Part shown: one piece after another, positions 1-64,000 of the stretch
How positions within the stretch are numbered: position 1 is the first letter of the stretch
Layout of the letters: the number at the start of each line of letters is the position of its first letter
Assembly (NCBI RefSeq): GCF_041435115.1
Contig: NZ_CP108046.1
Span: forward strand, 5,456,001-5,520,000
Length of the DNA stretch: 64,000 nucleotides
Reading direction: 5' to 3'
Origin: Streptomyces sp. NBC_00289
GTDB lineage: Bacteria; Actinomycetota; Actinomycetes; Streptomycetales; Streptomycetaceae
Notes under the pieces: model-generated
Told to the model about the DNA's origin: nothing
Seen by the model: the letters and a program-made list of their open reading frames with translations, nothing else
Databases searched by the model: none
Made by a program: the position numbers and the translations under genes

Positions 1-1274
1 TACAGGGTCTGCTTGATGGCGAGGACGTCGGGGTCGCCCGCCGCCTGCTCCAGGAACGCCTGCACGGAGGTGGAGAAGGAGTCGTAGGGGTGGTGCAGCA
101 GCACGTCCCGGTTGCGCAGGGCCGCGAAGATGTCGGGCGCGGAGGCCGACTCCACCTCGGCGAGCTCGCGGTGGGTGCCGGCGATGAACTTCTGGTACTT
201 CAGCTCCGGCCGGTCGAGGCTGTGGATGCGAAAGAGGCCGGTGAGGTCCAGGGGGCCGGGCAGCGGGTACACCTCCGCCTCGCTGATCTTCAGCTCCCGC
301 ACCAGCAGGTCGAGCACCTCGCGGTCGATGGACTCCTCGACCTCCAGACGCACCGGAGGCCCGAAGCGGCGCCGCATGAGCTCCTTCTCCAGCGCCTGGA
401 GCAGGTTCTCCGCGTCGTCCTCCTCGACCTCGAGGTCCTCGTTGCGGGTGAGCCGGAACGCGTGGTGCTCCAGCACCTCCATGCCCGGGAACAGCTCCTC
501 CAGGTGGGCGCCGATGACGTCCTCGATGGGGACGTAGCGGCCCGGGGAGCTCTCCAGGAACCGGGACAGCAGCGGGGGCACCTTGACGCGGGCGAAGTGG
601 CGGTGGCCGCTGACCGGGTTGCGCACGATGACCGCGAGGTTGAGCGAGAGACCCGAGATGTACGGGAAGGGGTGCGCGGGGTCGACGGCCAGCGGGGTCA
701 GCACCGGGAAGATCTGGTGCCGGAACAGTGTGAAGAGGCGGGCCTGTTCCTTCTCGGTCAGCTCGCTCCAGCGGACCAGGTGGATGCCCTCCTCCGCGAG
801 GGCGGGGGCGACGTCCTCGTGGTAGCAGGCGGCGTGCCGGGCCATGAGTTCGCGTGAGCGGGCCCAGATCATCTCCAGTACCTCGCGGGGCTGGAGGCCG
901 GACGCGGACCGGGTGGCGACACCGGTGGCGATACGGCGCTTCAGACCGGCGACCCGGACCATGAAGAACTCGTCCAGGTTGCTGGCGAAGATCGCGAGGA
1001 AGTTCGCGCGTTCGAGCAGGGGTGTGTTCGGGTCCTCGGCGAGTTCCAGGACGCGCTCGTTGAAGGCGAGCCAGCTGCGCTCCCGGTCGAGGAAACGGCC
1101 CTGCGGCAGCTGGGGACCGTCGTAGGGCGACTCCTCGTACTCGTCGAGGTCGGCATCGAGGTCGGGTTCCAGATCGGAGACCACCGCCGCCACCGTGTGC
1201 GGGCGGTGCGCGGCTATGGAGCCCACGGAGGGCTGCGCGTGCTGGACCTGTGCCTGGGCGTCTGGCTGGCTCAT
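1..1274 (-). CDS. ppk: Polyphosphate kinase, N-terminal part (cut by window edge)
   Basis: Reads from an ATG at 1274 leftward off the window; 424 codons are present and the C-terminal half is missing. PPK1 reversibly transfers the terminal phosphate of ATP to polyphosphate. Visible PPK1 signatures are [16 protein letters not shown] near residue 60, NLDEFFMVR near residue 100, the [11 protein letters not shown] block and, at the edge, the start of AIKQTL of the catalytic core. The first 55 residues are acidic and low in complexity, as in other Streptomyces PPKs. The ATG is preceded by AT-poorer but A-containing sequence typical of a start here. It is monocistronic from the 5' side. Confidence 0.95.
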
Positions 1275-1560
1275 GGAGCCATTCTTCCGCGCCGAGAGGG
1301 AAATGGGCGCGTCGGAAAGCGCGGGAGGGAGCGCGGCGACAGCGCGGACGCCTGCGTTCTGCGTGATTCCCAGGGTTCCTTCGGGCGGCGGCGAAGGCTC
1401 TGGCACGGCGGGCTTCATTCGCCGAGCGTCGCAAGCTCGTCTGAACCACTGGTTACAGGGACATGGCGTGCGGGATATCTGGGGGCGGCTCACGGGCGTC
1501 CGCAGGGCCGCCCGCCGTACGTCCCTCCGCGGGGCGGAGGCGTACGACGGCCGGCGGGGT
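1275..1560. promoter_or_regulatory. ppk upstream region with hairpin
   Basis: No gene is visible in these 286 bases. The right part should hold the ppk promoter; I cannot pick a convincing -10/-35 pair. At 1524-1540 a hairpin (CCTCCGC, 3-base loop, GCGGAGG) lies inside a longer imperfect stem from about 1511 to 1556. It sits 20 bases past the stop of the permease that reads leftward, so it probably terminates that operon. Confidence 0.45.
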
Positions 1561-2559
1561 TCAGGCGGTACGGCGGCGCAGCAGCGCGAACGCGGCGGTG
1601 ACGACCGCGGCGGCGACGGCCAGGACGATGCCGGTCTCCATGAGCTGGAGGGGCCAGTAGTGGGAGCGGGGGTGGTAGTCGGTGTAGAGGCCGACGGCGT
1701 CGAGGCGGTCGTAGAGGGCGGCGCAGTCCGGGACCGTGCTGCTGCCGCAGCGGGGCACGGCGAGGTGCTCGCCGGTGGAGGTGAGGACGCCCGTGGCGAC
1801 GGTGATGCCCGAGCCGGGGGCGCCACCGCTGCGGAGATCGCCGACGGCGGTGACGGTGGGCCAGAGGTACGGCATGGTCAGGTGGGCCGCCGCCCACAGA
1901 CAGGCGGTGGCGCACGCTCCGGTCACGAGCGCGCCGAGGGAGTTGCGCAGGACCAGACCCGCGAGGGCGCCGATGGCGAGACCGGCCAGGGCCAGGGCGA
2001 CCAGGACGGGGCCGCCCGCGTAGAAGGTCGGCACGTCGGACCAGGGCTTGGCGGTGTCGATGCGGCCGTCGCCCGCCGACCAGGCCAGGTGGTGCAGCGG
2101 GACGAGCAGACCGGTGACCGCGGTGACCAGGGCGGCCGGCAGGGAGAGCTTCGTGGCGAGCCAGCGGGCCGGGGAGACGCCTTGGGTCCAGGCCAGCCGG
2201 GTGGTGCCGTTCTCCGTTTCGCGGCCGGTCAGCGCGCCGCCGGCCCAGGCTGCCACGAGGAACGGAAGCGCGACGAGGGCGGTCGTCGTGTACTGGTCGA
2301 CGTTCTTGTAGCGCAGGATCGCGTCCTGGTCGTAGTGGCACCCGGCGCCCGTACGGCAGGCGTCGTACTGGTCCCAGGCCGCCGCCGCGGCGTCGGTGAG
2401 CGGGCCCCACAGCCACAGCAGCGCGGCGCCGAGCACGACGGCGAGAGCGGTCCACAGGTACAGGGCGGGGCGGTGCAGGCGCAGCAGCCAGCGGGCCAGT
2501 CGCGGTGCGGGCGAGCTGTGCTCGACGGCGGCCGGGGCGGGGGAGGTCAGGGTGCTCAC
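1561..2559 (-). CDS. ABC transporter permease (ABC-2 type)
   Basis: A 332-aa integral membrane protein with about six predicted membrane segments (first near residues 35-57, last near 305-325) and a roughly 45-residue extracytoplasmic loop after the first one. It is probably the membrane part of the exporter whose ATPase lies directly upstream: its GTG start at 2559 overlaps the ATPase stop codon (GTGA), so the two are translationally coupled. It shows the usual features of ABC-2 type permeases from YtrA-regulated cassettes. The substrate is unknown; such cassettes often respond to cell-envelope antibiotics, which is family knowledge and not visible here. Confidence 0.8.
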
Positions 2560-3461
2560 GCGATGTTCTCCGGTGTCTTGGCCGGGCCGGCCGGGCTCAG
2601 GGCCGGCGCCTCGGGGTTGCGCAGATGGGCGAGGAGCAGCTCCTCCAGGGAGGGCGGGCCGGTCCGCCAGCCGGCCGGGAGCGGCCCCGCCGGGCGGATC
2701 AGCGCGGAGAGCTGACGGCCGGTGGTCCGGGACTCCACGACGGTGTGCGGCTCGAGAGGGGTGTCCGCGGGGACGGACACGCGCAGGTGCGCCTCGAGCA
2801 ACTCGTCCAGTTCACCGGCCAGTCGGACCCGGCCGCCGCCGACCAGCAGGAGATGGTCGCAGGATTCCTCCAGCTCGGCGATGACGTGCGAGGACATCAC
2901 GATCGTCGTGCCGTGCAGGGCCGCCTGGCCCATCAGCAGGCCCATCACCTCGTGCCGGGCCAGCGGATCGAGGTCGGCCATCGGCTCGTCCAGCAGGAGC
3001 AGTTCGGGTCGCTTGCCGAGGGCCAGGGCGAGCGCCACCCGGGTGCGCTGGCCGCCGGAGAGCGCGCGGATGCGCTTGTGCGGGTCGAGGTCGCCGGTGG
3101 TCACGATCCGCTCGGCTGTCCGCGCGTCCCAGCGGGCGGGGTTGAGGTCGGCGCCCATCCGCAGTGTCTCGGTGACCGTGAGCTGCGGGTACTGCGGCTT
3201 GTCCTGGGCGACGAAGCCGACGCGGGTGCGGGCGGCGGCCGGGTCGGTGCCGAGGACGGTGACCGTGCCCTCGGTCGGGGCCAGCAGTCCGGCGGTCAGG
3301 GCGAGCAGGGTGGACTTTCCGGAGCCGTTGGGCCCGACGACCGCGCAGACGCGGCCGGCGGGCAGCCGGAAGGAGCAGTCGCGCAGCGCCCAGCCCCCTC
3401 GTCGTCCGAACTGTTTGCCGAGGCCGGCGGCCTCCAGCGCGGTGTCGGCGGAGTCGGTCAT
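2556..3461 (-). CDS. ABC transporter ATP-binding protein
   Basis: A 301-aa nucleotide-binding subunit. Walker A is GPNGSGKST near residue 38, the signature is LSGGQ, Walker B is LLLLDEP, and the H-loop histidine is in SSHV. The ATG at 3461 overlaps the stop of the GntR regulator (ATGA), which fixes this start although the frame stays open far upstream. The C-terminal 90 residues after the ATPase core resemble the extension of drug-type ABC-2 ATPases. It should power the permease at 1561-2559. Order regulator-ATPase-permease is that of YtrA-type operons. Confidence 0.9.
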   Translation of the reverse strand: MTDSADTALEAAGLGKQFGRRGGWALRDCSFRLPAGRVCAVVGPNGSGKSTLLALTAGLLAPTEGTVTVLGTDPAAARTRVGFVAQDKPQYPQLTVTETLRMGADLNPARWDARTAERIVTTGDLDPHKRIRALSGGQRTRVALALALGKRPELLLLDEPMADLDPLARHEVMGLLMGQAALHGTTIVMSSHVIAELEESCDHLLLVGGGRVRLAGELDELLEAHLRVSVPADTPLEPHTVVESRTTGRQLSALIRPAGPLPAGWRTGPPSLEELLLAHLRNPEAPALSPAGPAKTPENIA

Positions 3462-3877
3462 GACGGGTCCCCCTGGGAGTGCGAGAGCGCGTGCGTGGCG
3501 GGCTGGGCGAAGTGCTTGTCGAGTACGGCGGTGAAGAGCGCGGCGGCGTCGTCCCGGTCCAGGCCGGCCTCGCGGGCGCGGGCCGCCCACGCCTCCAGCT
3601 CCCCGTGCAGCGGGGAGTCGGCCGGGGTGGTGCCGAGTGACCGCCGGACGAAGGTGCCGAGTCCCCGGCGCGCCTCGACCAGGCCCTCGCGCTCCAGCTC
3701 GCGGTAGGCCTTGAGCACGGTGTTGGGGTTGATGGCGGTGGCCTCGACGACCTCGCGGGCCGTGGGCAGCCGGTCGCCCGGTTCGAGGTGCCCCAGCCGC
3801 AGCGCCTGTTTGGTCTGCTGGACGATCTGGACGTAGGTGGCCACCCCGCTGTGCCGGTCGATGCGGTATTCCACCAC
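3458..3877 (-). CDS. GntR-family regulator, YtrA subfamily
   Basis: A 139-aa protein with an N-terminal winged helix (residues about 10-75, including GDRLPTAREV and INPNTVLKAYRELEREGLV) and a short helical C-terminal tail of about 60 residues. That small effector tail defines the YtrA subgroup, which regulates linked ABC transporters. I take the GTG at 3877, 10 bases after GAAAGGG; a second GTG follows directly. It is the first gene of a coupled three-gene operon. A perfect palindrome right upstream (3882-3919) is very likely its operator, giving autoregulation. The signal it senses cannot be read from the sequence. Confidence 0.9.
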   Translation of the reverse strand: MVEYRIDRHSGVATYVQIVQQTKQALRLGHLEPGDRLPTAREVVEATAINPNTVLKAYRELEREGLVEARRGLGTFVRRSLGTTPADSPLHGELEAWAARAREAGLDRDDAAALFTAVLDKHFAQPATHALSHSQGDPS

Positions 3878-3881
3878 TCGA

Positions 3882-3919
3882 CAACACCCTTTCACTAATT
3901 GAGTAGTGAAAGGGTGTTG
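3882..3919. promoter_or_regulatory. 38-bp perfect palindrome, probable GntR/YtrA operator
   Basis: Arms CAACACCCTTTCACTA (3882-3897) and TAGTGAAAGGGTGTTG (3904-3919) are exact inverted copies around a 6-base spacer. The element starts 5 bases upstream of the GntR start and lies 67 bases upstream of the divergent sigma factor gene, so one bound dimer could control both operons. Its AT content is far above the surroundings, as expected of a promoter-operator. The right arm also supplies the ribosome binding site of the regulator gene. Confidence 0.8.
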
Positions 3920-3986
3920 CAGATGGGGCCGGAAAGTCAAGCGTGGTTTCGTGAACCGATCGGCACCGCCGGTCCGATGAGGGGAC

Positions 3987-4547
3987 GTGAGCGGAACGAG
4001 AAGCGACGGGGAACTGCTGCGGGCCATCGCCGCTGACGGGGACCGGCGCGCCTTCGAGGAGCTGTACCGGCGCTACGCGCCCTGGCTGACCGCCCGTCTG
4101 CGGGGCCGCTGTGCCGACGCCGGGATCGTCGACGACGTCGTACAGGAGACGTTCCTCGCGGTGTGGCGGGGCACGGCGCGCCATCGCGAGGACGGGAGCG
4201 CCGGGAGCGCCGGGGACGCCGCCGGATGGCTGTGGCGCATCGGGTCGCGGCGGCTGATCGACGTGCTGCGCGGCGACGGGGCACGCGGCCGGCTGCGGCA
4301 GGCACTGACGCGGCTGCGGCACCGGAACGAGGCGTCGGCGGAGGAACGCGTCCTCGCCGGGGTGGAGCACGGAGACCTCGCCGGGGCCCTGGTGCGGCTG
4401 TCGCCGGAACTGCGGGCGGTGCTCCAGGCCACGGTCATCGACGGGCTGACCACCCGTGAGGCGGCCGTCCTGCTCGGGATACCCCCGGGCACGGTCAAGA
4501 CGCGGGCGATGCGGGCCCGTAAGCAACTGCGGGAGGCGCTGGCATGA
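3987..4547 (+). CDS. RNA polymerase sigma factor, ECF type
   Basis: A 186-aa protein with sigma region 2 (about residues 25-95: FEELYRRYAPWL, DDVVQETFLAVW) and region 4 (about 125-183: LSPELRAVLQATVIDGLTTREAAVLLGIPPGTVKTR, a helix-turn-helix). There is no region 1 or 3, so it is an ECF factor. The GTG start follows GAGGGGA with unusually short spacing. Its stop overlaps the ATG of the zinc-binding anti-sigma protein (ATGA). It probably directs RNA polymerase to its own operon when released. The following ABC genes point to a cell-envelope stress role (inference). Confidence 0.9.
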   Translation: MSGTRSDGELLRAIAADGDRRAFEELYRRYAPWLTARLRGRCADAGIVDDVVQETFLAVWRGTARHREDGSAGSAGDAAGWLWRIGSRRLIDVLRGDGARGRLRQALTRLRHRNEASAEERVLAGVEHGDLAGALVRLSPELRAVLQATVIDGLTTREAAVLLGIPPGTVKTRAMRARKQLREALA

Positions 4548-5374
4548 CCTGGCACGTGACCGAGGAGGACCTGCGGGCCTACGCCCAGAACGAGTTGGCG
4601 CCCCCCGCCCTGTGGTCCGCCGACACCCACCTCACCGCCTGCGCCCGGTGCCGGGCCGTCCTCGCCGAGGCCGGCGACACCGCCGCCCTCGACGCCGGAT
4701 GGGAACGGCTGGACGCCGAACTGGACGCGCCCCGGCCGGGCCGGCTCGAGTCGCTCCTGGTGCGGCTCGGGGTGCCCGACCACATCGCGCGGCTGCTCGC
4801 GGCCGCGCCCGTGCTGCGCCGCTCCTGGCTGGGCGCGGTCGTCGCCGTGCTCGGCATGACCGTGCTCGCCACCCACACGGCCCGGACCACCGGCTCGCCC
4901 GCCCTCTTCCTCGCCCTCGCCCCGCTGCTGCCGCTCGGCGGCGTCGCCCTGTCGTACGGGCCCGCGCTGGACCCGACGTACGAGATGGCCGTCGTCTCGC
5001 CGACGCACGGCTTCCGGCTGCTGATGATCCGGACCGTCGCCGTGCTCGCCGCCGGGGTCGGCCTGAACGGGCTGGCCACCCTCGCCCTGCCCGGCTACGG
5101 GCTGAGCGCGCTCGGCTGGCTGCTGCCCGCGTTCGCCCTCACCTCGACCTCCCTCGCGCTGACCCCGCGCCTCGGACCGGTCCTCGCGCCCTCCGCCGTC
5201 GGCGTGGGCTGGGCCGTGCTGCTGCTCGTGGCACGCCAGGCCGCCGACGGCGGAACCCTCGCACCGTTCACCGCGGCCGGACAGGGCGTGGCCGCGGCAG
5301 TCGCCGCGCTCGCCGCCGGCCTGCTCTTCGCGGTACGCGACCGCTTCGATTTCTCCCAGAGGAGTGCCGCATGA
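4544..5374 (+). CDS. Membrane-bound anti-sigma factor with zinc-binding motif
   Basis: A 276-aa protein. The cytoplasmic N-terminus carries H29-x3-C33-x2-C36, the core of the ZAS zinc-binding anti-sigma motif. The rest has about six hydrophobic segments from residue 95 to 265, so it is an integral membrane protein. It is predicted to bind the upstream sigma factor and release it on a membrane signal. It overlaps both neighbours by 4 bases, so sigma, anti-sigma and transporter are made together. The multi-pass form differs from the usual single-pass anti-sigma factors. Confidence 0.85.
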   Translation: MTWHVTEEDLRAYAQNELAPPALWSADTHLTACARCRAVLAEAGDTAALDAGWERLDAELDAPRPGRLESLLVRLGVPDHIARLLAAAPVLRRSWLGAVVAVLGMTVLATHTARTTGSPALFLALAPLLPLGGVALSYGPALDPTYEMAVVSPTHGFRLLMIRTVAVLAAGVGLNGLATLALPGYGLSALGWLLPAFALTSTSLALTPRLGPVLAPSAVGVGWAVLLLVARQAADGGTLAPFTAAGQGVAAAVAALAAGLLFAVRDRFDFSQRSAA

Positions 5375-6231
5375 CCCCCACCGTCTCCGCCGCCGGGCTG
5401 TGCCTGCGTTACGGCGGTACCCGTGCCCTCGACGACGTGTCGCTACGGCTGACACGGGGCGTCACCGGGCTGCTCGGGCCCAACGGGGCGGGCAAGACGA
5501 CCCTGTTGAGGGTGCTGGCCACGGCCGTGCCCGCCGATCAGGGGGCCTTCACCGTGCTCGGCCACGACCCGGGAACGGCGCTCGGCCGGCAGGAGGTGCG
5601 GCGCCGGCTCGGCTATCTGCCGCAGACACCCGGCTTCCACCCCGACTTCACGGCCTTCGAGTTCGTCGACTACGTGGCGATCCTGAAGGAGCTCACCGAC
5701 CGCGCGGTACGCCACCGGGAGGTGCGGCGCGTCCTGGACCAGGTCGACCTCGCCGACATGCGCGGCAGGCGCATCAAGAAGCTGTCCGGCGGCATGCGGC
5801 AGCGGGTCGCGCTGGCCGCCGCGCTCGTCGGCGACCCAGACTTCCTCGTCCTCGACGAGCCGACCGTGGGACTCGACCCCGAACAGCGCATGCGGTTCCG
5901 GGAGTTGATCGCCGAGGCCGGAGAGGGCCGGACGGTCCTGCTGTCCACCCACCAGACCGAGGACGTGGCGATGCTCTGCCACCGGGTCCTGGTCATGGCG
6001 GACGGACACATCCACTTCGACGGCACCCCCGCCGAGCTGACCGCCCGGGCGGCCGGCCGGGTGTGGAGCAGCACCGAACGCGCCCCCGGCGCCAGGGCGG
6101 GCTGGCGCACCGGCACCGGCTCCTTCCGCAACGTGGGCGATCCACCCGGCGGCGCCGACCTCCTCGAACCCACCCTGGAGGACGGCTACCTGCTCACTCT
6201 CGACGGCACGGACGCGGAGGTGGCGGCATGA
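5371..6231 (+). CDS. ABC transporter ATP-binding protein
   Basis: A 286-aa ATPase. Walker A GPNGAGKTT near residue 36, Q-loop in YLPQTPGF, signature LSGGMRQRV, Walker B FLVLDEP, H-loop STHQ. The ATG overlaps the stop of the anti-sigma gene. Residues 225-286 form an extension after the nucleotide-binding core. It pairs with the membrane proteins encoded by the next two genes. It is only distantly related to the ATPase at 2556-3461, so the two transporters are separate systems and not a simple duplication. Confidence 0.92.
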   Translation: MTPTVSAAGLCLRYGGTRALDDVSLRLTRGVTGLLGPNGAGKTTLLRVLATAVPADQGAFTVLGHDPGTALGRQEVRRRLGYLPQTPGFHPDFTAFEFVDYVAILKELTDRAVRHREVRRVLDQVDLADMRGRRIKKLSGGMRQRVALAAALVGDPDFLVLDEPTVGLDPEQRMRFRELIAEAGEGRTVLLSTHQTEDVAMLCHRVLVMADGHIHFDGTPAELTARAAGRVWSSTERAPGARAGWRTGTGSFRNVGDPPGGADLLEPTLEDGYLLTLDGTDAEVAA

Positions 6232-7757
6232 GTGGCACGCTCCTGGAGGCGGCGGCCCCGGCCGTCGTGACGACCCAGCCGAGCCGCTCCTGGGCGGCCG
6301 TGTTCACCCTCGCCCGTTTCGAGGCGCGCAAGCTGCTGTCGCGCGTCCTCGTCCTCCTCGCGCTGGCCGCGTACACCGGCTGGATCGTGTGGCGCACCCG
6401 GGACGCCTTCGACGGCTACCCGGCCCTCCAGGACGCCGACCGCGCCACCCAGGGCGGGCCGCTCCTCGTCGGCCTCGCGGTGCTGCTGTGCGTGAACCAC
6501 GCGATGCTGCGCTCCAGGCGGCACGACACCGAACGGCACCTCGCCGTCCTGGTCCTCCAGCCGTGGCAGCGTACGGCCGCCCACGTGCTGTCGGTGGCCC
6601 CGGTCGCGGTGCTCGTCACCGTGGGCGTCGCCGTCCAGTTCGCCTGGCAGGCGCTGCGGCCCGGCGCGATCGGGCACGGCTCGCCGTCCGAACTGCTCGT
6701 CGGACCGCTGGTGGTGCTGCTGTTCGGGGCGGTCGGCGCGCTGCTCGCCCGGGTGCTGTCGTCGCTGATCACGGCCCCGCTACTGATCGTCTTCTGCCTG
6801 CTGGTGTTCCTCCTCGGCACGATCCCCTCCCCAGGCGACGACGGCACGAGGTGGCTGTACCCGGTGGTCGGCGAGAACACCGCCAAGACGCTGCCGTCCG
6901 ACCTGCTGGGCCGGCCCGCCGCCTGGCACGCCCTCTACCTCCTCGGCCTGGCCCTGTCCGTGGCCCTGTGCGCGATCGTGGCCCATGCCGGCCGCACCCC
7001 GCACGCCCTCAAGGCCGTCCTCGGCGGCGCCCTCGTGCTGGCCGTGGTCGGCGGGGCCTGCCAGACGGCGGGCGTCCCGGCCGCGACGACCGCCGCCCGC
7101 GAACGGGCCTCGGTCACCCCGGAGAAGGAACAGACCTGCGTCCGCGAAGGCCGCTCGACGTACTGCGCCTTCCCCGAATGGACGCCCCGCACAGGCACCT
7201 GGGCCGGGATCGTGGACCAGGTCCAGTCCCTCGCCGGCGGCACCGCGGCCACGCGGCCCCTGCTCGTACGACAGCGCGTCGAGGCCCGGTACGGCCTCTC
7301 CAGCGACAGCGCCATCGACCCGCTCACCAAGCCCGGCCAGGTGAGCGTCGGCACCGCCTGGGGCGGCAACCGCGTCCCCGAGTTCGCGGCCGCCGTCGCC
7401 TCGGTCCTGGTGGCGGGCAAGGAGAAGGCGGGCGGCGAGATGTGCGACGGCCGGATGGTGACCGTCATGTGGCTGGCGCTCGGCGCGCAGTCCGACCCGG
7501 TGGCCTCCTTCCGCAACGTGCGCCTCGACGACAGCGTGACCGGATCGGCCATCGTCCTCTCCCCGACCGACCCCCTGTCCATGACGACCGCTCAGACGGA
7601 GGTCGTACGGGAACTGTTCGACCGCCCGCGCGCCGAGGTGACGGCGAAGGTGAAGGCGAACTGGACGGAGCTGACGTCCGCGAAGGTGACCGCGGCACGC
7701 GCGGCGGAACTGCTGGGCGTGGCCGTGCCGAAGGGCGAGGACCAGTGCGACGAGTGA
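6228..7757 (+). CDS. ABC transporter membrane protein with large extracytoplasmic domain
   Basis: A 509-aa protein. Residues 1-275 hold about seven hydrophobic segments. Residues 280-509 are hydrophilic and probably outside the cell, with Cys residues in QTCVREG, TYCAFPEW, GEMCDG and DQCDE that could form disulfides. It is the membrane partner of the preceding ATPase (4-base overlap). The outer domain is unlike a plain ABC-2 permease and may sense or bind something. I do not recognise a named domain in it. Confidence 0.75.
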   Translation: MSGTLLEAAAPAVVTTQPSRSWAAVFTLARFEARKLLSRVLVLLALAAYTGWIVWRTRDAFDGYPALQDADRATQGGPLLVGLAVLLCVNHAMLRSRRHDTERHLAVLVLQPWQRTAAHVLSVAPVAVLVTVGVAVQFAWQALRPGAIGHGSPSELLVGPLVVLLFGAVGALLARVLSSLITAPLLIVFCLLVFLLGTIPSPGDDGTRWLYPVVGENTAKTLPSDLLGRPAAWHALYLLGLALSVALCAIVAHAGRTPHALKAVLGGALVLAVVGGACQTAGVPAATTAARERASVTPEKEQTCVREGRSTYCAFPEWTPRTGTWAGIVDQVQSLAGGTAATRPLLVRQRVEARYGLSSDSAIDPLTKPGQVSVGTAWGGNRVPEFAAAVASVLVAGKEKAGGEMCDGRMVTVMWLALGAQSDPVASFRNVRLDDSVTGSAIVLSPTDPLSMTTAQTEVVRELFDRPRAEVTAKVKANWTELTSAKVTAARAAELLGVAVPKGEDQCDE

Positions 7758-8485
7758 CACCGCGGACGGAGCGCGAGACGGAGCCCCAGACGACGAACTC
7801 CGTGACGGCCGAGGCCAGGACGCGCGGCTTCGCGGTGTGGCGGGCCCTGGTCGCCCCGGTCCGGCGCACGCTGCCGTGGGGGATGCTGGGCGCCGGCGGC
7901 GCCGCGGGACTGCTGCTCGCCGCACTGCCGCGGCTGTTCGAGGGTGGCTTCAACGCCTGGCTGACGCTCAACCTGCTGCGGGCCGCCGCCCTCGCGTTCG
8001 CGATGGGCCTGGCGTTCCTGCTGGACGACCCGGCCCGCGACACCACGGCAGCGGTACCGACCCCCCGGCCGGTCCGCCAGACGCTGCGGGCGGCCCTCGT
8101 CGCCCCACTCGCCGCGCTGTGGTGGACGGCCGCACTGCTCCTGGTCCCGGCGGAGCTGCGGCCCCCGGTGGGGGGCATCACCCTGGAGGCGGCCGCGACG
8201 CTCACCCTCGCCCTGGCCGCCGCGGCGGCAGCCCTGCGGTTCGGCCGGCAACCGCGGCCGGGCATCCCGGTGGCGGCCGGCCTCCTCTTCACCGCCACCC
8301 TCGCCCCGCTGCTCCTGCCGAACCGCTGGACCCTTTTCGCGATCCCGAAGGCCGCCAACTGGCAGGCGGCACACGACCGCTGGTCGGCGGTGCTGGTCGC
8401 GGCGGTGGTGGTGTGGGCGGCCTGCGGCCCGGAGCCGCTGCGACGGAGACGGTTCGGCAGGTTTTTCAGCCCGTCCGGCGCTTGA
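7754..8485 (+). CDS. Membrane protein, last gene of the sigma/ABC operon
   Basis: A 243-aa protein starting with a GTG that overlaps the preceding stop (GTGA). It has about six hydrophobic segments from residue 40 to 230 and no recognisable catalytic motif. Its position makes it a further subunit of the transporter system. The last codons and the TGA stop lie inside a repetitive Streptomyces 3'-end element, so the true C-terminus (SPSGA) has been set by that repeat. Function unknown. Confidence 0.7.
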   Translation: MTPRTERETEPQTTNSVTAEARTRGFAVWRALVAPVRRTLPWGMLGAGGAAGLLLAALPRLFEGGFNAWLTLNLLRAAALAFAMGLAFLLDDPARDTTAAVPTPRPVRQTLRAALVAPLAALWWTAALLLVPAELRPPVGGITLEAAATLTLALAAAAAALRFGRQPRPGIPVAAGLLFTATLAPLLLPNRWTLFAIPKAANWQAAHDRWSAVLVAAVVVWAACGPEPLRRRRFGRFFSPSGA

Positions 8486-8535
8486 GGACGAGGCCGTTCA
8501 GGCCGAGGCGAGGGGCTGGGGGCGGCAGCCCCCAG
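8466..8535 (+). repeat. Streptomyces 3'-end repeat with terminator hairpin
   Basis: The stretch containing CAGCCCGTCCGGCGCTTGAG is a sequence I know as a very common intergenic repeat in Streptomyces genomes, usually next to the ends of genes. Here it includes the stop codon at 8483-8485. It is followed by CTGGGGG-CGGCAG-CCCCCAG (8516-8535), a 7-bp stem that probably terminates the operon. An overlapping alternative stem (GGGGCTG with CAGCCCC) is also possible. Confidence 0.65.
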
Positions 8536-8580
8536 CAAGACCCCCACCGGCGCCGGTGACCGACGAACCGGCGCCGACCG

Positions 8581-9507
8581 TCACGTCTCCGTCCGGTACA
8601 TCAGGTCCGTCTCGTACGTCGCGAACCCCAACCGCTCGTACACGGCCACAGCCGCCTTGTTGTCGGCATCGACGTACAGCATCGCCGCGGGCAGCGCCTG
8701 ACCCGCCAGATGCCGCAGCCCCACCGTGGTGAGGGCCTTGCCCAGCCCCCCGCCCTGCGCCCCCGGCCGCACACCGAGGACGTACACCTCACCCAGCCGT
8801 TCCTCCGCGTGGACCTTGGTCCAGTGGAAGCCAGCCAGTTCGTCGCCCCGGAAGGCGAGGAAGAAGCCCGCCGGGTCGAACCACGGTTCCCCCATCCGGT
8901 CCTCCAGGTCCCGTTGGGTGAGGGACCCCTGCTCGGGATGGTGGGCGAAGGCGGCGGCGTTGACGGCGAGCCAGGCCGCGTCGTCGACGCCGGGCACGAA
9001 GGTACGTACGGTCACGCCCTCGGGGAACACCGGCTCGGGCAGGTCGAGGTCGTCCAACGAGCGCCGCATCTGCCGCAGTTCGCGGAACAGGGTGAGCCCC
9101 AGGACCTGGGCGAGGTGCCGGGCGGCGGAGTGGCCGCCGTGCGCCCACACCCGCAGCCGTTTGCCGGACGCGGCCAGCAGCGCGGCGCCGAGGGCCCGCC
9201 CGTGCCCGTGTCCGCGGTGCCCGGGGTGTACGACCAGTTCGGCGGCCGGTGCCTCGACGGGGTCGGTGTCCTCGAGCTGGGCGTAGCCGATGAGCTCGTC
9301 GCCGACGGTCAGCAGCAGATGAGCCACTCCCGGGCGTTCGCCGCCGCGCAACTGGAGCCGTCCCTGTTCGGACACCGCCTGCTGTCCGTCTTCCCGGGCG
9401 GCCTCGGCGAGCAGTCCGAGCACGGCGTCGGTCTGCTCGGGGGAGAGCGCGGAGCGGGTTTCGATGGAGCGGGGGATACCGGGCCGTTCGGCGTCGTCGC
9501 TGGTCAT
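8581..9507 (-). CDS. mshD: Mycothiol synthase
   Basis: MshD acetylates the cysteinyl amine of Cys-GlcN-Ins with acetyl-CoA, the last step of mycothiol synthesis. The 308-aa protein has two GNAT domains in tandem (about 15-140 and 150-305). The C-terminal active domain shows YVLGVRPGAQGGGLGKAL, the acetyl-CoA pyrophosphate loop, then AMLYVDADNKAAVAVYERLGF. Length and two-domain layout fit MshD. I take the ATG at 9507; an in-frame ATG further up at 9537 adds ten residues. It is a single gene, convergent with the sigma/ABC operon. The glycosyltransferase mshA of the same pathway is at 56893. Confidence 0.93.
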   Translation of the reverse strand: MTSDDAERPGIPRSIETRSALSPEQTDAVLGLLAEAAREDGQQAVSEQGRLQLRGGERPGVAHLLLTVGDELIGYAQLEDTDPVEAPAAELVVHPGHRGHGHGRALGAALLAASGKRLRVWAHGGHSAARHLAQVLGLTLFRELRQMRRSLDDLDLPEPVFPEGVTVRTFVPGVDDAAWLAVNAAAFAHHPEQGSLTQRDLEDRMGEPWFDPAGFFLAFRGDELAGFHWTKVHAEERLGEVYVLGVRPGAQGGGLGKALTTVGLRHLAGQALPAAMLYVDADNKAAVAVYERLGFATYETDLMYRTET

Positions 9508-9664
9508 GCGTACGAGGGTACGGGGAGGGGCCCGCAAAGTGGCGGCAAAGGGTTGGGTAAAGGGAAACCAGGATGTAACCGCGAACCCCCTGTCGCGCTA
9601 CGCGCGTTGACTCTAGGCTGCGCCGGACGGGGGCCACGATCTCAGCCAACACACAGGGGGGCGA

Positions 9665-11482
9665 ATGCCAGCCATGTCCCAGCCGTCGCGCGACCGCCGC
9701 AGACGTCGTACGTACCGAGTTCTCGCCGCGGCCGGCGCTCTGGTCACCGTCGGTGCCCTGGCCGCCGCGCTGCCGGCGACGGCGTCCGCCGGCGAGGGCC
9801 ACGGCAAGCCGGGCGGTCACAAGCCGAGCCGCTACCAGGACGTACAACTGCTGTCCTTCAACGACCTGCACGGCAACCTGGAGCCGCCGTCCGGTTCCTC
9901 CGGCCGGGTCACCGAGCTCCAGGCGGACGGCACGACGAAGACCATCGACGCGGGTGGTGTCGAGTACCTCGCGACCCATCTGCGCGAGGCCCGCAAGGGC
10001 AACCCCTACTCCATCACCGCGGCCGGCGGCGACATGGTCGGCGCGTCCCCGCTGATCTCGGGCCTCTTCCACGACGAGCCCACCATCGAGGCGCTGAACA
10101 AGCTCGACCTCGACGTGACCAGCGTCGGCAACCACGAGTTCGACGAGGGCGCCAAGGAACTGGCCCGGCTGCAGAACGGCGGCTGCCACCCGACCGCCGG
10201 CTGCTACACGGACAAGAGGTTCGAGGGCGCCGACTTCCCCTACCTCGCCGCCAACGTCCTCGACCAGAAGACCGGCAAGCCGATCCTCAAGCCCTACTGG
10301 GTGTGGAAGAAGAAGGACGTCAAGGTCGGCTTCATCGGCGTGACCCTGGAGGGCACCCCGGGCATCGTCTCGGCCGACGGCGTCAAGGGCCTCACCTTCA
10401 AGGACGAGGTCGAGACGATCAACAAGTACGCCAAGGTGCTGCAGAAGCAGGGCGTCAAGTCGATCGTCGCGCTCATCCACGAGGGCGGCCTGCCGTCCTC
10501 CGGCTCGTACAACTACGACTGCGACTCGCCGGGCGCGGGCGCCGGTGTCTCCGGCCCCATCGTCGACATCGCCAAGAACATCACGCCGTCGGTGGACGCC
10601 CTGGTGACGGGCCACACCCACACCGCGTACGTCTGCACCATCCCCGACCCGTCGGGCAAGCCCCGCATGGTCACCTCGGCCGCGTCCTTCGGCCGCCTCT
10701 ACACCGACACCACCCTCACTTACGACCGTCGCACGGGTGACATCGCCCGTACGGCCGTGACGTCGGCGAACCACGTGGTCACCCGGGACGTCCCCAAGGC
10801 GACCGACCTGACCGAGCTGATCAGCAGGTGGAACACCCTCGCCGCGCCCATCGGCAACCGGGCGATCGGCTACATCTCCGCCGACATCCCGAACACCGGC
10901 ACCGAGTCCCCCATGGGTGACCTGATCGCCGACGCGCAGCTCGCCCACGGCAAGTCCCTCGACGCCGGGACGGACCTGGCGCTGATGAACCCGGGCGGTG
11001 TCCGGGCCGGGCTGACCTACGCGGCCAAGGGTGCCGAGGGCGACGGCGTGGTGACGTACGCCGAGGGCTTCACCGTCCAGCCCTTCGCCAACACCGTGAA
11101 CCTCCAGGACTTCACCGGCGCCCAGGTCGTCCAGGCGCTCAAGGAGCAGGTGAGCGGCGTGAACGCGAGCGCGCCGAAGATCCTTCAGGTCTCCTCCGGT
11201 CTGACGTACACGCTGGACCTGACGAAGACGGGCGCCGACCGGGTCGTCGCCGACTCCGTCAAGCTCAACGGCGCGGCCATCGACCCGTCCGCCACCTACC
11301 GGGTCGCGACCAACAGCTTCCTCGCGGGCGGCGGCGACGGCTTCACCACCCTGGGCCAGGGCACCAACGACCTCGTCGGCTCGGACGACCTCGCGGCCCT
11401 GGAGCAGTACCTGACGGCCAACTCCTCGGCCACCAGCCCGATCGCGCCGCCGGCCGCCGACCGGATCACGATCGTGCAGTAG
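9665..11482 (+). CDS. Secreted 5'-nucleotidase / UDP-sugar hydrolase family protein
   Basis: A 605-aa exported phosphoesterase. A signal peptide occupies residues 1-43 (Arg-rich start, hydrophobic core, ASAG cleavage region). The metallophosphatase domain shows FNDLHGNL, GNHEFDEG and TGHTHTAY, the metal-binding motifs. The C-terminal nucleotidase domain shows MNPGGVRAGL and FLAGGGDGF, the substrate-binding part. It should release phosphate from external nucleotides. No sortase or lipid anchor is visible, so it is likely free. AGGGGGG three bases before the ATG at 9665 supports that start; another ATG follows at 9674. Phosphate control is plausible but I could not find clear PHO boxes. Confidence 0.92.
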   Translation: MPAMSQPSRDRRRRRTYRVLAAAGALVTVGALAAALPATASAGEGHGKPGGHKPSRYQDVQLLSFNDLHGNLEPPSGSSGRVTELQADGTTKTIDAGGVEYLATHLREARKGNPYSITAAGGDMVGASPLISGLFHDEPTIEALNKLDLDVTSVGNHEFDEGAKELARLQNGGCHPTAGCYTDKRFEGADFPYLAANVLDQKTGKPILKPYWVWKKKDVKVGFIGVTLEGTPGIVSADGVKGLTFKDEVETINKYAKVLQKQGVKSIVALIHEGGLPSSGSYNYDCDSPGAGAGVSGPIVDIAKNITPSVDALVTGHTHTAYVCTIPDPSGKPRMVTSAASFGRLYTDTTLTYDRRTGDIARTAVTSANHVVTRDVPKATDLTELISRWNTLAAPIGNRAIGYISADIPNTGTESPMGDLIADAQLAHGKSLDAGTDLALMNPGGVRAGLTYAAKGAEGDGVVTYAEGFTVQPFANTVNLQDFTGAQVVQALKEQVSGVNASAPKILQVSSGLTYTLDLTKTGADRVVADSVKLNGAAIDPSATYRVATNSFLAGGGDGFTTLGQGTNDLVGSDDLAALEQYLTANSSATSPIAPPAADRITIVQ

Positions 11483-11598
11483 AGCGCGGGCAGTTGCCTC
11501 GCGGTGGCTCCCGTGCGGGGGGCGGATTCCCGTGAGGTGGATCGCACAACGGGGGTACGGGTTGCGGGTGGGGCCGGTACGCATGGTCGGATGGATCG

Positions 11599-12846
11599 AT
11601 GCGTACCCCCCACCCCATACCGGCGCATCAGCACCCCCGCAATCCCTACGAACAGCTCGCCGCCCTCGACGACGAGCCTCCGGAAGACTTCTTCCCCGAC
11701 GAAGGCCGCCCGCCGCCGGAACCCGGGAGCGGCCAGCCCGGGAGCGACGGGCCCGGGAGTGACGAGCCCGAGAGCGACTGGGTCCCGCCCAACCACCGTC
11801 GAGGGGGCCGTCGGCGCAGGGGCAGGTTCGCGGGCCTGCCCCTCGCCGCGAAGGCGGTGGTGGGCCTGGCCGTCCTCGCCGCCTTCCTCGCCCTCGCCGA
11901 CCGCTGGGCCCTGCTCTACGCCGAGCACAAGGCGGCGGACACCCTCAAGGACCAGCTCGGGCTGGCCGCCGCCCCCGAGGTCGAGATCGACGGCTTCCCC
12001 TTCCTCACCCAACTCGCCGACGACCGCCTGGACTCGGTGCGGGTGACCGTGCCGGACGTGGCGGCCGACCGGGTCTCGCTCGCCGAGGTGTCGGCGACGG
12101 CGAAGGGTGTACGGCTCGACGCCGACGGCGCGACCGCCGTACGTGGCGCCCGCATCCCCGAACTCCAGGGCGACGTCCTGCTGTCCTTCGACGATCTGAA
12201 CCGCGAACTCGGCTCGTCCCAGGTCACGTTCACCGGCGACGGCCCCGACCGGGTCCGGGCGCGCGGCACGCTGCCCGTCGCCGGACACGACCTGCTGCTG
12301 CGGGCGGACGCGCGGATCCGCCGGAACGGTGACCGGGCCGTCTCCACGCAGATCGGCGGAATGCGCCTGGACATCGGGGACCTGGCGACGTACCGGCCGG
12401 GCACCCGCGCCTCGGAGGGCCTGCATCTGACGCCCGGGGCGGCCGCCCACCTGGCCCACGAGACCCGCAAGGCGAAGGCCCTGCTGTCGGTCCCGTCGGT
12501 CGTCCGCGCGCTGGGTGTCCCCGACTCCGCCGTACGCGAGGCGCTGCGCGACGACGACAGGCTCGCCACCCTGACCGGCACCCCACGCTTCGCCCACCGG
12601 GCCGTCCGCCTCAACCTCGTCGACCTGGCCGCGGCCCACCCGGAGCTCCTGGAGCGTCTGGGCCTGGACCCCGCCCTCCTCGACGCCCTCAGCCGGCTCA
12701 CCCGCCCGGTCCTCACCGACCGGCTCTCCCTGGGCTTCCGGCTGCCGAAGCCGGAGCAGGGGGAGGTACGGCTGCGGGATGTGCGGGTGGAGGAGGACGG
12801 GATCAGGGTGCGCCTGAGCGGGGCGGGGCTGGCGTTCGGCCGCTGA
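11599..12846 (+). CDS. DUF2993 (LmeA-type) protein, long form
   Basis: A 415-aa protein. Residues 1-75 are Pro/Asp/Glu-rich and probably disordered in the cytoplasm; one membrane segment follows (about 80-102, LAAKAVVGLAVLAAFLALA); the remainder is an extracytoplasmic DUF2993 domain that begins with the motif IDGFPFLTQL. DUF2993 includes mycobacterial LmeA, a periplasmic phospholipid-binding protein. The gene has a shorter relative at 26420-27157 that lacks the cytoplasmic part. It stands alone after the nucleotidase. The ligand cannot be judged here. Confidence 0.8.
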   Translation: MRTPHPIPAHQHPRNPYEQLAALDDEPPEDFFPDEGRPPPEPGSGQPGSDGPGSDEPESDWVPPNHRRGGRRRRGRFAGLPLAAKAVVGLAVLAAFLALADRWALLYAEHKAADTLKDQLGLAAAPEVEIDGFPFLTQLADDRLDSVRVTVPDVAADRVSLAEVSATAKGVRLDADGATAVRGARIPELQGDVLLSFDDLNRELGSSQVTFTGDGPDRVRARGTLPVAGHDLLLRADARIRRNGDRAVSTQIGGMRLDIGDLATYRPGTRASEGLHLTPGAAAHLAHETRKAKALLSVPSVVRALGVPDSAVREALRDDDRLATLTGTPRFAHRAVRLNLVDLAAAHPELLERLGLDPALLDALSRLTRPVLTDRLSLGFRLPKPEQGEVRLRDVRVEEDGIRVRLSGAGLAFGR

Positions 12847-13069
12847 CCGCCCGGCCCGTATTAAAACCTGTGTGAGTCCGGGTTTGGTTCCGTGGGCCGC
12901 CTGAAAACTGTCTCAGGCGCAATTCATCGAGGTCTCAGCGGAATTGGCTTTTTCCGGCTTCGGGGTCCCGTAGTGTTTTCCATGTCGACAGCGAACGACG
13001 CGAAAGCGAAGAACGCGAACGGCAGAGGGAATTCACCCGCACCGACCCGCACGGACGAAGGAGACAGTC
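12847..13069 (+). promoter_or_regulatory. Leader/promoter region of the twin microprotein genes
   Basis: This 223-base stretch is clearly more AT-rich than its surroundings (for example GTATTAAAACC at 12858 and TTGGCTTTTTCC near 12944), the hallmark of a promoter region here. ACGAAGGAGAC at 13055-13065 is a good ribosome binding site for the ATG at 13070. A weak reading frame from an ATG at 12982 overlaps the microprotein start but has no binding site and I do not call it. Confidence 0.5.
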
Positions 13070-13189
13070 ATGAGCTTCCATAAGATCGCCCCGGTGAAGA
13101 AGGGCCGCAAGCACGCTGCCCCGATCGTCAAGAAGAAGGTCGTCAAGAAGGCCGCGCCCAAGCGCCGCCCGGTCGCCCACAAGGGCTGA
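13070..13189 (+). CDS. Tiny basic protein, copy A (39 aa)
   Basis: Starts MSFHKIAPVKK and ends KAAPKRRPVAHKG. It has 11 Lys, 3 Arg and 3 His and no Asp or Glu, so it is extremely cationic. There is no hydrophobic segment and no signal peptide. AAGGAG lies 7-8 bases upstream of the ATG. A homologous gene follows 118 bases downstream, sharing both ends, and such conservation of both termini with a variable middle argues strongly for a real coding gene. Function unknown. Possible roles are nucleic-acid binding like the Lys-rich tails of Streptomyces HU proteins, or a cationic secreted peptide handled by the ABC exporter at 13549. I recognise no named family. Confidence 0.8.
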   Translation: MSFHKIAPVKKGRKHAAPIVKKKVVKKAAPKRRPVAHKG

Positions 13190-13307
13190 CGAAGACCCTT
13201 CGGGGACTTACGAAGAATTCACCTGAGTAAATCCAAGTAATTCATAGGCAATTGCAGCAGATCGGTAGAAGGACTGTTGCAGAGCAGTGACGGAGAGGGA
13301 ATTTCCC

Positions 13308-13436
13308 ATGAGCTTCCACAAGATCGCCCCGGTGAAGAAGAACCGCAAGCCCGCCGCCCCGGCCCCGAGGCGCGCCGCGAAGCCCGCGCCCAGGAAGGCC
13401 GCCCCGAAGCGCCGCCCGGTCGCGCACAAGGGTTGA
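13308..13436 (+). CDS. Tiny basic protein, copy B (42 aa)
   Basis: Paralogue of the preceding gene. The first 11 residues (MSFHKIAPVKK) and last 13 (KAAPKRRPVAHKG) are identical to copy A, while the middle is Pro/Ala/Arg-rich. It has 8 Lys and 6 Arg and no acidic residue. At DNA level the first 33 bases differ at a single third position. GGAGAGGGA precedes the ATG. The 118-base gap between the two genes is AT-rich and could hold a separate promoter. The exporter gene starts about 110 bases downstream on the same strand. Confidence 0.8.
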   Translation: MSFHKIAPVKKNRKPAAPAPRRAAKPAPRKAAPKRRPVAHKG

Positions 13437-13548
13437 GTGCCGGAGGGCTGAGGCCCGTCACGAGGCGGGGTCGACGGTCGGCGAGCGTGCTCGCCCCGTG
13501 GCCCCGCCTCGGCCATGTCCGCGAGAGCAGGAGAGGACGTTGTCGACC

Positions 13549-15357
13549 ATGAGGGAAGTCCGGCGGGCCTTCCGCCGTTTCTGGCCGCTGACCCGCGGCG
13601 ACCGCGGGTGGCTGGTGGTGATCGTGTCGTGCGTGGTGGTGTCCGCGCTCGCCGAGACCGCCTCGATCCTGCTGTTCGCGCAGCTCACCGACAACGCCCT
13701 GAAGGCCGGCTCGCTCGCGGCCTTCTGGGGCCCGGCCGGAGCCTGGCTGGGTGTCGCCGCACTGGGCGCGCTGGTCGGTTACCTCGGCAACTCGCTGGCG
13801 ACCTGGACCGCGGAGAGATTCGTCCTGCGGCTGCGGGCGGGTGTGTTCGGCCATGTCCAGGACCTGCCCCCGCACTTCTTCCAGAAGCACCGGCAGGGCG
13901 ACCTGGTCGAGCGGCTCACCGGTGACGTCGAGGCGATCGAGCAGATGGTCGTGTCGGGAGTCGTCGGCACGGTCTCCGCGGCCTTCTCCGCCGTCTTCTA
14001 CGCCTGCGCCGCCCTCTACCTCCGCTGGGACCTGGCCCTGGCCACCTTCGTCCTGGCCCCCCTCTTCCTGCTCGCCGCCCGCCGCTTCTCCGGCCGTATC
14101 CGGCAGACCTCCCGGGACGAGCGGGTCGCCGACGGCGCGATCACCTCGGTGGTGGAGGAGTCGCTCGGCAACGTCGTCCTCACCCAGGCGTACAACCGCC
14201 GCCGGGACGAGGAGAGGCGGCTCGACCGCGAGGCCCGCGCCTGGCTGCGGGCGAGCGTGCGCGGGGCGCGGCTGAGCGAGATGTACGAGCAGTTCGTCGA
14301 GGTCGTCGAGACGGTGTGCGTGCTCACCGTGATCGGCCTCGGGGTGTGGGAGATCTCCGCCGGCCGCATGACCCTGGGCCAGCTCCTCGCCTTCGCCGCC
14401 TTCGTCGGTTACCTCTACCCGCCGGTCCGCAGCCTCGGCCGGCTCGGCCTGACCCTCACCGCGGCCACGGCCGGCGCGGAACGCCTCGGCGAGATCCTGG
14501 ACGCCGAACCCGCCGTCACCGACCCCGCCGAACCCGTCCCGGCCTGGCCCGTCCGCGGCTGGGTCGGCTTCCACGGCGTCACCTTCGGCTACCCCGGAGC
14601 CCACCGCGCGTCCCTCGACGAGGTCAGCCTCACCGTCGCCCCCGGCGAACTGGTGATCGTGACCGGCCCGAGCGGCGCCGGCAAGTCCACCCTGTCCAAG
14701 CTCCTCACCCGCTTCTACGACCCCTCCGCGGGCGTGATCTGCCTGGACGGCGTCCCTCTCACCGACGTACCGCTGGAGTTCCTGCGCGAGAACGTCGCCC
14801 TGCTGCCGCAGGAGACGCTGATCCTCAACGGCACCATCCGCGAGAACATCGCCTGCGGCCGCCCCGGCGCGAGCGACGCGGAGATCGAGCGGGCGGCACG
14901 GTCGGCCGCGGCGCACGACTTCGTCACCGCACTGCCCGAGGGCTACGACACCGGGATCGCCCCCGGCACGGCGGCCCTGTCCGGCGGCCAGCTGAAGCGG
15001 ATCACCATCGCCCGCGCGATGCTGCGCGGGGCACCCGTCCTGGTCCTCGACGAGCCGACGGCCGGCCTCGACTCGGTCGCCGCCCGCCAGGTCGTACAGC
15101 CCCTGCGCCGCCTCATGTCCGGCCGTACGACGATCATGATCACCCACGACCTGAGCCTCGCCCCCGACGCCGACCGCATCCTGGTCGTCGACCGGGGGCG
15201 CCTGGTGGAGACGGGCACCCACGCGGAACTGGTCGCCAGGGACGGCGCGTACGCCCGGCTGGCAGGACCGCTGCCCCCAGCCCTCACCGGCCGACCGGAC
15301 GACACCCTGACGCTCGGGCGACGTCCGGCCGGCGGCTGGAGCGTGTCCGCGACCTGA
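13549..15357 (+). CDS. ABC exporter, fused membrane and ATPase domains
   Basis: A 602-aa half-transporter that should work as a homodimer. Residues about 15-310 hold six membrane helices of the ABC exporter fold. The ATPase has GPSGAGKST near residue 373, NVALLPQETLIL (Q-loop), LSGGQLKRI near 477, VLVLDEPTAGLD (Walker B) and TMITHD-type H-loop. No C39 peptidase domain is present. Start: ATG at 13549, or TTG at 13540, which has better spacing from AGGAG at 13529. Drug, lipid or peptide export are all possible. Its nearness to the twin basic microproteins suggests, but does not prove, a functional link. Confidence 0.88.
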   Translation: MREVRRAFRRFWPLTRGDRGWLVVIVSCVVVSALAETASILLFAQLTDNALKAGSLAAFWGPAGAWLGVAALGALVGYLGNSLATWTAERFVLRLRAGVFGHVQDLPPHFFQKHRQGDLVERLTGDVEAIEQMVVSGVVGTVSAAFSAVFYACAALYLRWDLALATFVLAPLFLLAARRFSGRIRQTSRDERVADGAITSVVEESLGNVVLTQAYNRRRDEERRLDREARAWLRASVRGARLSEMYEQFVEVVETVCVLTVIGLGVWEISAGRMTLGQLLAFAAFVGYLYPPVRSLGRLGLTLTAATAGAERLGEILDAEPAVTDPAEPVPAWPVRGWVGFHGVTFGYPGAHRASLDEVSLTVAPGELVIVTGPSGAGKSTLSKLLTRFYDPSAGVICLDGVPLTDVPLEFLRENVALLPQETLILNGTIRENIACGRPGASDAEIERAARSAAAHDFVTALPEGYDTGIAPGTAALSGGQLKRITIARAMLRGAPVLVLDEPTAGLDSVAARQVVQPLRRLMSGRTTIMITHDLSLAPDADRILVVDRGRLVETGTHAELVARDGAYARLAGPLPPALTGRPDDTLTLGRRPAGGWSVSAT

Positions 15358-15381
15358 GCGGTCCGACAGGCCCCGCGGCCG

Positions 15382-17457
15382 TCAGGAAGAGGTGGGCGTC
15401 CAGTCGCCCAGCCAGTCCGCGACCTCCTGGCCGGCGGCCTGGGCGTCGGTCAGCTGCGGGCGGTCGGAGCTCGCCGTGCCCGCGCCCGCGCCGCTGTTCC
15501 CGTACTCGGCGAAGCGGTCGTCCTTCCAGGAGAATCCGCTCATGTCGGTCCACGGAGTGGTCCGGATCGCGGCGCTCAGAGAGGTGTTGCGGACGGTGGT
15601 CTGCGGGTCGAGGGTCGTGTCCCCGCCGGCGTGCCAGGGCCGGCCGAGATAGAAGCCGCGGTCGGAGACGTCGCCGTTCACCGTGGAGTTGGCGATGAGG
15701 ATGCCCTTGCGGCCGGCGGCGGTGCTGGGGGCGGTGACATAGCCGGCCGAGGTGCCGTTCCAGCGCTTCTTCAGGGTGATGACCGACTTGTCGATCACCG
15801 CGGTGGCGCGGCCGAAGACGAAGTCGACGTTGCCGACGACGTAGGAGTTGGTCATGTAGACCCGGCCCAGCTTCTCCTTGGCCGCGGTGTCCACCAGCAG
15901 CGTGTCCTGGTCGCCGCTGACGATGACCCCGTCGAGGAACACCTTGTCGGCGGAGGTGCGCAGGGCGACCGCCTGGCTGGCGATGTCCTGGTGGGCGGCC
16001 TCGTCGAAGTCGTTGGAGATGGTCAGGTTGCGGGCCTGGAAGTCGTCCGCGTCGACGGCGACGGTGGCACTGCCGCCGGTGCCGTACGTGCCCGAGCCGT
16101 CGGGCTTCGGCGTACCGGACGCGTTGTCGTAGACGATCGTGGTGTCCTTGCGGCTGCCGCCGGTGCCCCGGATGGTGACGTGCGGCTTGTTGGACGGGAC
16201 CTTGACCAGCTCGCGGTAGGTGCCCGGCTTGACGGCGATCACGACACGGGAGGGGTTGTTCGCGGGGACGGCGTTCACGGCGGCCTGGACGGTCGTGTAC
16301 TGGCCGCTGCCGTCCTTGGCCACGGTGAGGGTGGTGGCGGCCGCTTTGGTGGTGGTGGTCGTGGTCGCCGTCGTACCGATGGAAGTACGCGGTCCCGCAC
16401 CGGACCTGAGCAGCGCCGGCACGTCGGCGGCCTTGTCCGGGGTGTAGCCGTAGAAGCTCTTCGGATCCCAGGCCGCGCCCGTGCCGCCGCTCTCGTTCCT
16501 GCCGGTCGTGCCGGAGAAGACGTTGCCGCGCTGGACGAGGGTGGCGGTGGCGTCCCGGACGACCGGGTTGGTGAGCCCCTGGAAGTAGGAGTTCTCCAGC
16601 ACCATGTTCGTGCCGCCGCGCGAGTAGTTGCCGTAGGACGACGTGATGTCCGTCCCCGCCTCGTCCTCCAGGAAGTTGTTGTAGAGGTGCGCGTGGGCGA
16701 CGTTGTCCGTGGAGGGGTTGCGCTGCTCGGTCTCGCGGATCCAGTTGTGGTGGATCGTGAGGTCGGCGGTCACGTTGTCGGTCCAGCCGATGCCGAACGC
16801 CTTGTTGTCCTGGCTCAGCTTGTTCCAGGACACGGTCAGGTAGGTGGTGTCCTTGCGGCTGTCGATGAGCCCGTCGGCCATGTGCCGGATGTCGTTGTGG
16901 TCGATCCAGACGTGGTGTGCGCCGTCCATCTGGATGCCGTCGTAGTCGTGCTCCTTGTCGTTCCACACGCCCTGGTACGCGTCCCGGATGGTGAGGTTCC
17001 GGATGATCACGTTGTGGACCCCCGCGCCGAGGAAGAACCCGCCGCCGACGATCTGGCCGGACGTCCCGGAGCCGACGACGGTCTTGTCCGACTGGACCTT
17101 GATCTCCTTCCCGACCGGATCCATGGTGATCGTCGCCGCGACGACGATGACGTACGGCTCGGCGGCCGTCGCGTACTTCTCCAGGTCGGCGAGCGTCCTC
17201 ACCGTCACGGTCCTGCCGTCCCGGCCGCCGTACGTCCCGTTCTGGCCCAGGGCGTTCACCGACGCGAAGCCGTCCGCGGTGGCGGTGGCCCAGGCGGGGG
17301 CGGTGGCCGCGGAGGCCGTGGGCCGTACGTCCTCGCCGAACACGCCGAACACGGTGCCATATGCGAGAGCGCCGGCGGAGGTCAGCGCCAGGGGGACACC
17401 GACCGTCAGTGCGGTCTTCCGCCTCCGATGCCGGGGCCTGTTGCGGTTCTCAGTCAC
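15382..17457 (-). CDS. Secreted pectate lyase-pectin methylesterase fusion
   Basis: A 691-aa bifunctional pectin-degrading enzyme. Residues 1-35 form a signal peptide (NRPRHRRRK then a hydrophobic core). Residues about 60-320 are a family 1 pectate lyase (IIRNLTIRDA, VWIDHNDIRH, ADLTIHHNWI). A Thr/Ala-rich linker of about 20 residues follows. Residues about 355-670 are a family 8 carbohydrate esterase with all four signatures: SQAVALR, SGDQDTL, NVDFVFG and YLGRPW. The esterase removes methyl groups and so makes substrate for the lyase. The start is a GTG at 17457 with GGAAG upstream. It is convergent with the ABC exporter and 89 bases behind the sensor kinase. Confidence 0.93.
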   Translation of the reverse strand: MTENRNRPRHRRRKTALTVGVPLALTSAGALAYGTVFGVFGEDVRPTASAATAPAWATATADGFASVNALGQNGTYGGRDGRTVTVRTLADLEKYATAAEPYVIVVAATITMDPVGKEIKVQSDKTVVGSGTSGQIVGGGFFLGAGVHNVIIRNLTIRDAYQGVWNDKEHDYDGIQMDGAHHVWIDHNDIRHMADGLIDSRKDTTYLTVSWNKLSQDNKAFGIGWTDNVTADLTIHHNWIRETEQRNPSTDNVAHAHLYNNFLEDEAGTDITSSYGNYSRGGTNMVLENSYFQGLTNPVVRDATATLVQRGNVFSGTTGRNESGGTGAAWDPKSFYGYTPDKAADVPALLRSGAGPRTSIGTTATTTTTTKAAATTLTVAKDGSGQYTTVQAAVNAVPANNPSRVVIAVKPGTYRELVKVPSNKPHVTIRGTGGSRKDTTIVYDNASGTPKPDGSGTYGTGGSATVAVDADDFQARNLTISNDFDEAAHQDIASQAVALRTSADKVFLDGVIVSGDQDTLLVDTAAKEKLGRVYMTNSYVVGNVDFVFGRATAVIDKSVITLKKRWNGTSAGYVTAPSTAAGRKGILIANSTVNGDVSDRGFYLGRPWHAGGDTTLDPQTTVRNTSLSAAIRTTPWTDMSGFSWKDDRFAEYGNSGAGAGTASSDRPQLTDAQAAGQEVADWLGDWTPTSS

Positions 17458-17546
17458 GGGCTGCTTCCGATCAGGTCAAGTGAGGGGTTACGTCACTTGC
17501 TGGTCGCAGCTGGTGGGGGAAAGGTTGCCGGAACCGCCCGCCGGGA

Positions 17547-19009
17547 TCAGGCGTCGGCAGGACCCCCGGGCGGAGGCGTGGGCGCTCCCGGCAGACGGAT
17601 CGTGGCGATCGTGCCGCCGCCGTCGGCCTGCGTCAGGGACACCTCGCCGCCCGCCTGCTGGACCGTGCGGGCCACGATCGACAGGCCGAGGCCGGAGCCG
17701 GGCAGGGCGCGGGCGCTCGGGGAGCGCCAGAAGCGGTCGAAGACGTGCGGGAGTTCGTCGGCGGGGATGCCGGGGCCGTGGTCGCGGACGGTCAGGACGC
17801 CGCCGCCGAGCCGCACGTCCACCGTGCCGCCCTCCGGGCTGAACTTCACCGCGTTGTCGAGGATGTTGACCACCGCGCGCTCCAGGGCGGACGGCTCCGC
17901 CCGTACGTACCAGGGCTGCACGTCGGCGGTGATCGTCAGCTCGGGACCGCGCAGACGGGCCCGGCGCAGGGCCGACTCGACGACGTCCTGCCAGGCCAGC
18001 ACCCGCGTCTTGCCCGTGTGCGAGCCCGTGTCCGGCCGCGACAGCTCCTGCAGGTCGCCGATCAGCGCGGCCAGCTCGGTCATCTGCGCCTTGACCGAGG
18101 AGAGCAGCGCCTTCCGGTCGGCGGCGGGAATCGGCCTGCCGATCTCCTCGCTCCGGCTGAGGAGCTCGATGTTCGTACGGAGGGAGGTGAGGGGCGTACG
18201 GAGCTCGTGGCCCGCGTCCGCGATGAGCTGCTGTTGCAGCTCGCGGGAGTTCGCGAGGGAGGAGGTCATCGAGTTGAAGGAACGGGAGAGGCGGGCGACT
18301 TCGTCCTCGCTGTCCTCCTCCACGGGGATGCGGATACTCAAGTCCTCAGTGCGTGCCACGTGTTCGACGGCCTCGGTGAGCTTGTCGACGGGACGCAGAC
18401 CCGCGCGGGCGACTGCCAGGCCGGCGGCGCCCGCTCCGATGACGCCGATGCCGGAGACGAGGAGGAGGATGAGGGCGAGTTCGTTGAGGGTGGACTGGGT
18501 TCCCTCGAGCGGGACAGCGACGACGAAGGCGTAGTTCGCGACCACGCCCTGGGTGACGGGGCCCTCCTTGATGAGTACCGCCGTGGTCATCACGCGTACC
18601 GCGTTGCCGTCGCTGTCAGAGCCGTTGCGGAAGGTCTCGGAGCCGACTTCGGGATTCTTGGCCACGGCCTTGTCCTGGCCGGTGACCTTCACCTGAGCCA
18701 TGGAACCGGGCAGCAGACAGACCTTGCCCTCAGCACTGATGATCTGCGCGTAGCCCCTGAGCCGCCCCCCGCCGAACTCGTTCGACGACGGTTCCTGAAG
18801 ACAGGACTTGGTGAGCTGCGTGAACTCATCCGCGGACATGCCGTGGAACGACGACTGCAAGTCGTTGTTCAGCTCCCCGTACAACTTCCCCTGCACGATG
18901 AACCAACACGTCACCGAAACCGCCGCCACCGCGAACGCCACCGCCGCCGCGACCAGCATGGCGAGGCGGGACCGGATCGGCAGGGAGCGGAACCGGCGTG
19001 CGAGCCTGT

Positions 19010-19013
<4 letters not shown>
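17547..19013 (-). CDS. Sensor histidine kinase (MprB-like)
   Basis: A 488-aa membrane kinase. It has a transmembrane segment near residues 18-42, an extracytoplasmic sensor loop of about 130 residues with two Cys (KSCLQEP, VCLLPG), a second segment near 170-195, a HAMP domain, a dimerisation domain with the phospho-acceptor His in [10 protein letters not shown] (about residue 270), and an ATPase domain with [14 protein letters not shown] and DHGPGIP. Its GTG start overlaps the stop of the response regulator. Layout and the nearby HtrA-like protease gene recall mycobacterial mprAB-pepD, which handles envelope stress; that role is inferred. Confidence 0.9.
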
Positions 19014-19744
<731 letters not shown>

Positions 19745-19845
19745 GGGCTTCGGGTCCTAGGGTGCGGTGGGACGGGCACGAGGGCTGAACGCTCTCAGCC
19801 TCGCATGCTTCCCGGCTGGCGAGTGAGGCGAAGGGCTGGGCGGAA

Positions 19846-20064
19846 TCAGCCGCGCATCGCCGCGAGCCGGTTCAGCCGCACCTTGCGGCGGTGCGGGCGG
19901 GCGGCGGTGGTGCGCAGGCCCATCAGCTGCGGGGGAGCCAGCTCCGGCGCCCGCGAGGCCTGCGCCCGTGTCACCGGCGCGTGGAGGTCGTACGCCACCT
20001 CGAAGGCCAGGGCGAGGTCGGCCGGGCCGGTACCGGCCACCGTGTGCGAAACCTGCTTGATCAT
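19846..20064 (-). CDS. Small hypothetical protein (72 aa)
   Basis: A 72-aa soluble protein between the protease and response regulator genes on the same strand. AGGGAG lies 6 bases before the ATG at 20064. The first half (ADLALAFEVAYDLHAP) is helical and acidic, while the C-terminal third is strongly basic (RPHRRKVRLNRLAAMRG). No domain is recognised. A good binding site and fitting spacing in the cluster make it a likely gene. It may be co-transcribed with the protease. Confidence 0.6.
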   Translation of the reverse strand: MIKQVSHTVAGTGPADLALAFEVAYDLHAPVTRAQASRAPELAPPQLMGLRTTAARPHRRKVRLNRLAAMRG

Positions 20065-20105
20065 GACGTACTCCCTGCTGGTTCGGTGCCGAGTCGGGGG
20101 GCGGG

Positions 20106-21368
20106 TCAGCTGTCGGAGCCGCCGGCCCGCAGCGTGTTCAGGTCGGCCTTGACGGTGTTGATCGGGATGGAGAAGCCGAGCCCGGCGCTGCCGGCGGTCG
20201 AGGAGTCGGAGCCGGCGGAGTACATCGCGGAGTTGATGCCGACGATGTTGCCGTTCATGTCGATCAGTGCGCCGCCGGAGTTGCCGGGGTTGAGGGAGGC
20301 GTCCGTCTGGAGCGCCTTGTACGTCGTCGTGGAGGAGCCGGTCTGGCCGTTGAACTGCTGGCCGCCGAACTCGAACGGCCACTGACCGCTGCCGTTGCCG
20401 CCGCCCTGGCCCTGCTGCTGGCTCTCGTCCGTCGAGACGGTCACGTCACGGTCGAGGGCGGAGACGATGCCGCTGGTGACGGTGCCGGTCAGGCCCTCGG
20501 GGGAGCCGATCGCCACGACCGTGTCGCCGACCTGCACGCCGTCGGAGTTGCCCAGGGTCGCCGTCTTCAGGCCGGAGGCGTTCTCCAGCTTGATCAGGGC
20601 GAGGTCCTTCTTGCTGTCGGTGCCGACGACCTTCGCCGTGTACTCCTTGCCGTCGCTGGTCTTCACCTTGATCGACGTGGCACCGGAGATGACGTGGTTG
20701 TTGGTGATGATCTCGCCGCCGCTGGTGATGATCACGCCGGAGCCGGTGGACTCGCCGGCGTTCGAGGTGGCGTTGATCTCGACGATGCTCGGGCTGACCG
20801 CCGCGGCGATCGCGGCGATGTCGCCCTTCTTGCTGGAGGGCACCACGTTGGTGCTGGTGCTGCTGCTGGCGGCGACGGTGTCGTTGCCGGTCAGCTCCTG
20901 GACGGCGTAGGCGGTACCGCCGCCGACGGCTGCCGCGACGAGCGCCACGGCGGCGAGCAGCGCCATCGGTCCCCGGGTCCGCTTCCTCTTCGGCGCGGGC
21001 TCGGCCGGGATCGCGGTGAGGAGTGCCGTACCGCCGCCGCTGCCGTCACCACCCTGCGCGCCGCCGTACCCGCCGGCCTGCGGGTGACCGTAGGCGCCGG
21101 CGGCCGGGCCGGGCTGCGCGGTGGCGTACCCGGCCTGGGGGCCGCTCTCGGCGGTGAAGGAGGCCGGGGCCGCGGAGTGGGAGGCCTGCGCGGGCCACAC
21201 CGTGGTGCCGGGCTCCACGGTGACCGGCTGCGCCGGGTCGTGGGCCGGCGGGGGCGGCCACTCGGGGTCGACGGGGGAAGAGGCATGCTGCTGCTGGGGG
21301 TACGCGGTCTGGTCGCCGTGACCCTGGGGGTGCTCGTACTCGCCGCTGCGGCGGAAGCTCTCGGTCAT
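20106..21368 (-). CDS. HtrA-like serine protease, membrane-anchored, no PDZ domain
   Basis: A 420-aa protein. Residues 1-125 are a Pro/Gln/Gly-rich cytoplasmic part; a membrane segment follows KRKRTRG near residues 132-152; the protease domain occupies about 185-415. The catalytic triad is visible: His in ITNNHVISG, Asp in KKDLALIKL, Ser in NPGNSGGALI. The chain ends soon after the protease fold (FSIPINTVKADL), so the C-terminal PDZ domain of classic HtrA is missing. It should degrade or refold misfolded proteins outside the membrane. Its place beside an MprAB-like pair fits envelope or secretion stress. Confidence 0.92.
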   Translation of the reverse strand: MTESFRRSGEYEHPQGHGDQTAYPQQQHASSPVDPEWPPPPAHDPAQPVTVEPGTTVWPAQASHSAAPASFTAESGPQAGYATAQPGPAAGAYGHPQAGGYGGAQGGDGSGGGTALLTAIPAEPAPKRKRTRGPMALLAAVALVAAAVGGGTAYAVQELTGNDTVAASSSTSTNVVPSSKKGDIAAIAAAVSPSIVEINATSNAGESTGSGVIITSGGEIITNNHVISGATSIKVKTSDGKEYTAKVVGTDSKKDLALIKLENASGLKTATLGNSDGVQVGDTVVAIGSPEGLTGTVTSGIVSALDRDVTVSTDESQQQGQGGGNGSGQWPFEFGGQQFNGQTGSSTTTYKALQTDASLNPGNSGGALIDMNGNIVGINSAMYSAGSDSSTAGSAGLGFSIPINTVKADLNTLRAGGSDS

Positions 21369-21510
21369 GGAACAGAGCTTGTCCGGTGACCATGAGAGCT
21401 TGCTGAGTGCTCCCTGAGAAGCCCGGCAGAACCTCGTATGCCCGATGTAAAGGTCGTCCTCGCGGCTTGGCGAGGTCTCTCAGACAACCCTCAGGAAACG
21501 GTGTGAAGCC

Positions 21511-22533
21511 TCACACGCAGCCGCAGGAGCTGCGCGTCACCAGCCGGGAGGGGAACACCTTCAGCCGCTCGCGGCGCGATCCCGTGACCCGCACCCCGTC
21601 GTCGAGGACGAGGTCGACCGCCGACCGGGCCATGGCCGAGCGGTCCGACGCGATCGTGGTCAGCGGCGGGTCCGCCAGCGCGGCTTCCTTGATGTCGTCG
21701 AAGCCGGCGACCGCCAGCTCGCCCGGCACCTCGATGCGCAGTTCGCGGGCCGCGCGCAGCACGCCGATCGCCTGGTCGTCGGTGGAGCAGAAGACCGCGG
21801 GCGGACGGTCGGGCCCGGCGAGGAACTCCAGGGCGACCCGATAGGCGTCGTAGCGGTTGTACGGGGCCTCGATGAGCCGGTCCTCGGTGGCGAGACCGGC
21901 CTCCTTCATCGCGCGCCGCCATCCCTCGACGTGGTCGGAGACCGGGTCGCCGACCGCCGGGGTGTCCGCGGTGCCGCCCATACAGGCCACGTACTCGTAG
22001 CCGTGCTCGAGGAGGTGACGGACGGCGAGCTGGGCGCCGCCCAGGTCGTCCGTGACGACGGCGACGTCGTCGATGGCCTCGGGCCGCTCGTGCAGCAGGA
22101 CCACCCTGGCGTCCCAGGCGTCGATCTCGGCGGCGGCCAGGTCGTTCAGCGCGTGGCTGACCAGGATGAGTCCGGACACCCGCATGCCCAGGAAGGCCCG
22201 CAGGTAGTGGACCTCGCGTTCGGCCACGTAGTCGGAGTTGCCGACGAGGACCATCTTTCCGCGCTCGGACGCCGCCTGTTCGACGGCGTGCGCCATCTCC
22301 CCGAAGAAGGGCTGGCGCGCGTCCGGCACGATCAGGCCTATGAGGTCCGTGCGCCGCGAGGCCATGGCCTGCGCCACCCGGTCCGGCCGGTACGACAGTT
22401 CCTTGATCGCGGCGAGGACACGCTCGCGCGTGGCCGGTGCGACCGGCCGGGGTCCGTTGTTGATGACATAACTGACCACGGCAGTGGATGTCCCTGCCAG
22501 CCGCGCTACGTCATCCCGAGTCACCTTGGCCAC
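21511..22533 (-). CDS. LacI-family transcriptional regulator
   Basis: A 340-aa regulator with an N-terminal LacI helix-turn-helix ([21 protein letters not shown], here residues 5-25), a hinge, and a periplasmic-binding-protein-like sugar domain ([46 protein letters not shown]). It ends in a Cys-containing tail (SSCGCV) seen in many LacI proteins. The effector is unknown and no sugar genes are adjacent. It follows glnR on the same strand with a repeat-bearing gap of 127 bases. Confidence 0.92.
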
Positions 22534-22546
22534 GCGCGGAGTCTAC

Positions 22547-22604
22547 GCGGATGGACCCGCTCTGGGCAGGGCGTCAAGCGGATGGACCCGCTCTGCGCAG
22601 GGCG
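22547..22604. repeat. 27-bp direct repeat upstream of the LacI gene
   Basis: Two copies, 22547-22573 and 22578-22604, begin GCGGATGGACCCGCTCTG and differ at one base (GGGCAGG against GCGCAGG). They are offset by 31 bases. Each copy contains GCGG-N6-CCGC, which can form a small stem. The pair lies 14 bases before the LacI start, where an operator would be expected. Confidence 0.7.
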
Positions 22605-22660
22605 CGCGGAAGCATCCCTGCGGCTCCCGGTGCGGAAGCCATGCCCTGCCCGAGCGCCCG

Positions 22661-23464
22661 CTACGCCTCGGCGGGGACCTCGGCGGCGTCCAGGGCGGCC
22701 GTCTCGTCCGCATCCTCCGGCTTTGCCGGGGTGGAAGCGGACGTCTGGCCACCGGTCGCCTTGGCCTTCGCGTCGTCGCCGCCGCGGTCGCCCTTCTCCG
22801 GCGTAACGAATCGATAACCGACGTTCCGGACGGTCCCGATCAGCGACTCGTGCTCGACTCCGAGCTTGGCGCGCAGCCGTCGTACGTGGACGTCGACGGT
22901 CCGGGTGCCGCCGAAGTAGTCGTAGCCCCAGACCTCCTGGAGCAGCTGCGCGCGGGTGAAGACGCGGCCCGGGTGCTGGGCCAGGTACTTCAGGAGCTCG
23001 AACTCCTTGAAGGTGAGGTCCAGGACCCGGCCCTTGAGCTTGGCGGAGTAGGTCGCCTCGTCCACGGACAGGTCGCCGTTGCGGATCTCCATGGGGGAGT
23101 CGTCGTTGACGATCTGCTGCCGGCCCATGGCCAGCCGCAGCCGCGCCTCGACCTCGGCGGGGCCCGCGGTGTCGAGCAGGACGTCGTCGATGCCCCAGTC
23201 GGCGGTGACGGCGGCCAGGCCGCCCTCGGTGACGACGAGGATGAGGGGGCAGCCAGGTCCGGTGGAACGCAGCAGCTGACACAGGCTGCGGACCTGCGGG
23301 AGGTCACGGCGGCCGTCGATCAGGATGACGTCGGCACCTGGGGTGTCGACGAGTGCGGGGCCCTCTGCGGGTGCCACGCGCACGTTGTGCAGCAGAAGGC
23401 CGAGAGCGGGGAGCACCTCCGTCGAGGGCTGGAGGGCGTTCGTCAGGAGCAGCAGAGAACTCAT
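22661..23464 (-). CDS. glnR: Global nitrogen regulator GlnR
   Basis: GlnR controls nitrogen assimilation genes such as glnA and amtB in actinomycetes. The 267-aa length matches Streptomyces GlnR. The N-terminal atypical receiver ([25 protein letters not shown]) is followed by a PhoB-type winged helix at about residues 125-220 ([47 protein letters not shown]) and an Ala/Glu-rich tail. The receiver lacks the usual full phosphorylation pocket, as known for GlnR dimers. The ATG at 23464 is chosen over longer options because it begins the conserved MSSLLLLTN. Confidence 0.95.
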
Positions 23465-23677
23465 CGCGCCCCACCTGCCTGGGTCGTCATACGTACGTGC
23501 ACGGTTCGCTCGCCCATAACGTCTGGTTCCTCCTCGGTCCCTGCGAGGACGTTTGCGGCACTGCTTCGCAGCCGTGGTACTGGTGCGGCTCCATCGCCCT
23601 GGAGCCCGCGATGCTCTCCGAGGCCCTGTACACCTGCGGTTTCCCGCTTCGTATACAAGGCTTCCGAAAGCACAAAA

Positions 23678-23710
23678 GGACCCGGGGGCTGCGCTGCCCG
23701 AGTCCTCTGC
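23678..23710 (-). terminator. Hairpin with T-run upstream of glnR
   Basis: Read on the minus strand, GGACTCGGG and CCCGGGTCC pair (one G:U) around a GC-rich loop and are followed directly by TTTTGTG. It looks like an intrinsic terminator but points toward glnR, about 210 bases ahead of its start, and the next gene to the right reads the other way. It could be an attenuator in a long glnR leader, or just block stray transcription. Confidence 0.45.
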
Positions 23711-23727
23711 CGAGCAGAATAGCCCAC

Positions 23728-24606
23728 ATGAGCACTGGTTCGGCAGGTCATGTGGCGCGTTCCACCGATCGTCCGCACTCCGAGACAAGCAGACATACCC
23801 GTTTGCGGACGTTTCTGCACACGGTCGACGGGGTGACGATCGATTCCGTATACGAGCCGGTCACGGCCGTATACGACGCCTCCGCGCCACCTTCCCGTGA
23901 CCTGGTGTTCGTCGTCGCGCACGGTTTCACGGGCGATGTGGACCGGCCGCACGTGCGACGGGTGGCGGAGGCGTTCGGCCGTTACGGGGCCGTGGTCACG
24001 TTCTCCTTCCGGGGGCACGGGGCGTCCGGCGGGCGGTCGACCGTCGGCGACCGGGAGGTGCTCGATCTGGCGGCCGCGGTGACCTGGGCGCGCGAGCTCG
24101 GCCACGCGCGCGTGGTCACCGTCGGCTTCTCGATGGGCGGCTCGGTGGTGCTGCGCCACGCGGCGCTCCACGGACGAGGGCCGGGGGGTGCGGGGAGTGC
24201 GGGAACCGGGGACGCGCACACGGACGCGGTGGTCTCGGTGAGTGCCCCCGCCCGCTGGTACTACCGGGGCACGGCCCCCATGCGGCGGCTGCACTGGATC
24301 GTGACCCGGCCCGCGGGCCGTCTGGTGGGCCGCTACGGGCTCCGTACGCGCATCCACCACCGGGAGTGGGACCCGGTCCCGCTGTCCCCGGTGGAGGCGG
24401 TGCCGAGGATCGCCCCGACGCCGTTGCTGATCGTGCACGGCGACAGCGACGGCTACTTCCCGGTGGACCACCCCCGCATGCTGGCCGCGGCCGCCGGTGA
24501 CCACGGCGAACTCTGGCTGGAACCGGGCATGGGGCACGCCGAACACGCGGTCGGCGACGAGCTGCTGGGCCGGATCGGAGACTGGGCCGCCGCACGGGCG
24601 GGCTAG
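23728..24606 (+). CDS. Alpha/beta hydrolase
   Basis: A 292-aa hydrolase. The oxyanion region is VAHGFTGD, the nucleophile elbow GFSMGGSV holds the catalytic Ser, and [12 protein letters not shown] and [10 protein letters not shown] supply the Asp and His. The substrate is unknown; the fold resembles serine aminopeptidase S33/acyl hydrolases. It is divergent from glnR and is followed 37 bases later by the MoaD-like gene, so the two are probably co-transcribed. Confidence 0.85.
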
Positions 24607-24643
24607 CCTGACCCTGTTGACTGCCGATACACAGAGGAACGAG

Positions 24644-24898
24644 ATGGCAAAGGTCACGGTGCGCTACTGGGCGGCCGCGAAGGCCGCGGCCGGAGTCGCC
24701 GAGGAGCCGCACGACGCGGCCACGCTCGCCGAGGCGCTCGACGCGGCGCGTGAGCGACACCCCGGCGAACTCGTACGGGTCCTGCTGCGATGCTCGTTCC
24801 TCGTCGACGGCGACCCCGTGGGCACCCGCGGACATGAGACGGTACGGCTGACCGACGGCGGCACGGTCGAGGTGCTCCCGCCGTTCGCAGGAGGGTGA
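24644..24898 (+). CDS. MoaD/ThiS-family sulfur-carrier protein
   Basis: An 84-aa beta-grasp protein that starts MAKVTVRYWAAAKAAAG and ends in the diagnostic Gly-Gly (PPFAGG). Such proteins are adenylated and thiocarboxylated at the terminal glycine and donate sulfur for molybdopterin, thiamine or other cofactors. No molybdopterin synthase large subunit is adjacent, so the pathway is uncertain. Thiosulfate sulfurtransferase and SseC lie 2.7 kb away. AGAGGAACG precedes the ATG. Confidence 0.85.
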   Translation: MAKVTVRYWAAAKAAAGVAEEPHDAATLAEALDAARERHPGELVRVLLRCSFLVDGDPVGTRGHETVRLTDGGTVEVLPPFAGG

Positions 24899-24899
24899 G

Positions 24900-26144
24900 A
24901 TGACCAACCAGCCGTACGAGGGCGGTGCCCCTTATCAGGGGCATCAGGGATACCAGGGGCATCAGGGGTACCAGGCGCCCGAGGGCTACGAGGGTTACGA
25001 GGGCTACGACCCGTACCAGCAGCAGCCGTCACAGCAGCAGCCACAGTCACAGGAGCAACAGCAGCCGCAGCCACACGCACAGCAGGTGCACGCACAGCAC
25101 CCGCACGGGCAACAGCAGCAGGCGTGGCCGGGTCAGCAGCAGTACGGGGACCCGCAGGCCGCGCAGCAGTACACGCAGCAGTGGCAGGGGCAGACCTGGG
25201 AGACGCAGATGCACGCGCCCGTCCCGGCGGCCGACACCTCGTACCTCCCGCCGCAGGCGTACGACCCCGGCCACCCGCAGCCCGCACAGCCCGCTCAGGT
25301 CTCCCAGCCCGCTCCGGTGACTCGGCAGGCCCCGGCGGCTCCCGGCGCCGCCGGCTACGGTCCCGCCACCGTCGCCGGGAACGCCCGCGTCACCGACGCC
25401 CAGCGGGCCCGGCTCGAAGGCCGTTCGCCGGTCATCGAACCCGGCATGCAGCCCGCCGCGCTCACCGCTCTGCTGGGTCTCCTGCTGTCCGCCACGGCGG
25501 CCGTCGGCTCGTACGCCCTGCTTGTCCCGCTCGTCGTCCTGCAGGCCGTGACCGCGGCCGGCTGGTTCCGGCTGAACGGCATGTGGCCCGCCCGGCAGGG
25601 CATCGCGCTCGCCTTCGCGGGCGCCCTCACCGCCGACGTGGTGCTGCTGGCGGCGGGCCGTGAGAACGGGCCCGCGGCGATCCTCGGCACCCTGGGCGTC
25701 TGGGTCCTGCTGACCCTCGTCCTCCAGTTGCGTTCGCACGCCGAGCCGGACGAGCGGATGTACGGCCTGATGGCGACCGTCGCCTCGGCGGCGCTTGCCG
25801 TCGTCGCGGCCGGGTACCTCGCGGCCGAGGCGGACGCGGTGACCGTCGGAGCGGCCGCGGTGGCGGTGGCCGTCCTGGCCCGCGCCCTGCCGCTGCCGAC
25901 GCCGGCGTCCGTCGTGGTGGCGCTGCTCGCCGCGGCGGGTGCGGGCATCGCGGTCGGCGGGATGACCGGGATCGGCGCGAAGGGCGCGCTGCTCGGCGCG
26001 GCGGCGGCGGTGTGCGCGCTCATCGGACACCGGGTGGCGAGCTACGACTATCCGTCGCGGTTCGTGCACTTCACGGCCGGGGTGGCGCTGCCCCTGGCGG
26101 CCGCGGCACCGGCGGTGTGGGTACTGGGCCGGGCGCTGGGATAG
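24900..26144 (+). CDS. Multi-pass membrane protein with long Gln-rich N-terminus
   Basis: A 414-aa protein. Residues 1-165 are low-complexity, rich in Gln, Tyr, Pro, Gly and His, including short repeats such as GYQGHQ and GYEGYE. From about residue 180 to the end there are around eight hydrophobic segments. It starts one base after the stop of the MoaD-like gene and is likely coupled to it. No transporter or enzyme signature is visible. The sticky N-terminal tail might mediate protein association (inference). Confidence 0.75.
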   Translation: MTNQPYEGGAPYQGHQGYQGHQGYQAPEGYEGYEGYDPYQQQPSQQQPQSQEQQQPQPHAQQVHAQHPHGQQQQAWPGQQQYGDPQAAQQYTQQWQGQTWETQMHAPVPAADTSYLPPQAYDPGHPQPAQPAQVSQPAPVTRQAPAAPGAAGYGPATVAGNARVTDAQRARLEGRSPVIEPGMQPAALTALLGLLLSATAAVGSYALLVPLVVLQAVTAAGWFRLNGMWPARQGIALAFAGALTADVVLLAAGRENGPAAILGTLGVWVLLTLVLQLRSHAEPDERMYGLMATVASAALAVVAAGYLAAEADAVTVGAAAVAVAVLARALPLPTPASVVVALLAAAGAGIAVGGMTGIGAKGALLGAAAAVCALIGHRVASYDYPSRFVHFTAGVALPLAAAAPAVWVLGRALG

Positions 26145-26291
26145 CCGGAACGCGGGGGTCGACCGGCGCGCGCCGAAGGGCCCCCGGGTCTCCGGCGCAC
26201 GGTTTGCCGGTGTCGCCGCAACGTGTCCCGGTGTGCGCCGGACCGTGGCCCGGGCTCCGCCGGACGGCGTTCCGGTCTGCCGGTCCCCCCG

Positions 26292-26329
26292 GTCACAGGT
26301 GATCGATCTCCCCTGTCACAGGTGATCGA
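26292..26329. repeat. Direct repeat in the promoter of the second DUF2993 gene
   Basis: GTCACAGGTGATCGA occurs exactly at 26292-26306 and 26315-26329, a 23-base offset, about two helical turns. The pair lies about 90 bases before the ATG at 26420, in an otherwise gene-free 275-base gap. It is a good candidate for a two-site operator. Confidence 0.6.
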
Positions 26330-26419
26330 CAATTCCCCGTCCGCCGTGCCCCGCGGGACTAGTCTCGCGCTCGGCGGCCACCCGGTCGTCACGGACCGAC
26401 GTGGTGGGGGACATACCGC

Positions 26420-27157
26420 ATGCGCGCACTGCGAATACTTCTGATCGTCGTCGTGATCCTGGGCGGCCTCTTCGTGATCGCGGACCGAGTGGCGGTCAAC
26501 TTCGCGGAGGGCGAGGCGGCGGACAAGCTGCGGACCACGGAGAACCTGGCCACCACCCCGGACGTCTCCATCAAGGGCTTCCCCTTCCTCACCCAGGCCG
26601 CCGGCGGTGAACTGGACGACGTCGAGGTCGGCATCGAGGGCTACGAGGCGTCCACCGGCGCCGGCGACGACACGATCCGCATCGACGGGCTGACGGCCGA
26701 GATGAGGAACGTCACGTTCTCCGGCGACTTCAGTTCCGCCACCGCGGCCACCGCCACCGGCACCGCGACCCTCGGCTACGACACGTTGCTCAAGGCGGCC
26801 AAGTCCGAGCCCACCCAGGTGGGACCCGGCGTCACCGCCCGGATCGTGGGCCTGTCCGACGGCGGCAACGGCAAGCTCAAGGTCGAGCTCGACGCGACCG
26901 TCCTCGGCGCCAGGCTCCCGCGCACGGTCTCCGTCCTCAGTTCGGCCGCGGTCGTCGACGGCGACACCGTGACGGTGCACGCGGACTCCCTGCCGGACCT
27001 CGGTGTCGACCTCGCGGAGACCAGGATCCGCTCGATCACCGACTTCCAGCAGACCATCGACGGGCTGCCCGGCGGGATCCGCCTGGACAAGGTGCAGGCC
27101 GCGCAGGACGGTGTGCGGATCTCCGTGAAGGGTTCGAACGTCCGGCTGGCCGGGTAG
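26420..27157 (+). CDS. DUF2993 (LmeA-type) protein, short form
   Basis: A 245-aa protein with an N-terminal membrane anchor or uncleaved signal (residues 4-22, LRILLIVVVILGGLFVIA) and an extracytoplasmic DUF2993 domain. The motif IKGFPFLTQA matches IDGFPFLTQL of the longer relative at 11599-12846, and the start of the domain (ADRVAVNFAEGEAADKL) also aligns. Likely a lipid-binding envelope protein by comparison with LmeA. It stands alone, with direct repeats in its promoter region. Confidence 0.85.
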   Translation: MRALRILLIVVVILGGLFVIADRVAVNFAEGEAADKLRTTENLATTPDVSIKGFPFLTQAAGGELDDVEVGIEGYEASTGAGDDTIRIDGLTAEMRNVTFSGDFSSATAATATGTATLGYDTLLKAAKSEPTQVGPGVTARIVGLSDGGNGKLKVELDATVLGARLPRTVSVLSSAAVVDGDTVTVHADSLPDLGVDLAETRIRSITDFQQTIDGLPGGIRLDKVQAAQDGVRISVKGSNVRLAG

Positions 27158-27354
27158 GACGACGGTCGGCGGACCAGGTCCGTCCGACTCGTGAGACGTG
27201 GCCGTCCGCACCGTAGATGTGACAGCCCATCCGCGGGCCCGGGAACCGTGCGAGCACGGGCCGGGCCCCCTTTCTGTCTCGCATCCCGGACGATCGCATC
27301 TCAAAATACGACACGGCGGTGACATGTCCCGCTGTCCGTCCCTACGATCGACGC

Positions 27355-27435
27355 ATGAAGCGACAGGCGGATCTCACGAAGCGGCGGGCAGTAGACCTGT
27401 GCCGCGTCGCCGCCATGCTCTGTCGCACCTTCTGA
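27355..27435 (+). CDS. Putative leader peptide (26 aa) of the sulfur gene operon
   Basis: A 26-codon reading frame, MKRQADLTKRR followed by VDLCRVAAMLCR. The pattern of basic start and paired LCR motifs is that of the actinobacterial putative leader peptides found upstream of sulfur metabolism genes, thought to sense cysteine supply through translation of Cys codons. Here the two Cys codons are TGC and TGT. It ends 127 bases before the thiosulfate sulfurtransferase gene and its stop touches the first of two hairpins. Confidence 0.8.
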   Translation: MKRQADLTKRRAVDLCRVAAMLCRTF

Positions 27436-27480
27436 GCGGAAGCGCCGCCTTCCGCATTCCCCGCGCCCTGTGAAGGGCGC
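27436..27480 (+). promoter_or_regulatory. Two hairpins after the leader peptide, probable attenuator
   Basis: GCGGAAG-CGCCGC-CTTCCGC (27436-27455) begins on the base after the leader stop codon. GCGCCCT-GTGA-AGGGCGC (27463-27480) follows. Both stems are perfect over 7 bp. A ribosome stalled at the Cys codons would sit close to the first stem, so ribosome-dependent switching of these structures is plausible. There is no T-run, so control could be at Rho or translation level. Confidence 0.6.
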
Positions 27481-27561
27481 CCGTGTGCTGCCCTCGCCCC
27501 ACGAGCGCGCGCACCCCTCTCACTGCACGCCCCGCCGTAACTGCCCCGGAGGAGAAAGAGC

Positions 27562-28401
27562 ATGAGCCGCAGCGACGTCCTGGTAGACGCCGAGTGGGTC
27601 CAGGACCACCTGGACGACCCGAGCATCGCCGTGGTCGAGGTGGACGAGGACACGTCCATCTACGAGAAGAACCACATCAGGAACGCGATCCGGATCGACT
27701 GGACCCAGGACCTCCAGGACCCCGTCCGCCGTGACTTCGTCGACCAGGAGGGCTTCGAGAAGCTCCTGTCGGCGAAGGGCATCGCCAACGACACGCTGGT
27801 GATCCTCTACGGCGGCAACAACAACTGGTTCGCGTCGTACGCCTACTGGTACTTCAAGCTCTACGGCCACGACAACGTCAAGCTCCTCGACGGTGGCCGC
27901 AAGAAGTGGGAGCTCGACGCCCGCGAGCTGGTCGAGGACGTGCCCGAGCGCGCCACGACCGACTACAAGGCCAAGCCGCAGAACAAGGCCATCCGCGCCT
28001 TCCGTGACGACGTCGTCGCCGCGATCGGTTCGCAGAACCTGGTCGACGTGCGCTCGCCCGACGAGTTCTCCGGCAAGCTGCTCGCGCCCGCCCACCTGCC
28101 GCAGGAGCAGTCGCAGCGCCCGGGTCACGTCCCGTCCGCCCGCAACATCCCGTGGTCGAAGAACGCCAACGACGACGGCACCTTCAAGTCGGACGACGAG
28201 CTCAAGGAGCTCTACGCCGACGAGCAGGTCGACCTGGCGAAGGACACCATCGCCTACTGCCGCATCGGTGAGCGCTCCGCGCTCACCTGGTTCGTGCTGC
28301 ACGAGCTGCTCGGTGTGGAGAACGTCAAGAACTACGACGGCTCCTGGACCGAGTACGGCTCCCTCGTCGGCGTGCCGATCGAGCTCGGCGCCAACAAGTA
28401 A
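27562..28401 (+). CDS. Thiosulfate sulfurtransferase (rhodanese)
   Basis: Transfers sulfane sulfur from thiosulfate to a thiol acceptor. The 279-aa protein has two rhodanese domains (about 5-130 inactive, 150-275 active). The active-site Cys is about residue 233 in AYCRIGERSAL, a CRxGERS loop typical of thiosulfate-type enzymes. GGAGGAGAAAG gives a strong binding site before the ATG. The leader peptide and hairpins upstream suggest cysteine-dependent control. SseC follows 42 bases later. Confidence 0.95.
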   Translation: MSRSDVLVDAEWVQDHLDDPSIAVVEVDEDTSIYEKNHIRNAIRIDWTQDLQDPVRRDFVDQEGFEKLLSAKGIANDTLVILYGGNNNWFASYAYWYFKLYGHDNVKLLDGGRKKWELDARELVEDVPERATTDYKAKPQNKAIRAFRDDVVAAIGSQNLVDVRSPDEFSGKLLAPAHLPQEQSQRPGHVPSARNIPWSKNANDDGTFKSDDELKELYADEQVDLAKDTIAYCRIGERSALTWFVLHELLGVENVKNYDGSWTEYGSLVGVPIELGANK

Positions 28402-28443
28402 CCACCCCCGACCGACCTTTCAACACCTCTACAGGAGTACGAC

Positions 28444-28731
28444 ATGTGCGGAGCGAAGGCCGGCGGCCCGGACGCCTCGACGATCAAGCCCGGTGAGACC
28501 ACCATCCAGGGTCAGGTGACCCGCGACGGCGAGCCCGTGACCGGCTACGTCCGTCTGCTGGACTCGACCGGCGAGTTCACCGCGGAGGTCCCGACCTCCG
28601 CGACGGGCCAGTTCCGCTTCTACGCGGCCGAGGGCACCTGGACCGTGCGCGCCCTCGTCCCCGGCGGCACCGCCGACCGCACCGTCGTCGCCCAGCAGGG
28701 CGGCCTCTCCGAGGTCGCGATCGCGGTCTGA
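28444..28731 (+). CDS. DUF1416 / SseC-like protein
   Basis: A 95-aa protein beginning MCGAKAGG and built of beta strands (TTIQGQVTRDGEPVTGYVRL). DUF1416 proteins are almost always encoded right after thiosulfate sulfurtransferase in actinobacteria, as here, and are called SseC in mycobacteria. The fold looks like a carboxypeptidase-regulatory-type beta sandwich. Precise function unknown. CAGGAG lies 6 bases before the ATG, and a strong terminator follows. Confidence 0.92.
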   Translation: MCGAKAGGPDASTIKPGETTIQGQVTRDGEPVTGYVRLLDSTGEFTAEVPTSATGQFRFYAAEGTWTVRALVPGGTADRTVVAQQGGLSEVAIAV

Positions 28732-28747
28732 GCCAAACCTGACGGCG

Positions 28748-28790
28748 AAGGGCCGCACCCCGGACTCGACCCCGGGGTGCGGCCCTTTCG
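28748..28790 (+). terminator. Strong intrinsic-type terminator
   Basis: AAGGGCCGCACCCCGG (28748-28763) pairs perfectly over 16 bp with CCGGGGTGCGGCCCTT (28772-28787) around an 8-base loop, followed by TCG. It closes the sulfurtransferase/SseC operon. Confidence 0.9.
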
Positions 28791-28855
28791 CACACTCGGG
28801 AACCCGCGCTTTCCCCGGACGGGTGCACGGCCCGTGCCGGTCCTACCCTGGAGCC

Positions 28856-29116
28856 ATGTACGCCCGACGACGGCACGCCTACTTCGTGATGATGGGCATC
28901 TGCATCGCGCTGTTCGTCCTGGCCTGGGGGGTCGTGCGCATCTGGTCGGTTCCGGTGGCCGTCGGGATGTGCGTGGTCGCCATGGTGATCCCACCGGTCG
29001 CCGCGATGGTCGCCAACCGTCGCGGCCCCGAGGACCGCTGGTGGGACGACCCCTCCGGCGACCCGAAGTCCGACGACTGGTGGGACGAACTGGACGGGAA
29101 GAAACGGCGCCAGTAG
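28856..29116 (+). CDS. DUF3099-family small membrane protein
   Basis: An 86-aa protein with two adjacent membrane segments (about residues 10-28 and 32-50) and an acidic, Trp-rich tail (EDRWWDDPSGDPKSDDWWDEL). This layout matches DUF3099, found across actinobacteria. The ATG at 28856 follows CTGGAGCC. The function of the family is unknown. It lies between a terminator and the convergent DsrE gene. Confidence 0.8.
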   Translation: MYARRRHAYFVMMGICIALFVLAWGVVRIWSVPVAVGMCVVAMVIPPVAAMVANRRGPEDRWWDDPSGDPKSDDWWDELDGKKRRQ

Positions 29117-29164
29117 AAGATCGAAGATCCCGGAGGGGACAGGGGCCGGGACCGGTACGCGCGA

Positions 29165-29527
29165 TCAGTACACGAGCGCCTGCGTCTCGTCCCCCAGGGC
29201 CTCCTGGACGAAGACCTGGGCGCCCGCGATCCGGACGCCCTCGATGACGTCCTTCTCCGTGATGTCGCGGCGGGCCGCGCACTGGGTGCACAGGGTGATC
29301 CGGCCGGCCGCCAGCACCGAGTCGAGCAGGTCGGGCAGCGGTGCCGCGTGCGGCAGCTCGAACTCCGCGGCGCGGCCCGGCAGCGCGAACCACGCGGACT
29401 CGCCGGTCAGCCACAGGGAGACGTCGACTCCGCTGGCCACGGCCACCGCCGCCACCGTGAACGCCTGGGAGCAGCGCTCGGGGGCATCGGCCCCCGCGGT
29501 CACCTTGATCACGAGCTTCTTCGCCAT
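29165..29527 (-). CDS. DsrE-family protein
   Basis: A 120-aa protein of the DsrE/DsrF-like fold: MAKKLVIKVTAGADAPERC, a central hydrophobic strand and helix, and LCTQCAARRDI with two Cys that could carry sulfur. DsrE relatives act in sulfur relay or as redox proteins. Its nearness to rhodanese and SseC supports a sulfur role, though it is on the other strand. It is the only minus-strand gene in this block. Confidence 0.85.
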   Translation of the reverse strand: MAKKLVIKVTAGADAPERCSQAFTVAAVAVASGVDVSLWLTGESAWFALPGRAAEFELPHAAPLPDLLDSVLAAGRITLCTQCAARRDITEKDVIEGVRIAGAQVFVQEALGDETQALVY

Positions 29528-29628
29528 GACCGAATCGTAATCAACGTCCTTACAACTCGGGTCGCCGACCACGAGTCTCCTGTGAGCGCGCATACGGAAT
29601 GCGCGCTTCGCGTTCGTGGGGGGACGTC

Positions 29629-30450
29629 TTGGAAGTACCCGAAGTGGGAGAAGAAGCAGCTGATGTGCCGGTTGTACCGGTACACACGGACCCGCCCGCC
29701 GGGGCCGGGGAAGCGGCTCAGCCTCCCGCCGCGTCCCGGCCGTCGCGCCGCCGCGGGCGTACGGCCCTGTTGATCGCCGGCGCCGCCGCGCTCGGGCTCG
29801 TCGCCGGCACCTGCGCCGGCTACCTGGTCCAGGCCGACCGCGAGCCGACCAAGCTGCCCCCGCTCTCGCAGCCGACCCTCGCGCAGGCGAAGGGTGACGG
29901 CCCCGAGCCGCTCTCGGCCGCCCGGGACCACAAGGTCAAGACCGACGGTGATCTGCGCAGACTGCTGCTGAGGAAGCCGGCGGGCAGCAAGGAGCCCGAC
30001 TGGTTGGCAAGCAGCGGGGGCTGGATGGACATCGCCGCCTACGCCGACGACTACACCCGGCCGGGCGACGAGTTCGGCATTCTCGTCAACGACGAGTTCC
30101 GCAGGGCCGCCGTCACCGGCTGGGAGGTCGGCAGCACGTACCGCGTGACCGTCCGGCTGGTCCAGTTCCGGCAGGAGAACAGCATGGCGGCCGCCGACAA
30201 CAGCAACAACCAGCAGGACTGGGCCGAGAAGGACGCCGGCACCGACAGCTGGGGCATCCCCGGCACCGGGGACGGCATGGCGTACGTCCACACCGAGCCG
30301 ACCACCAAGGCCGGATACCTGCCGTTGTACGGGGCCGAGGCGCACGCCTGGCGCGGGGACGTCGCGATGGAGATGTGGATCTACGACAGCAAGCCGATCG
30401 GCAAGAAGGCGATCATGGATCTTGCCGAGCGGCAGATGGAGCGGCTGTGA
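29629..30450 (+). CDS. Membrane-anchored hypothetical protein, first of three paralogues
   Basis: A 273-aa protein from a TTG start at 29629, five bases after GGGGGGA; an ATG at 29599 is the alternative. An acidic N-terminal tail precedes RPSRRRGR and one membrane segment (about 45-65), then an outer domain of about 200 residues. Motifs repeated in the next two proteins are a Pro-rich stretch after the membrane segment, DLRRLLL, a Trp-containing Gly block and GWEVGSTYRVTVRLVQF. Function unknown. It overlaps the next gene by 4 bases. Confidence 0.75.
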   Translation: MEVPEVGEEAADVPVVPVHTDPPAGAGEAAQPPAASRPSRRRGRTALLIAGAAALGLVAGTCAGYLVQADREPTKLPPLSQPTLAQAKGDGPEPLSAARDHKVKTDGDLRRLLLRKPAGSKEPDWLASSGGWMDIAAYADDYTRPGDEFGILVNDEFRRAAVTGWEVGSTYRVTVRLVQFRQENSMAAADNSNNQQDWAEKDAGTDSWGIPGTGDGMAYVHTEPTTKAGYLPLYGAEAHAWRGDVAMEMWIYDSKPIGKKAIMDLAERQMERL

Positions 30451-31250
30451 ACGGAGACGGCAACGACATACAGGAGGCGGAGCCGGTGACCGCGGCGCGC
30501 AAGCCGGTGAGGTGGGGCCGAGTCGTGGCCGTCGCCGGTTCCGCCCTGCTCGCCGGGGCGCTCGTCGCCGGGGTGGCCGTCACGGTCGTGACCGTACGGG
30601 ACGCCGACCGCGAGGCGGGCGCCCCGACCTGGAAGTTCCCGAGGAACAAGGCCGGGAAGAAGACGACGACGGCCCGGACCGGACTCGCCGGCCAGCTCGT
30701 GCCGTACGGCACCGACGGCTGGGTCCGCGGCCCGGACATCGCGCAGTTCGGCTCCCACGGGCAGCTCAGCGGCGCCCAGGCCACCGCCCTGCGCAAGGAG
30801 TCGGTGAGCGGACTGCCCCGCACCGTGCGCAAGCAGTTGGAGCGGGAGATCGACCGGCAGCGCATCAAGGGCATGGCGATGCGCAGCTACTTCAGCGGCC
30901 AGACGTACGCCTACCTGCAGGACGAGGGCATCTTCTCGGTGAACGTCGTGCTCGCCCGGATGGCCGACAAGACCGCGGTCCGCAACAGCGCGAACGCCCA
31001 GAACGAGTTCCTCGCCGCCCTGGACCTCTACCGCGAGGGGCCGAAAATCAAGGGCCACGACGACGCCCGCTGCTTCCGGCTGCCCGGCACCACCGCCGCC
31101 GACATCGACCGGATGTTCTGCTCCGCGTACGTGGGTGACGTCCTGGTCACCGCCTCGGCATACGGTGCCAAGCCGCTGGACACCGCGGGAGTCGCGGCAC
31201 TCCTGCGCACCCAACTCGACCGCATCGCCGAGCCGGGGGAATCGGTATGA
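30447..31250 (+). CDS. Membrane-anchored hypothetical protein, second of three paralogues
   Basis: A 267-aa protein with a GTG start inside the stop of its neighbour (GTGA). One membrane segment lies at about 28-52 (VVAVAGSALLAGALVAGVAVTV), followed by an outer domain with TWKFPRNK, comparable to RWDFPRLAK in the third protein. Two Cys (DARCFRL, DRMFCSAY) may form a disulfide. No enzyme motif is visible. Coupled translation of all three suggests a complex (inference). Confidence 0.75.
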   Translation: MNGDGNDIQEAEPVTAARKPVRWGRVVAVAGSALLAGALVAGVAVTVVTVRDADREAGAPTWKFPRNKAGKKTTTARTGLAGQLVPYGTDGWVRGPDIAQFGSHGQLSGAQATALRKESVSGLPRTVRKQLEREIDRQRIKGMAMRSYFSGQTYAYLQDEGIFSVNVVLARMADKTAVRNSANAQNEFLAALDLYREGPKIKGHDDARCFRLPGTTAADIDRMFCSAYVGDVLVTASAYGAKPLDTAGVAALLRTQLDRIAEPGESV

Positions 31251-32191
31251 CCGAGCAGCAACAGACGACACAGCCGGACACGGCGGACCCGGCCGGAGCG
31301 GCCGGAACGATCGATCTGCCCCGAGCGGCGGACCCGATCGACGTGGCCGGAACGGCCAATGCGGCCGGAGGGGCACCGCCCCTTCCCGCGCTCCCCCTCA
31401 CCAGCCCGCCTCCGGCCCCGCCGCGCAAGGACCGCCGGGTGCTGCGGGCCGCCCTCCGCTGGACCGCCGGCGTCCTCGTGTTCGCGGCGGTCGGGGCCTC
31501 GGCGGCGTACGGGATCACGCGGATGGAGCGCACGGACCTGCCAGGACTCGCGACCGAGTCGGACGGGCGCTGGGACTTCCCCCGGCTCGCCAAGCCGCCG
31601 CTGCCTGCCGGGAGCCCCGGCCCCTTCGCCGCCGACAACAAGACCGGCACGCACTACGCCGACCTGCGCGCCCTGGTCCTGCCCGCGCCCGAGGGGGCGA
31701 AGGAGGACAAGGCGCTGGGCGGCTCGGACGGCTGGCTGGCGACCAAGGACTACCTGGCGGAGTTCGCGCTGAAGGAGGACCGCGAGGAGCTCGGGCAGAA
31801 GCTCGTCGACACCGGCCTGCGGCACATCGCGGCCCGCGGCTGGACCACCCCGGACGGCACCCGGACGCGGGTCTACCTGCTCCAGTTCGGCACGGCGAAC
31901 GTCGTCGAGACGGAGCTGGCGAGTGACGCCGTCCCGTTCGTCAGCCCGACCTACCGGGTGCGCGGCGCGGCCGACGCCGTCGACGACGAGGGCTTCCCCG
32001 AGGCGGCCGCCGTCTCGGAGGTCTCCCGTATCGCCTACGTCGAGCCCAAGCCGTACGGCGCCGAGCAGGTCCGTCAGGCCTACCTCTCCGCCGGAGACGT
32101 CTACGCGGTGATCCTCCAGTCCCGCAAGGGCGCCGCCGCGGCCGTGCCCTTCCAGCAGACGGTGGTCCTCCAGGCCCAGCTGCTCGGCTGA
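31247..32191 (+). CDS. Membrane-anchored hypothetical protein, third of three paralogues
   Basis: A 314-aa protein. The first 60 residues are Ala/Pro/Thr-rich and contain short imperfect repeats (DPAGAAG, DVAGTAN). A membrane segment lies at about 70-88, then an outer domain with RWDFPRLAKPPLP, HYADLRALVLPAPEG, GWLATKDYLAEF and TRTRVYLLQFGTANVVE. ATG overlaps the preceding stop. The domain aligns with those of the two upstream genes. Function unknown. Confidence 0.75.
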   Translation: MTEQQQTTQPDTADPAGAAGTIDLPRAADPIDVAGTANAAGGAPPLPALPLTSPPPAPPRKDRRVLRAALRWTAGVLVFAAVGASAAYGITRMERTDLPGLATESDGRWDFPRLAKPPLPAGSPGPFAADNKTGTHYADLRALVLPAPEGAKEDKALGGSDGWLATKDYLAEFALKEDREELGQKLVDTGLRHIAARGWTTPDGTRTRVYLLQFGTANVVETELASDAVPFVSPTYRVRGAADAVDDEGFPEAAAVSEVSRIAYVEPKPYGAEQVRQAYLSAGDVYAVILQSRKGAAAAVPFQQTVVLQAQLLG

Positions 32192-32235
32192 GCCCTCCGC
32201 GGGGGCCGGGCCCGCCGCATCCGCACCTCGCAGAG

Positions 32236-32276
32236 AGAGCCGGGCCCCACCCGACTAGAGTGGGGCCCGGCTCTTG
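32236..32276 (+). terminator. Strong terminator after the three-gene operon
   Basis: AGAGCCGGGCCCCAC (32236-32250) pairs perfectly over 15 bp with GTGGGGCCCGGCTCT (32260-32274) around a 9-base loop. A short T-run is nearly absent (TG follows). Confidence 0.88.
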
Positions 32277-32320
32277 TAGCACCGCTGTACCGCCCACCCT
32301 CGCTCACCAAGGAGCACCCC

Positions 32321-32422
32321 GTGCTTGAGGCATTCTTCGAAGCCCTGCTGGTTCTGGTCTGCGTCGGCGTCCTCGCCTTCGCCGGACTGACCGTGAAGAA
32401 GCTGTACCAGGGCCAGCGCTGA
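32321..32422 (+). CDS. 33-aa single-pass membrane microprotein
   Basis: GTG start with AAGGAG seven bases upstream. The peptide begins MLEAFFEALLVLVCVGVLAF and ends KKLYQGQR: an acidic amphipathic start, one hydrophobic helix, and a basic end. It ends 23 bases before the nitrobindin gene. Binding site, charge layout and position between genes make a real small gene likely. Function unknown. Confidence 0.7.
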   Translation: MLEAFFEALLVLVCVGVLAFAGLTVKKLYQGQR

Positions 32423-32445
32423 CCTTCGTCTAGGAACTGCCGATC

Positions 32446-33021
32446 ATGATCGAGATCCCGTCCGACCTCCACCGGGACCTGGTCCCGCTCGCCTTCCTGC
32501 TCGGTACCTGGGCGGGCGCGGGCGTGCACGACTTCCCCGGCTCCGAGAAGTGCAACTTCGGGCAGGAGGTCGAATTCGCGCACGACGGCCGAGACTTCCT
32601 GGAGTACCGCTCCCACACATGGGTGCTGGACAACGAGGGGAACAAGGTCCGGCCGCTGGAGTCCGAGTCCGGATACTGGCGTATCGACGCCGACCGCAAG
32701 GTCGAGGTCACGATGACCCGCGACGACGGCGTCGTCGAGATCTGGTACGGCGAGCTGGCGCACCAGAAGCCGCAGATCGACCTGGTCACGGACGCGGTCG
32801 CGCGCACGGCCGCCTCGGGCCCGTACACCGGCGGCAAGCGCCTGTACGGCTACGTCAAGAGCGACCTCATGTGGGTCGGCGAGAAGCAGACCCCCGAGGT
32901 CGAGCTGCGCCCCTACATGTCCGCGCACCTCAAGAAGGTCGTCTCCCCGGAGGACGTCGAGCGCTGGGCGAAGGCCCTGCCGGACGACATGCCGGACGAC
33001 GGGATCGCTTTCTTCAAGTAG
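32446..33021 (+). CDS. Nitrobindin-like heme beta-barrel protein
   Basis: A 191-aa protein of the FABP-like DUF1794/nitrobindin family. It carries the family motif GTWAGAG (G-x-W-x-G-x-G) near residue 20 and many beta strands, with a candidate heme-ligand His in PYMSAHLKK near the C-terminus. Nitrobindins bind ferric heme and react with nitric oxide or peroxynitrite. Nur follows 17 bases later on the same strand, possibly co-transcribed. Confidence 0.88.
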   Translation: MIEIPSDLHRDLVPLAFLLGTWAGAGVHDFPGSEKCNFGQEVEFAHDGRDFLEYRSHTWVLDNEGNKVRPLESESGYWRIDADRKVEVTMTRDDGVVEIWYGELAHQKPQIDLVTDAVARTAASGPYTGGKRLYGYVKSDLMWVGEKQTPEVELRPYMSAHLKKVVSPEDVERWAKALPDDMPDDGIAFFK

Positions 33022-33037
33022 TCCTAGACTCTCTGGT

Positions 33038-33490
33038 GTGGTGAGCACCGACTGGAAGAGTGACCTCAGGCAGCGCGGCTACCGGCTGACGCCGCAGCGG
33101 CAACTCGTGCTGGAAGCCGTGGACACCCTCGAGCACGCGACCCCCGACGACATCCTCGTGGAAGTACGGAAGACGGCGTCGGGGGTCAACATCTCCACGG
33201 TGTACCGGACCCTCGAGCTCCTGGAGGAACTCGAGCTGGTCAGCCACGCGCATCTGGGGCACGGGGCGCCGACGTACCACCTGGCGGACCGGCACCATCA
33301 CATCCACCTCGTCTGCCGGGACTGCACGAACGTGATCGAGGCCGACATCGCGGTGGCCGCCGACTTCACGGCCACGCTGCGCGAGACCTTCGGCTTCGAC
33401 ACGGACATGAAGCACTTCGCGATCTTCGGCCGATGCCGGGACTGCCGGCTCAAAAGTTCAACTTCCAAGAGTTCAACTACCGAGTCGTAG
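33038..33490 (+). CDS. nur: Nickel-responsive Fur-family repressor Nur
   Basis: Nur represses nickel uptake and the iron superoxide dismutase gene in Streptomyces when nickel is present. The 150-aa protein begins MVSTDWKSDLRQRGYRLTPQ as I remember S. coelicolor Nur to begin. It has the winged helix (LTPQRQLVLEAVD, GVNISTVYRTLELLEE), the His-rich metal site RHHHIHLVC with CRDC, and the dimer domain. The C-terminus has a short Ser/Thr/Lys repeat (SSTSKSSTTES). The start is a GTG, with a second GTG right after it. YgfZ follows 10 bases later. Confidence 0.93.
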   Translation: MVSTDWKSDLRQRGYRLTPQRQLVLEAVDTLEHATPDDILVEVRKTASGVNISTVYRTLELLEELELVSHAHLGHGAPTYHLADRHHHIHLVCRDCTNVIEADIAVAADFTATLRETFGFDTDMKHFAIFGRCRDCRLKSSTSKSSTTES

Positions 33491-33500
33491 GCTTGACCAT

Positions 33501-34466
33501 ATGAAGAGCCCTCTGCTGTCCCTGCCCGGCGCCGTTCCCGCCGAGGGCGTGGACGAAGGCGTCGCCGCCCACTACGGCGACCTGTTCCGCGAGCAGCGCG
33601 CCCTCGCCGACGGCGCCGGTTTCGTCGACCTCTCGCACCGCGGAGTCGTCGCCATCACCGGTGACGATCGGCTGAGCTGGCTGCACCTGCTGCTCACCCA
33701 GCACGTGAGCGACCTGCCCACCGGTCAGGCCACCGAAGCGCTGATCCTGTCCGCGAACGGCCACATCGAGCACGCGCTGTACCTCGTCGACGACGGTGAG
33801 ACCGTCTGGGCGCACGTCGAACCCGGCACCCAGGACGCGCTGATCGCCTACCTGGAGTCGATGAAGTTCTTCTACCGGGTCGAAGTCACCGACCGGACCG
33901 CCGAGTTCGCCGTCGTGCACCTGCCGGCCGGTTCGATCGCGGAGGTGCCCGAGGGCGCCGTCGTCCGGGAGACGCCGTACGGCCGCGACCTCTTCGTGCC
34001 GCGCGCCGGCCTGGAGTCGTTCGCCGAGAACGCGGGCCCGCCGGCCGGCATCCTGGCGTACGAGGCGTTCCGCGTCGAGCACCACCGCCCCCGCCTCGGC
34101 TTCGAGACCGACCACCGCACCATCCCGCACGAGCTGGGCTGGATCGGCACCGCGGTGCACCTGCAGAAGGGCTGCTACCGCGGCCAGGAGACGGTGGCAC
34201 GGGTCGAGAACCTGGGCAAGCCCCCGCGCCGGCTCGTCTTCCTCCACCTGGACGGCAGCGAGGTCCACCTGCCGGCGGCGGGCACGGAACTCCGGCGCGC
34301 GGACGAGGGTCCCGACGGCCGGAAGATCGGCTTCATCACGACGTCCGTACGTCACCACGAGCTCGGCCCGGTCGCCCTCGCCCTGGTCAAGCGGAACGTA
34401 CCGCTGGACGCGCCCCTCGTCGCCGACACGACGGCGGCCGCCCAGGAAGTCGTCGTAGAGCCCTAG
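33501..34466 (+). CDS. YgfZ-type folate-binding Fe-S assembly protein
   Basis: A 321-aa protein of the GcvT-like fold. The signature KGCYRGQETVARV near residue 220 has the conserved Cys of YgfZ/IbaG-type proteins, which bind tetrahydrofolate and help repair or assemble certain Fe-S clusters. The start GDDRLSWLHLLLTQHV and C-terminal barrel also fit. True aminomethyltransferases lack the CYxGQE motif. It lies 10 bases behind nur. Confidence 0.9.
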   Translation: MKSPLLSLPGAVPAEGVDEGVAAHYGDLFREQRALADGAGFVDLSHRGVVAITGDDRLSWLHLLLTQHVSDLPTGQATEALILSANGHIEHALYLVDDGETVWAHVEPGTQDALIAYLESMKFFYRVEVTDRTAEFAVVHLPAGSIAEVPEGAVVRETPYGRDLFVPRAGLESFAENAGPPAGILAYEAFRVEHHRPRLGFETDHRTIPHELGWIGTAVHLQKGCYRGQETVARVENLGKPPRRLVFLHLDGSEVHLPAAGTELRRADEGPDGRKIGFITTSVRHHELGPVALALVKRNVPLDAPLVADTTAAAQEVVVEP

Positions 34467-34521
34467 CCGCCGGAGCCCCAGGAGCCGCTGCCCAGGAGCC
34501 GCCGCGGCTCCGTCGGGACGG

Positions 34522-34947
34522 TCACATCTCGAGCAGGACGGTGAACGGGCCGTCGTTCGTCAGCGAGACCCTCATCTGCGCGCCGAACCGGCCCGTCGCC
34601 ACCGTCGCCCCCAGCGAGCGGAGCTGGGCGACGACCTCGTCGACCAGCGGCTCGGCGACATCGCCCGGCGCGGCCGCGTTCCAGGTGGGGCGGCGGCCCT
34701 TGCGGGCGTCGCCGTACAGCGTGAACTGGCTGATGACGAGGAGCGGGGCGTCGATGTCGGAGCACGACCTCTCCTCCGCCAGCATGCGTACCGACCAGAG
34801 TTTGCGGGCCAGCTGGGCCGCCTTCTCCTTGGTGTCCTCGTGAGTCACCCCGACCAGGACGCACAGCCCCTCGCCCTCGATCGACCCGACCGTCTCGCCG
34901 TCCACGACGACGCTCGCGCCGTCCACCCTCTGCACCACCGCTCGCAT
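34522..34947 (-). CDS. dtd: D-aminoacyl-tRNA deacylase
   Basis: Removes D-amino acids (and glycine from tRNA-Ala) from charged tRNAs. The 141-aa protein has the two DTD active-site motifs: SQFTLYGD and the cross-subunit [10 protein letters not shown] (a Gly-Pro motif, with Phe where Val is usual). I take the ATG at 34947 because MRAVVQRV is the conserved N-terminus; the frame stays open upstream. It is divergent from rsiG, and between them the stretch near 34990 has a T-rich run (TTCTTTTTTG). Confidence 0.95.
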
Positions 34948-35105
34948 GCCGACCATCATGCCGTGCGGTCCGCAGTGGCTCGTACGGGGCTTCTTTTTTG
35001 CTCTTACCCCCCCATCTGGGGCCGATCGGGGGCACTCGGTCACATAGCGGCCACTTGGGGTGGCACGATGCTTCCACACTCCGGTCGAGGGGACGGTTGA
35101 GGCAC

Positions 35106-35759
35106 ATGAGCACACCGAGTACCGGGCGGCCGCCTGGGGCTGTCCCGTTGATTTGCGCGACAGAGGTCTGTGCGGGAGAAGCCGCGGGAGATCTGCGGAC
35201 ACTGCGGCCGCCCCTGCAGCGCACCGACAGCGCGCTGCTGGCAGCGGACGCCGAGCACGACCTGACCCCGCTCAGCCTGCCCGAACTGCGCACCCTGCGC
35301 CGGGACGCCCAGCGGGACGAGGCCGACCTCAGCTACGTACGGCGGCTGCTGCAGGGCCGTATCGACATCCTGCGCGCGGAACTCACCCGGCGTGGACCCG
35401 TGTCCGTCGTGGACCTGGGCAAGGGCTCCGTGACGGGCTCCGTGATGGAGCGGCTCCCGCAGATCCTGACCGACGCCCCGGCCCGGTACCGCTCCTCCGC
35501 CCGCCATGTGACGCTGGGCACCCCGCACAGCGAGGAGTACCGGCTGCTCGCGGCGGAGATGCTCGGCGAGGTCGAGCTCTCCGACCTGGACGCCCGCACG
35601 GACCTCGAACTGCACACGGCGATGGGCCGTCTCGTGCGGTACGAGCAGCAGGTCTCCCGGCGCCGACAGCGGCTCCAGCGCACCGCCGACGACTGCAGCG
35701 CGGAGATCGCCCGCAGGTACCGTGAAGGGGAAGCACAAGTCGACGACCTGCTCGTGTGA
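35106..35759 (+). CDS. rsiG: RsiG, c-di-GMP-dependent anti-sigma factor of WhiG
   Basis: RsiG holds the sporulation sigma factor WhiG inactive when bound to c-di-GMP. The 217-aa protein has two copies of the diagnostic E-x3-S-x2-R-x3-Q-x3-D motif, both exact: E72-S76-R79-Q83-D87 and E180-S184-R187-Q191-D195, one on each antiparallel helix of the coiled coil. I take the ATG at 35106, three bases after TTGAGG. Loss of c-di-GMP would free WhiG to start spore formation. It is separate from whiG, as in other streptomycetes. Confidence 0.93.
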
Positions 35760-35795
35760 GGCCGCGGCCCGGTGATCCCGGGCCCCTTCCGGGGT

Positions 35796-35873
35796 GGGTC
35801 CCGAGCCCCTGCCCCTCCCGGGGGTGGGGTCCCGAGTACCCGCTCCTCCCCGGGGGGCGGGTCCCGAGCACCG
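35796..35873. repeat. Tandem repeat with GGGTCCCGAG units
   Basis: GGGTCCCGAG recurs at 35796, 35827 and 35859, spaced 31 and 32 bases, each followed by a C-rich stretch and a G-run (for example CTCCCGGGGG). A more diverged unit precedes at about 35770. The array fills the gap between rsiG and the asparaginase gene, and could also fold into stems that act as terminators. Confidence 0.65.
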
Positions 35874-35887
35874 GAAGGCCACCGCCG

Positions 35888-36877
35888 ATGTCCGTCTCCG
35901 CCCCCGCGATACCCTCCCCGTCCGTTCCCGCCCCGGCCCCCGCGCCCGTCCTCGCCGAGGTCGTGCGCTCCGGCTTCGTCGAGGGGCGGCACCGGGGCAG
36001 CCTGGTCGTGCTGGACGCCGACGGGGCCGTGGAGCTGGCACTGGGTGACGTGACGGCGCCGGTCTTCCCCCGCTCCTCCAACAAGCCGATGCAGGCGGCG
36101 GGTGTGCTGCGGGCCGGCCTGGAGCTGACCGGCGAGCGGCTGGCGCTGGCCGCCGCGAGCCACTCCGGCGAGATCTTCCACCGCGACCTGGTCCAGAAAA
36201 TGCTGGACGAGCACGGCCTCACCGCCGCCCGACTGCAGTGCCCGCCCGACCTCCCCCTGGACGCGGTGGAGCGGGAGACCTACCTGGCCTCGGGCGCCGT
36301 CCGCGACCGGGTGGTGATGAACTGCTCCGGCAAGCACACCGCGATGCTGGCCGCGTGCGTGCTCCGCGACTGGCCGCTCGACTCCTACCTCGACCCGGCG
36401 CACCCGCTCCAGCGGCTCGTCCACGAGGTGGTGGAGGAAGCGGCCGGCGAACCGGTCGCGGCCGTCGGCACGGACGGGTGCGGTGCGCCCCTGATGGCGA
36501 TCAGCCTGACCGGCCTGGCCCGCGCCTACCGTGCGTTCGTCCTCGCCGACCCCGGCACCCCCGAACGCCGGGTCGCCGACGCCATGCGGGCCCACCCCGA
36601 GTACGTCGCCGGCACCCGCCGCCCCGACACCTGGCTGATGCGGGAGATCCCCGGCGCCCTGTCCAAGATGGGCGCGGAGGCGGTCCAGGCGGTCGCCCTC
36701 CCGGACGGCCGGTCCCTCGCCTTCAAGATCGAGGACGGGGCCGGCCGGGCGCTGGGCCCGGTACTCGCCCGCACCCTGACCCTCATGGGGGTGCAGAGCC
36801 CGGTGGTACAGCGCATCGGCCGGGCACCGCTGACGGGCGGGGAGCACGAGGTGGGGGAGATCCGGGCGACGTTCTGA
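35888..36877 (+). CDS. L-asparaginase II family protein
   Basis: A 329-aa asparaginase-type protein (RhtA/AsnA II thermolabile family): VLAEVVRSGFVEGRHRGS, FPRSSNKPMQAAG, AAASHSGEIFH, VMNCSGKHTAML and VGTDGCGAPLMAISL. The SSNKP and CSGKH motifs match the active site of the Rhizobium etli-type enzymes. It converts asparagine to aspartate and ammonia. The Pro/Ala-rich first 25 residues are variable. The ATG at 35888 lies 7 bases after an AAGG. No signal peptide, so cytoplasmic. Confidence 0.85.
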   Translation: MSVSAPAIPSPSVPAPAPAPVLAEVVRSGFVEGRHRGSLVVLDADGAVELALGDVTAPVFPRSSNKPMQAAGVLRAGLELTGERLALAAASHSGEIFHRDLVQKMLDEHGLTAARLQCPPDLPLDAVERETYLASGAVRDRVVMNCSGKHTAMLAACVLRDWPLDSYLDPAHPLQRLVHEVVEEAAGEPVAAVGTDGCGAPLMAISLTGLARAYRAFVLADPGTPERRVADAMRAHPEYVAGTRRPDTWLMREIPGALSKMGAEAVQAVALPDGRSLAFKIEDGAGRALGPVLARTLTLMGVQSPVVQRIGRAPLTGGEHEVGEIRATF

Positions 36878-36974
36878 GGGGGCGGGCCCCGGTTCACCCG
36901 GGACGGCCGGAGCCGCGAGGCAGGGGCACGGAAATCCCCGCGACACCCACCCCCGGTCCACCTAACGTGACCTC

Positions 36975-38225
36975 ATGACCAGCCGCCCCGACATCGACAT
37001 ACGCCCGATCACCGAGACCGAGTTCCCCGACTGGCTCCGCGCGGTGAACACCGGCTTCCTGCGCCCGCCCACCCCGTCCGACACCGAGCTCGAGGCCCGC
37101 CGCGCCCAGTTCACCCCGGGCCGCTACCTCGGCGCCTTCGACGGCGGTCGCTGCGTGGCGACCTTCAAGTCCTTCGCCCAGGAACTCACGGCCGTCGGCG
37201 GGGCCTTCGTCCAGGCCGACGCCATCACGGGCGTCACGGTCACCGCCACCCACCGCCGCCGCGGCCTGCTCACCCGCATGATGGCCCAGGACCTGGCGGC
37301 CGCCAAGGAGCGCGGGGATGTCGTCGCGACCCTGATCGCCGCCGAGTACCCGATCTACGGCCGCTACGGCTTCGGCCCCGCCACCTCGATGACCGAGTGG
37401 ACGATCGACGTGCCGCGCACCGGCCTCGACCGCCGCCGCCCGGTTCCGGAGGACGGCGGCCGGATCGACCTCGTCGAGGCGGAGGACGTCCGCAAGCTCG
37501 GCCCCGACCTGCACGAGCGGCTGCGCCGGGCCGTGCCGGGCGCGGTCAGCCGCGGCGACGTGTGGTGGCGGGTCAACACCGGCGCCATCCGGTACGGCTC
37601 GTCGTGGACCGAGCCCTTCTACGCCGTGTACCGCTCGGCGGACGGCGAGGTCGAGGGGCTGGCCTCCTACGAGTCGGACGACAACTGGCACGACAAGCGG
37701 CCGCACAACACGGCGGAGGTGAACTGGCTGATCGCGTCGACGCCGGCCGCCGAGCGCGCCCTGTGGCACTACCTGTGCTCGATCGACTGGATCACCAAGG
37801 TCAAGAGTGGCTGGCGCGGCCCCGACGACCTGCTCCCGCACTTCCTGCCGGACCCGAGGGCGGCCAGGATCAGCACGCAGTCCGACTGGCTGTGGGTGCG
37901 GATCCTCGACGTCGTACGGGCCCTGGAAGCGCGCACGTACGACCGTTCGGGCTCGCTGGTGCTGGAGGTCGTCGACGGGACCGGGCTGGCCGGCGGCCGC
38001 TTCCGGCTGGAGGCGTCGGCGCAGGGCGCGTCCTGTGCGCCGACCACTCGGGATGCCGAGCTCACGCTCGACGTCCGGGAGTTGGCGCCGCTGTGGCTGG
38101 GCGACGAGTCGGCCTCGCGGCTGGCGGCACTGGGCCGGGTCCGGGAAGAACGAGCGGGCGCCGCCCGTGAGGCCGACGCCCTGCTGCGTACGTCCGGGCG
38201 ACCGTGGTGCCCGGACATGTTCTGA
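36975..38225 (+). CDS. Eis-like GNAT N-acetyltransferase
   Basis: A 416-aa protein with the Eis layout: an N-terminal GNAT domain ([21 protein letters not shown], the acetyl-CoA loop, near residues 75-95), a second GNAT-like domain, and a C-terminal sterol-carrier-type domain ending with [13 protein letters not shown], whose free C-terminus is the catalytic carboxylate in Eis. The final residues PDMF match that pattern. Eis proteins acetylate aminoglycosides or other amines at several positions. It is monocistronic. Confidence 0.92.
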
Positions 38226-38463
38226 GTGCTCCTCGGTGTCGGCGACTGGATTGGTGCTGATCCATCCGTAGCTGTGCTGTTGGCCGTGCTCTTCGGTTGT
38301 GGCTGTACCCGGCATGCCTTGCGCATGCCCGCTGTATGAAGTTGTGGCTGGTCCTCGGTGTTCAGTTGTGGCTGGGCTGTGTTGCGGACCGATCGGACTC
38401 CCGGCTCCCCTCCGGAAGGGAGAACGATCGGCCAACCTTGTGAAGGTTTGACCACGTTGCTCA
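38226..38463. repeat. Gene-free stretch with short repeats before devE
   Basis: No convincing gene is present in this 240-base stretch, which is AT-richer than its surroundings. GTTGTGGCTG occurs near 38296, 38341 and 38365, and CCTCGGTGT near 38231 and 38353. A perfect stem GGCATGC-CTTGC-GCATGCC lies at 38311-38329. It may be the leftover of a duplicated segment or hold a small RNA. Confidence 0.4.
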
Positions 38464-38565
38464 AGTTGGCGACCAACTCAACAGTACTTATCTCCGTTTG
38501 GAAGCGTCTCATAACCACCTTCCGGCGAACTGCCGAAAGATGGCGAGAAGTTGTACTGTTTGGCC
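38464..38565 (+). promoter_or_regulatory. devE promoter: palindrome and leaderless -10
   Basis: AGTTGG-CGA-CCAACT at 38464-38478 is a perfect 6-bp inverted repeat starting exactly 102 bases before the GTG at 38566. A -10 like TACTGT (38554-38559) ends six bases before that GTG, so the transcript would begin on the start codon. The whole stretch is clearly homologous to the devA promoter (about three of four bases the same), with equal spacing. Likely bound by DevE and/or DevA. Confidence 0.75.
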
Positions 38566-39474
38566 GTGGACCCGAAACATGCCTCCGTCAATGGACGGTC
38601 GAGGTCACAGCGGCCACAGAAGTCACATCACGAGGTGGCCGACGAGCTGCGCGCCCGGATCAGGTCCGGTGCGCTGCGGCCGGGCCAGCGCATGCCCACG
38701 CAGGCCAACCTGGCCGACGAGTTCGGCGTGGAGCGCGGTGCCGTACGCCAGGCCCTGCGCATCCTGCAGGGAGAGCACCTGCTGACCAACGTGTCGAAGG
38801 GCAGCCCGGCCACGGTCGCCCCCGATCTGGGCCTCGACAGGCTCCTGACCGGCCCGGCAGCCCCGCCGCTGCCCACCACCGTGGGCCTCGCGCCCCGCAT
38901 AGCGACGGCCTTCGCGTCCCCACACGTCGAGATCGACGCACTGTGTCTGACCTCGGTCTCCCTCACGCTCGCGATCGGCGAACCCCTGCGCCGCATCCAC
39001 GCCGGACAGCTGAATCCGGCCAAGATCGACGTGCGGATCCTGCTGCCGAGCCGTGACATCGACCTCGCCTTCCCGGCTCCGGTGGACCCCTCGGTCGACG
39101 GCCGGCTGCAGCGCCGCTGGCTGGCCCAGCGCAACGCCCAGGGTCAGGTGTTGCGGCACAACCTGTTGGCACTGCGGGCCACGCACGGCACCGAGGTCGA
39201 CGTCACCTTCCGGGCCCTGCCCTTCACCCCGCCGGTGAAGCTGTACCTGCTCAACGGCGCGGAGGCGCTCTTCGCGTACTACACGCTCTCGCGGCGCGCG
39301 GAGGAGATCGACCACGAGCGCCTCGAGCTGTACGACGCCGAGGGCACCCAGTCGATGCTGTTCGCTTTCGAACAGGGCGCCGGCCTGCGTGACACGACGT
39401 TCGTGGAGCAGTCCCACCTGTGGTTCAACGCACTGTGGGAGACGATCAGTTCGGAGCTCGTGCTCACGAACTGA
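38566..39474 (+). CDS. devE: GntR-family developmental regulator DevE
   Basis: A 302-aa DevA-type GntR regulator. The winged helix lies at about 25-90 (GALRPGQRMPTQANLADEFG, VERGAVRQALRIL). The C-terminal domain (about 115-300) is shared with DevA and two other proteins of this window: KIDVRILLPSRDIDLAFP, FTPPVKLYLLNGAEALFAYY, and a final W-F-x4-W. Position before a small membrane gene and devA-devB matches devE of S. coelicolor, as I recall it. The GTG at 38566 is preferred because it aligns with the starts of the paralogues and sits six bases after a -10 hexamer. Confidence 0.88.
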   Translation: MDPKHASVNGRSRSQRPQKSHHEVADELRARIRSGALRPGQRMPTQANLADEFGVERGAVRQALRILQGEHLLTNVSKGSPATVAPDLGLDRLLTGPAAPPLPTTVGLAPRIATAFASPHVEIDALCLTSVSLTLAIGEPLRRIHAGQLNPAKIDVRILLPSRDIDLAFPAPVDPSVDGRLQRRWLAQRNAQGQVLRHNLLALRATHGTEVDVTFRALPFTPPVKLYLLNGAEALFAYYTLSRRAEEIDHERLELYDAEGTQSMLFAFEQGAGLRDTTFVEQSHLWFNALWETISSELVLTN

Positions 39475-39510
39475 TCGTCTCCCACGGCTGCCGGCCAGGT
39501 GACTCCTGCC

Positions 39511-39699
39511 TCACAGGGCGGGCCCCGCGACCAGGAGGGCGAGCACCACGGCCCCGACGGAGCTGACGGCCGGACTGTTGGACTTGATGCCGACGGTGAG
39601 CAGGAGCAGGCCGACGATGCCGGTGATCCCGTACTTCACCTGGACGGTCTGCTCGATACCGACGACGAGGACGGCGGAGACAAGGGCGAGGACAGGCAC
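39511..39699 (-). CDS. Small two-TM membrane protein (62 aa)
   Basis: Starts MPVLALVSAVLVVGIEQT from a GTG at 39699 with AAGGAGG nine bases upstream. Nearly the whole protein is hydrophobic: three short segments around residues 2-15, 25-37 and 45-60. It lies between devE and devA on the opposite strand, divergent from devA, so the devA palindrome could act on it too. A 106-residue reading from further upstream is less likely. Function unknown. Confidence 0.7.
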   Translation of the reverse strand: MPVLALVSAVLVVGIEQTVQVKYGITGIVGLLLLTVGIKSNSPAVSSVGAVVLALLVAGPAL

Positions 39700-39822
39700 G
39701 ATGGGGTTCCTCCTTCGGGGCTTCCGGGGCGGGCGGTTCGTGGGGGGCGGTTGTGGGGGTGGTCGTAGGGGATCGGGACGAGGTGGGGCGATGAGGAGGC
39801 AAACCTTCCGCCAACTCCGGTA

Positions 39823-39924
39823 AGTTGGCAACCAACTCTGTAGTAGTTGTCCCCACTTGGTACCTACTCATAAACAACTTTCAAACAACTCCCCATAGAT
39901 GGATCGAAGTTGTAGCGTTTGGTC
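39823..39924 (+). promoter_or_regulatory. devA promoter: palindrome and leaderless -10
   Basis: AGTTGG-CAA-CCAACT at 39823-39837 starts exactly 102 bases before the GTG at 39925, as upstream of devE. The -10 like TAGCGT (39913-39918) ends six bases before the GTG. Blocks ACTCATAA, AGATGG, GAAGTTGTA and GTTTGG are shared with devE at the same positions. No ribosome binding site precedes the GTG, which supports a leaderless transcript. Confidence 0.75.
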
Positions 39925-40797
39925 GTGACCCAGGAGAACGTGGCAGTGAACGGCAGCAGAAAGCTCTCGCCCCAGGAAATCGCCGACAGCCTGCGGGAAC
40001 GCATCCGCGGCGGGGACCTGAAGGCCGGAGACCGGCTGCCTACCCAGGCCGAACTCGCCGAGGAGTTCGGCGTGGAGCGGGGCACCGTCCGCCAAGCCCT
40101 GCGGGCACTCCAGGAGGACGGTCTCCTCAGCAACGTGAGCAAGGGCAGCCCGCCGCGCATCGCCGAACCGGCCGCCGGCCGGGCCGAACCGCAGCCGACC
40201 ATGGTGGGACTGGCCCCGCGCCTGGCAGAAGCCTTCGCGGCGCCGCACGTGCGGGTGGACGCGGCCTGTCTGACGGCCGAGACGCTCATGATGGCGCTGA
40301 GTGAACCGGTCCGCCTGATCCACGAGGGCCGCATCCGCCCCGAGTCGCTCGACGTCCGTATCCTCCTGCCGTCCCGGGACATCACCCTCGCCTTCCCGGT
40401 CCCCGTCGACGGCCGCGGCGACGCCGACCCCGTCCACCAGAGATGGCTGGCCCAGCGCAACGCCCAGGGTCACGTCCTGCGGCACAACCTGCAGACCCTG
40501 CGCTCCTCGCACGGCGTCGACGTACGGGTGACGTTCCGCGCGCTGCCCTTCACCCCGCCGGTGAAGCTGTACCTCCTGAACGAGGAGGAGGCGCTGATCG
40601 CGTACTACATGGTCACGCGCCGCGAGGAGACCTCCGACAGCGGGACGCTCGACATGTACGACGTCCTCGGCACCGAATCCCTCCTCTTCTCCTTCGAGAA
40701 GCGGACCGGCCAGCGCGACGCGGCCTTCGTGGAGGAATCCCAGAAGTGGTTCGACGCCCTCTGGGAAACCATCACGACTGACCTGACACTCTCTTAG
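39925..40797 (+). CDS. devA: GntR-family developmental regulator DevA
   Basis: A 290-aa regulator needed for aerial growth and sporulation in S. coelicolor (literature knowledge of DevA). The winged helix spans about 15-80 (GDLKAGDRLPTQAELAEEFG, VERGTVRQALRAL). The C-terminal domain has SLDVRILLPSRDITLAFP, FTPPVKLYLLNEEEAL and KWFDALWETI. It is highly similar to DevE over its whole length. Its stop TAG shares one base with the GTG of devB, so the two genes are coupled. Probably autoregulated through the upstream palindrome. Confidence 0.92.
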   Translation: MTQENVAVNGSRKLSPQEIADSLRERIRGGDLKAGDRLPTQAELAEEFGVERGTVRQALRALQEDGLLSNVSKGSPPRIAEPAAGRAEPQPTMVGLAPRLAEAFAAPHVRVDAACLTAETLMMALSEPVRLIHEGRIRPESLDVRILLPSRDITLAFPVPVDGRGDADPVHQRWLAQRNAQGHVLRHNLQTLRSSHGVDVRVTFRALPFTPPVKLYLLNEEEALIAYYMVTRREETSDSGTLDMYDVLGTESLLFSFEKRTGQRDAAFVEESQKWFDALWETITTDLTLS

Positions 40798-41546
40798 TGA
40801 CCTCTGATACGACGCAGACCGAACTGGCGGCAGCACAACCGGCGTTCGACCCCGAGCGGATCCGGAACCTGATCATGAACGCGCGGGTCGTCCTGTGGGA
40901 TTTCGACGGACCGATCTGCCGCCTGTTCGCGGGACACTCGGCGGAGCGGGTGGCGGTCGAACTGGTGGAGTGGCTCGAAGGCAGGGGCCTGCACGGCCTG
41001 CTGACCGACACGGAACGGCAGTCCCTGGACCCGCAGGTAGTTCTGCGCGCTGTGGACCTCAGACATCCCGGCAGTGACCTCGTGGCGGAGTTGGAGGAAC
41101 GTTTGACCCAGGAGGAGCTCCGGGCCACGCCCACGGCGATGCCAACCCCGTATGCCGACCCGCTGATCCGTACATGGGCTGCTGTCGGCACCCGGCTGGC
41201 CATTGCCACCAACAACTCCCCCCGAGGTGTCCGCAAATACCTGACCGGCCGGGATCTCGTCCCCTGCTTCGCTCCGCACATATACGGCCGCACCCCGACG
41301 CTCAGCCGCCTCAAGCCCGACCCCCACTGTCTGACCCGTGCCCTGAGCGCCATGGGCTCGGCTCCCTCAGCCGCTCTGATGATCGGCGACACACCGTCCG
41401 ACCTGCTGGCCGCCCGCGCGGCCGGCGTCCCGTTCCTCGGCTACGCGCGTAACGAGCGCAAGGCGAAGCTCCTGCGGGACGAGGGCGCCGAGACGATCGT
41501 GAACTCGCTGCAGCCCGTTCTCGAACTCCTCCGGTCTCACGCCTGA
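40797..41546 (+). CDS. devB: HAD-superfamily phosphatase DevB
   Basis: A 249-aa hydrolase with the four HAD motifs: nucleophile Asp in LWDFDGPICR near residue 34, Thr in IATNNSPRG, Lys in SRLKPDPHC, and the acidic pair in IGDTPSD. A helical cap follows motif I. Overlap with devA by one base indicates an operon, as known for S. coelicolor devAB. Its substrate is unknown. Asp-x-Asp in motif I is typical of phosphatases rather than dehalogenases. Confidence 0.9.
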   Translation: MTSDTTQTELAAAQPAFDPERIRNLIMNARVVLWDFDGPICRLFAGHSAERVAVELVEWLEGRGLHGLLTDTERQSLDPQVVLRAVDLRHPGSDLVAELEERLTQEELRATPTAMPTPYADPLIRTWAAVGTRLAIATNNSPRGVRKYLTGRDLVPCFAPHIYGRTPTLSRLKPDPHCLTRALSAMGSAPSAALMIGDTPSDLLAARAAGVPFLGYARNERKAKLLRDEGAETIVNSLQPVLELLRSHA

Positions 41547-41626
41547 GCCATCAGCAGCGTGAACACCACGGCAGCCCCGACGGCCAGGTCCTTGTCGCCA
41601 CCTTTCTCTCACTCTCCGCGGGGACG

Positions 41627-41694
41627 TCAACGGAGGCCAATTGGAGCCGTTGACCGCCGTTTTGCCGGAAGCGGGGAAGCGGTACGTTCCACAG
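41627..41694 (+). promoter_or_regulatory. Promoter/operator of the third DevA-like gene
   Basis: TCAACGG (41627-41633) and CCGTTGA (41647-41653) form an inverted repeat around a centre containing the palindrome CCAATTGG (41637-41644). A -10 like TACGTT (41683-41688) ends six bases before the GTG at 41695, the same leaderless layout as devE and devA, but the operator sequence differs. Confidence 0.6.
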
Positions 41695-42570
41695 GTGACC
41701 GCACGGCAGGGCAGGCAGGGTGGGAGCGGCAAGGAGTTCCAGAAGGTCTCCGGTGAACTGCGGGCCCGGATGACGGACGGGACCTATCCGCTGCGTTCCT
41801 TCCTGCCCGCGCAACGTGATCTCGCCGCGGAGTTCGAGGTCTCCCGGGACACCGTCCAGCGGGCGCTGCGGGAGCTGGTCGACGAGGGCTGGATCGAATC
41901 ACGGCAGGGCAGCGGCTCACGGGTGATCAAGACCCAGCGCATACAGTCCTCCACGCCCAGGGCGACCAGGACGCGGCTCGGGATGACACTGGGGCCGCTC
42001 ATCAGCGAGGCCTTCGAGCAGCCCGAAGTGACTCTCGACGTCTCCACGTTGACCTCCGAGTCCCTGGACGCGCACATCCGTCTCCAGGTGGAGCGCATCC
42101 GCTCCGGTTACATCGCGCCCCAGCACATCGCCCTGCGCATGCTCCTGCCCGACGAGACGATGCCCCTGCCCTATCCCCGGGCCAAGGGCGACGAGGGCGA
42201 CGAGCGGCCGCGGCAGCGCCTGCTCGCCATCACACAGCGCCACACGGAGTCCTTGCGGGTTCAGCTGAACGACCTGCGGACCGAGAACCTGGTGCCCTCC
42301 GTCGACCTGAGGATCCGCCACGCACCACTGATCCCCGCGTTCAAGCTGTACCTGCTCAACGGCGCCGAAGCTCTGCACGGGATGTACGAGGTGATCGAGC
42401 GCCAGATGGACGTGGGCACCGGCGAGGTGATCACCGCCCTCGACGTCCTGGGCGTCGGAGCCACGCTCACCCACCACGTGAAGGACGCCGACCCGAATTC
42501 ACAGGGATCGGTCTTCGTCAACGCCATGCAGATGTGGTTCGAGTCGGTCTGGAACCTGCTCGGCGAATAG
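41695..42570 (+). CDS. Third DevA-like GntR regulator
   Basis: A 291-aa protein. The winged helix (about 10-80) reads YPLRSFLPAQRDLAAEFEVSR and DTVQRALRELVDEGWI, with ARMTDGTYP before it. The C-terminal domain aligns with DevA and DevE: HIALRMLLPDETMPLPYP, IPAFKLYLLNGAEALHGMY, and MWFESVWNLL at the end. It is more distant from DevA than DevE is. The GTG at 41695 aligns with the starts of the paralogues. It follows devB by about 150 bases on the same strand and precedes the double-kinase gene. Confidence 0.85.
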   Translation: MTARQGRQGGSGKEFQKVSGELRARMTDGTYPLRSFLPAQRDLAAEFEVSRDTVQRALRELVDEGWIESRQGSGSRVIKTQRIQSSTPRATRTRLGMTLGPLISEAFEQPEVTLDVSTLTSESLDAHIRLQVERIRSGYIAPQHIALRMLLPDETMPLPYPRAKGDEGDERPRQRLLAITQRHTESLRVQLNDLRTENLVPSVDLRIRHAPLIPAFKLYLLNGAEALHGMYEVIERQMDVGTGEVITALDVLGVGATLTHHVKDADPNSQGSVFVNAMQMWFESVWNLLGE

Positions 42571-42802
42571 GCGAGGGCTGCGGGTCACAGCTGAGGGGGT
42601 GCTGTAGCATGCGCGAACCGCGTGAGCAACCGCTCCCGTTCGTACGTATGGGATGGCGAACACGCCAACCTCGAACGACCTGACGCAGAAGAGCGCCAAA
42701 CCACCCGTTGTGGCTACTCAAGCCGGACTCTGGTCGTGCAAACCCTCTCGGCGTTTAAGTATTGCCGTATCTTCCATCTCGCACGAGTATCCGGAGCGAC
42801 CA
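42571..42802 (+). promoter_or_regulatory. Gap before the double-kinase gene
   Basis: A 232-base gap with AT-rich patches (GTTTAAGTATTGCC near 42757). The frame of the kinase is open back to an ATG at 42653, but the residues there look non-coding. GTTCG and CGAAC flank 14 bases near 42632-42655. I see no clear terminator after the preceding regulator, so read-through is possible. Confidence 0.35.
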
Positions 42803-44989
42803 GTGGGCGCATCCCCGTCTTCCCGCTACCTGCCGGGAGAACGCGCCTCAGCCGCCGTCACCTGTGCGCGATTCGTGGCACTCGCCGCCCGCGAGGGGCA
42901 AGCCAGCAGCGGACACCACAACCTGAACTACGTACTGCCCCTGTCGGAGCCCATGGCGCGGCTCCTGAACCGGAATCCGGGTGTGTCGGTGACTGTGCGG
43001 AGGCGACGCGCCGAGGCGCTACCCGTGGTGATCAGGACCTGGCCGGACGAAGCGACAATCCTCGACGCCATCAGAGGTGTCCTTCCACATGTCCCCGAGT
43101 GTCTCACCCGGCAGGACGACATCGCGATCCACAGCTATGTGGAAGGCGTGCCACTCTCCAGCGTGTGCGCCAATGGCAAGCCCGTCGACAGCTTTCTCAT
43201 CCGCGCGCTGGCCGAGCAACTGGCTCAGCTGACCCAGGTACGCAAAGGGCTTCTGCCACCCCTACCGCTTGCCTGGCCCCGCAACCACCTGGACAGCCAG
43301 GGGTTCCTGCAGACGATGGCGAACCTCGCTGAGCAGCAGATCAGAAAGCCGAACTGGGAACTGTTCGGTGGGCTGTTCGCGGCACTCGGTATTCCCGAGG
43401 ACGCCCTCACGCGGATGGCCGAGCGGGTGCCCGCCATGGCGCGGCGGCCGTACAGCCTCCTCCACGCGGACCTGCATCGCGACAACCTGATCATGCCGTA
43501 CGACGGCGACCCGCCCGTGGTCTGCGTCGACTGGGAACTGGCCACCTACGGCGACCCCCTGCACGACCTGGCCGTCCACCTCGTCCGTATGAGGTACCCG
43601 TCCCACCAATGGACGGAGGTGATCGAGGCATGGGCGGAGGCGATGCACCGAGTCCGTCCTGCTGCCACTGGCGGACTGTCCAAGGATCTGCGTCAGTACG
43701 TCCTGTTCGAGCGGGCGCAGTCCCTTTACCCCGACGTGATGCGGGCTGCCAGGGCCCTGGCAGGCTCCCGGGACCAGAAGAGCCTGGACGAGGCGACGAC
43801 AGAGGTCTGCCGGGCCCTGGAAACGGCGGCCGAACCACTCAGGCTCAGAAACGTTCCTGGACAGAGTGAGGTCGAGCGGATCCTCTTCCGGTGGCGTGAG
43901 TCCCGCAAGGACGACAGCAGCCGTCTGCGGTGGGTGCGCAGCTTCGTCGACTGGCGGGCGGACCGGCGTGTGCCGGAGCAACCCGATTTTCCCCGCGACG
44001 CCGTCTCGCGGGCGCTGGTCGCGGAGGGCACCGCGCCGGCGCACCGGGTGTTCAAGGGAACCGCGCACCTCAACACGGTGGTCTGGGTGTCGGGCGTCGA
44101 CTTTCCGGTCGTGGTGCGGCGCAAGGCGGCGCAGGTTTGCAGACGTGAGCGCAGCTTTCTCAGCGAGCACGCCGTGCTCTGGGCGATCCACGACTCCCGC
44201 GTGGAGGTGGCGGCACCCAGAGTGCTGGCTCTGGGCAAGAGCTACCGCAAGGAGCCCTTCGCGATCCACACGTACGTGGGGCACCGCGAGATCGACCACC
44301 CCCCCAGCCATCCGGTGCACGGGCTGCTTCCGCACGAGGCGGACCGGCTTGTCGACCAGCTCCGTGCGCTGACCGAAGTCGACTACAAACGGATCGACCC
44401 CACGGCCGGCGAGGGCCGCTTCTACGACTGGCTCGCGCAGCAACTCGTCCAGCTGGTCGACGGTTTGCCCAAGGAATCACAGCAGCTGGCCCGGAATCTC
44501 GGGCTGCCCGACGCCGACCGGCTCGGCCAGATCCTTTCCCGGCACCGCTTGACCGAGAGAGACCCGGCCCTACTGCATGGTGACCTCAATCCGTGGAACC
44601 TCGTGCGGCGCGAGGACAAGCTTGCTCTGACCATCATCGACTGGGAGATGGCCGTCGTCGGCGACCCTCTGTACGAGTTGGTCCGGCACATGCATCTCAC
44701 TCCGACGCGGCCGGAGATCCGTGACCGCATGTTCAACCGCTGGGAGCGCCTCATGCCCCGCGCCTGCACCAGCAACTGGCGGGACGACTGGCGGGTGTAC
44801 CGATGGATCGAGATCGTCCGTTCCGCGTATGTGGATCTCGACCGCCTGGTGACCGGTGCCAACCTGGACGCCCCCAACGTCCTCCGGGCTGTTCAGTCGT
44901 ACGCGATGACGCTGGCGGCCGCCAAAGGTTCGCTCGGCATGCCTGCGGGGCCGGCCACGAATCCTCATCTTGCCCGCGTCCTGACCTAG
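42803..44989 (+). CDS. Tandem two-domain APH-type kinase
   Basis: A 728-aa protein with two fused kinase domains of the aminoglycoside phosphotransferase/choline kinase class. The first has catalytic HADLHRDN near residue 220 and VDWELATYGDP near 242. The second has LHGDLNPWN near residue 590 and IDWEMAVVGDP near 612. Both keep the catalytic Asp, Asn and metal-binding Asp, so both may be active. GTG at 42803 with CGGAG six bases upstream. Substrates could be drugs, sugars or small metabolites. The codon use looks less GC-extreme than in the core genes around it, suggesting acquisition. Confidence 0.85.
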   Translation: MGASPSSRYLPGERASAAVTCARFVALAAREGQASSGHHNLNYVLPLSEPMARLLNRNPGVSVTVRRRRAEALPVVIRTWPDEATILDAIRGVLPHVPECLTRQDDIAIHSYVEGVPLSSVCANGKPVDSFLIRALAEQLAQLTQVRKGLLPPLPLAWPRNHLDSQGFLQTMANLAEQQIRKPNWELFGGLFAALGIPEDALTRMAERVPAMARRPYSLLHADLHRDNLIMPYDGDPPVVCVDWELATYGDPLHDLAVHLVRMRYPSHQWTEVIEAWAEAMHRVRPAATGGLSKDLRQYVLFERAQSLYPDVMRAARALAGSRDQKSLDEATTEVCRALETAAEPLRLRNVPGQSEVERILFRWRESRKDDSSRLRWVRSFVDWRADRRVPEQPDFPRDAVSRALVAEGTAPAHRVFKGTAHLNTVVWVSGVDFPVVVRRKAAQVCRRERSFLSEHAVLWAIHDSRVEVAAPRVLALGKSYRKEPFAIHTYVGHREIDHPPSHPVHGLLPHEADRLVDQLRALTEVDYKRIDPTAGEGRFYDWLAQQLVQLVDGLPKESQQLARNLGLPDADRLGQILSRHRLTERDPALLHGDLNPWNLVRREDKLALTIIDWEMAVVGDPLYELVRHMHLTPTRPEIRDRMFNRWERLMPRACTSNWRDDWRVYRWIEIVRSAYVDLDRLVTGANLDAPNVLRAVQSYAMTLAAAKGSLGMPAGPATNPHLARVLT

Positions 44990-45107
44990 GGAGATCATGG
45001 CCATGCCAAGGCGGGGGTGGACAACGAAATATGACGTGACGCCACATCTCGCTTGATGGGACGTCGCACGTCGCCTCCGTCGCTTCGACGCGCGAAGGGG
45101 GTCAGGC

Positions 45108-45971
45108 ATGTCCCAGGGGACGAGCGGTGCGGGCGATGACGGCTTGGGGCGGAGGCTGAAGCGCTATCAGGAACGCATCGAGTCCGTGGTGACCCGCGTC
45201 GGGCTGCTCGGCATTTTCGCCACCGGTGTGATCGCCCAGTTCGTCAAGCCGGTAGGGGATGCCCTGGAGGGCAAGGCATACCTCGGTGGCGCGCTGCTCA
45301 GTCTCGTCGGTTACGTGCTGTACGACCAGGTGAAGGATCTGTCCGCGTCGATCCGGGTGCCGACGCGGGCGCTCGTGAAATCCAGCGAGCTCGGGACGTT
45401 CGTCAGCGAGGCATTCAGAGCGCGGAGGGTGGAGATCAGCTTTCTCGGCTACACGGGCGAGACCCTCTTCAACGAACTGGCCGACCGGCTGGAGGACCTC
45501 CGCGTCCATCCGGGCCCCACCAGAGTCTCGATCCGGATGCTGGTGCCGGACTTCAAGCAGCCGATGCTCGTGCCGTCCAAGGTCGGCCTCGCCGAGGCGC
45601 CGGAGGACGACCCAGCCTACCGGGAGCGGTTGGAACGGCGCTGCGACGAATACGACGGAACCCTGTCGAATCTCGCGGCGCAGCTCACCGCCACCCGCCG
45701 CGTGGTCGTGGAGTGCGAGTACCGCTTCTACCCGGGGATACCGCGCGACAAGGTATGCATATTCAACCGGCAGCAGGTGCTGCACGGCTTGTACGACCTT
45801 TCCACACGATCGCGCCTGCACCCCCAGGGCCCGGAGTACTACGACCCCAAGGGCTACAGAGCCGAACTCAACGTGTGGTCGGGGGAAGGCACGGCTGCCG
45901 CTGAGGCAGCCGTTTCCATGTGGAACAAGCATTTCGACGATCTGTGGCAACTGGCTCGGCGGTCCGCGTAG
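45108..45971 (+). CDS. Membrane-tethered protein with DevA-type C-terminal domain
   Basis: A 287-aa protein. Two membrane segments at about 30-48 (VGLLGIFATGVIAQFV) and 55-72 (AYLGGALLSLVGYVLYD) are followed by a soluble domain (about 95-285) that aligns with the C-terminal domains of DevE, DevA and the third DevA-like regulator: TFVSEAFRARRVEISF, RVSIRMLVPDFKQPMLVP, then DKVCIFNRQQVLHGLYDLS where DevA-types have KLYLLNGAEAL, and MWNKHFDDLWQL at the end. It has no winged helix. AAGGGGG precedes the ATG. It may sense the same ligand at the membrane, or regulate the DevA-types (inference). Confidence 0.8.
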   Translation: MSQGTSGAGDDGLGRRLKRYQERIESVVTRVGLLGIFATGVIAQFVKPVGDALEGKAYLGGALLSLVGYVLYDQVKDLSASIRVPTRALVKSSELGTFVSEAFRARRVEISFLGYTGETLFNELADRLEDLRVHPGPTRVSIRMLVPDFKQPMLVPSKVGLAEAPEDDPAYRERLERRCDEYDGTLSNLAAQLTATRRVVVECEYRFYPGIPRDKVCIFNRQQVLHGLYDLSTRSRLHPQGPEYYDPKGYRAELNVWSGEGTAAAEAAVSMWNKHFDDLWQLARRSA

Positions 45972-46002
45972 GGGGTGCGGCACGAGACCGCGCGCCGGAC
46001 CT

Positions 46003-46965
46003 TCACACCTCCAGCACCACCTTCCCCACCACCCCCCGCCCCTCGATCAGCGCATGCGCCTCCGAAGCCCGCTCCAGCGGCACCACCTGTCCGACCACCG
46101 GTCGCACCCGCCCGGCCGCCGCTTCCCCAAGGGCGTACGACGTCAGGCGCCGCAGTTCGGCCGGGGCGAACCGGACGTCGCCGATGCCGAACAGGGTGAT
46201 GCCCCGGCGGTCGGCCGCGTCGGCGTCGATGGAGGCGAAGCCGCCGGACGGTGCGCCGTGGGCGGAGAAGCGGCCGCCGTCCGCGGTCAGCGGGAAGGCC
46301 GCGGTGCCGATGTCGCCTCCCACTCCGTCGAGGACCACGTCCGCCGCGCCGCCCAGGGCCTCGCGGGCCCGCTCCGGCCAGTCGGACGGGCCGGCGTCGA
46401 CGGCCAGGGTCGCGCCCAACTCCCGCACCAGGGCGAGCTTCTCGGGACCGCGAGCCAACGCCACCACGCGTGCTCCCCGGGCCCGGGCCAGCTGGATCAG
46501 CAGCGTTCCCATGCCGCCGGACGCGCCCAGGACCAGGACCCGGTCGCCGGCGGTCACCGCCGTCAGTTCCAGTACGCCCGCCGCCGTCACGCCGTCCTGC
46601 ACCAGGGCCGCCGCCGTGAGGAGGTCCACGTCGTCCGGTACGGCCGTCAGGGCGGAGGACGCGGCGACCGCCCGTGAGGCGTAGCTGCCCTGGACGAAGG
46701 ACGTCACCCTGCGGCCGAGCCACTCCTCGGGGGTGTCGGGGCCGAGTGCGGCGACCACTCCGGAGACGCCGCCTCCCGGGACGTACGGCGGTGTCACGGG
46801 GAAGTAGTCGCGGCCCCACCCCGCCCGCACCTGGGTCTCCACGAAGATGGTGTCCGCGTAGGCGACGTCGATCAGGACCTCTCCCGGGCCCGGGACCGGG
46901 TCCGGGAGCTCCACCGGGGCCAGGACCTCCGGGCCGCCGAAGTCCTTCACCTGTGCTGCTCGCAT
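46003..46965 (-). CDS. Zinc-free MDR-family quinone oxidoreductase
   Basis: A 320-aa NADPH-dependent reductase of the quinone oxidoreductase type: MRAAQVKDFGGPEVL, PGGGVSGVVAALG, then the nucleotide-binding motif VLVLGASGGMGTLLIQLA near residue 145. No zinc-binding Cys cluster is present. It is divergent from a TetR gene, with a perfect palindrome between them, so it is very likely the repressed target of that regulator, possibly for quinone or aldehyde detoxification. Confidence 0.88.
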   Translation of the reverse strand: MRAAQVKDFGGPEVLAPVELPDPVPGPGEVLIDVAYADTIFVETQVRAGWGRDYFPVTPPYVPGGGVSGVVAALGPDTPEEWLGRRVTSFVQGSYASRAVAASSALTAVPDDVDLLTAAALVQDGVTAAGVLELTAVTAGDRVLVLGASGGMGTLLIQLARARGARVVALARGPEKLALVRELGATLAVDAGPSDWPERAREALGGAADVVLDGVGGDIGTAAFPLTADGGRFSAHGAPSGGFASIDADAADRRGITLFGIGDVRFAPAELRRLTSYALGEAAAGRVRPVVGQVVPLERASEAHALIEGRGVVGKVVLEV

Positions 46966-47089
46966 GACGAATCCCTCAAGTGACGGTGTTCATGTGCCAC
47001 GTGCCGCACGTCCGTGTCACCCCGTCGCGCGGGCTTCATGGACGGCTCGTGGCCGCACATGCAGGTGCATGCGCGTGCATGCAGTCTTC

Positions 47090-47111
47090 GACCTCAAGCA
47101 GGCTTGAGGTC
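47090..47111. promoter_or_regulatory. 22-bp palindrome, probable TetR operator
   Basis: GACCTCAAGC (47090-47099) and GCTTGAGGTC (47102-47111) are perfect inverted copies around AG. The element lies 39 bases before the TetR gene and 125 bases before the oxidoreductase start, suited to control of both. Nearby TGCATGC copies at 47057-47083 form a second, weaker repeat. Confidence 0.8.
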
Positions 47112-47149
47112 AAGCGATGGCCGGACCCCCGGTGCGTAGGCTCACCGGC

Positions 47150-47755
47150 ATGAGTGAGAGCGGCCTGCGTGAGCGCAAGAAGCGGCGGATGTACGAGAGC
47201 GTGTCCGACATCGCCGTCGGGCTCTTCCTGGAGCGGGGCTTCGACGCCGTTTCGGTCGCGGAGGTCGCCGCCGCCGCCGAGATCTCCAAGCCGACCCTCT
47301 TCCGGTACTTCCCGGCCAAGGAGGACCTCGTCCTGTACCGGATCTCCGACCACGAGCGCGAGGCCGCGCGGGTGGTGGCCGGGCAGGCGCGGCCGCTCGA
47401 CGCGCTGCGGCGGCACTTCCTGGACGGCCTGGAGCGATGCGATCCGATCACCGGCCTCAACGACGACCCGCGCGTCGGCGCCTTCTACGCGCTCCTCTAT
47501 GGCACCCCGTCCCTGGTCGCCCGGATGTACGGCTACCTGGAGCGATCCGAGGCGGCGCTCGCCGAGGCCCTCGGCGACGACCTGGACGCGCGGCTCGCGG
47601 CCGGGCAGATCATCGCCGTACGACGGGTCCTCGCGCAGGAGAACTGGCGGCGGATCACGGCGGGGGAGCGGGTGGCGGAGGTGCGCGGGGACGCGGTGGC
47701 GGCGGCGGAGCGGGCGTTCGGGCTGCTGGCGGCGGGGCTGCCGCGATTCGCCTAG
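47150..47755 (+). CDS. TetR-family repressor
   Basis: A 201-aa regulator with the TetR helix-turn-helix at about residues 10-55 (RRMYESVSDIAVGLFLERGF, ISKPTLFRYFPAKEDL). The C-terminal domain is helical and would bind the inducer. ATG at 47150. It probably represses itself and the divergent oxidoreductase through the palindrome at 47090. The C-terminal 40 residues are Ala/Glu-rich. Confidence 0.92.
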   Translation: MSESGLRERKKRRMYESVSDIAVGLFLERGFDAVSVAEVAAAAEISKPTLFRYFPAKEDLVLYRISDHEREAARVVAGQARPLDALRRHFLDGLERCDPITGLNDDPRVGAFYALLYGTPSLVARMYGYLERSEAALAEALGDDLDARLAAGQIIAVRRVLAQENWRRITAGERVAEVRGDAVAAAERAFGLLAAGLPRFA

Positions 47756-47822
47756 CCGGTGGACGGGTGTGAGACGCGGTAAAAAACGTTACTCGGTTAC
47801 GTTGTCTCTGTATCCTGAACCC

Positions 47823-49901
47823 ATGACGTCTACCGACCGCGACCTCCAGGACTCGCTCCGGGACTCCCTGAACCGCGAACGCGCCCACCACGACCTCTGC
47901 CGTGCCGCGCTCACCGCCATGATCGACGGGGCTCAGGAACAGGTCGTCACCGGCGAGGACGTCTCGGCATCCGGCGCCGACGCCGAAGTCCTCGGTCACC
48001 GCCTGCGCAGCCAGGCCAAGGAACTACGGGAACTGCCCGAAGGGCCCCTGTTCTTCGGACGGTTGGACTTCGGCCGGAGCGCCGACGCCGGCGACCACTC
48101 GGGACAGCGCTACCGCATCGGACGGCTGCGGATCACCGAGCACCCCGCCGCCCCGCCCCTGGTCGTCGACTGGCGCGCCCCCGTCTCCCGCGCCTTCTAC
48201 CAGGCGAGCGCCCGCGACCCGCAGGGCGTCGCCGTACGGAGAAGGTTCGGCTGGGCCCCGGGCAGCCGCGGCGACTCCGCCGACCTCACCGGGCTGGAGG
48301 ACGAACACCTGGACGTGCCGGAGCCCGAGGAAGGTTCCGGGACGGACGTCCGCCCCGGTGGCATCGTCGCCCGTGAGATCGAGCGACCGCGCGTCGGTCC
48401 CATGCGGGACATCGCCGCGACCATCCAGCCCGACCAGGACCATCTCGTACGAGGGGAACTCGCCCTCTCCGTCTGTGTGCAGGGCGCCCCCGGCACCGGC
48501 AAGACCGCCGTCGGCCTGCACCGGGCCGCGTACCTGCTCTACACCCACCCGCAACGCATCCGGCGCGGCGGACTGCTGATCCTCGGGCCCAACCGGACCT
48601 TCCTCTCCTACATCTCCGAGGTACTGCCCGCCCTCGGCGAGGCCGGCGTACGGCAGTCCACCGTCCAGGACGAGATCGCCCGGCGGCCGGTCACGGGGGC
48701 CGACGAGGAAGGGACCGCCGTCGTCAAGCACGACGCCCGGATGGCGGAGGTGCTGCGCCGGGCGCTCTACGCGCGCGTGTCGGCCGACGGCGTCACCCCG
48801 GTCGTGGTCGCCGACGGTTCCTACCGGTGGCGGGTCGAGACCGCGGAACTGACACGGATCGTGGCCGCCGTACGGGCCGAGGAACCGCCGTACGGCGTGG
48901 GGCGGGAGCGGGTGCGCAGCCGGGTCGTGCGGTCTCTCCAGGCGCAGGCCGAGCGGCGGGCCGGGCCGCAGCCGAACGCCTGGGCGCGGACGATCTCGCG
49001 GGCGCGGCCCGTCGGGGCGTACGTCGACGCCGTATGGCCGCGGGTGACGCCGGAAGAGGTCGTCGCCGAACTCCTCACCGACCCGCGGGCGTTGGCACGG
49101 GCCGCCGACGGCCTGCTGGACACCGACGAGCAGCGGGCCCTGCTGTGGGCGCGGCCGCCGCGGTCGTGGAGGTCGGCGCGCTGGTCGGCCGCCGACCTGG
49201 TCCTCCTCGACGAGGTGGCCGGCCTCGTCGAACATCCGGCGGGGTACGGCCATCTCGTCGTCGACGAGGCCCAGGACCTCTCCCCGATGGAGTGCCGGGC
49301 CATCGCCCGCCGCGCCGCCTTCGGATCGCTGACGGTTCTCGGCGACCTGGCCCAGGGGACCACGCCGTGGGCCGCGCGGTCATGGCCGGCGACCCTGCGC
49401 CACCTCGGCAGGCCGGACGCGGCCGTCGTCCCCCTGACCACCGGATTCAGGGTCCCCGAAGCCGTCGTCACGCTCGCCAACCGCCTCCTGGAACGCCTCG
49501 ACGTGGATGTGCCGGCGGGCCGTTCCCTGCGCCGGGACGGGGAGTTGGCCATCAGGCGGGTGGCGGCGGACGAGGTGCCGGAGGCGGTCGTGTCGGCCGT
49601 ACGGCACGCCCTGGCCGGGGAGGGATCCGTCGGGGTCGTCGCGGCCGACGCGGAGGTGCCCCGGCTGCGGGAGGCCCTCGACGCGGCCGGCATCGACGCG
49701 GCGGGCCCGGACCAGCTCGGCGCCCGGGTGGCCGTGGTGCCGGCGAGCCTCGTCAAGGGCCTGGAGTACGACCACGTCGTCGCCGTCGAGCCGGCGGCGA
49801 TCGCCGAGGCGGAGGCGCGGGGCCTGCACCGGCTGTACGTCGTGCTGACCCGGGCGGTGTCGCGGCTGGAGGTCGTGCACGCTCGGCCGCTGCCGTTCTG
49901 A
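47823..49901 (+). CDS. HelD-like superfamily 1 helicase
   Basis: A 692-aa protein of the UvrD/HelD class. Helicase motifs include CVQGAPGTGKTAVGLHRAAYL (P-loop near 221-228), VVDEAQDLSPMECR (motif II) and VVPASLVKGLEYDHVV. The N-terminal 200 residues before the P-loop (LRSQAKELRELPEGPLFFGRLDF) are the coiled part that in HelD enters RNA polymerase. HelD removes stalled polymerase from DNA and can give rifamycin tolerance. I did not find a rifamycin-associated inverted repeat upstream. Its C-terminus lies in a tandem repeat. Confidence 0.88.
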   Translation: MTSTDRDLQDSLRDSLNRERAHHDLCRAALTAMIDGAQEQVVTGEDVSASGADAEVLGHRLRSQAKELRELPEGPLFFGRLDFGRSADAGDHSGQRYRIGRLRITEHPAAPPLVVDWRAPVSRAFYQASARDPQGVAVRRRFGWAPGSRGDSADLTGLEDEHLDVPEPEEGSGTDVRPGGIVAREIERPRVGPMRDIAATIQPDQDHLVRGELALSVCVQGAPGTGKTAVGLHRAAYLLYTHPQRIRRGGLLILGPNRTFLSYISEVLPALGEAGVRQSTVQDEIARRPVTGADEEGTAVVKHDARMAEVLRRALYARVSADGVTPVVVADGSYRWRVETAELTRIVAAVRAEEPPYGVGRERVRSRVVRSLQAQAERRAGPQPNAWARTISRARPVGAYVDAVWPRVTPEEVVAELLTDPRALARAADGLLDTDEQRALLWARPPRSWRSARWSAADLVLLDEVAGLVEHPAGYGHLVVDEAQDLSPMECRAIARRAAFGSLTVLGDLAQGTTPWAARSWPATLRHLGRPDAAVVPLTTGFRVPEAVVTLANRLLERLDVDVPAGRSLRRDGELAIRRVAADEVPEAVVSAVRHALAGEGSVGVVAADAEVPRLREALDAAGIDAAGPDQLGARVAVVPASLVKGLEYDHVVAVEPAAIAEAEARGLHRLYVVLTRAVSRLEVVHARPLPF

Positions 49902-49964
49902 TCCCTGTCGGTCTGACCCCTGCCGGTCTGATCCCTGCCGTTCCATTCGCCGGCGTTCTGATCG
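49890..49964 (+). repeat. 15-bp tandem repeat spanning the HelD stop codon
   Basis: Five units of 15 bases starting at 49890: CTGCCGTTCTGATCC, CTGTCGGTCTGACCC, CTGCCGGTCTGATCC, CTGCCGTTCCATTCG, CCGGCGTTCTGATCG. The period is a multiple of three, so the stop TGA of the helicase is repeated in frame in units 2, 3 and 5. Slippage evidently duplicated the end of the gene. Confidence 0.85.
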
Positions 49965-50083
49965 CGGGTGGTCAGCGGCGGCTGGGGGTGGTCGGTGGTG
50001 GTTGACGGTCGGTGGCCGGTCGTCGGCGATTTCGCGGGCCGCGTGCTTCACCGCGCGCCCGCTCTGGACGATGCTGTTCCTCG

Positions 50084-50578
50084 ATGCTCCTCTTCCTCGA
50101 CGTCGACGGGACGCTGATCCCCTTCGGGGCGGCAAGGCCGTACCCGCGCTACCCGGCGCCCGCCACCGCGGTCGTACGGTCCACCGCGCACCCCCTGTTG
50201 AGCCGGGTCGATCCCTCGCTCGGCCCGCGGCTGCTCGCTCTGGGCTGCGAGTTGATGTGGGCCACGACCTGGCTGGAGGAGGCGAACGTCGTGGTGGCGC
50301 CCTGGCTCGGGCTGCCCCCGCTGCCGCTGGTGGACTGGCCGGACGAGGACGAGCCGCCGGGCGCGCTGCACTGGAAGACCCGACCCCTCGTCGCCTGGGC
50401 GGCCGGCCGTCCCTTCATCTGGGTCGACGACGAGATCACCGCCGAGGACCGGACCTGGACCGCCGCCCACCATCCCGGACCGGCCCTCCTGCACCGGGTG
50501 GACCACCGGTACGGGCTCACCGACCAGGACTTCGCGACACTGGAGGAGTGGCTCGGCGGCGCGAGGGGACCGCGGTGA
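50084..50578 (+). CDS. HAD-like hydrolase domain protein
   Basis: A 164-aa protein starting MLLFLDVDGTLIPFG, the HAD nucleophile motif D-x-D, and containing WATTWLEEANVVVAP and later FIWVDDEITAEDRTW, which fits motifs II and IV. It lacks a large cap domain. Such small proteins are common, uncharacterised HAD members in Streptomyces. The ATG at 50084 is chosen because it begins the conserved strand; the frame is open further upstream. It follows a G/T-rich gap with no visible gene. Confidence 0.75.
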   Translation: MLLFLDVDGTLIPFGAARPYPRYPAPATAVVRSTAHPLLSRVDPSLGPRLLALGCELMWATTWLEEANVVVAPWLGLPPLPLVDWPDEDEPPGALHWKTRPLVAWAAGRPFIWVDDEITAEDRTWTAAHHPGPALLHRVDHRYGLTDQDFATLEEWLGGARGPR

Positions 50579-50689
50579 GCCACCGGAAGCGGGGCGACCT
50601 GTCCGGAGAAAGGCGGGTGTCGGGCCGAACGAGTGGGTACTGGGGTCCGAACGGGTGGGCGCGGACCGCCGACCGAGTGGCGTGGCGCA

Positions 50690-50715
50690 CTATTGCAAGC
50701 GGATGCTTGCAATAG
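50690..50715. promoter_or_regulatory. 26-bp palindrome, probable operator of the XRE gene
   Basis: CTATTGCAAGC and GCTTGCAATAG are perfect inverted copies around GGAT, ending 27 bases before the ATG of the XRE regulator. AT-rich arms in this GC-rich region mark a promoter-operator. Confidence 0.8.
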
Positions 50716-50742
50716 TTAGCGCCGATGCGGCACTGTGGAGAC

Positions 50743-51198
50743 ATGGCATCGCTCAACGTCGGCAATCTCGGTGAGTACCTGCGCGAGCAGCGGCGCACGG
50801 CGCAGCTGTCGCTGCGGCAGCTCGCCGACGCCGCCGGGGTGTCCAATCCGTATCTGAGCCAGATCGAACGCGGGCTGCGCAAGCCGAGCGCGGAGGTGTT
50901 GCAGCAGGTCGCCAAGGCGCTGCGGATCTCCGCCGAGACGCTGTACGTGCGGGCCGGCATCCTCGACGCCGAGCGGGACCGGGACGAGGTGGAGACACGT
51001 GCGGTCCTCCTCGCCGACCCCACGCTCAACGAGCGGCAGAAGCAGGTGCTGCTCCAGATCTACGAGTCCTTCCGCAAGGAGAACGGATTCGAGATCGGCG
51101 AGGCGGCCGGCGAGAGCAGTGCGAACGGTACGGGCGACACCGGCATCACCAGCAGTAGCGGTACCAGTGACATCGATCCGCAGCAGACGGCCAGTTGA
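50743..51198 (+). CDS. XRE-family regulator upstream of the HbhA-like gene
   Basis: A 151-aa protein with an N-terminal helix-turn-helix (LGEYLREQRRTAQLSLRQLADAAGVSNPYLSQIERG, here residues 10-45, in pieces: LSLRQLADAAG and NPYLSQIERG) and a helical middle (LNERQKQVLLQIYESFRKEN). The last 30 residues are Gly/Ser/Thr-rich and disordered. It resembles mycobacterial Rv0474, which also lies next to hbhA. An in-frame ATG at 50725 is an alternative start. Likely autoregulated by the adjacent palindrome. Confidence 0.88.
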   Translation: MASLNVGNLGEYLREQRRTAQLSLRQLADAAGVSNPYLSQIERGLRKPSAEVLQQVAKALRISAETLYVRAGILDAERDRDEVETRAVLLADPTLNERQKQVLLQIYESFRKENGFEIGEAAGESSANGTGDTGITSSSGTSDIDPQQTAS

Positions 51199-51275
51199 TC
51201 CGGACCAGGGGACCGGCCGCCCGACTGCGGACCTCAAAAACCCTCAGCCGAAAGAAACACGGGAGGACCATCACC

Positions 51276-51962
51276 ATGGCCATCACCGACGACCTGCGCA
51301 AGACCTTCAGCGACCCGACTCCGTTCTACTTCGCCGCCGGCACCGCCGACCTGGCTCTGCAGCAGGCCAAGAAGGTGCCCGGCCTGGTGGAGCAGCTGCG
51401 CGCCGAGGCGCCGGCCCGCATCGACGCCGTACGCGGCACCGACCCGAAGGCCGTGCAGGAGAAGGCGGCCGCCCGGGCCAAGGAGGCCAGTGCCAAGGCC
51501 AAGGAGGCCCAGGAGAGCCTGCAGGCCAGGGTCGGCGAGTTCTTCGGCACCCTCGACGGTGACCTGAAGAAGCTCGGCAGCACGCTCGACGCGGACCTCA
51601 AGAAGCTCGGCGAGTCGGCCCAGGACATCGCCCTGCGTGGTGTCGGCGTCGCCGCCGAGTACGCCGTGAAGGCCCGCGAGACCTACGAGAAGGTCGCCGA
51701 GCACGGCGAGCAGGCCGTGAAGACCTGGCGTGGCGAGGCCGCCGAGGAGATCGAGGAACTCGCGATCGTCGTCGAGCCGAACGCCGAGCCGGCCCCGGTC
51801 AAGACCGAGACGCCCGCCCCGAAGCCGGGCCCCGTCAAGGCCGAGCCGACCCCGGTCAAGGCCGAGTCCGCCGCGGCCAAGAAGCCCGTCGCGAAGAAGG
51901 CTCCGGCTCCGGCCCCGGCGCGCAAGACCACCGCCAAGAAGACCACGCCGCCGGCCAAGTAG
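51276..51962 (+). CDS. HbhA-like protein with Lys/Ala/Pro-rich tail
   Basis: A 228-aa protein resembling mycobacterial heparin-binding hemagglutinin. It starts AITDDLRKTFSDPTPFYFAAGTADLA with one weakly hydrophobic region, then a long coiled coil (about 60-165, KAKEAQESLQARVGEFFG, LGSTLDADLKKLG), and ends with Lys-Pro-Ala repeats (KKPVAKKAPAPAPARKTTAKK). In mycobacteria the basic tail binds heparan sulfate; in Streptomyces it may bind cell wall, lipids or nucleic acid. GGGAGG precedes the ATG. The strong terminator after it shows a separate transcript. Confidence 0.88.
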   Translation: MAITDDLRKTFSDPTPFYFAAGTADLALQQAKKVPGLVEQLRAEAPARIDAVRGTDPKAVQEKAAARAKEASAKAKEAQESLQARVGEFFGTLDGDLKKLGSTLDADLKKLGESAQDIALRGVGVAAEYAVKARETYEKVAEHGEQAVKTWRGEAAEEIEELAIVVEPNAEPAPVKTETPAPKPGPVKAEPTPVKAESAAAKKPVAKKAPAPAPARKTTAKKTTPPAK

Positions 51963-51981
51963 GCACCGGGGCAGGTGTACG

Positions 51982-52010
51982 GGCCGGGCACTCCTGGAGT
52001 GCCCGGCCCG
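51982..52010 (+). terminator. Strong terminator after the HbhA-like gene
   Basis: GGGCCGGGCACTC and GAGTGCCCGGCCC pair perfectly over 13 bp around a 3-base loop (CTG). GTTCTCC follows instead of a T-run. Confidence 0.88.
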
Positions 52011-52070
52011 TTCTCCGGGTGACGGTTCCGGGAACGGGTACGGTGACCGCGTGAAGACAAGCCGATTCGG

Positions 52071-52427
52071 GTGGTGGACGTTGTGCTGATGCAGGGGTTC
52101 GCAGGGTTCATGTGGCTGCTGAGTGTCGCCATGATCCTGTTCAGCGGCTTCGCACTGCTCGACGCCGCCGTGCGCCGCGAGGACGGTTACCGCGCGGCCG
52201 ACAAGCAGACCAAGCCGTTCTGGCTGATCATCCTGGGCATCGCCTTCGTGGTGAGCCTGATCTTCCCGATCCTGTCGTTCCTGCCGATCATCGGCCTTGT
52301 CGCGTCCATCGTGTACATGGTCGACGTGCGCCCGGCCCTGCGCGGTCTGCCGGGTGGCGGCCGCAGCCGCCGAGGCGGCGGCTCCAGCAGCGACGGACCG
52401 TACGGGCCGTACAACGGCGGACGGTAG
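52071..52427 (+). CDS. DUF2516-family membrane protein
   Basis: A 118-aa protein with three hydrophobic segments (about 8-30, 50-70, 72-90) and a Gly/Arg/Ser-rich tail ([23 protein letters not shown]). DUF2516 proteins follow hbhA in mycobacteria (Rv0476), and the order XRE, HbhA-like, DUF2516 is kept here. Start GTG at 52071 or ATG at 52089 cannot be decided. Function unknown. Confidence 0.82.
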   Translation: MVDVVLMQGFAGFMWLLSVAMILFSGFALLDAAVRREDGYRAADKQTKPFWLIILGIAFVVSLIFPILSFLPIIGLVASIVYMVDVRPALRGLPGGGRSRRGGGSSSDGPYGPYNGGR

Positions 52428-52618
52428 CCCCGCCCCGTCGTACGCCGGCGCCGACGGCACGGCTTTCGCTCGCGTACGACTGCTGCCCGTGGTCCGGCCC
52501 GCGCCGGATGAACTGCCGTCCGGCGTGGCCCTTTTGTGCGGTGTGCGCCAAGTGACCTGTCGTCCGGGGCGCGTCCGTGGGCCGGGCGCGTGTCTGTGAT
52601 CCGAGGCCGGCGTGGGGG

Positions 52619-53953
52619 CTACGGCGTCCGGTCCAGGAGCAGTACCGCCACGTCGTCCGTCAGCTCGCCGCCGTTGAGGTCGCGGACCTCGTTGACCGCG
52701 GCCCGCAGCAACTCCTCGCCGCGCAGTCCCTCGGCGAGCTGGCGACGGACCATCTCCACCATGCCGTCCTGGCCGAGGCGTTCCCGGCCCTGGCCGATGT
52801 GGCCCTCGATGAGACCGTCGGTGTAGAGCATCAGGCTCCACTCGGCCCCCAGCTCCACCTGCATACGCGGCCAGCGGGCTCCCGGCAGCAGGCCGAGGGC
52901 GGGGCCGTTGTTGTCGTACGGCAGCAGCTTGGCCGGCCGGCCCGGGCGGGCGATCAGCGGCGAGGGGTGGCCCGCCAGGCACAGGCCCGCGCGACGGCCG
53001 TCCGGCGCGATGTCGACCGTGCACAGCGTCGCGAAGATCTCGTCGTCCGAGCGCTCGTGCTCCAGGACCTGTTGCAGCGTCCCCAGCAGTTCGTCCCCGC
53101 ACAGACCCGCCAGGGTCAGCGCCCGCCAGGCGATGCGCAGCTCCACGCCGAGCGCCGCCTCGTCGGGCCCGTGGCCGCAGACATCACCGATCATGGCGTG
53201 CACCGTGCCGTCCGGGGTGCGGACGGTGTCGTAGAAGTCGCCGCCGAGCAGGGCACGCGAACGGCCCGGACGGTAGCGGGCCGCGAAGCGCAGGGAGGAG
53301 CCCTCCAGGAGGGGCGTGGGCAGCAGGCCCCGCTCCAGTCGGCGGTTCTCCTGGGCGCGCATCCGGCCCTCGGCGAGCCGCCGCTCGGCCGTGTCGGAGC
53401 GCTTGCGCTCCACGGCGTAGCGGATCGCGCGGCTCAGCAGCCGAGCGTCCAGTTCGTCCCGGAACAGGTAGTCCTGGGCGCCCACCCGCACCGCCTCCGT
53501 GCCGCGTTCGGCGTCGCCGGACGCGGTGAGCGCGAGGACGGCGTGCCGGGGCGCGAGCCGCAGCACGTGCCTGAGTACGGCCAGTTCCTCGTCGTCACCG
53601 GACAGGCCGGGGGCGGTCAGGGCGAGGTCCAGCAGGATGCAGTGGACGTCGTCGGTGAGCAGCCGCTCGGCCTCGGTGAGGTTGCGGGCGGTACGGATGC
53701 GGATCGGCCTGCCGGCCGCGTCCTGCAGTTCGGGCACGGCTGTCGAGCCGCCCGGATCGTCCTCTATGAGCAGGAGCGTCAGGTGGGGCTGAGTGGTGCC
53801 CTGGGCGGTACCGGCCGTCGTCCCGGCAGGCATCGCGGCCGTGGCTTCGGTGCGCGGGGCCTCTTCCCTGGAGCGGCCGCTGGGTGACGCGACCGGCGCC
53901 TGACCACTCTCCACGGCCGGGATCGCTCTCTGCCGCGGTACGGGTACGGGCAT
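52619..53953 (-). CDS. Receiver-PP2C phosphatase (SpoIIE type)
   Basis: A 444-aa protein. Residues 1-65 are disordered; a receiver domain spans about 58-190 (TLLLIEDDPGG, ILLDLALTAPG with the phospho-acceptor Asp, VGAQDYLFRD); a PP2C/SpoIIE phosphatase spans about 230-440 (LGGDFYDTV, MIGDVCGHGPDEAAL, ELTDDVAVLLL). Such proteins dephosphorylate anti-sigma antagonist proteins or the like. The receiver has Arg instead of the conserved Lys, so phosphorylation may be altered. ATG at 53953 follows AAGGAA; the frame continues to an ATG at 54088 whose extra residues look partly coding, so the start is uncertain. Confidence 0.85.
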   Translation of the reverse strand: MPVPVPRQRAIPAVESGQAPVASPSGRSREEAPRTEATAAMPAGTTAGTAQGTTQPHLTLLLIEDDPGGSTAVPELQDAAGRPIRIRTARNLTEAERLLTDDVHCILLDLALTAPGLSGDDEELAVLRHVLRLAPRHAVLALTASGDAERGTEAVRVGAQDYLFRDELDARLLSRAIRYAVERKRSDTAERRLAEGRMRAQENRRLERGLLPTPLLEGSSLRFAARYRPGRSRALLGGDFYDTVRTPDGTVHAMIGDVCGHGPDEAALGVELRIAWRALTLAGLCGDELLGTLQQVLEHERSDDEIFATLCTVDIAPDGRRAGLCLAGHPSPLIARPGRPAKLLPYDNNGPALGLLPGARWPRMQVELGAEWSLMLYTDGLIEGHIGQGRERLGQDGMVEMVRRQLAEGLRGEELLRAAVNEVRDLNGGELTDDVAVLLLDRTP

Positions 53954-54394
53954 CGTCTTGGGTTCCTTCCCTCCCCCCGAGGGCATGGTGGGGCGAGGGA
54001 CCTCGACCCACCGACGGGGACCATAGCGGTAGTCGGCGCCGCAACGGAATGGTGTGAGGCCGGCCGCTTGGGCGTCGGCCAGTGTCATATGCCGCGATCA
54101 GTACATCAGTTGGACAGGTCAGAGGTGTCGCCGGGATGACGAACGTCACGTTGGCGGCAGGCCGGGCGTGGGACAGATCACGTGGCGCGGGTCACCGCCA
54201 CCCGAACCCCGCTCACCTGGACCGCAACGCCGTTCACCCTGCCCGCAGGCGCCGTTCACCTGCCCCACCGACGCCGTTCGCCGGGCTCGCGCATGCCGAC
54301 CGCCCCACCCCGCGGGCACCGCCCCGCTGACTGCGGCCTCGCCCCGCGGGCGCCGCCCGGCTGGCCGAGGCGCCGCCCGTCCACCTCCGTACGC
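53954..54394. promoter_or_regulatory. Upstream region of the phosphatase gene with 22-bp periodic repeat
   Basis: No gene is called here except for a possible N-terminal extension of the phosphatase. From 54183 to 54292 five units with a 22-base period are visible. Cores read GGGTCACC, CGCTCACC, CGTTCACC, CGTTCACC, CGTTCGCC starting about 54188, 54209, 54231, 54253 and 54275. The core resembles the direct-repeat units (GTTCACC) of PhoP boxes, but no function is shown. CCCCGCGGGC with CGCCGCCC appears twice at 54308-54360. Confidence 0.5.
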
Positions 54395-55480
54395 TCACGC
54401 GTCCGGTCGTACCACCCCGAGTATCGGCATGGAACCGGCCCCCGCGACGGTCACCGTCCGTCCGGGTCGCGGGGCGTGCACGATCGCGCCGTCCCCCACG
54501 TACATCGCCACATGGCTGGCGTCGCCGAAGTAGATGACCAGGTCACCGGGCCGCATGTCCTCGACGGCGACGTGCGGCAGCTGCTTCCACTGCTCCTGCG
54601 AGGTGCGCGGGACGGGATGCCCGGCGTGCGCCCAGGCCTGTGAGGTCAGGCCGGAGCAGTCGAACGTCTTCGGGCCCTCGGCGCCCCACTCGTAGGGCTT
54701 GCCCAGCTGGGCGGTCGCGAACTCCACCGCCTTCTTGCCCTGCTCGCTCGCGCTGCCGTCGATGTCGTCGAGGATTCCGGAGTCGAGCCAGGTGGTCTGC
54801 GCCTGACGGGCCGCCGCCTCCTCCAACTCGGCGAGGCGCTCCTTGTCCTCCTTCTCCAGCCGGGACTCCAGCTCCTCGGCCGCCGCGATCCGCTGCTCGA
54901 CCTTCTTGGTGGCCGCGGCCTTGGCCTTGCGGCCCGCCTCCAGTTTCTTCCACTGGGTCGAGGCGTCCTTCGCGTACAGCTCCAGGTCCTGCTGGGTGCG
55001 GGCCATCTCCCCGAGAAGACCCTTGGTCGCCCGCTGGCCCTGGAGCACCCGGCCGGCGCCGTCGAGGAACTCCTGCGGGTTGTCGCTCAGCATCAGGTGG
55101 GCCTCGTCCGGCAGCCCGCCGCCGCGGTACTGGGCGCGGGCCGCGGCGCCCGCGCGGTCCTTCAACTCGGCCAGCTTCTCCTGGCCCTTGACGATTTTCT
55201 TCGCCAGCTCGACTATCTGCGCGGACTGCCGCTGGGCCTTCTCCTCGGCCGCGTTGTACGCGTCGGTGGCGACGGCGGCCTCGTGATAGAGCGTCTCGAG
55301 CTGTCTGCGGACGGCCTCGAGGTCCTTGTTCGGCGGGAGCGCCGGGGCGGTGCCCGAGCCGGCCGCCGGTGACGCCGTGGGGTCCGGGGCTGCGAACGCC
55401 GTGCCCGGTGCCGTGAGGACGGTGACCGCGCACACCACCGCCACGGCCGCGGTGATCAGTCCGCGCCTGCCCGCTCCCAT
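54395..55480 (-). CDS. Secreted NlpC/P60 peptidoglycan hydrolase
   Basis: A 361-aa exported hydrolase. Signal peptide residues 1-31 (LITAAVAVVCAVTVLTA, AFAAP). A long coiled coil (about 50-225) with repeated Lys/Ala/Glu heptads (VEQRIAAAEELESRLEKEDKE) precedes the NlpC/P60 domain (about 245-361), with catalytic Cys near 275 in TFDCSGLTSQAW, His in DASHVAMYVG and IVHAPRPG. It cuts peptide stems between D-Glu and the diamino acid. It is similar to RpfB/RipA partners in other actinobacteria. Upstream I saw no clear c-di-AMP riboswitch. Confidence 0.92.
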   Translation of the reverse strand: MGAGRRGLITAAVAVVCAVTVLTAPGTAFAAPDPTASPAAGSGTAPALPPNKDLEAVRRQLETLYHEAAVATDAYNAAEEKAQRQSAQIVELAKKIVKGQEKLAELKDRAGAAARAQYRGGGLPDEAHLMLSDNPQEFLDGAGRVLQGQRATKGLLGEMARTQQDLELYAKDASTQWKKLEAGRKAKAAATKKVEQRIAAAEELESRLEKEDKERLAELEEAAARQAQTTWLDSGILDDIDGSASEQGKKAVEFATAQLGKPYEWGAEGPKTFDCSGLTSQAWAHAGHPVPRTSQEQWKQLPHVAVEDMRPGDLVIYFGDASHVAMYVGDGAIVHAPRPGRTVTVAGAGSMPILGVVRPDA

Positions 55481-55712
55481 ATCCCTGCCCCCGAATCCCT
55501 GTTGCCGCCATCTGATTTACCGTCAGTAACTTACGGACGCCTGAGGGATCGTGCCATGTCGTCGCGCAAAGAGACAGAGGCACTGCAAGGCCGCGCGAAG
55601 CGTTTTCTCCCCCCTTCTCCCCGCGGCACGACGATCTCCCCGCCTGTGTGACGAACGACTCACGGAGATCGTTCCCCGCAGGTCGGACGGGGGAAGCGGG
55701 CGGCCGGAGGGT

Positions 55713-56537
55713 TCAGGCGCGCGGCGCCAACGCCTCCCAGCGCAGGGTCACTTCACCCTGCCGCCACCGCACGGGCCCGTCCGTCACCGGCCAGTCGGCG
55801 GCCAGCTCCCGCACCGCCCGGATCCAGCGCTGCCGGGCGCCGTACGACACATAGGGCGCGGCGGCCGCCCAGGCGCGGTCGAAGTCACGCAGGAAGGCGT
55901 GCACCGGCTCGCCGGGGACATTGCGGTGGATGAGCGCCTTCGGCAGGCGCTCGGCCAGGTCCGAGGGGCGCTCCAGCGAGCCGAGCCGGGTCGCGAAGGT
56001 GACCGTGCGCGGTCCCTCCGGGCCGAGCGCCACCCACACGTGCCGGCGCCCGATCTCGTCGCAGGTCCCCTCGACCAGCAGCCCGCCCCGCGAGCCGGTC
56101 GCCGGGTCGCCCGGTGCCAGCCGCCCGCACAGCCGCTCCCACACCGCGGCGACCTCCGCCTCCTCGTACTGGCGCAGGACGTTCGCCGCGCGGATGAGCA
56201 GCGGCCGCTGAGGAAGGGGAATCTCGAAGCCGCCGTGCCGAAAGACGAGCCCGTCGCGCTCGTAGGGCTTCGCGGCGGCGACCCGCGCCGGTTCGATCTC
56301 GACGCCGACCACGCGCGCGTGCGGGGCGACGTCACGCAGCCGGGCGAGCAGTTCGACGGCGGTCCAGGGGGCCGCGCCGTAGCCGAGGTCGACGGCGACC
56401 GGATCGGCGGCGCGACGCAGTTCGGCGCCGTGCGTGGCCGCGATCCAGCGGTCCATACGGCGCAGCCGGTTGGGGTTGGTCGTCCCGCGCGTCACCGTTC
56501 CCACGGGGCGGGTCGCTGCGCGGGCGGCGGCAGTCAT
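55713..56537 (-). CDS. SAM-dependent methyltransferase-like protein
   Basis: A 274-aa protein with the class I methyltransferase start VAVDLGYGAAPWTAVELLARL near residue 65 (Gly-x-Gly-like SAM loop) and VVGVEIEPARVAAA, the acidic ribose-binding loop. The middle has WERLCGRLAPG and GGLLVEGTCDEIGRRHVWVAL. The ATG at 56537 is chosen over upstream frames because it precedes the basic, conserved start. The substrate is not known. It is divergent from mshA across a repeat-bearing gap. Confidence 0.78.
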   Translation of the reverse strand: MTAAARAATRPVGTVTRGTTNPNRLRRMDRWIAATHGAELRRAADPVAVDLGYGAAPWTAVELLARLRDVAPHARVVGVEIEPARVAAAKPYERDGLVFRHGGFEIPLPQRPLLIRAANVLRQYEEAEVAAVWERLCGRLAPGDPATGSRGGLLVEGTCDEIGRRHVWVALGPEGPRTVTFATRLGSLERPSDLAERLPKALIHRNVPGEPVHAFLRDFDRAWAAAAPYVSYGARQRWIRAVRELAADWPVTDGPVRWRQGEVTLRWEALAPRA

Positions 56538-56892
56538 ACGTACGAGGGTATGCGGGTACCCGGGACGCGCGGTGCGCACCAGGGGACCGGCCGACGGTGC
56601 GCACCTGGACCCGGTGTGTATCCCGGACGGCGGTGCGCACCAGGGGACCGGCCGGGCCGTGCCCACCCGCGACCCGCCGCCGTGCGTCCCGCTTCCCATG
56701 CGCCCCGCACGGGCCCCCAGTCACCCCACCCACCCACCACGCATCCAGACCTCGAACGGTTGAGCGATCTCCGGTAATGATTCGGCAAATACGGGGAGGC
56801 GGGAAATGGAGCAGCGTCTTCCGGTGTTGGAGAGCCATGGAGGGTCCCCCACGCCCTCCGACAGGCATGTCCGCAGCAAGGAGGAACGCCAA
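56538..56892. promoter_or_regulatory. Divergent promoter region with GGTGCGCACC palindromes
   Basis: GGTGCGCACC, a perfect 10-bp palindrome, occurs at 56571, 56596 and 56632. The 24-base sequence starting CGGTGCGCACCAGGGGACCG is found exactly at 56570-56593 and 56631-56654. AT-richer bases with TACGGGGAGGCGGG near 56800 precede the mshA leader. The region lies between the methyltransferase and mshA genes and probably holds both promoters. Confidence 0.6.
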
Positions 56893-58230
56893 GTGAGCCA
56901 GTACGTCAGCAGGCTCGGGCGGCGCTCCCCGGCGACACCCTCCCGCCTCAGGCTGCACCGGCGCCCCCGCCGGGTGGCCATGCTGTCCGTGCACACCTCA
57001 CCGCTCCACCAGCCGGGCACCGGTGACGCGGGCGGCATGAACGTCTACATCGTGGAGCTCGCGCAGCGGCTCGCCGCGATCAACATCGAGGTCGAGATCT
57101 TCACGCGCGCGACCACCGGCGGTCTCCCGCCGACCGTCGAGCTCGCCCCCGGTGTCCTCGTCCGCCACGTCGACGCGGGCCCCTACGAGGGCCTGGCCAA
57201 GGAGGACCTCCCGGCTCAGCTGTGCGCCTTCACGCACGGTGTGATGCAGGCGTGGGCCGGCCACCGCCCGGGCTACTACGACCTCGTGCACTCCCACTAC
57301 TGGCTCTCCGGCCACGTCGGCTGGCTCGCCGCCCAGCGCTGGGGCGTCCCCCTCGTCCACGCCATGCACACCATGGCCAAGGTCAAGAACGCCAACCTGG
57401 CCGACGGCGACACCCCCGAGCCCGCCGCCCGCGTCATCGGCGAGACGCAGATCGTCGCCGCCGCGGACCGCCTCATCGCCAACACCGCCGAAGAGGCCGA
57501 CGAACTCGTCCGGCACTACGCCGCCGACCACGGCAAGGTCGCCGTCGTCCACCCGGGCGTGAACCTCGAGCGCTTCCGCCCCGCCGACGGCCGCGCCGCC
57601 GCCCGCGCCCGCCTCGGCCTGCCCCAGGACGCGCTGATCCCGCTCTTCGCGGGCCGTATCCAGCCCCTCAAGGCCCCCGACGTCCTCCTGCGCGCGGTGG
57701 CCGTCCTCCTGGACGAGCGCCCCGATCTGCGCCCGAGCCTCGTGGTCCCGGTGGTCGGCGGCCTCAGCGGCAGCGGCCTGGCCAAGCCCGAGGGCCTGCA
57801 GAAACTCGCCTCGCGACTCGGCGTCGCGGATGTCGTACGGTTCTGTCCGCCCGTCGGCCAGGAGCAGCTGGCGGACTGGTTCCGGGCGGCCTCCGTCCTG
57901 GTCATGCCCTCCTACAGCGAGTCCTTCGGCCTGGTGGCCATAGAGGCGCAGGCGGCCGGTACGCCGGTGCTGGCGGCCTCGGTCGGCGGCCTCCCGGTGG
58001 CCGTACGCGACGGGCAGACGGGCTTCCTGGTCCAGGGGCACCGTCCCGCGGACTACGCGCGCGTGCTGCGCGACTTCGCCGACGACCCGGCCCTGTCGCC
58101 CCGGATGGGCGCGGCCGCCGCCCGGCACGCCCAGTCCTTCGGCTGGGACACCGCGGCCGCCGCCACCGCGGACGTCTACACGGCCGCGACCCAGTCCCAC
58201 CGGCGTCGCGTACGCTCCCACCATGGCTGA
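56893..58230 (+). CDS. mshA: D-inositol-3-phosphate glycosyltransferase
   Basis: MshA makes the first mycothiol intermediate from UDP-GlcNAc and inositol 3-phosphate. The 445-aa GT4 enzyme shows [25 protein letters not shown] near residue 30, the N-terminal inositol-phosphate and UDP loop, [46 protein letters not shown] and [20 protein letters not shown] (the E-x7-E motif). GTG at 56893 with AGGAGG eight bases upstream fixes the start. It overlaps the next gene by 8 bases. mshD is at 8581. Confidence 0.95.
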
Positions 58231-58723
58231 TGCAGAGACGGCGGCCCAGGTGATCGAGGGCTTCCTGAAGGACGCCGAACTCGAATGGGAGAGCCCCGCT
58301 CCCGGCAACTACGTCGTGAAGCTCCCCGGCACCCGCAAGCTCTCGACGACCGTCTCACTCCTGGTCGGCAGACACTCGCTCTCCCTCAACGCCTTCGTGA
58401 TCCGCCACCCCGACGAGAACGAGTCCGGCGTCCACCGCTGGCTCCTGGAGCGCAACCTCAAGCTGTACGGCGTGAGTTACGCCGTCGACCCGCTCGGCGA
58501 CGTCTACGTCACCGGCAAGCTGCCGCTGGCGGCCGTCACCGCCGACGAGACCGACCGCCTCCTCGGACAGGTCCTGGAGGCGGCCGACGGCAGCTTCAAC
58601 ACCCTTCTGGAGCTGGGCTTCGCGTCCTCGATCCGCAAGGAGTACGCGTGGCGCGTCTCCCGCGGCGAGTCGACGCGGAACCTGGAGGCGTTCGCCCACC
58701 TGACACAGCGCCCGGCCGACTGA
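58223..58723 (+). CDS. YbjN-domain protein
   Basis: A 166-aa protein of the YbjN/type III chaperone-like fold ([68 protein letters not shown]). Its start lies within the end of mshA, so the two are coupled in translation. This pairing with mshA recurs in actinomycetes as far as I remember. Function unknown, probably a chaperone or regulatory partner. Confidence 0.88.
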
Positions 58724-58784
58724 CCTCGACGAGACTCCTTCCGGGCTCTTTCGAGGCCGCCTTACGTGTCCTCCATGCAGGACG

Positions 58785-59615
58785 CTATCCGCCGCCCGCC
58801 ACCGGTCGCGTTCCTTCCGCCGACCTTGCGAAGGCGTACCGCCCCGGTGTGACTCCCACCAACTTCCGGAAGTGGCGCGTGAGATGGGACTGGTCGAAGA
58901 AGCCGGTCGCCGTGGCCACCTCGCCGGGCGGGCGGCCGTCGAGCAGCAGACGGCGGGCGCGGTCGACCCGGCGGGAGTTGAGGTACTGGTGCGGGGCGAT
59001 GCCGTAGGCGCTGCTGAACGCCCGTACGAGATGCGCGGGATGGGCGTGTACGAGCCCGGCGGCCTCCTCGAGGCCGAGGCCGTCGACGACGTGCTCGTCG
59101 AGCAGCTCCCGCAGCCGGCGGGCGAGGACCGGGTCAGGGCGCGGAGCGCCGGCCGCCAGGGCAGGCAGCAGCCGGGCACGCAGCCGTTCGGCGATGAGCG
59201 TCAGCCTGCTCTCGGCCTCCAGCTCGTCACCGGGCCGCTCCATGGCGGTGTGCAGTTGGCCGACGCGCAGGCGCAGCACCGGGTCCCGCAGGTCGGGCGC
59301 GTCGACGGCGGCCCCGATGAGGTCGTCGGCGAGCCGGCTGTCGTCCAGGTACAGGACCCGCTTGCGGAAGCCGTGCGGGGTGGCGGGAGAGCCGTTGTGC
59401 GGAACGTGCGGCGGCAACAGGGACACCGTGTCGTCCGGGGTGCCGTGCTCGTGCCGGTCGAGGTCGTACCGGACGGCCCCGTCGTCCACGATGAGCAGCG
59501 TCCACGCGTCGTGGACGTGCATCGGATAGGCGTACTCCGTGAAGTGGGCGTGGAACACCTCGACGACACCCGGGATCCGGGGACGCCAGGCGGTCACCTC
59601 GCGCTGAGCGGCCAT
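58785..59615 (-). CDS. AraC-family transcriptional regulator
   Basis: A 276-aa regulator. The N-terminal half is a cupin-like ligand domain (AYPMHVHDAWTLLIVDDGAVRYDL); the C-terminal half holds two helix-turn-helix motifs (LGLEEAAGLVHAHPAHLVRAFS and ATATGFFDQSHLTRHFRKLVGVTPGRY). It is divergent from the DUF2000 gene with only 49 bases between them, so it probably controls that gene. ATG at 59615. Confidence 0.9.
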   Translation of the reverse strand: MAAQREVTAWRPRIPGVVEVFHAHFTEYAYPMHVHDAWTLLIVDDGAVRYDLDRHEHGTPDDTVSLLPPHVPHNGSPATPHGFRKRVLYLDDSRLADDLIGAAVDAPDLRDPVLRLRVGQLHTAMERPGDELEAESRLTLIAERLRARLLPALAAGAPRPDPVLARRLRELLDEHVVDGLGLEEAAGLVHAHPAHLVRAFSSAYGIAPHQYLNSRRVDRARRLLLDGRPPGEVATATGFFDQSHLTRHFRKLVGVTPGRYAFARSAEGTRPVAGGG

Positions 59616-59664
59616 GCAAAGAACGTACAAGACGGTGCCGTACACGGGTCGGCAGTCTCAAGGC

Positions 59665-60129
59665 ATGAACGCAGGCTTGAACGCAGACATGAACGCACGA
59701 ACGAACCCGGAACCGGTCATCCGCTTCGACACCAAGATCGCCGTACTGCTGCGCGAGGACCTGGAGCCCTGGCAGCGCCTCAACGTCACCGCGTTCCTGG
59801 TCAGCGGCCTCGGATCGCAGGTGCCCGAGGTGATCGGGGAGCCGTACGAGGATGCCGACGGGGTGGCCTACCTGCCGATGTTCCGCCAGCCGGTGCTGGT
59901 CTTCGAGGGCACGAAGGAGACGCTGAAGGCCGCGCACACGCGCGCACTGTCGCGCGCGCTGCCCCGAGCGCTCTTCACGTCCGACCTCTTCTCCACGGGC
60001 AACGACCGCGACAACCGAGCGGCGGTGCGAGCCGTGGGAACGGCGGAACTGGACGTGGTGGGGCTCGCGGTACACGGCCCGAAGAACGCGGTGGACAAGG
60101 TGCTCAAGGGGGCACGGATGCATCCGTGA
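59665..60129 (+). CDS. DUF2000-family protein
   Basis: A 154-aa protein of DUF2000 (FDTKIAVLLREDLEPWQRLNVTAFLVSGLG, YLPMFRQPVLVFEGTKETLKAAHTRAL). DUF2000 proteins resemble peptidyl-tRNA hydrolase-like or nucleotide-binding small domains; function not known. The N-terminus is a short repeat of MNAxLNADMNAR, seen also as AACGCA at DNA level. It is divergent from the AraC gene, its likely regulator. Confidence 0.8.
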   Translation: MNAGLNADMNARTNPEPVIRFDTKIAVLLREDLEPWQRLNVTAFLVSGLGSQVPEVIGEPYEDADGVAYLPMFRQPVLVFEGTKETLKAAHTRALSRALPRALFTSDLFSTGNDRDNRAAVRAVGTAELDVVGLAVHGPKNAVDKVLKGARMHP

Positions 60130-60185
60130 GGGAGTGCGGGTGGGGCACGGTGGGGCCGGGACCGGGGCCGGGGACCGGACCGTGC

Positions 60186-61526
60186 CTAGGGCGTGGGCGC
60201 TCCCTCGGTGAGGGGCGGCTTCCTCTCGGTGAGGGCTGATTCCCCGACGCTGAGGGCCGGTTTCCCGACGTTGAGGGCCGCCTCCCCGTCCGTCGCCGCC
60301 GCCGCGTCCACGACGGTCGTCGGGTCCTCGGCCGGCAGGCGTCGCATGAGTGCGCCGTACCCGATCGCGGCCCCCGTACCGATCACCGCGCACACCCCCC
60401 ACAGCCACTCCGCGCCGAACCGGTCGATGACGATGCCGGACATGAGGGGTGCGACCAGAGCGGCGACGGACCAGGACAGCGTGTACATGCCCTGGTAGCG
60501 GCCGCGGCCGTGGACGGGGGAGAGGCGGACGACCAGGCCGGTCTGTGTGGGCGCGTTGACGATCTCGGCCAGGGTCCACACGCACACCGTGAGGATGAAG
60601 ACACCGACGGACCCGGCGAAGGCGGTGAGCCCGAAGCCGTACCCGGCGAACAGGGACGAGACCACCAGCAGCCGCTTGGGATCGCGGTGTTCGATGAACC
60701 GGGTGACCGGGATCTGGAGCGCGACGATCAGGACACCGTTGACGGCGATCGCCGTGCCGTAGTCGGCGGGCGTGAAGCCGGCCTCGCCCATGGCGACCGG
60801 CAGTCCGACCGCCCCCTGCTGGAAGATCAGGGCCACGAGGAAGGACAGCCCGACGACGCTCATGAAACGCCCGTCGCGCAGCACGGTGCCGAGACCCACA
60901 TCCGCCGCGACCTGCTTGCCGGCCGGAACGGCGGGCCGCGACTCGGGCAGCTTCAGGAAGACGACGACCGCGCAGAGAGCCGTCATCCCCGCCTCGATCA
61001 GGAACCCGGCGAGATAGCTGTACTCGGCGATGAAGCCCGCGCCCATGGAGGAGACGGCGAAACCGAGGTTGATCGCCCAGTAGTTCAGCGAGAAGGCGCG
61101 GACGCGGTCCTCGGGCCGGACGATGTCGGCCATCATCGCCTGCACGGCCGGCCGGGAGGCGTTGGACGTCATGCCGACGAGGAAGGCGACGGCGGCGATG
61201 GCGAGCGGGTCGTGCACGAAGCCGAGCAGCGCGACGGACAGTGCCGTCGACGCCTGGGCGACGAGCAGGGTGGGCCGCCGCCCGAGCCGGTCCGCCATCA
61301 CACCGGCGACGAGGGAGGAGACGACCCCGCCGAGACCGTGCAGCGAGGCCACCAGACCGGCGTACGAGGCGGAGTAGCCGCGGTCCAGGGTCAGATACAG
61401 CGCCATGAAGGTGGCGACGAACGCGCCGAGCCGGTTGACGAGGGTGCTGATCCACAGCCACCAGAACGCGCGGGGAAGACCGGAGACGCTCTCGCGGGCG
61501 GCACGTCTCAGGGCGGCGACGGACAT
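60186..61526 (-). CDS. MFS transporter with heptad-repeat tail
   Basis: A 446-aa transporter with twelve membrane segments. The motif MADRLGRRPTLLVAQA is the MFS loop 2-3 signature G-x-x-x-D-R-x-G-R-R. It belongs to the drug efflux/DHA1-like group. The last 40 residues are hydrophilic and contain four 7-residue repeats (ALNVGKP, ALSVGES, ALTERKP, PLTEGAP), encoded by 21-base repeats at 60190-60275. Substrate unknown. Confidence 0.88.
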   Translation of the reverse strand: MSVAALRRAARESVSGLPRAFWWLWISTLVNRLGAFVATFMALYLTLDRGYSASYAGLVASLHGLGGVVSSLVAGVMADRLGRRPTLLVAQASTALSVALLGFVHDPLAIAAVAFLVGMTSNASRPAVQAMMADIVRPEDRVRAFSLNYWAINLGFAVSSMGAGFIAEYSYLAGFLIEAGMTALCAVVVFLKLPESRPAVPAGKQVAADVGLGTVLRDGRFMSVVGLSFLVALIFQQGAVGLPVAMGEAGFTPADYGTAIAVNGVLIVALQIPVTRFIEHRDPKRLLVVSSLFAGYGFGLTAFAGSVGVFILTVCVWTLAEIVNAPTQTGLVVRLSPVHGRGRYQGMYTLSWSVAALVAPLMSGIVIDRFGAEWLWGVCAVIGTGAAIGYGALMRRLPAEDPTTVVDAAAATDGEAALNVGKPALSVGESALTERKPPLTEGAPTP

Positions 61527-61678
61527 GGCGGATCCCCCACGGATGTAAGCGGCTCAGGCGGTGAGCACACGTTACGAGGGGGCCGTAACCGCAGGCCACT
61601 CAATTAACAGATCCCGTCAACTGTCCGCCTCTCGAGCGGACGCGCAAGCGATCGAAGCCTTCCATTACGCTCATACGC

Positions 61679-62440
61679 ATGGCCGACGCACCGTACAAGC
61701 TGATCCTCCTCCGCCACGGCGAGAGCGAATGGAACGCGAAGAACCTGTTCACCGGCTGGGTGGACGTCAACCTCAACGAGAAGGGCGAGAAGGAGGCAGT
61801 CCGCGGCGGTGAGCTGCTCAAAGACGCCGGCCTGCTCCCCGACGTGGTCCACACCTCCCTCCAGAAGCGCGCCATCCGCACCGCGCAGCTCGCCCTGGAG
61901 TCCGCCGACCGCCACTGGATCCCGGTCCACCGCAGCTGGCGCCTGAACGAACGCCACTACGGCGCCCTCCAGGGCAAGGACAAGGCGCAGACGCTCGCGG
62001 AGTTCGGCGAGGAGCAGTTCATGCTCTGGCGCCGCTCCTACGACACCCCGCCGCCGCCCATCGAGGACGGCTCGGAGTTCTCCCAGTCGGACGACCCGCG
62101 CTACGCGACCATCCCCCCGGAGCTCCGCCCCCGCACGGAGTGCCTGAAGGACGTCGTCATCCGGATGCTCCCGTACTGGTACGACGGCATCGTCCCCGAC
62201 CTCCTCACCGGCCGCACGGTCCTGGTCGCGGCCCACGGCAACAGCCTCCGCGCCCTCGTCAAGCACCTCGACGGCATCTCCGACGCCGACATCGCGGGCC
62301 TGAACATCCCGACCGGCATCCCCCTCGCCTACGAACTCGACGCCGACTTCAAGCCCCTCAACCCCGGCGGCACCTACCTCGACCCGGACGCGGCAGCGGC
62401 GGCGATCGAGGCGGTCAAGAACCAGGGCAAGAAGAAGTAG
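61679..62440 (+). CDS. gpmA: 2,3-bisphosphoglycerate-dependent phosphoglycerate mutase
   Basis: Interconverts 3- and 2-phosphoglycerate in glycolysis. The 253-aa protein has the phosphohistidine motif [10 protein letters not shown] (His13), the ERHYG loop with the second acid, and [14 protein letters not shown] with the other catalytic His. Length and residues 100-180 (the insertion of the dimeric/tetrameric PGM) fit the bacterial enzyme. The chain ends with a Lys-rich tail (KNQGKKK). A strong terminator follows. Confidence 0.95.
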
Positions 62441-62451
62441 TTTCCGCGATC

Positions 62452-62493
62452 ACGCCCCCGAACCGCGCTCACGGCGCGGGGCGGGGGCGTTTT
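62452..62493 (+). terminator. Intrinsic terminator after gpmA
   Basis: ACGCCCCCG (62452-62460) pairs with CGGGGGCGT (62482-62490) and inside it CCGCGC pairs with GCGCGG, separated by a 2-base mismatch. TTTT (62490-62493) follows. Confidence 0.92.
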
Positions 62494-62552
62494 CACATCA
62501 TGGGGTTCCACGGGCGGAGTTCGCCTCCGGGGTGGCTGGGGGAAGTGGCGGA

Positions 62553-62867
62553 TCATCGTGCGGCCAAGAGGGCGAACACCCCCGCTCCGCCCCCCAGCAG
62601 CAGTAGCTGAACTGTCCCTGAGATGCGCCAGCCCAGGGCAAGCAGACCACCGCCCGTGACCACCGCACCGGCGGCCAGGAACCACATCGCCTGGCGTGCG
62701 ACCCGTGGTGCGTCCGGAGGATTGGGCTCGTCGTAGGTGTCGGCCCAACCCGTCATCCCGTAGCCGTAGAGCAACCAGGCGATCACCAGCAGGTCGATCA
62801 GGAGCAGTGCCGCTCCGACTCCGACCTGCTGTCCGGCTGACGGCCTGTTCGCACGCTTCGTTCCCAC
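62553..62867 (-). CDS. Small membrane protein (104 aa)
   Basis: A 104-aa protein with membrane segments at about 16-37 (GVGAALLLIDLLVIAWLLYG), 62-78 and 84-102. The GTG at 62867 is seven bases after GGGGGC. No family is recognised. It is convergent with gpmA, with only the terminator between, and divergent from the lipoprotein gene. Confidence 0.75.
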   Translation of the reverse strand: MGTKRANRPSAGQQVGVGAALLLIDLLVIAWLLYGYGMTGWADTYDEPNPPDAPRVARQAMWFLAAGAVVTGGGLLALGWRISGTVQLLLLGGGAGVFALLAAR

Positions 62868-63055
62868 CGTCGTGCCCCCTGTCGCCGATCGTCTGAGAAC
62901 TGCATGGGGCGCAGCATGCGGGCCTCAGCCCGGACGACGCATGAGTACGCGTACTCAGGCGTCTTGAGCGACCGCTGCGGGGCAGCTCATCGAGCCCGGA
63001 CACCGCGAGATAGGCTCGGCGGCCTTGGCATGGATCTGCCATTCACCTGGGGGGC

Positions 63056-63898
63056 GTGGGGATTTCCGTACGTGATTCCGTACCGCGCAGAGTGACGAGC
63101 GTGGCCTTCGCGACCGTGCTGCTCGCCGGGGGACCGGTCGCCTGCGGAGCGGGTGTCGAGCGTGATTCCGCGGTCGCGGACACGCCCGCTGTTGCCGTGG
63201 CGAAGGCGGCGAGGACTTCCAGGGACATCACGTCGCTGCACTATCGGGTCAGCGGGACCCTGCCGGTGAAGGGCCACCTGGAGGCGGAGGCCTCCATGAC
63301 GACGAAACCGCTGGCCATGAGCATGAAAATCACCGCTCCGGCCCATCTGGGCGGGGGTGTCGGACTGGAGATCCGCTTCGTCGACAAGGTCATGTACGTC
63401 CGCAGCGACGCGATCCGGGCCGAGAAGCTGCGTGGCAGGAGTTGGCTCAGCACTGCGCCCGCCGTATGGGGACGCACCGGGGTGGACAACCAGTCGTACG
63501 GCGTGCTGCCCGGTCAGCTGGAGGGGACCCCGACGGTGCAGTCCACGCTTCTGACCGGTTCCAAGGACCTGCGGCTGATCGGGACCGAGACGGTCGACGG
63601 CGTCGAGACCAGGCACTACAAGGGGACGGTCAACAGTGAGGGCCTGAAGCTCGGGCGCCTCGATCGGTTCATACAGCTGGAGGTCTCCGACCCGCTCACC
63701 ATGGACCTGTGGACCGACGGCGACGGCCGCACCAAACAGTTTCGTATGCGGGCCGAGGGCAACGACGTGGCTACCGGCACCGGGAACGGGCCGCTCGACC
63801 TGACCGTCACCTTCCTCGACATCAACCAGTCCCTGACCATCAAAGCCCCGCCGGCCGCGGACACCACCCCACTCCTGGGCGACGAGCAGGAAGGCTGA
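63056..63898 (+). CDS. Putative secreted lipoprotein, LppX/LprG-like
   Basis: A 280-aa protein with a signal sequence (VTSVAFATVLLAGG, then PVACGAG) whose Cys at about residue 30 may be lipidated; Pro at -3 makes the lipobox imperfect. The mature part is beta-rich (LHYRVSGTLPVKGHLEAEASM, LEIRFVDKVMYVRSDAI, GVETRHYKGTV) and resembles the LppX/LprAFG half-barrel, which carries lipids in mycobacteria. GTG start at 63056. Function inferred only from the fold-like pattern. Confidence 0.72.
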   Translation: MGISVRDSVPRRVTSVAFATVLLAGGPVACGAGVERDSAVADTPAVAVAKAARTSRDITSLHYRVSGTLPVKGHLEAEASMTTKPLAMSMKITAPAHLGGGVGLEIRFVDKVMYVRSDAIRAEKLRGRSWLSTAPAVWGRTGVDNQSYGVLPGQLEGTPTVQSTLLTGSKDLRLIGTETVDGVETRHYKGTVNSEGLKLGRLDRFIQLEVSDPLTMDLWTDGDGRTKQFRMRAEGNDVATGTGNGPLDLTVTFLDINQSLTIKAPPAADTTPLLGDEQEG

Positions 63899-64000
63899 GC
63901 GTCCCCCGGGCGGAGACGGGCGTCCCCGTCGTGAGGGCGCCCGTTCCGATGGTCGGGTCAGGCCGGTGTCCTGATCGTCGTGTCCGCTGTCCGGGCCGGG
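63899..64000. other. End region, possible 3' end of a convergent gene
   Basis: After the lipoprotein gene an imperfect stem (GACGGGCG with CGCCCGTT, 63916-63947) may act as terminator. The minus strand shows a TGA at 63958-63960 preceded by codons for ADTTIRTPA reading from the window edge. That could be the end of a gene starting outside the window, but 14 codons do not prove it. Confidence 0.3.

Follow-up and report, generated by a model that had tools for sequence, protein, structure and literature searches.

DevA and DevE, GntR regulators with a winged helix and a characteristic C-terminal domain, are required for sporulation of Streptomyces coelicolor; the dev names used here follow Clark and Hoskisson (2011; PMC3187754). 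An effector or ligand of DevA-type proteins was found neither in the available text of that report nor in the other literature searched. The regulators of the DevA subfamily resemble the membrane protein described here in its soluble domain and its gene cluster; they differ from it in that it carries a hairpin in place of the winged helix and that its domain branches apart from theirs in the domain tree. The word "membrane" occurs 0 times in the main text of PMC3187754, and a membrane-tethered form is not mentioned there.

TrmB and TrmBL2 of archaea may, to judge by predicted fold, have a core of the phospholipase D (PLD) type in common with the membrane protein, which itself lacks a helix-turn-helix (HTH); neither the membrane protein nor the 33 rows of alignment A3 match the TrmB models PF01978 and PF11495 in Pfam. 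In the available text of PMC4158304 and PMC4877046 the sugar site of TrmB belongs to an additional C-terminal portion, absent from TrmBL2; as the stretch matched here ends before that portion, sugar binding cannot be transferred to the membrane protein. The catalytic PLD superfamily (Nuc, NucT, Zucchini, phospholipase D) has the same predicted fold, but the DevA-type domain has neither the catalytic histidine nor a significant profile link to it. DUF5919 (PF19319) of Streptomyces, which occurs in XRE regulators, bears a weak profile likeness, with a probability of 29% (A3) to 47% (GntR-type rows), over 70–71 columns that include the terminal Trp; the membrane-type rows alone reach only 6.5% and the Pfam scan gives no match. 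The DevA-type domain as such is already known, while its membrane-tethered form and its predicted PLD fold appear to be new here; no paper on either was found in the literature searched, which covered few subscription papers.

The dev cluster and its candidate operators

The window, the whole stretch of 64,000 nucleotides that was analysed, covers positions 5,456,001–5,520,000 of the 11.0-Mb genome of Streptomyces sp. NBC_00289. Its plus strand encodes a DevE-like GntR regulator (38551–39474) and a DevA-like one (39919–40797), both assigned by Pfam and BLASTP; a DevB-type HAD phosphatase (40797–41546; Pfam, named after the available text of PMC3187754); a third DevA-like regulator, GntR3 (41641–42570; Pfam and BLASTP), whose true start may be the GTG at 41695 instead of the listed TTG; and, directly upstream of the membrane gene, a protein with two tandem APH-type phosphotransferase domains (42653–44989; Pfam), of which other loci have single-domain relatives. 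On the minus strand, divergent from devA, is a small ORF of 106 aa (39511–39831) present in many loci; by place and orientation it looks like devC, for which about 50 aa are given in the available text of PMC3187754.

The palindrome AGTTGG-N3-CCAACT lies upstream of devE (38464–38478, plus strand) and of devA (39823–39837, plus strand) as a candidate operator for DevA/DevE. It is exact upstream of devE in 45 of 46 loci and upstream of devA in 34 of 48, with one mismatch in six more. With up to two mismatches allowed, it was absent upstream of the genes for GntR3 (37), APH (46) and HAD (47), and from the 52 upstream regions of the membrane gene, in which an operator common to that gene and devA/devE was sought. 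Palindromes at devE and devA and not at the membrane gene fit the devA autoregulation reported in the available text of PMC3187754; the sequences suggest that the membrane gene may belong to a GntR3–APH unit and not to the DevA regulon. A 25-base palindrome (41628–41652, plus strand) overlaps the TTG start listed for GntR3; it is a candidate GntR3 operator and would fall in the promoter region if the GTG start is the real one; its core, GTCCAATTGGAC, is exact upstream of 15 of 37 GntR3 genes. A sigma-70 pattern scan of 44800–46200 found no promoter-like site, the pattern being one that says little for Streptomyces.

A DevA-type domain in a membrane protein

The membrane gene (45108–45971, plus strand) encodes 287 aa, in which a basic stretch is followed by a probable two-helix hairpin and then by the soluble DevA-type domain at about residues 92–284 (45381–45959, plus strand), for which a degenerate PLD fold is predicted. 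Third-position GC of the ORF is 0.85, the best other homologues (among the best 120 of 284) are 73–76% identical, and comparison with three orthologues gave dN of 0.17–0.20 against dS of 0.64–0.96, that is, dN/dS of about 0.2–0.3; the ORF behaves as a real gene under purifying selection.

The original prediction had aligned the soluble part with the effector domains of the three GntR regulators of the window, and this was borne out. In pairwise BLASTP, residues 95–234 to 95–281 match the C-terminal domains of GntR3 (E 3e-12), the DevE-like protein (E 9e-11) and the DevA-like protein (E 1e-9), the motifs then quoted are present in the sequence, and the profile–profile comparison that had been proposed as a check is significant, separate profiles of 10 membrane-type and 24 GntR-type domains aligning over 191 columns (hhalign, 99.9%, E 3e-32) at about 20–28% identity between the two types. 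A six-frame search of the whole genome returned, besides the membrane protein itself, only those three regulators (E 9e-9, 2.6e-6 and 3.9e-6). The DevA-type C-terminal domain is present in the membrane protein.

A DNA-binding domain is missing from it, as predicted: at E ≤ 1 Pfam matched neither a GntR domain nor any other HTH, and our own HTH profile matched 0 of 75 membrane-type proteins. The further claim that the domain is known only behind a GntR winged helix nearly holds within the sequence family, where 220 of 225 non-membrane copies carry a GntR HTH, and is too narrow for the predicted fold, that of the PLD superfamily, which also stands behind the unrelated HTH of TrmB. Two of the other five non-membrane copies are one broken membrane gene counted twice; in the remaining three no HTH was detected. 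A 231-aa protein in locus L042 (9843–10538, plus strand) has the domain with neither HTH nor hairpin in a stop-to-stop frame too short for an HTH, and may be either a solitary soluble domain or the remnant of a GntR3; in ORFs of L113 and L218 an HTH was likewise not detected. No model for the DevA-type domain was found in Pfam, NCBIfam or PADLOC. The 300 domain sequences collected come from two overlapping locus sets and are not independent, as several contigs occur twice (e.g., L034/L179, L039/L209 and L112/L211).

In a tree of 89 representatives, left from the 300 after thinning at 75% identity, all 32 membrane-type domains lie on one side of a branch with an SH-aLRT of 92; the tree was built by a quick method with SH-aLRT only and a midpoint root, and 41 of its 86 inner branches are weakly supported. 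Set apart in this way from all GntR-type domains, the membrane-type domains are, in this sequence tree, their sister line and not a recent copy, so that "orphan copy" was too loose a term; a recent copy of the GntR3 domain in particular was rejected on the tree. As the tree is in effect unrooted, it does not tell whether an HTH was lost or a hairpin was gained. The membrane protein comes in three sub-types: that of the window, one in which a coiled-coil-like insert follows the hairpin (e.g., L036 and L043) and a more distant one (L042, L118 and L119).

The predicted hairpin spans about residues 27–75 (45186–45332, plus strand), with P-V-G-D-A-L-E-G-K as the inter-helix loop, and was placed by hydropathy, alignment and low-confidence helices of the structure model (13–52 and 58–81; pLDDT about 30–54). 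Of 120 homologues (the best 120 of 284), 82 have two segments above a simple hydropathy threshold and 38 have one; in the window's own protein just the first segment (27–45) exceeds it. The hairpin of the earlier two-TM description is thus likely, on the strength of hydropathy. Over 103 sequences, Lys and Arg number 4.1 in the 17 residues that precede helix 1, 3.1 in the 20 that follow helix 2 and 1.8 in the 11-residue loop between them, a modest positive-inside signal. A basic N-terminus combined with two passes would leave the DevA-type domain facing the cytoplasm.

Predicted PLD fold and loss of the catalytic histidine

Two separate structure models, one of the membrane protein's domain and one of the C-terminal domain of the window's DevA-like protein, both predict a PLD fold, so that the comparison of predicted folds, also proposed at the outset, did not contradict the shared domain; among solved structures, the core of archaeal TrmB is one of the relatives by fold. 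The fold came from the models, as PDB sequence searches with the membrane protein and with the domain alignment gave chance matches only. Likewise, hhalign against catalytic PLDc_2 yielded nothing significant (probability 0.7–5% in informative runs): 2.4% local and 0.1% global for A3, 1.5% and 0.05% for the membrane-type rows, and 0.7% and 5.1% for the GntR-type rows.

Residues 213–220 (45744–45767, plus strand) read R-x-K-x4-N and would take the place of the PLD motif H-x-K-x4-D, with the histidine absent and the lysine kept. This assignment draws on a weak alignment, counts and the position among secondary-structure elements: A3 and the GntR-type rows pair K215 and N220 with the catalytic K and D, whereas the membrane-type rows alone align elsewhere, which is why the motif's placement is inferred mainly from strand order. 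At the aligned position a catalytic histidine occurs in 0 of 300 domain sequences; H-x-K-x4-D strings turned up three times at other places in the domain, by chance. Given this absence throughout, the DevA-type domain is probably a non-catalytic sensor.

Occurrence and gene neighbourhood

Matches to the hairpin profile were obtained in at least 27 of 246 Streptomyces genomes (best 20 candidates per genome scored), and a search across the phylum found the DevA-type domain in at least 8 of 246 genomes (best 13 candidates per genome scored), although DevA-like proteins are listed in several other genera in the available text of PMC3187754; with scoring confined to these candidates, absences may be misses. 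All named homologues among the matches listed, including the best 120 of 284, are from Streptomyces, and as far as these sequences go the membrane protein is a patchy Streptomyces accessory; another listing of matches covered the best 120 of 1246.

The hairpin search led to 27 loci, 24 in the dev cluster and three elsewhere (L036, L040 and L111); in the 24, the directly upstream gene on the same strand is APH in 17, a DevB-type HAD in 6 and GntR3 in 1. In another 52 loci, which partly overlap the first set and of which 51 are titled Streptomyces and one "Actinobacteria bacterium OK074", the membrane gene lies in the dev cluster in 47, directly preceded on the same strand by an APH-type kinase (42), a DevB-type phosphatase (3) or GntR3 (2). 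In 43 of 45 loci, 24–118 bases separate the stop codon of APH from the aligned start of the membrane gene; in L205 no APH was detected. GntR3 was detected in 36 of the 52 loci and is absent, by the detection used, from 16. The original suggestion that the membrane protein may compete for the regulators' signal or pass it on is possible, but a kinase or phosphatase gene, and not GntR3, is what most steadily adjoins the membrane gene. A weak membrane-type match in L049 (E 5e-5, inside an unrelated 606-aa ORF) was left out.

Solo copies that lie beyond the dev cluster and have neither a kinase nor a phosphatase alongside occur in L036, L040/L216, L111, L202 and L203; L204 and L222 begin 1.4–1.7 kb from a contig end, which makes their status outside the cluster unsure. 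Some solo copies (L203, L204) are near ORFs that read as transposase-like. Shortened or split membrane genes are found in the usual place, with 161 aa in L106, 93 aa in L115/L223, and 136 aa plus a separate domain ORF in L112/L211. Additional genes of the DevA-type GntR, DevB-type HAD and APH-type kinds also accumulate in the dev cluster, and their order varies from locus to locus (e.g., L042, L052, L053, L116 and L214).

Proposed function and alternative explanations

The shared domain, the predicted PLD fold in both types, the loss of the histidine, the gene order and the purifying selection were computed. The membrane gene is most steadily linked to enzymes adding or removing phosphate, and its domain is akin to that of the regulators in the cluster; it is from this that we infer, with a probability of roughly 0.4, a cytoplasm-facing, membrane-held sensor sharing the ligand system of DevA, DevE and GntR3 with kinase and phosphatase. 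The N-terminal hairpin would hold the non-catalytic PLD-fold domain at the inner face of the membrane, where it would probably bind a ligand of the DevA/DevE/GntR3 class; the protein is probably co-transcribed with the upstream APH-type kinase and often with GntR3 too. The kinase would raise, and DevB-type phosphatases lower, a phosphorylated small molecule, which the GntR proteins would read at the DNA and the membrane protein at the membrane; the phosphorylated nature of this ligand is a guess, and so is what the protein does after binding. As the cluster with kinase and phosphatase also exists without the membrane gene (e.g., L046, L047, L052 and L053), the neighbourhood by itself could simply be inherited.

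Taken further, DevA, DevE, GntR3 and the membrane protein might be four readers, DNA-bound and membrane-bound, of a single phosphorylated metabolite inside the cell, which the APH-type kinase would make and DevB-type phosphatases would remove; this extension is doubtful. If it is true, one catalytically dead PLD-fold domain carries the developmental signal to transcription and to the membrane alike. The predicted PLD fold of the C-terminal domain of DevA offers a structural handle on the ligand site, a membrane-held relative beside kinase and phosphatase points to the class of ligand to seek, and the question of what DevA senses would become directly testable with isolated domains.

The main rival explanation has the domain at the membrane pair with its counterpart in GntR3, DevA or DevE and draw that regulator away from the DNA, the signal being protein contact and not a shared ligand. 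The domains are homologous over their whole length (hhalign), 47 of the 52 loci contain DevA/DevE-type genes, GntR3 counted, and GntR regulators dimerise through the C-terminal domain according to the available text of PMC3187754; but domain types that have long been separate in the tree and are about 20–28% identical do not favour mixed pairing, GntR3 is missing by the detection used from 16 of 52 loci and some copies are far from any dev gene, and we consider this rather unlikely. An accessory of uncertain use, riding in the fast-changing dev region with no functional tie to Dev signalling, would account for the many genomes in which the best 20 candidates included no membrane gene, and for the truncated copies, yet it agrees poorly with a dN/dS of about 0.2–0.3 and with a place behind the kinase that stays the same in 47 loci, and is unlikely.

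SLATT proteins are two-TM effectors proposed to disrupt the membrane. A comparable role in conflict or defence, with the PLD-like part as the sensor of a nucleotide or of damage and the hairpin as the part that disrupts the membrane, would suit the layout of hairpin plus sensor, the patchy distribution and the solo copies near transposase-like ORFs; with a nearly fixed place in a developmental cluster, purifying selection and no match at E ≤ 1 to the defence models of PADLOC (2023 library), it is very improbable. Hardly credible is a PLD-superfamily enzyme acting on a lipid or phosphodiester at the membrane, for despite the predicted fold, the membrane location and the retained lysine, the histidine is missing from every aligned sequence and the H-x-K-x4-D strings elsewhere are chance occurrences.

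Many homologues are named "ATP/GTP-binding protein" in public records. A Walker A string, [AG]x4GK[ST], occurs in 6 of 165 homologues, always inside the inter-helix loop, where the window's protein has GDALEGKA, which does not fit the pattern; so rare a likeness means that the name may be an artefact.
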